From: an uncultured Clostridia bacterium
GTDB lineage: Bacteria; Bacillota; Clostridia; Oscillospirales; Ruminococcaceae
DNA: 15,344 nt
Direction: 5' to 3'
Assembly: GCA_946183095.1 (NCBI GenBank)
Contig: CAMHBE010000013.1
Coordinates: 1-15,344, forward strand
The translations under genes and the position numbers were made by a program. Below are positions 1 through 15,344 of the stretch, piece after piece. The notes under the pieces are model-generated. The model was not told the DNA's origin. It worked only from the letters and a program-made list of their open reading frames with translations, and did no database searches. Position 1 is the stretch's first letter. Every line of letters starts with the position of its first letter.

Positions 1-1
1 C

Positions 2-511
2 GAGACACGCCAGATAACCGACAAGCTCAAAGAGCTCGAACGCGAGGGCTTCCAGTTTGAAGCCGCCGAAGCCAGTTTCGAGCTTCTTGTCCGCAAAGAA
101 CTCGGCAAATTCACCCCGCATTTCGAGATAGATCATTACAGGATAATCTCGTCAATGGACAGCCTTGACGGCACCCCCTACACCGAGCTTGCAAACGCCA
201 TTGTCAAGGTCAGGGTAGGCGACAAGTACGAAATAACCGCCGATGAGGGCGAAGGTCCCGTGAATGCAATAGACAAGGCTCTCCGAAAAGCACTCGAAGT
301 ATTCTACCCCGAACTCCGCAAAATGCACCTCTCCGACTTCAAGGTGCGCGTCATCACGTCAAACGACAGTACAGCCGCCGTTACACGCGTTCTTATCGAA
401 AGTACCGACGGCGAAAACACATGGACTACTGTGGGCGCATCCCGCGATATCATCAACGCCAGTGTGCTGGCACTCAAAGACTCTATAGAGTTCATGCTCA
501 AAGACGTGTGA
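2..511 (+). CDS. cimA: Citramalate synthase / 2-isopropylmalate synthase family protein, C-terminal part (5' truncated by window edge)
   Basis: The frame is open from base 2 and encodes about 169 residues up to TGA at 509-511. The 5' end, with the catalytic TIM barrel, lies outside the window. The visible part matches the C-terminal regulatory/dimerisation domain of the LeuA/CimA family: a helical stretch (KELEREGFQFEAAEASFELL) followed by the allosteric fold with VKVRVGDKYEITADEGEGPVNA, the conserved 'GpGPVnAid.AlrkaL' segment, and a TRVLIES...TWTTVGAS strand-turn. In this family the domain binds the feedback inhibitor (isoleucine for CimA, leucine for LeuA). Citramalate synthase makes (R)-citramalate from pyruvate and acetyl-CoA for isoleucine synthesis. 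CimA is preferred over LeuA because of the 'EGFQFEAAEASFELL' linker, which I know from CimA-type proteins, but the substrate-specific barrel is not visible. The ATG at 155 is internal and is not the start. Confidence 0.82.
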   Translation, partial: ETRQITDKLKELEREGFQFEAAEASFELLVRKELGKFTPHFEIDHYRIISSMDSLDGTPYTELANAIVKVRVGDKYEITADEGEGPVNAIDKALRKALEVFYPELRKMHLSDFKVRVITSNDSTAAVTRVLIESTDGENTWTTVGASRDIINASVLALKDSIEFMLKDV

Positions 512-518
512 GAGACAG

Positions 519-586
519 TGCCTCGCCCCGGGGGCGGGCAACATGAGGGCAGGGCTTTGCCCGCGCTGCCGGACAATAACATCCGG
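519..586 (+). terminator. GC-rich hairpins after cimA; possible terminator without a U-tract
   Basis: Starting eight bases after the cimA stop, 519-540 folds as TGCC/GGCA plus CGCCC/GGGCG around a CGG loop with one bulged T. Bases 552-562 give a small GGGC-TTT-GCCC hairpin, and 569-586 gives CCGGA/TCCGG. None is followed by a T run, so this is not a classical intrinsic terminator. It may be an mRNA 3'-end stabiliser or an intergenic GC-rich repeat. The 512-608 gap holds nothing else I can support. Confidence 0.35.
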
Positions 587-608
587 ATCGGGACTTATGT
601 CAGGATGT

Positions 609-719
609 ATGAGAACAGACCTGATAATAGTCGAAGGGCTTCCGGGCAGCGGCAAGAGTGCTATAATGTCAAATATGAAATGTATATCTGAAAGCTCCAT
701 GTTAAGGAGGAACTGCTAA
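609..719 (+). pseudogene. Remnant of a P-loop kinase-like gene (36 codons, Walker A intact)
   Basis: ATG at 609 opens a 36-codon frame beginning MRTDLIIVEGLPGSGKS, followed by about 19 residues with no recognisable fold, and stops at TAA 717-719. The N-terminus is a first beta strand plus a perfect Walker A loop (GLPGSGKS), as found at the start of small P-loop nucleotide kinase-like proteins in Firmicutes. The rest of such a protein (150-300 residues) is missing, so I read this as a deletion remnant. A weak AGGA lies just upstream. The frame overlaps the moxR start as TAATG, contains the moxR Shine-Dalgarno and carries a TATAAT, so the sequence may survive as promoter and leader DNA. A real short leader peptide is the alternative. 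Confidence 0.5.
659..667 (+). promoter_or_regulatory. Candidate extended -10 promoter for the moxR operon
   Basis: TGC-TATAAT forms an extended -10 (TGn at 659-661, TATAAT at 662-667), about 50 bases before the moxR start. No good -35 lies 17 bases upstream (639-644 reads CTTCCG), which an extended -10 can tolerate. It lies inside the P-loop remnant, which fits that remnant no longer being a working gene. Confidence 0.4.
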
Positions 720-1636
720 TGATAAACAAGTTGAAACACCGCATCAGCGAATATTTCGTAGGTCAGGAGGAGACAACGGATAATCTGCTGATCTGCCTGT
801 TATCCGGCGGTCACTTATTGCTTGAGGGAGTTCCGGGCGTCGGTAAGACCACTCTTGCTTCCACGCTGGCGAAGTCTGTGGACTGCGATTTCGGCAGGAT
901 ACAGTTCACGCCCGATACTCTCCCCACCGATGTTATGGGTACAGAGATATTCAATATGAAGACCGGCGAGTTTGAGTACCGCGAGGGGGCGATAATGCAC
1001 CAGATAGTGCTTGCGGACGAGATAAACCGCACCTCTCCGAAAACGCAGGCGAGCCTTCTTGAAGCAATGGCAGAGGGACAGACGACCGTAGGCGGAGTAA
1101 AGCATAAGCTGCCCGAGCCGTTTATGGTGATCGCAACGCAGAATCCGGTCGGGTTCATGGGTACATATCCCCTGCCGGAAGCGCAGATAGACCGCTTTAT
1201 GATGAAGATAAACATAGACTATCCCGACGAAGCCGAAGAGCTGCGAATGACTAAGAATATGCTCGCCGGAAAGACCGTTGATACCGCTGAAAGCGTCATA
1301 ACCGCTGCCGATGTGATAAAGCTCCGGGAGCAGACGGCAGCGGTTGCCATAAAGGATAATGTGATACTCTACGCGAGAAGCATAGCGGAAATGACAAGAA
1401 ATGAAAAGCGTTTCGTCCTCGGTGTAAGTCCGAGAGCCGTTCTCGCTCTCGTGAAAGCGTCGCAGGCGAAGGCTTTGCTCGAAGGGCGGGATTTCGTAAA
1501 GCCCGACGACATAAAGGCGGTGGCGCCGTTCGTGCTCGGGCATCGCCTTACTCTCACTTCGGAAGCGAGGATAGCGAAAGAAGACAAGAACGATATACTT
1601 CAAAAGCTTATCTATAAAACCAAGCTGCCGCTGTAA
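719..1636 (+). CDS. moxR: MoxR family AAA+ ATPase
   Basis: This 305-residue protein is a complete MoxR-type AAA+ ATPase. Visible motifs are Walker A GVPGVGKTT (37-45), Walker B VLADEINRT (97-105), the MoxR signature LLEAMAEGQ (113-121), sensor 1 ATQNP (139-143), the arginine-finger region DRF (158-160), and a C-terminal lid with sensor 2 (VSPRAVLAL). MoxR proteins are chaperone-like ATPases thought to help assemble or activate partner envelope or metal-binding proteins; the client here is unknown. The start is set by AAGGAGG at 704-710, eight bases before ATG. It is the first gene of an operon with a DUF58 protein 26 bases downstream and a transglutaminase-like membrane protein, a common combination. 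Confidence 0.95.
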   Translation: MINKLKHRISEYFVGQEETTDNLLICLLSGGHLLLEGVPGVGKTTLASTLAKSVDCDFGRIQFTPDTLPTDVMGTEIFNMKTGEFEYREGAIMHQIVLADEINRTSPKTQASLLEAMAEGQTTVGGVKHKLPEPFMVIATQNPVGFMGTYPLPEAQIDRFMMKINIDYPDEAEELRMTKNMLAGKTVDTAESVITAADVIKLREQTAAVAIKDNVILYARSIAEMTRNEKRFVLGVSPRAVLALVKASQAKALLEGRDFVKPDDIKAVAPFVLGHRLTLTSEARIAKEDKNDILQKLIYKTKLPL

Positions 1637-1662
1637 ATTAAAAATTTACCAAAAGGATCTTT

Positions 1663-2829
1663 ATGAGAAGAAACAGAATTATCTGGCTTTGCCTGTGGGT
1701 GCTGTCCCTTGTCGGGATAAGCCTGAAGGGCGGGGCGGTGACATACGGGCTTTTCGCGCTGCTGACGCTCGTACCTGCCGTCTCCGCGCTGTACCTGCTG
1801 GCAGTCTATATGCTTTTTCATATATATCAGGATCTCGGGCAGAGATTTGTTTCCGTGAACGAGCCTGCCGATTACCGCTTCGCACTTGTGAACGAATACC
1901 CGCTGCGGTTCGTGGGGATAAAGGTCCGTTTTTTCACGGATTTTTCGACGATCACCGACCTTGACGGCGAAACCGAGTACGAACTTGCACCTCATACAAG
2001 GACGGAAAAGGAAACAAAGCTGATATGCAGATATCGCGGCGAATACACTATCGGCATAAAAGAGATCGAGATACAGGATCATTTTCGCCTGTTCAGGCTA
2101 CGGTACAAGAACAAGGAGTGCATACACGCGTTCGTTAAACCGCAGCTTGTAAAAACGGACAGGATAGGCAGCATAGAGCTTTCAGATGCGGTGAAGGAGT
2201 CGGAATACGGCAGGTCGGAGCTTGATATCGTGAGCCGTGAATATGTTCCCGGCGACGACCGCCGCTTCATAAACTGGAGCCAGTCCGTGAGAACGGGGAA
2301 CCTTATGACAAGGATGCTGACCGGCTCGGCTCATCAGGAAGCTGCCTTTATCATCGACACTTTCAGATACAGCGAAGATCAGGCGGTTTTTCTCCCCTCT
2401 GAAAACAAGATACTTGAGACCGCGCTTGCTGCAGCATATTATTTTTGCCGAAACAATATCCCGGTGGCGGAATATCATATCGCAGGGGAGCTTGTGCGGC
2501 TCACCGCCGACAGTTCGCTGAGATTTGAGGAGTTTTATGAGAGCGTCTCGGAAATAATGTTCACAGGTCGGAATGACCACAGGCATCTGTACGACGCAGT
2601 CACACGCTGTCCGGATTTATTTGAAAGCTCAGTGGTGTTCATGATCCTGTCGGTATGGGACGCGGTCACAGACGCACTGCTGAGACAGCTCGAAGCAGGC
2701 GGGCTTTACACTGTGATATGCTTTATCGGTGACAACGAAAATGACCGTCCCGACCTGTCCGAACACACGAACTGCGGGCTTGTCATGCTCTCGCCTTATG
2801 AGGAACTTGCTAAGGAGGCGGGAGAATGA
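1663..2829 (+). CDS. DUF58 domain membrane protein
   Basis: 388 residues. Two hydrophobic segments near the N-terminus (about 5-20 and 25-53) anchor it in the membrane. The middle carries the DUF58 signature around REYVPGDDRRFINW (192-205), continuing to TGNLMTRMLTG (211-221); this motif opens the vWA-like fold typical of MoxR partners. The protein is usually described as DUF58/vWA-like with no assigned reaction; the idea that MoxR acts on it is known association, not demonstrated here. AAAGGAT precedes ATG by a few bases. Its last bases overlap the next gene as ATGA (2826-2829), which suggests translational coupling. Confidence 0.9.
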   Translation: MRRNRIIWLCLWVLSLVGISLKGGAVTYGLFALLTLVPAVSALYLLAVYMLFHIYQDLGQRFVSVNEPADYRFALVNEYPLRFVGIKVRFFTDFSTITDLDGETEYELAPHTRTEKETKLICRYRGEYTIGIKEIEIQDHFRLFRLRYKNKECIHAFVKPQLVKTDRIGSIELSDAVKESEYGRSELDIVSREYVPGDDRRFINWSQSVRTGNLMTRMLTGSAHQEAAFIIDTFRYSEDQAVFLPSENKILETALAAAYYFCRNNIPVAEYHIAGELVRLTADSSLRFEEFYESVSEIMFTGRNDHRHLYDAVTRCPDLFESSVVFMILSVWDAVTDALLRQLEAGGLYTVICFIGDNENDRPDLSEHTNCGLVMLSPYEELAKEAGE

Positions 2830-5024
2830 AGATACTGTATGATATATTGATCATCCTGCCGTTTTCATTGCTAGCGACCGTGCTTTTCGGCTCTTATGCC
2901 GGTATGCCCGAAGACAGTGCCGCAGGCTTTGTTATCTGTCTTGCACTTTCTCTGCCGGTAATATCCCTGCGCGGTATGAAGCGGAAAAACAGGTTCCGCG
3001 GTATCTGCGCCGCCGCAGTATTCATCATCGTGCTGATGATAGCCGCAGGAGAAAAGAACCGGCTGCTTTTCCTAAAGGAATACCCATGGGTGCCGCACAT
3101 CATCTTCCTCTCTGCGGCAGCGCTTATCGTCGGTATCGCGGCGTCGCGGAATATATGGATAAGGCGGGCGGCAGCAGCAGCCCTTCTGATATATGCCGCC
3201 GCGGGAACAGTGCTCTCGTGGGAGATAAGCAAGGAAGCATTTGCTCTGATATGCTTCATCGTTCTCGTCCGTATCGCAGAGGAGATACAGCGCGGCTGGG
3301 TGAAATCCGGAAGTCCCGACATAAAAGCACACATAACGGGCATATCACCGATGCTGATCGCTGTATGCCTTATCGTGTATCTTGTACCTGCCCCCGCCGA
3401 GCCTTACGACTGGCAGTTCGCCAAGGACATATACAGCAGTGTTTCCTCCGTTTTCGGCAGGATATACGGGCTTCTCACCCACCTGTCCGACGATTACGGA
3501 AGCATCGGATTTTCAGACAGCGGCACGTTTCTCGCGGGACTGCAAGGAAATGACGAGGAAGTATTGGTCATCGAGGTCGGAAATACGGCAGTAAAAGAAG
3601 TCCGGCTCGTCGGCTGCATCAGCGGTGATTTCACAGGGCGGGAGTGGGTATTCGACACCGATACGGAAAGCAATTACAGAATGACGGACACTGCGGAGAC
3701 TGCCTGCGCTGTAAGAAAGTATGCGGGAGCCGGACAATCCGATCTGCTCCAGAATACCAATATGTACTTTGAGTCATTTATGTACAATACAAAGTACATC
3801 TTCTCTCCCGGTAAGATACGGCTTGAGAAAACGAAAGAGAAGTTTCCGGGGATAAGCGAAAGGAACGGCAGCATCGTCTCGGAGCAGAGACTCGGCTATA
3901 ACGACAGCTATCTGATCTCCTGCTATGTGCTTAATTACGGCTCTCCCGAACTGCCGGAACTGCTGAAAAAAGCGGAGCCCATCACCGAAGCCGAGTGGGA
4001 GCAGACAGCGAGGGCGGAGAACATTTCCGGCAACGATGATTATTCTTTCGGGGATTATCGGGACCACATCTCCGACATATACGATAAATACTGCATCCCG
4101 CACGGCTTGTCTGAGCGTGCGAAAGCAGTCATCGACGAGATAAAGAACGGCGCTGACAGTAGATACGGGAGAGCGAAAAAGCTCGAAGCTTATCTGAAAA
4201 AGCTGGAGTATTCCACGGACACCGGAGCACTGCCCGATACTGTCACTGACGCGAGGAGCTTCCTCGATCATTTCCTGTTTAAGTCAAAAAAAGGCTGGTG
4301 TATGCACTTTGCCACCGCATTCGTGCTCATGGCTAATGAAATGGGCATACCCTGCCGGTATGTGCAGGGATATACCGCTAAGCGCGATATCAGCGGAGAT
4401 ATGATTGTAAAGCAGAGCAATGCACACGCATGGCCTGAGGTATATTTCGACAATGTGGGCTGGGTGGCGTTCGAGCCCACTCCGGGCTTCGCTGTTCCCA
4501 CCGGCTGGGGCAGCTACGAAAGAACAGAGGATACCGGGGATGACATAATCGAAACGGATATCGGTGACGATACCGACGAAGAGAGTCAGATCTCCGAGGA
4601 AACAACGCAGACAGGCATCGACCCGGTGATCTTCATTATGCCTGCCGCGGCGGTGATCGGAGCTTTGCTGATAATCTATATCGTCAGCCGTTTCGGCTCC
4701 CGCAGAAGGTACGAACGAATGACCCCGCAGGATAAATTCGCATATCTTATTCAGCAGGATCTCCGTCTGCTCGGACTTCTCGGCTTTTCGCCCGAAAACG
4801 GCGAGACGCTGTCGGAATATCATGACAGAATAATGCGCTCCGAAAATCAGGATATAAAGGAGCATATCGGATTTATCCCGCTTTACGAAACGGTACTGTA
4901 CTCCGACAGAGAGATCTCCGCAGATGACATTCCGCCGTCTGAAGCCGCACACACTGCTCTGCGCGAACTCGTTAAAAAAAGCAGCCTGAGATCCAGACTG
5001 CTGCTGATGATAAAGGAAAGGTGA
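2826..5024 (+). CDS. Transglutaminase-like membrane protein (TgpA-type, with C-terminal DUF4129-like region)
   Basis: 732 residues. About seven hydrophobic helices fill residues 1-190. An extracytoplasmic region follows, then a transglutaminase core: catalytic Cys492 in KKGWCMHFATAF, His534 in NAHAWPEVYF, and Glu550 in AFEPTPG at the place of the third catalytic residue (Asp in many relatives, Glu frequent in this bacterial group). One more membrane helix lies at about 599-622, and the cytoplasmic tail resembles DUF4129 (LRLLGLLGFSPENGETLSEYHDRI). Such proteins form a triad with MoxR and DUF58 proteins and are assumed to process or cross-link envelope proteins; the substrate is unknown. A strong AAGGAGG lies seven bases before ATG, inside the DUF58 gene's end. 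The last codons form one arm of the downstream hairpin. Confidence 0.92.
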   Translation: MKILYDILIILPFSLLATVLFGSYAGMPEDSAAGFVICLALSLPVISLRGMKRKNRFRGICAAAVFIIVLMIAAGEKNRLLFLKEYPWVPHIIFLSAAALIVGIAASRNIWIRRAAAAALLIYAAAGTVLSWEISKEAFALICFIVLVRIAEEIQRGWVKSGSPDIKAHITGISPMLIAVCLIVYLVPAPAEPYDWQFAKDIYSSVSSVFGRIYGLLTHLSDDYGSIGFSDSGTFLAGLQGNDEEVLVIEVGNTAVKEVRLVGCISGDFTGREWVFDTDTESNYRMTDTAETACAVRKYAGAGQSDLLQNTNMYFESFMYNTKYIFSPGKIRLEKTKEKFPGISERNGSIVSEQRLGYNDSYLISCYVLNYGSPELPELLKKAEPITEAEWEQTARAENISGNDDYSFGDYRDHISDIYDKYCIPHGLSERAKAVIDEIKNGADSRYGRAKKLEAYLKKLEYSTDTGALPDTVTDARSFLDHFLFKSKKGWCMHFATAFVLMANEMGIPCRYVQGYTAKRDISGDMIVKQSNAHAWPEVYFDNVGWVAFEPTPGFAVPTGWGSYERTEDTGDDIIETDIGDDTDEESQISEETTQTGIDPVIFIMPAAAVIGALLIIYIVSRFGSRRRYERMTPQDKFAYLIQQDLRLLGLLGFSPENGETLSEYHDRIMRSENQDIKEHIGFIPLYETVLYSDREISADDIPPSEAAHTALRELVKKSSLRSRLLLMIKER

Positions 5025-5047
5025 GAGAACACTTTCCTCACCTTTCC
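5015..5047. terminator. Hairpin between convergent operons, probable bidirectional terminator
   Basis: GGAAAGGTGAG (5015-5025) pairs perfectly with CTCACCTTTCC (5037-5047) around an 11-base loop. The stop codon of the transglutaminase gene is inside the left arm. There is no T-run on the plus side. Read on the minus strand the stem is followed by TTTATC, a weak U-tract, so it may end the phosphatase transcript as well. Confidence 0.55.
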
Positions 5048-5090
5048 GACAGAAATATATTGAGCACCTCTAAAAACCTCCTGCCGCCCA

Positions 5091-6239
5091 TCATACACTC
5101 AGGTTGTCCCGGAGTGTCCTGATCTGCTTTGCGGTCATTCCCGCGTCGGTGAGGAGCTTCTCCGCGGCTGCGGCAAGATCGGCGGAGGACAGATCGGCAT
5201 CGTCACCGGCAATGCTGTATATCATAGGCTCCAGCACCTGACTTACTATGATATCGTACCGCTCGGGGTCGCTCTCTTTCGTGATGCCGTAATAGTTCCG
5301 GTATGTCACCATGTAGTCGTCCGCTATTTCGCCGTATGACGCACCGCACAAGGCTTCGATCAGCATACACACATATCCGGTCCTGTCCTTTCCCTCGGTA
5401 CAGTGAACGAGATAAGGTCCGGGCATCTCCGACATTGCGGAAAATGCACCGACTATCTTTTTTCTGAACCCGTCAGACTTGTACATCATATTCAGTGCAA
5501 CAGGCACCACGCTTCCCTGCTCATATAATGCAAGAAACGCCGGAGAATCAAAGTCGCTGCCCTCAATATACCCTTCTATCAGCTCTTCGGTGTCGGCAAG
5601 GTCGATAACCGTCTTTACCCCCGCTTCCCCCATGAGCGCATCGACATACGGCGCACGCAGGTGCATATTGCAGCACGGTGACGCAGAACGGTAAAGCCTG
5701 CCTTCGGATATATAGCCTGCCGTTACCTCGCGGAAATTCGCGAATACCACATCGCTCTCATACTGTGAGCGCTCGTCGGTATAGCTTATGCTGCGCGCTT
5801 CCTGCGTTTTCAGATACCTGCCCTTTTCGGCAAGCGTTATTGTTGCAAGGTCGTTCTCCCCTACCCCGGATGTTACATACAGGTCGTAACCGGATGACGC
5901 GCTCACTTCGATGTACGGATAACCCGCATATCCCACGAGCAGCGGTTCTCCGATCTGCGTATAGTACCCGTTGTAGTACGGTACCCCCTCAAGCGTGAAG
6001 CCGTTGGTGAACGAGATATCCACACTGTCGCCGTACTCAAAACCCAGTGCCATGAAATCTTCTATGGTCATCTTTATGTAAATGCCGCCGAACTCTTCCT
6101 CGTGTACGATACCGATATTCTCAGCGGACAGCCTGCCGCTCTGCACCGTGTCCGGGCTTCCGGCGCAGGCACTCAATGTACATACGATCATCATAATACA
6201 TCCGATTATTTCAATTATTTGTTTTGTAACTTTCTTCAT
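5091..6239 (-). CDS. Tyrosine/dual-specificity phosphatase lipoprotein with N-terminal beta domain
   Basis: 382 residues from ATG at 6239. The N-terminus is a lipoprotein signal (MKKVTKQIIEIIG...CTLSAC) with the lipobox Cys at residue 25, so the mature protein should sit outside the membrane. Residues about 42-145 form a beta-rich domain (GIVHEEEFGGIYIK, GDSVDISF, IGEPLLVGYAGYPYIEV). The second half has the phosphatase features YRSASP, GVKTVIDLAD and the active-site loop HCTEGKDRTG with nucleophile Cys280. This P-loop is typical of the Y_phosphatase3 group (Listeria LipA, mycobacterial PtpB), which act on phosphotyrosine, phosphoserine or phosphoinositides. A TTG at 6251 is in frame but lacks a ribosome binding site; ATG 6239 has GGCGGA five bases upstream. 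The gene overlaps aat by 29 bases, so translation is likely coupled. The natural substrate is unknown. Confidence 0.88.
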   Translation of the reverse strand: MKKVTKQIIEIIGCIMMIVCTLSACAGSPDTVQSGRLSAENIGIVHEEEFGGIYIKMTIEDFMALGFEYGDSVDISFTNGFTLEGVPYYNGYYTQIGEPLLVGYAGYPYIEVSASSGYDLYVTSGVGENDLATITLAEKGRYLKTQEARSISYTDERSQYESDVVFANFREVTAGYISEGRLYRSASPCCNMHLRAPYVDALMGEAGVKTVIDLADTEELIEGYIEGSDFDSPAFLALYEQGSVVPVALNMMYKSDGFRKKIVGAFSAMSEMPGPYLVHCTEGKDRTGYVCMLIEALCGASYGEIADDYMVTYRNYYGITKESDPERYDIIVSQVLEPMIYSIAGDDADLSSADLAAAAEKLLTDAGMTAKQIRTLRDNLSV

Positions 6240-6891
6240 TTTTTCCGCCAAGCATATCCATGTATTCGTTATAGCTTATCATCTCGCCGCCCATGCTCGC
6301 AAGGTGGTCGGTGCGGAACTGGCAGTCTATCATCACCGCTCCCCGCTCCTCCAGAAACTTTGCAAACAGTATCAGTGCGATCTTTGAGCCGTTTTCTTTG
6401 TCAGAGAACATACTCTCGCCGAAAAATCCGCGCCCGAGACATACCCCGTACAGCCCGCCCGCAAGCTCGCCGTCAGAGTAGGCTTCCACGCTCGCGGCAA
6501 ATCCCGCCTTGTGCAGTTCGCGGTATGCGCGTTCCATGTCGTCGGATATCCATGTTCCCTCTTTGAATTCGCGTTTCAGGCGGCAGCGGTGCATCGTGTC
6601 GGCAAAGTCGCGGTTTATCATGATGTATGTGTCGTGCTGCCGGAAGAATTTGTGCATCGACTTCGAGATGTGGATATTCGCGGGACGGATGATGAACCGC
6701 TCGTGCGGGCACCACCACAGTACGGGGTCGTCGGCGTTGTACCACGGGAATATGCCCTGACTGTAGGCGAGGATGAGCATATCAACAGACAGGTCGCCGC
6801 CTACCGCGAGCAGTCCGTCCTCCTCGGCGAGCGTCGGGTCGGGAAATCCCAGCATACCGTTTTGCAGCCGGAATACAGGCATATATCTCAC
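6211..6891 (-). CDS. aat: Leucyl/phenylalanyl-tRNA-protein transferase
   Basis: 226 residues, close to the usual length. It transfers Leu or Phe from charged tRNA to proteins with an N-terminal Lys or Arg, creating a primary N-degron in the cytoplasm. Hallmark segments are FPDP (16-19), DGLLAVGGDLS (25-35), LAYSQGIFPWY (41-51), VLWWCPHER (57-65), GTWISDDMERAYRELHKAG (112-130), GGLYGVCLGRGFFGESMFS (145-163), and IDCQ...DH (188-196); the last two contain residues that in E. coli Aat line the active site. It overlaps the end of clpA by four bases (ATGA) and is followed by the phosphatase gene. Its position directly behind clpS-clpA makes the pathway assignment strong. Confidence 0.96.
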   Translation of the reverse strand: MRYMPVFRLQNGMLGFPDPTLAEEDGLLAVGGDLSVDMLILAYSQGIFPWYNADDPVLWWCPHERFIIRPANIHISKSMHKFFRQHDTYIMINRDFADTMHRCRLKREFKEGTWISDDMERAYRELHKAGFAASVEAYSDGELAGGLYGVCLGRGFFGESMFSDKENGSKIALILFAKFLEERGAVMIDCQFRTDHLASMGGEMISYNEYMDMLGGKNEESYKTNN

Positions 6892-9128
6892 TCCTTCGCT
6901 GCCGCTGTTATCACGAACTCGCCGTCTTTCGCCGAAAGCGTGAGCGTTCCGCCGTTTTTCAGCGAACCGAACAGCATCTCATCCACGAACAGAGATTTTA
7001 CCTCGTTGGACAGCACACGGTCGGTCTCGCGGGCACCAAACTCGCGGCTCACGCCCTTTTCGCGTATCAGTTTTCTCGCGCTGTCGTCGGCGATGAACTC
7101 AACGCCGCGTGCTCTCAGCAGTTTTGCAAGTTCGCCGAGCTTTTTGTCAACTATGCGCGCTGCCATTTCATCATTCATGCTGTTGAACGTGACTATGCGG
7201 TTAAGGCGGTTGCGGAATTCCGGCGGGAACGTTCGCTTTACAGCTTCCGACAGCGCGCCCGAATTGTTCTCGTCACTGGCGAAACCGAGGGCGCTTTTGC
7301 CGAGCAGCGACGCACCCGCGTTGGATGTCATTATCAGCACGACGTTTCGCATATCCGCCTTGCGTCCCTGATTGTCGGTAAGGGTCGCGTAGTCCATTAT
7401 TTGCAGCAGTATGTTGAATATGCCCGGGTCGGCTTTCTCTATCTCGTCCAGCAGCAACACCGCCGACGGGTTCTTTCGTATCGCTTCGGTCAGCAGTCCG
7501 CCGTCCTCGTAGCCCACATAGCCGGCCGGGGAACCTATCAGCTTCGCCACCGAATGTTTCTCGCTGTACTCGCTCATGTCGAAACGTACCAGCTTCACGC
7601 CAAGTTCGTCCGCAAGGCACCGCGCTATCTCGGTCTTGCCGACGCCGGTAGGTCCGACGAACAGCAGGCTTGCAAGAGGCTTGTTGTCTTCGAGCAGTCC
7701 CGCCTTCGAGAACTTCACCGCGTTGACGACCTGCGCTATCGCTTCGTCCTGCCCGAAAATGCGGGACTTCATGTTTGCTTCGAGACCGGCAAGGTTCTCC
7801 GTGTCCTCGCTGCTGACCGTCTCTATCGGTACGCGGCACACAGTCGTCAGCACCTCGTTTATCACCGTCTTGTCGATAGCTGTGCTGCCGTCCTGCGCAG
7901 GATGCAGACGGCGGTATGCTCCCGCCTCGTCGATAAGGTCTATCGCCTTGTCCGGCAGGAAACGCTCATGGACGTGCTTCATGCTCATGGAAACGGCGTA
8001 TCCCAGCACATCGTCGGGATAAGTCACGCCGTGGAACCGCTCATAGCGCTCTTTCAGACCTTGCAGTATCTTCACTGTCTCAGCTTCGGTGGGTTCCTTT
8101 ATCTCAACGTTCTGAAAGCGGCGCACAAGGCTCTTGTTCTTCTCGAAATACCGCTTGTATTCCTCAAACGTGGTCGCGCCTATGAAACGGATATGCCCGT
8201 CGGTAAGATAGGGTTTCAGCATATTCGACGCGTCAAAGGAACTCTCGCCGACTGCGCCCGCACCCGCGAGATTGTGTATCTCGTCGATGTAGATTATCGG
8301 CTTGTCCTCTCTGCCGATATCCGTCAGCACTTTCTTGAAGCGTTTCTCGAAATCACCGCGGTACTGCGTTCCCGCAAGCATCCCGCCGAGGTCGAGCATG
8401 AACACCCTCGCGCCTTTCAGCGGGTCGGGAACATCCCCTTTCCGTATCAGCTCCACCAGTCCGTAGGTTATGGCGGTCTTGCCGACACCCGGCTCACCGA
8501 TGTGCAGGGGGTTGTTCTTGTCGCGGCGGCAGAGTATCTGTATCGTGCGGTCGATCTCGTATTCCCGCCCGATAAGCGGGCTAGCGTCTTTCAGCGTATC
8601 ATTCAGACACGGCGCGTACAGCTCCGCACCCTGCGTTCCCTCATCCGCTCCCGCCGTTTTTGCCGGTCTGCGCACTTCCTTTTCATCGCCGCCGTCGTCC
8701 GCCGCACCTTCCTCGATGTACGCCATTTCCTCCAGCAGTCCGGGTTCCGTCAACCCCTGCCGCTCCATGAAATACACCGCGTAGCTGTCCTCCAGAGACC
8801 ATATACCGTGAACAAGATGCCGGACGCATATCTCCCCCGCACCGCTGTTCAGCGCACTTCTCGCTGCGACTGCAAGCACGGCGCCCATGCCCTCCGAGAA
8901 CTCGGGTTCCGCGGACGTCATATCCATGTATTCCGCTATATACCCGTCAATGTCGGCAACGAGCGCGGTGCTGTCTCCCCCGCACCCGCCGAATGCCCGC
9001 GTGAAAGTCTCGTCGGTGCCGAGCAGCTCCAGCAGCAGTATCTCCGGTGTCACATACTCATAACCGTGCTCACGGGTGTATAGTATCGCCTTGTTTATGA
9101 CCCTTGCGGCTTCGGATGAAAGCTCCAT
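6888..9128 (-). CDS. clpA: ClpA, ATP-dependent Clp protease ATP-binding subunit
   Basis: 746 residues, matching ClpA and lacking the coiled-coil middle domain of ClpB/ClpC. It has a Clp N-domain (about 1-140), then an acidic linker. The first AAA+ module has Walker A GEPGVGKT (211-218), pore loop GTQYRGDFE (253-261) and Walker B YIDEIHN (280-286). The second module has Walker A GPTGVGKT (492-499), pore loop GYVG (536-539), Walker [10 protein letters not shown] (558-566), and sensor 2 GAR (698-700). A ClpP-docking loop of the IGL/IGF type is present as LGF (614-616). It unfolds substrates and feeds them to ClpP, which is not in this window. The upstream clpS stop is one base away, and its own stop overlaps the aat start. 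On the opposite strand a long open frame exists, but it is only a shadow. Confidence 0.96.
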
Positions 9129-9129
9129 G

Positions 9130-9429
9130 TCACGCCTCCTCTATCGTCATGCGGAACGGAAAACCCTGTTCCCTTGCACGGGAAAGAGCTTTCTTCACGC
9201 GCGTTGCCGCTATATCATAGGGGTATTTCCCCACGACCGCACGCCCGCTCTTATGCACTTTCATCATAAGCGTTTCGGCGGTCAGCGGGTCTTTGTGGAA
9301 TATATCGGTCAGCACTTCCACGACAAACTCCATTGTCGTGAAATCGTCGTTCAGCATTATCACGTTGTATTGTTCCGGCTCTTTTACTTTGCCGCTTGTG
9401 TGGTCTTTTACCGAGCTTTGCGTTGGCAT
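9130..9429 (-). CDS. clpS: ClpS, ATP-dependent Clp protease adaptor
   Basis: 99 residues. It is the N-recognin that binds N-terminal Leu, Phe, Tyr or Trp and delivers substrates to the ClpA N-domain. The binding pocket is fully conserved: Asn27-Asp28-Asp29 in NDDFTTMEFV, the gatekeeper Met33, and His59 in MMKVHKSGRAV (equivalent to N34, D35, D36, M40 and H66 of E. coli ClpS). The Met gatekeeper is the form that excludes beta-branched residues. Residues 1-19 are an unconserved flexible arm, as expected. AGGAG lies seven bases before ATG. It is the first gene of the clpS-clpA-aat-phosphatase operon, with a consensus promoter about 60-85 bases upstream. Confidence 0.96.
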   Translation of the reverse strand: MPTQSSVKDHTSGKVKEPEQYNVIMLNDDFTTMEFVVEVLTDIFHKDPLTAETLMMKVHKSGRAVVGKYPYDIAATRVKKALSRAREQGFPFRMTIEEA

Positions 9430-9487
9430 CTTACCGCTCCTGTTCTTTTATTTTTGCAATAATTTTTAAGTTGCAGATAGTGATATT

Positions 9488-9516
9488 ATTATACCACCCC
9501 ACAGCCGCTCTGTCAA
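9488..9516 (-). promoter_or_regulatory. Consensus sigma-A promoter of the clpS operon
   Basis: On the minus strand, TTGACA (9516-9511), a 17-base spacer and TATAAT (9493-9488) match the consensus exactly, with a TGG extended -10 in addition. Transcription should start near 9481, giving a leader of about 50 bases before clpS. I see no operator or repeat around it, so expression may be constitutive. Confidence 0.88.
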
Positions 9517-9555
9517 CAAAAAAAGTCCCGATAACAGCCTATGCCGTTACCGGGA
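9517..9555 (-). terminator. Intrinsic terminator of the BspA-like gene
   Basis: On the minus strand TCCCGGTAACGGC pairs with GCTGTTATCGGGA (with G-U pairs) around a four-base ATAG loop (hairpin 9555-9526). The next base is C, followed by seven T (9524-9518). It begins 16 bases after the stop codon. Its U-tract ends one base before the -35 box of the clpS promoter, so the two units are packed back to back. Confidence 0.9.
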
Positions 9556-9571
9556 ACTCATTTATATTTGA

Positions 9572-11974
9572 TTATTTGCCGTTCTTGACGGTAAAGCCGT
9601 TGATGCTGAGCGCTGCCTTTGCGGTGAACTTGCCGCCGACCTCGCTGTTTCCGTCGATCACGAGATCGTTGGAAACGGTCAGGTTCTTCGCGATCTTAAT
9701 TTCGCCGTTGAGCGTTGTTGCGCCCGCCTTTGCGGAAACGGTTATCGACTCGTACTCGCCGCCGTTGACCGTGAGAACGCCCTTTGCCGAAAGCGCGCCC
9801 ATTTTGCAGCTGTCGAGGGTCGCTGTGTTCGCCACAGCCGCTTTGCCCTCTACGGTAACGTTCGTCAGCTTCGTTTCGCCGGTCTTTTCGTTAAGCGTCA
9901 GCGCACCGTATATCTCGCAGTCGGAAATGTCCGCGTGACCGGTAACTGTCGTCTTGCCGAATTTGGAATTTTCAGCTGTGAATGCTTTCTTGACGGTAAT
10001 TGCCGCAGCGCCCTTTTTGCCATTGACTGTTACGTTTTCGAGCTTTAGGCTGCCCTTTGCGGTTATCGAGGGGACGGTGATGAAGGACTCGGTTGCGGCT
10101 TTCAGCCACACGGTCGTGTCGGGGAGTGAAAGTGCTTTCGCTTCATTCATGTCGCCGCTGAACTTTATGGTGTACAGCGTGCCGAGCTTCTTTGCCTTTG
10201 CGTCGGCGTTTATCTTTGCGACCGCTTCGCCTATGGTCTTGCAGTCCTTGTCTGCGCCTACTTCTATTACTGTTCCCTCGTCGATAACGGGCTTTTCCTT
10301 GACGGTCACTTCAAACGTTGCTGTCTTGCCCTCGTATGTAACGGTTATCGTCTTTGTGCCTGCCGTCGTGCTGTCAAAGCCGGTGCACATTTCCGCTGTC
10401 AGGTCGATAGTCTCGGCTTCTTTGCCGCCGGTGTATGTAACTGTGAGCTTGCCGCCGGTAACGTCAAAGGTGTCACCGACTGTGTATTCGGTCTTTGTGG
10501 GGACGGTCGATACGGTGACAGTATCAACTGCAATAACAGGCTTCTCGGAAACAGTCACATCGAATGTTGCTGTCTTGTCCTTGTATGTAACTGTAACGGT
10601 CTTGGTGCCGACCTTCTTACTGTCAAAACCCGTACACATATCGGCGGTAACATCTACAGTTTCCTCGGGGGTCATACCCGCATATTTCGCTGTTACCTTT
10701 GCTCCGGTAAGGTCAAGTTCCTCATTCAGCACATAGTTCGTCTTTGTGGGAGGGGTGAGGGTGAATTCCGTTACATAGTCGTTTATTGTCGCGTCGGTGC
10801 AGAACACGGCGGCATCGGGGTTGAGGCAATGAGTTGTACCATTATTAGCTTCGATAAAGTCTTCCCACTGTGCTTTTGTTCCCTCGTATGTAATATCGGT
10901 GATCATTATAGGGTTGCTTAATGAGTTATTATATCCAAATGCGTGAGAGCCTAATGTAGCTACACTTGTCGGTAATGTTAAGCTCCGGATAGCTGTACTC
11001 GCCAAAAAGGCATATTTCTGTATTGTGGTAACAGCTCTGCCTAAAATAACCGTATCAAGACTCGTGCAATAACCGAATGCCTGTTCACCGATCGATGTGA
11101 CATTATCCGGAACAGTCACATTTTTTAATAACTTGCAGGCATTAAATGCCTTTTTACCGATCGTTGTTACCTGTTCCGGAATAGTTATTTCAGTAAGTGA
11201 AGAACAGCTATTGAACAACTCATCCCCTATACTTTCGATCTTTGAGGGGAGCTGTACGTTTGTAAGAACAGAACAGCCGCTGAACACTGAGTTTCCGATA
11301 GTATCGACAGTCTCAGGTATAATAATTGACGTGAGCTTAGTACCCGCAAAAGTTCCGTCGTTTATGGTTGTGATACCGGAACCGATAGTTACCGCTTCAA
11401 GTTTTGAGCAGCCGTTGAAAACATTTGCGCCAAGATTAACAACACTGTCGGGCAAAGTTACCTCGGCAAGGTTAGTGCAGTTTCTGAACGCGCCTTCGCC
11501 TATATTGATAAGTTTACTGCCAAATTCTATATTTTTAAGCGCTGTACAGCCTAAAAAAGTCCCGCTTCCGATAAACTGGAGATTCTTTCCGCCTTCTACT
11601 GTAACAAGGCTGGTGCATTTTCTGAAAGCACCTTTGCTGGAAGAAGCGACACCGTCATTAGTAGAAGGAGAGCCATCGACGATCGTAGTAACGCTGTCTG
11701 GGATTATGACCTTTACAATAGTAGTGTTTTCGGCAAATACACTATTAGCAATCGTCTTTACCGCACCGGGAATAGTAACTTCGCTGTCTGTTCCTGTATA
11801 TCCTGTCAGCACTCCGTCCTCGATGATAAAGCCGTTCTCGTCAGCTTCCGCCGCGTCAACCGCTGCGATAGCCGGTTCATCATAATCCGCGTTAGTAACC
11901 ACCGTTCCCGCCGCAACGCCTGCCGTCAATGTCAATGCAAGAGCGAATGACATTATTTTGTTGATCTTCTTCAT
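9572..11974 (-). CDS. BspA-like leucine-rich repeat secreted protein with Ig-like and beta-helix-like domains
   Basis: 800 residues from ATG 11974, chosen because GGAGG lies eight bases upstream and the product then begins with a signal peptide (MKKINKIMSFALALTLTAGV...). An upstream ATG at 12067 lies in the leader RNA and would bury the signal. Residues about 50-355 hold 11-12 LRR_5/BspA repeats of roughly 23 residues (pattern AFxxCxxLxxVxIPxxVTxIG). Residues about 402-562 are two tandem Ig-like (Big_3-type) domains with the repeated MCTGFDS...GTKTVTVTY core. Residues about 565-800 are short repetitive beta strands resembling a right-handed beta-helix. I see no LPXTG, SLH, dockerin or transmembrane anchor, so it is probably released or held non-covalently. 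BspA-type proteins bind host proteins or surfaces; here the ligand is unknown. The gene is monocistronic and lies behind a structured leader RNA. Confidence 0.9.
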   Translation of the reverse strand: MKKINKIMSFALALTLTAGVAAGTVVTNADYDEPAIAAVDAAEADENGFIIEDGVLTGYTGTDSEVTIPGAVKTIANSVFAENTTIVKVIIPDSVTTIVDGSPSTNDGVASSSKGAFRKCTSLVTVEGGKNLQFIGSGTFLGCTALKNIEFGSKLINIGEGAFRNCTNLAEVTLPDSVVNLGANVFNGCSKLEAVTIGSGITTINDGTFAGTKLTSIIIPETVDTIGNSVFSGCSVLTNVQLPSKIESIGDELFNSCSSLTEITIPEQVTTIGKKAFNACKLLKNVTVPDNVTSIGEQAFGYCTSLDTVILGRAVTTIQKYAFLASTAIRSLTLPTSVATLGSHAFGYNNSLSNPIMITDITYEGTKAQWEDFIEANNGTTHCLNPDAAVFCTDATINDYVTEFTLTPPTKTNYVLNEELDLTGAKVTAKYAGMTPEETVDVTADMCTGFDSKKVGTKTVTVTYKDKTATFDVTVSEKPVIAVDTVTVSTVPTKTEYTVGDTFDVTGGKLTVTYTGGKEAETIDLTAEMCTGFDSTTAGTKTITVTYEGKTATFEVTVKEKPVIDEGTVIEVGADKDCKTIGEAVAKINADAKAKKLGTLYTIKFSGDMNEAKALSLPDTTVWLKAATESFITVPSITAKGSLKLENVTVNGKKGAAAITVKKAFTAENSKFGKTTVTGHADISDCEIYGALTLNEKTGETKLTNVTVEGKAAVANTATLDSCKMGALSAKGVLTVNGGEYESITVSAKAGATTLNGEIKIAKNLTVSNDLVIDGNSEVGGKFTAKAALSINGFTVKNGK
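10289..10786 (-). repeat. Tandem duplication encoding two Ig-like domains (249-bp period)
   Basis: Matching blocks (for example GTTGCTGTCTTG at 10317 and 10566) are 249 bp apart, that is 83 codons. The two encoded copies share PTKT(N/E)Y, MCTGFDS and GTKT(V/I)TVTY(K/E). The copies have diverged at synonymous and non-synonymous sites, so the duplication is not recent. Confidence 0.85.
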
Positions 11975-12004
11975 TGTGATATCCTCCAATAATTTATTCA
12001 GTGC

Positions 12005-12037
12005 AAAATAAAAATGCGCGGCAATTACAACCGCGCA
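12005..12037 (-). terminator. Intrinsic terminator inside the leader of the BspA-like gene
   Basis: On the minus strand TGCGCGG (12037-12031) pairs with CCGCGCA (12021-12015) around a nine-base loop, followed by TTTTTATTTT (12014-12005). It ends 30 bases before the start codon of the downstream gene. No promoter fits between the two, so the gene must depend on read-through. Confidence 0.88.
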
Positions 12038-12189
12038 CTGTAAAAATGCAGTTGTAACTGTCGCCAAACATCACAAATATCCGAGCCTATAGACCACCCG
12101 AAGACTGCATCCTTACCCAAGCAAGGATGATCTATAAAGCACAGAATATTCGTGAGAATATTTCGGAATATTAAATTGTGATGTTTGGC
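12005..12189 (-). ncRNA. Structured 5' leader RNA, candidate riboswitch or attenuator
   Basis: Read on the minus strand, the predicted transcript starts with GCCAAACATCACAA (12189-12176). This pairs perfectly over 14 bp with TTGTGATGTTTGGC (12076-12063). Inside are a 7-bp hairpin AATATTC/GAATATT with a TCAC loop (12162-12145), an 8-bp stem TATAGATC/GGTCTATA (12136-12129 with 12095-12088), and directly stacked on it ATCCTT/AAGGAT with an 8-base loop (12128-12109). A C-UUCG-G tetraloop segment lies at about 12108-12096. After the closing stem, CAGTTACAACTGC (12060-12048) can pair over 13 bp with GCGGTTGTAATTG (12034-12022). That pairing destroys the terminator stem, as an antiterminator would. 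I compared it from memory with the common riboswitch and T-box consensus motifs and saw no match. Confidence 0.72.
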
Positions 12190-12195
12190 AATTAT

Positions 12196-12224
12196 ACTAT
12201 ACCACATTTTTCAGGAAATTGCAA
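12196..12224 (-). promoter_or_regulatory. Promoter of the leader RNA and BspA-like gene
   Basis: On the minus strand TTGCAA (12224-12219), a 17-base spacer and TATAGT (12201-12196) with a TGG extended -10. A second, overlapping TATAAT lies at 12196-12191. Start at the usual distance from TATAGT falls at about 12190-12189, the first base of the closing stem of the leader RNA. Confidence 0.75.
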
Positions 12225-12287
12225 CACTTTTTTGAAAAAATGCCGATGTGCCTTACATAGTGATCATATAACTCACTTTCGGGATAT

Positions 12288-13448
12288 TTACCCAGCCTTG
12301 CCGGTCTTACGGTTTGAAACGACATCGAATATTACCGCCACGAGAAGCACAGCACCCTTGACTATATACTGGAAGTTATTGTCAAGACCGATTATCGACA
12401 TACCCTGATTGATGACGCCGAGAAGTATCGCGCCGACAACTACTCCGGAAATACTGCCGCTGCCACCGTATGCCGAAGCGCCGCCGATGAAGCAGGCACC
12501 GATAGCGTCCATTTCAAAGGAGCTTCCGGTATCACCGTTCACCGAGCCTATGCGTGCCGCAACGATAAGTCCCGAAAGACCCGCAAGCAGCGACATTGAG
12601 GTATATGCCCTGAAATAGACTTTCTTTGTGTCTATACCTGAAAGCTTCGCTGCCTTCTCATTGCCGCCTACGGCATAGAAATAGCGTCCCATTGCCGATT
12701 TAGATGTGAGGAAGGCATAAACTATCACCACTGCTATTACCCATAGCGCCATAATAGATATTCCGCGAAAATGAGCAAGCTGCCATGAATAGGCAAGTAT
12801 CAGCAATGTCACAACAGCAGTTTTAACAAGGTCGGAGACTATGGGAGTCTGATTGTAGCCCTTCTTCTGCTTGGTTGAACGACTGATGAAACGGCTGACA
12901 ATGATCGCAAGTACAGTGATGCAGCCGAGAATGAATGCCGACCATTTCACATCACCGTCATCTATACCGGGGATGTTTATGTATGAAGCAAATATGTTCA
13001 GAAACGTGCCGTCGTTGATAGTAACGGTCTTTGAGCCGAGTATGGCACGTCCGAGACCGCGAAACAGGAACATTCCCGCAAGTGTGCATATAAACGGCGG
13101 TATGTGGATATATCCTATCCAGAATCCCTGCCAGATGCCGATGAGCATAGAGATGATAAGGCAGAGCGGGATAACGACAAGCGCCGGAAGTCCTCCGGCA
13201 AGGAGCTGCGCCGCCACAGCGCTCACAAGACACACCGTCGAACCTACCGAGAGATCGACGTTGCCGCCGGTGAGTATGCACAGCAGCATACCGCAAGCCA
13301 TTATCAGCACATAAGAGTTTTGCAGGAGCAGGTTTGAAAGGTTCTGCGGTATCAGAAGCCTGCCTCCCGTGAGTATCGAGAACAGTATAAATACCACGAC
13401 CAGAGCGATGAGCATAGTATAATTTTTAATAATTGCTTTTGTTTTCAT
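12288..13448 (-). CDS. gguB: Multiple-monosaccharide ABC transporter permease (GguB-like)
   Basis: 386 residues, very hydrophobic, with about nine or ten membrane helices. It belongs to the sugar permease family of RbsC/XylH/MglC. Visible family features are ILTGGNVDLSVGS (59-71), IPPFICTLAGMFLFRGLGRAI, the cytoplasmic coupling loop AVGGNEKAAKLSGID, and the C-terminal ACFIGGASAYGGSGSISGVVVGAILLGVINQGM. The larger size than RbsC (about 320 residues), with an insert around ISRSTKQKKGYNQT, is typical of GguB/MmsB, which forms the membrane channel for monosaccharides such as arabinose, galactose or xylose. The exact sugar cannot be told. It starts one base after gguA stops. I see only weak hairpins, no convincing terminator, in 12190-12287 downstream. 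Confidence 0.9.
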   Translation of the reverse strand: MKTKAIIKNYTMLIALVVVFILFSILTGGRLLIPQNLSNLLLQNSYVLIMACGMLLCILTGGNVDLSVGSTVCLVSAVAAQLLAGGLPALVVIPLCLIISMLIGIWQGFWIGYIHIPPFICTLAGMFLFRGLGRAILGSKTVTINDGTFLNIFASYINIPGIDDGDVKWSAFILGCITVLAIIVSRFISRSTKQKKGYNQTPIVSDLVKTAVVTLLILAYSWQLAHFRGISIMALWVIAVVIVYAFLTSKSAMGRYFYAVGGNEKAAKLSGIDTKKVYFRAYTSMSLLAGLSGLIVAARIGSVNGDTGSSFEMDAIGACFIGGASAYGGSGSISGVVVGAILLGVINQGMSIIGLDNNFQYIVKGAVLLVAVIFDVVSNRKTGKAG

Positions 13449-13449
13449 A

Positions 13450-14997
13450 TTATCCCTCGCTTATATTCATATCGGACTTCAGGATAGCAGACATTATTTT
13501 TTCCTGCGTAGCCTCTGCAGCAGTCATTTCCGCAGCGATCCTGCCTTCGTTCATGACATATATCCTGTCGCACATCCCGAGCAGCTCCGGCATTTCCGAA
13601 GATATCATCACCACTGACTTTCCCTGTGCGACAAGTTCATTCAGTATGCAGTATATCTCGTATTTCGCACCGACGTCGATACCGCGTGTAGGCTCGTCGA
13701 TAATAAGCACCTCGGGGTCGGCGAACATCCACTTTGCAAGCAGCACTTTCTGCTGATTGCCGCCGGACAGATCACCCACAGCTTGCTTTACGGTCTGACA
13801 CTTGGTATGGAGCTTTTTACTATAGTCCTCGGCAATGCGCTCCTCCTCGTAGGGGTTTATTATACGTTTCCGGCAGACCTCTTCAAGCCTTGCCATAGTG
13901 GTATTTACCGCGATGCTTTTCGAGAGTATCAGTCCGTTGCCCTTGCGGTCCTCGGTCACATAAGCAAGCCCCGCTTCGATCGCGGCACGTTCCGAGCGGA
14001 GAGTCACAGGTTTGCCTCCTATTATCACCTCACCGCTTATACCCGCACCGTAAGATCTGCCGAATACCGACATTGCAAGCTCGGTGCGCCCCGCGCCCTG
14101 CAATCCCGAGAAGCCGACTATCTCACCTTTATGCACATTGAAAGAGACATTATCGACCACTTTCTTTTCGGTATATACAGGGTGGTAAACCGTCCAGTTC
14201 TTTACTTCCATTCCGATCTCATCGCTTATCTTACGTTCGCGGTCGGGATATCGGTCATTCAGCTCTCTGCCTACCATTCCGCGGATTATCCTGTTTTCAT
14301 CTATGTTGTGGTTTTCATTGGCAAGTGTCTCCACCGACGAACCGTCGCGGATGACAGTCATATTGTCCGCGCAGTAGGCTATCTCATTGAGCTTGTGGGA
14401 AATGATGATACAGGTCATACCCTGATCTTTGAAGTTGATGAGCAGGTCGAGCAGCATCTGTGAATCTTTTTCGTTCAGGGAAGATGTAGGCTCATCAAGG
14501 ATCAGCAGCTTTGCGTTCTTGCTGAGCGCTTTTGCTATCTCAACAAGCTGTTGCTTGCCGGTGCCGATATCCTTTATCAGAGTTCGAGGGTCTTCATCGG
14601 AGCCCACCTGTTTGAGATGCTCCGCAGCCTCGTGATAAGTTCTGTCCCAGTCTATCCCGAACTTCCCGCGCCGCTCGTTGCCGAGGAACATATTCTCGCC
14701 TATCGAAAGCTCCGGTATCAGTGCAAGCTCCTGATGTATGATGACGATGCCCTTTTCTTCGCTGTCTTTAAGTGTTCTGAATTTGCAGACCTCGCCGTCA
14801 TATATGATATCGCCCGTATAGCTCCCGTAAGGATATATTCCGCTCAGAATATTCATCAGCGTGGTTTTTCCCGCACCGTTCTCTCCGACCAGCGCGTGTA
14901 TCTCGCCGCGCTTTACTCTGAGATTTACGTTGTTGAGCGCTCTGACGCCGGAAAATTCCTTCACGATGTTTTTCATTTCAAGTATGTATTCCGACAA
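13450..14997 (-). CDS. gguA: Multiple-monosaccharide ABC transporter ATP-binding protein (GguA-like)
   Basis: 515 residues with two ABC domains in tandem, as in RbsA/XylG/MglA. Domain 1: Walker A GENGAGKT (38-45), degenerate signature GTGKQQ (145-150), Walker B LLILDEP (164-170). Domain 2: degenerate Walker A GLQGAGRT (298-305, Arg in place of Lys, normal in this family), LSGGNQQ (410-416), LIIDEP (431-436). The segments YPYGSYTGDI and NWTVYHP are typical of GguA/MmsA rather than RbsA. It powers sugar uptake through GguB. The start is TTG at 14997, preceded by AAGGGGGGG at a short spacing; this gives the MSEYILEMKN N-terminus usual in relatives. The next ATG (14976) has no ribosome binding site. 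It lies 15 bases after the binding-protein fragment. Confidence 0.92.
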   Translation of the reverse strand: MSEYILEMKNIVKEFSGVRALNNVNLRVKRGEIHALVGENGAGKTTLMNILSGIYPYGSYTGDIIYDGEVCKFRTLKDSEEKGIVIIHQELALIPELSIGENMFLGNERRGKFGIDWDRTYHEAAEHLKQVGSDEDPRTLIKDIGTGKQQLVEIAKALSKNAKLLILDEPTSSLNEKDSQMLLDLLINFKDQGMTCIIISHKLNEIAYCADNMTVIRDGSSVETLANENHNIDENRIIRGMVGRELNDRYPDRERKISDEIGMEVKNWTVYHPVYTEKKVVDNVSFNVHKGEIVGFSGLQGAGRTELAMSVFGRSYGAGISGEVIIGGKPVTLRSERAAIEAGLAYVTEDRKGNGLILSKSIAVNTTMARLEEVCRKRIINPYEEERIAEDYSKKLHTKCQTVKQAVGDLSGGNQQKVLLAKWMFADPEVLIIDEPTRGIDVGAKYEIYCILNELVAQGKSVVMISSEMPELLGMCDRIYVMNEGRIAAEMTAAEATQEKIMSAILKSDMNISEG

Positions 14998-15012
14998 GTC
15001 CGTCCCCCCCTT

Positions 15013-15207
15013 CTAATTCGCAATAATATATTTATGTTCGCTGTCCCACTGATACAGCCCTGTATCGACCAGTGTCCCGATATTGTCAACGGTTATTACC
15101 TCGGGAACCAGCAGGTATGACGGAACTTTTTTTACGCCGTTGTCATAGCTTTCGGCGTCAAAAACGGCTTCGGCTGAGAACGTCTCTGTGAGAGAGGAAT
15201 CAAGGGT
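15013..15207 (-). pseudogene. chvE: ChvE-like sugar-binding protein, C-terminal fragment only
   Basis: The frame ends at TAG 15013-15015 and gives the typical end of a multiple-monosaccharide substrate-binding protein: SLTETFSAEAVFDAESYDNG, then VKKVPSYLLVPEVITVDN and LVDTGLYQ. Going upstream, the protein-like sequence runs to the GAT codon at 15199-15201. It then enters a tRNA 3' end on the other strand and meets an in-frame TGA at 15208-15210. The remaining ~290 residues, signal peptide and promoter are absent, so about 63 codons are left of a normally ~350-residue lipoprotein. The binding protein normally precedes gguA and gguB in one operon, as the remnant does here. The cut is either a real insertion or an assembly junction. 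Confidence 0.72.
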
Positions 15208-15229
15208 TCAATTCCCGTACGGGTCACCA
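15202..15229 (+). other. tRNA 3'-end fragment, candidate attachment-site core
   Basis: GGG-TTCAATT-CCC is a T-arm with a canonical T-loop, followed by GT, the acceptor strand ACGGGTC, discriminator A and an encoded CCA ending at 15229. The matching 5' acceptor strand (GACCCGT) is not found in the preceding 100 bases, so no complete tRNA is present. The outer T-stem pairs imperfectly (A opposite G). This suggests that identity with the parent tRNA begins at about 15204 and that 15203 and leftward belong to the interrupted gene. Integrases of phages and integrative elements commonly use exactly this part of tRNA genes. The isoacceptor cannot be told without the anticodon. Confidence 0.78.
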
Positions 15230-15238
15230 AACACAAGG

Positions 15239-15280
15239 CTCTCAAATGACGATATATCGCCATTTGAGAGTTTTTCTTTT
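15239..15280 (+). terminator. Strong intrinsic terminator after the tRNA 3' end
   Basis: CTCTCAAATG (15239-15248) pairs with CATTTGAGAG (15261-15270). The interior CGATATATCG can extend the stem, and TTTTTCTTTT follows (15271-15280). It is oriented with the tRNA fragment and lies nine bases after CCA, as expected for the terminator of a tRNA gene or one carried by an element's attP. Confidence 0.88.
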
Positions 15281-15296
15281 ACCCTGATACGGCTTC

Positions 15297-15337
15297 TGTC
15301 CTTTACTTGTCCTTTATACAGCTTCGGACTGTCCTTT
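15297..15337. repeat. Three phased TGTCCTTT direct repeats, candidate integrase arm sites
   Basis: TGTCCTTT occurs at 15297-15304, 15308-15315 and 15330-15337, that is at offsets of 11 and 22 bp, one and two helical turns. The repeats lie within about 110 bases of the tRNA 3' end. Short phased repeats beside a tRNA-end att core are typical of arm-type binding sites of tyrosine recombinases. No integrase is visible before the window ends, so this role is inferred. Confidence 0.5.
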
Positions 15338-15344
15338 GGAGTCT

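Follow-up and report, generated by a model that had tools for sequence, protein, structure and literature searches.

The leader RNA that precedes a BspA-type gene on the minus strand of the window (the whole stretch of 15,344 nt of DNA that was analysed) is most probably a cis-acting transcription attenuator, belonging to an RNA family that lies outside Rfam and is spread over the window's class. The attenuator is probably riboswitch-like. Comparison of the window copy with its relatives shows five conserved helices, namely the closing stem (P1), an apical hairpin (x:y), a long-range pairing (y:z), an antiterminator (AT) and an intrinsic terminator (T), as well as the overlap of these helices and the placement of promoter and gene around them. 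Sensor and expression platform are both so well conserved that the complete switch can be traced through covariation.

The leader in the window

The features of the window copy are collected in Table 1. The initial annotation had described a good promoter with its start at the first base of a 14-bp stem, an intrinsic terminator 30 bases ahead of the start codon, and a 13-bp antiterminator pairing. All three were recovered: the promoter is of the sigma-A type and P1 is perfect from 12189, the terminator lies between promoter and gene, with the ATG at 11974 located 30 nt past the end of the leader, and the coordinates given for the antiterminator proved exact, its 13 pairs including G-U. In the window, the pairing y:z shares bases with the antiterminator as well as with the apical hairpin. 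The switch design proposed earlier, terminator versus antiterminator, was right in this opposition, while the extra exclusive pairing y:z had been overlooked.

Table 1. Features of the leader region in the window (positions are those of the window).
Feature	Position	Strand	Remarks
Promoter of sigma-A type, extended -10	12196..12224	-	TTGCAA-17-TATAGT, TG ahead of second hexamer
Leader RNA, predicted start to U-tract	12005..12189	-	Folding; R1 match at 12010-12189
P1, 5' strand, 14 pairs	12176..12189	-	Top-ranked segment in tree-aware scan
P1, 3' strand	12063..12076	-	Pairs with 12176-12189, 14/14 perfect
AAUA, P1-arm loop, candidate binding site	12169..12172	-	Consensus positions 13-16; window coordinates by eye
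Side hairpin AAUAUUC-UCAC-GAAUAUU	12145..12162	-	Computed fold; varies among members
Arm helix (12138-12125 with 12099-12086) plus enclosed part	12086..12138	-	Pairing search
Strand x of apical hairpin x:y	12121..12129	-	CAUCCUUGC pairs with GUAAGGAUG
Strand y	12104..12116	-	Partner x via 12116-12108, or z via all 13
Strand z	12040..12052	-	Partner y; shares bases with antiterminator 5' strand
Antiterminator (AT), 5' strand	12048..12060	-	Pairing search and covariation
Antiterminator, 3' strand	12022..12034	-	Shares bases with terminator stem
Intrinsic terminator (T) hairpin, 10 pairs, 7-nt loop	12013..12039	-	12039-12030 with 12022-12013
U-rich tract behind terminator	12003..12014	-	Sequence
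Shine-Dalgarno GGAGG	11983..11987	-	Sequence
BspA-type LRR gene with Big_3 domains, 800 aa	9572..11974	-	LRR_5 3e-71, Big_3 1.5e-24 (Pfam)

Folding of 12190-12000 (minus strand) gave -71 kcal/mol (z = -7.2), with 0/200 shuffles as good. Since the opposite strand of the leader also folds well (z = -6.4), the strand is not given by fold energy, and it was set by the promoter, the U-tract and the ORF. Among 2,000 dinucleotide shuffles of the window copy, a P1 as long arose by chance in three, an antiterminator as long in two, and the long-range y:z pairing (12116-12104 with 12052-12040, 13 pairs) in eight.

The BspA-type protein would be secreted, to judge from its N-terminus. Its nearest named relatives are a Ruminiclostridium record and a Lachnospiraceae record, so that the class hosting the family is taken to be, probably, Clostridia. 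Behind the BspA gene, also on the minus strand, a terminator-like hairpin was noted (9555-9526), right after which a 12-of-12 consensus promoter with TG starts (9516-9488). This promoter precedes an ORF that we take to be ClpS-like, followed by a ClpA/B-like AAA protein (Pfam) and then by a presumably Aat-like ORF; the three genes perhaps represent an N-end-rule cluster.

Search for relatives and spread of the family

A blastn search of 149 relatives identified six near-full-length homologues in the genus (74-80% identity), and seven further homologues that matched in part were found, by reading, to share the leader architecture. Two covariance models were then available: R1, built from 12 leaders, and R2, built from 51 leaders from outside the genus and three from inside, which contained neither the y:z nor the AT pairs. 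At E<=0.01, R1 matched 34/71 genomes of the genus, 28/297 of the family and 88/295 of the order, and at E<=0.001 it matched 78/391 genomes of the class, these four genome samples being overlapping ones. R2 located 123 places in 35/71 genomes of the genus, with up to nine copies per genome. Among 398 genomes of the phylum (E<=1e-4), the sole R2 match was the window's own genome; of the remaining 397 genomes, 14 or more belong to the same class or nearer. Judged from this phylum sample, whose share from outside the class is unstated, the family is likely to be missing beyond the class.

The window's genome (72% complete) harbours three copies, one in the window and the others at C261:218-393 and C46:9936-10095. 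These other two were found through the covariance models, blastn giving short scraps only, and each of them lies ahead of an ORF with a signal-peptide-like start. The match at C46:9936-10095 is weak (1e-3); one script recovers all four of P1, y:z, AT and T there, and another drops this copy on account of a weak P1 start.

With two leaders as blastn queries, no match was obtained in a plasmid collection. Among phages, blastn matched two phage-labelled faecal scaffolds, of which one bears a full member (MT835845.1, positions 2077-2229, L242; 149 bits) ahead of a lipoprotein-like ORF. This is an unannotated scaffold from human faeces, deposited as 'Bacteriophage sp.'. A fixed pattern search of IMG/VR found no member. 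One named BspA relative (L039) shows a terminator-like hairpin before its gene, within 126 nt of upstream sequence, and R2 matched neither this locus nor L040.

Several loci comprise tandem units. In L126 (G015:C42, 153-1072, minus strand) four units are arranged head to tail, each with promoter, leader and terminator, the last one followed by an ORF that the contig end cuts short. L212 has three units, and L206, L219, L221 and L182 have two each. Such arrangements could serve dosage or stepwise control, or could be free RNAs.

Conservation and covariation

The consensus of the family reads GCgACAcAA..AAUAUU.. arm ..x UUUUUA-loop-GGUAAAAAUGCA gGCUCU-UUUUcG.. UUGUGUcGC AGCAAUcgGAGcUuUGCAUUUUUCGGUGCGcgGCUUcGGCUGCGCACUUUU. 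The AAUA of the P1-arm loop is 82-99% conserved and lies outside the conserved helices, and the side hairpin is missing from the computed folds of several shorter members. Upstream of the leader, the promoter logo of 115 genus rows shows TTG at -35 to -33 in 82-94% and TRTGnTATAAT at -17 to -7, the spacing from promoter to P1 being fixed among the genus loci.

In 54 class-wide leaders, 95.3% of the cells were paired in the structure with y:z and T, with 25 double-changed pairs (0/500 shuffles as high), and 92.1% in the structure with x:y and AT, with 23 double-changed pairs. For both structures, 0/500 shuffles reached the observed value on any of five measures, and slid versions paired in 33-62%. 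By element, the paired cells amounted to 99.8% for P1, 80.6% for the arm, 95.8% for y:z, 96.3% for a CUC/GAG toehold, 99.4% for T, 92.2% for x:y and 91.9% for AT.

Relatedness can mislead shuffles, and for this reason a tree was built and the mapped substitutions were re-dealt along it. The resulting tree-aware scan covered 10,152 six-pair segments in 109 leaders, which stem from 100 of the loci, and was set against 60 null alignments. The five highest ranks went to P1, T, x:y, y:z and AT, each of which scored above every segment of the null alignments; the next segments had an E of at least 0.05, and the toehold segment by itself was not significant (E 1.8). The alignment had been made with a model that included P1, x:y and T and lacked y:z and AT. 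On the same alignment, tests of single pairs against Fitch-based nulls gave one to three pairs at E < 0.05, and in one such test the nine best-scoring pairs were all located within P1, x:y or T. We read the weak single-pair result as low power, and the claim of covariation rests on the segment test, which was run after the single-pair tests. The structured leader of the initial annotation had implied covariation among homologous leaders, and this was found for five helices, in the tree-aware segment scan and in the pair counts of the 54 leaders.

Scoring of y:z and AT was performed on 185 distinct leaders, 15/203 rows having been dropped. The median y:z score was 27.4 with the leader's own partner, 22.6 with a partner swapped in from another leader, and 15.6 after shuffling; the corresponding medians for AT were 28.4, 20.8 and 13.8. 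All 20 shuffles were beaten by 153/185 leaders for y:z and by 156/185 for AT. In some copies neither y:z nor AT is clear, and the 110-nt member L066 is without y:z. The antiterminator is conserved class-wide, covaries, and is exclusive with the terminator by overlap, which bears out the terminator/antiterminator architecture as it had been proposed.

In nine loci (L011, L012, L014-L017, L041-L043), a second complement of the 5' flank of the terminator was observed after the terminator and before the start codon. It pairs about UUUACRGUGCGC with GCGCACCGUAAA (by eye) and ends beside the Shine-Dalgarno; a short form of it is present in the window near 12040-12035 and 12004-11999. This second complement would possibly add a translational layer in one subgroup.

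Comparison with known RNA families

Rfam 15 gave no match at the gathering cut-off, either in the window or on the leaders of 40 further loci. Relaxed E values were applied to a 351-nt stretch of the window (E<=10) as well as to loci of the genus (20, E<=0.5) and from outside it (20, E<=0.3), and on the leaders these searches returned chance-level matches only. MicroRNA models over L097 and L105 (E 0.2) fell far below their cut-offs, and a TarB model on L239 (E 0.99) was at chance level. In L239, Gut-1 gave a match below threshold that lies roughly 200 nt ahead of the leader, and it was set aside as a separate repeat; in this locus, Gut-1-like repeats of 26 and 33 bits (cut-off 50) were noted at 1781-1930, which is some 115-265 nt upstream of the leader. 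The T-box model matched neither the window nor the scanned leaders in the Rfam searches. The c-di-GMP riboswitches (GEMM-I and GEMM-II) have been reported, in the portions of the literature covered, to control surface proteins of Gram-positives, and the scanned leaders match neither of the two Rfam models (c-di-GMP-I and c-di-GMP-II).

The portions of the literature covered (including PMC8632094, PMC2864571, PMC6429828 and PMC8040213) contain no description of the leader family. To judge from sequence comparison, the leaders form a class-wide, covarying RNA family that is absent from Rfam 15. A motif survey of 2017 reportedly presented 224 motifs.

With transcriptional riboswitches that end in an intrinsic terminator, the leader shares its position as a 5' mRNA leader, a folded sensor-like domain, and an antiterminator and terminator that exclude each other; it differs from them in y:z, a third exclusive pairing between the sensor hairpin and the antiterminator. 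With trp-type attenuators (1:2/3:4 versus 2:3) it has in common a series of strands in which the partner may be the strand before or the strand after. Unlike these, it has five strands and a pseudoknot, formed where y:z reaches from the P1 domain to a distant strand, and no leader peptide was seen among the window's ORFs of at least 60 aa.

Genes downstream of the leaders

Downstream ORFs were sought at the loci with enough flank (104/115 in the genus and 86/88 outside), an ORF being accepted if it had at least 60 aa, lay on the same strand, was preceded by a Shine-Dalgarno and started no more than 130 nt from the terminator. Such an ORF was present at 94/104 genus and 66/86 outside loci (160/190 together), with a median gap between leader and ORF of 39 nt and 25.5 nt, respectively. 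On the divergent side, which served as control, ORFs were present at 21/104 and 13/86 loci. According to a crude rule, 77/103 genus and 39/69 outside ORFs have a signal-peptide- or membrane-like start, and a lipobox was identified, again crudely, in 24 genus and 13 outside ORFs.

The Pfam scans covered 99 genus and 65 outside proteins, 4/103 and 3/68 of the listed ORFs being left out. LRR_5 was found in 21/99 genus and 11/65 outside proteins, LRR_8 in 16 and nine, and Big_2 in 17/99 genus proteins. By these counts, the class-wide family is not confined to BspA-like genes; its copies also precede Ig-like domain proteins and lipoprotein-like ORFs. The set of downstream genes is, by its predicted products, broad, with mostly envelope and secreted proteins. 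A cytosolic-looking minority comprises SLOG/YpsA (four proteins), AMP-binding (two) and DUF6364 (two); in the DUF6364 group, L173 shows sub-cut-off matches to ribbon-helix-helix. The leaders L090, L091, L123 and L130 are located ahead of similar 176-aa proteins, of which that of L090 is SLOG/YpsA-like, and these are probably the four YpsA-matching proteins of the genus. The nucleotide-binding fold (SLOG/YpsA) could be a hint at the signal. Three loci from three families (L214, L227 and L239) have similar proteins of 77-78 aa behind the leader, and those of L227 and L239 matched neither Pfam nor PHROGs.

Proposed mechanism and signal

Transcription is predicted to begin at the first base of P1, and the transcript would then present five strands in the order x, y, z, a (the terminator 5' arm) and t (the terminator 3' arm), with two exclusive pairings. 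As z resembles x, y would be able to pair with either of them; as z with its upstream bases can pair with y or a, and a with z or t, two states are expected. In the direction of switching that we infer, y is held by x in the first state, and z plus the preceding bases would pair with a (AT) before t exists, leading to read-through. In the second state y:z would pair, perhaps starting at the CUC/GAG toehold beside the apical hairpin, and a would be freed for t, leading to termination. The P1-arm domain probably acts as the sensor and would govern the release of y, and a small-molecule or protein signal may act at the AAUA loop and bulge, the AAUA of the P1-arm loop being the best guess at a binding site.

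When the transcript of the window copy is folded, AT has formed by nt 168, ahead of the terminator 3' arm; with each hairpin taken in isolation, AT exceeds T in stability in 138/179 leaders. From 176 nt onwards, the best fold computed for this leader contains T and not AT, so that a read-through default, switched off by y:z, is something we infer from the order of folding. All fold computations were made without pseudoknots, and y:z, which is one, formed part of none of them.

Regarding the signal, GGDEF genes are present in 71/71 genus genomes, and their presence does not discriminate. The number of leader copies correlates with that of GGDEF genes in the genus (Spearman 0.76, and 0.56 after genome size, with kinship ignored), which is only a lead for the signal. 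LoaP is unsupported as a regulator in the genus, with 0/71 genomes above the NF033641 cut-off and weaker matches in 65.

Alternative explanations

The effector of the same attenuator might be a protein, a ribosome or a tRNA instead of a small molecule. The logic of the switch gives no hint of the effector's nature, and many known attenuators are switched by proteins, which makes this a genuine possibility, albeit one well short of an even chance: LoaP, a known RNA-dependent antiterminator protein, stays below its cut-off throughout the genus, the T-box searches were negative as described above, and the minus-strand ORFs of at least 60 aa over the leader in the window show no leader peptide. 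These ORFs are the BspA frame, whose open stretch reaches back as far as 12067, and one of 60 aa that starts at 12207, upstream of the predicted transcription start. It is rather unlikely, in turn, that the family has already been published or catalogued and merely stands outside Rfam. The faecal catalogue of Fremin and Bhatt 2021 (PMC8040213) contains 3,161 unnamed candidates, of which the leader may be one, and the SLH motif (Stav et al. 2019, PMC6429828) is also a riboswitch candidate ahead of surface-protein genes, Clostridia included; in the portions covered, however, neither source names a candidate of the leader's size before LRR or lipoprotein genes. In the covered part of its source, the SLH motif has 80 examples, is tied to SLH domains (about 60% lie before SLH-domain genes) and reaches Synergistaceae and Negativicutes, and by this description the leader would seem distinct from it. 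SLH is, moreover, not among the 25 most frequent of the 60 downstream Pfam families in the genus, nor among the 25 most frequent of the 48 outside it.

A free-standing small RNA acting in trans, with the adjacent gene incidental or read by leakage, would likewise have its own conserved promoter and terminator; the tandem arrays of complete units would suit it equally, and 10/104 genus and 20/86 outside testable loci have no same-strand ORF within 130 nt. It is nonetheless an improbable explanation, given the same-strand ORFs with a Shine-Dalgarno in 160/190 loci at the median gaps reported above, and given a covarying antiterminator overlapping the terminator, which a free RNA would not evidently need. 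A MITE-like DNA repeat, mobile or palindromic, in which the P1 strands would be terminal inverted repeats, could account for the perfect inverted repeat, the several copies per genome, the good folding of both strands and the weaker opposite-strand echoes given by the covariance models. Such a repeat is very hard to reconcile with conservation that reaches past P1 into promoter, antiterminator and terminator, with internal helices that covary at class distance, with the single orientation of the copies before genes, and with the negative plasmid search with two leaders, and we assign it next to no probability.

Implications

A cis-acting attenuator encoded ahead of the genes it would control is our preferred reading. 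It may further constitute a riboswitch of a new class, which would respond to some global signal, perhaps a cyclic dinucleotide, and would tune the surface and secreted proteome class-wide (probably in Clostridia) through a five-strand, toehold-started strand exchange involving the sensor hairpin, the antiterminator and the terminator; this extension is tentative, and we see its chances as slightly below even. As this family illustrates, current libraries of RNA families can lack even a conserved RNA that is widespread. If its members answer a common signal, one RNA would tie that signal to surface building in many bacteria, and the signal would be within reach of standard ligand screens.
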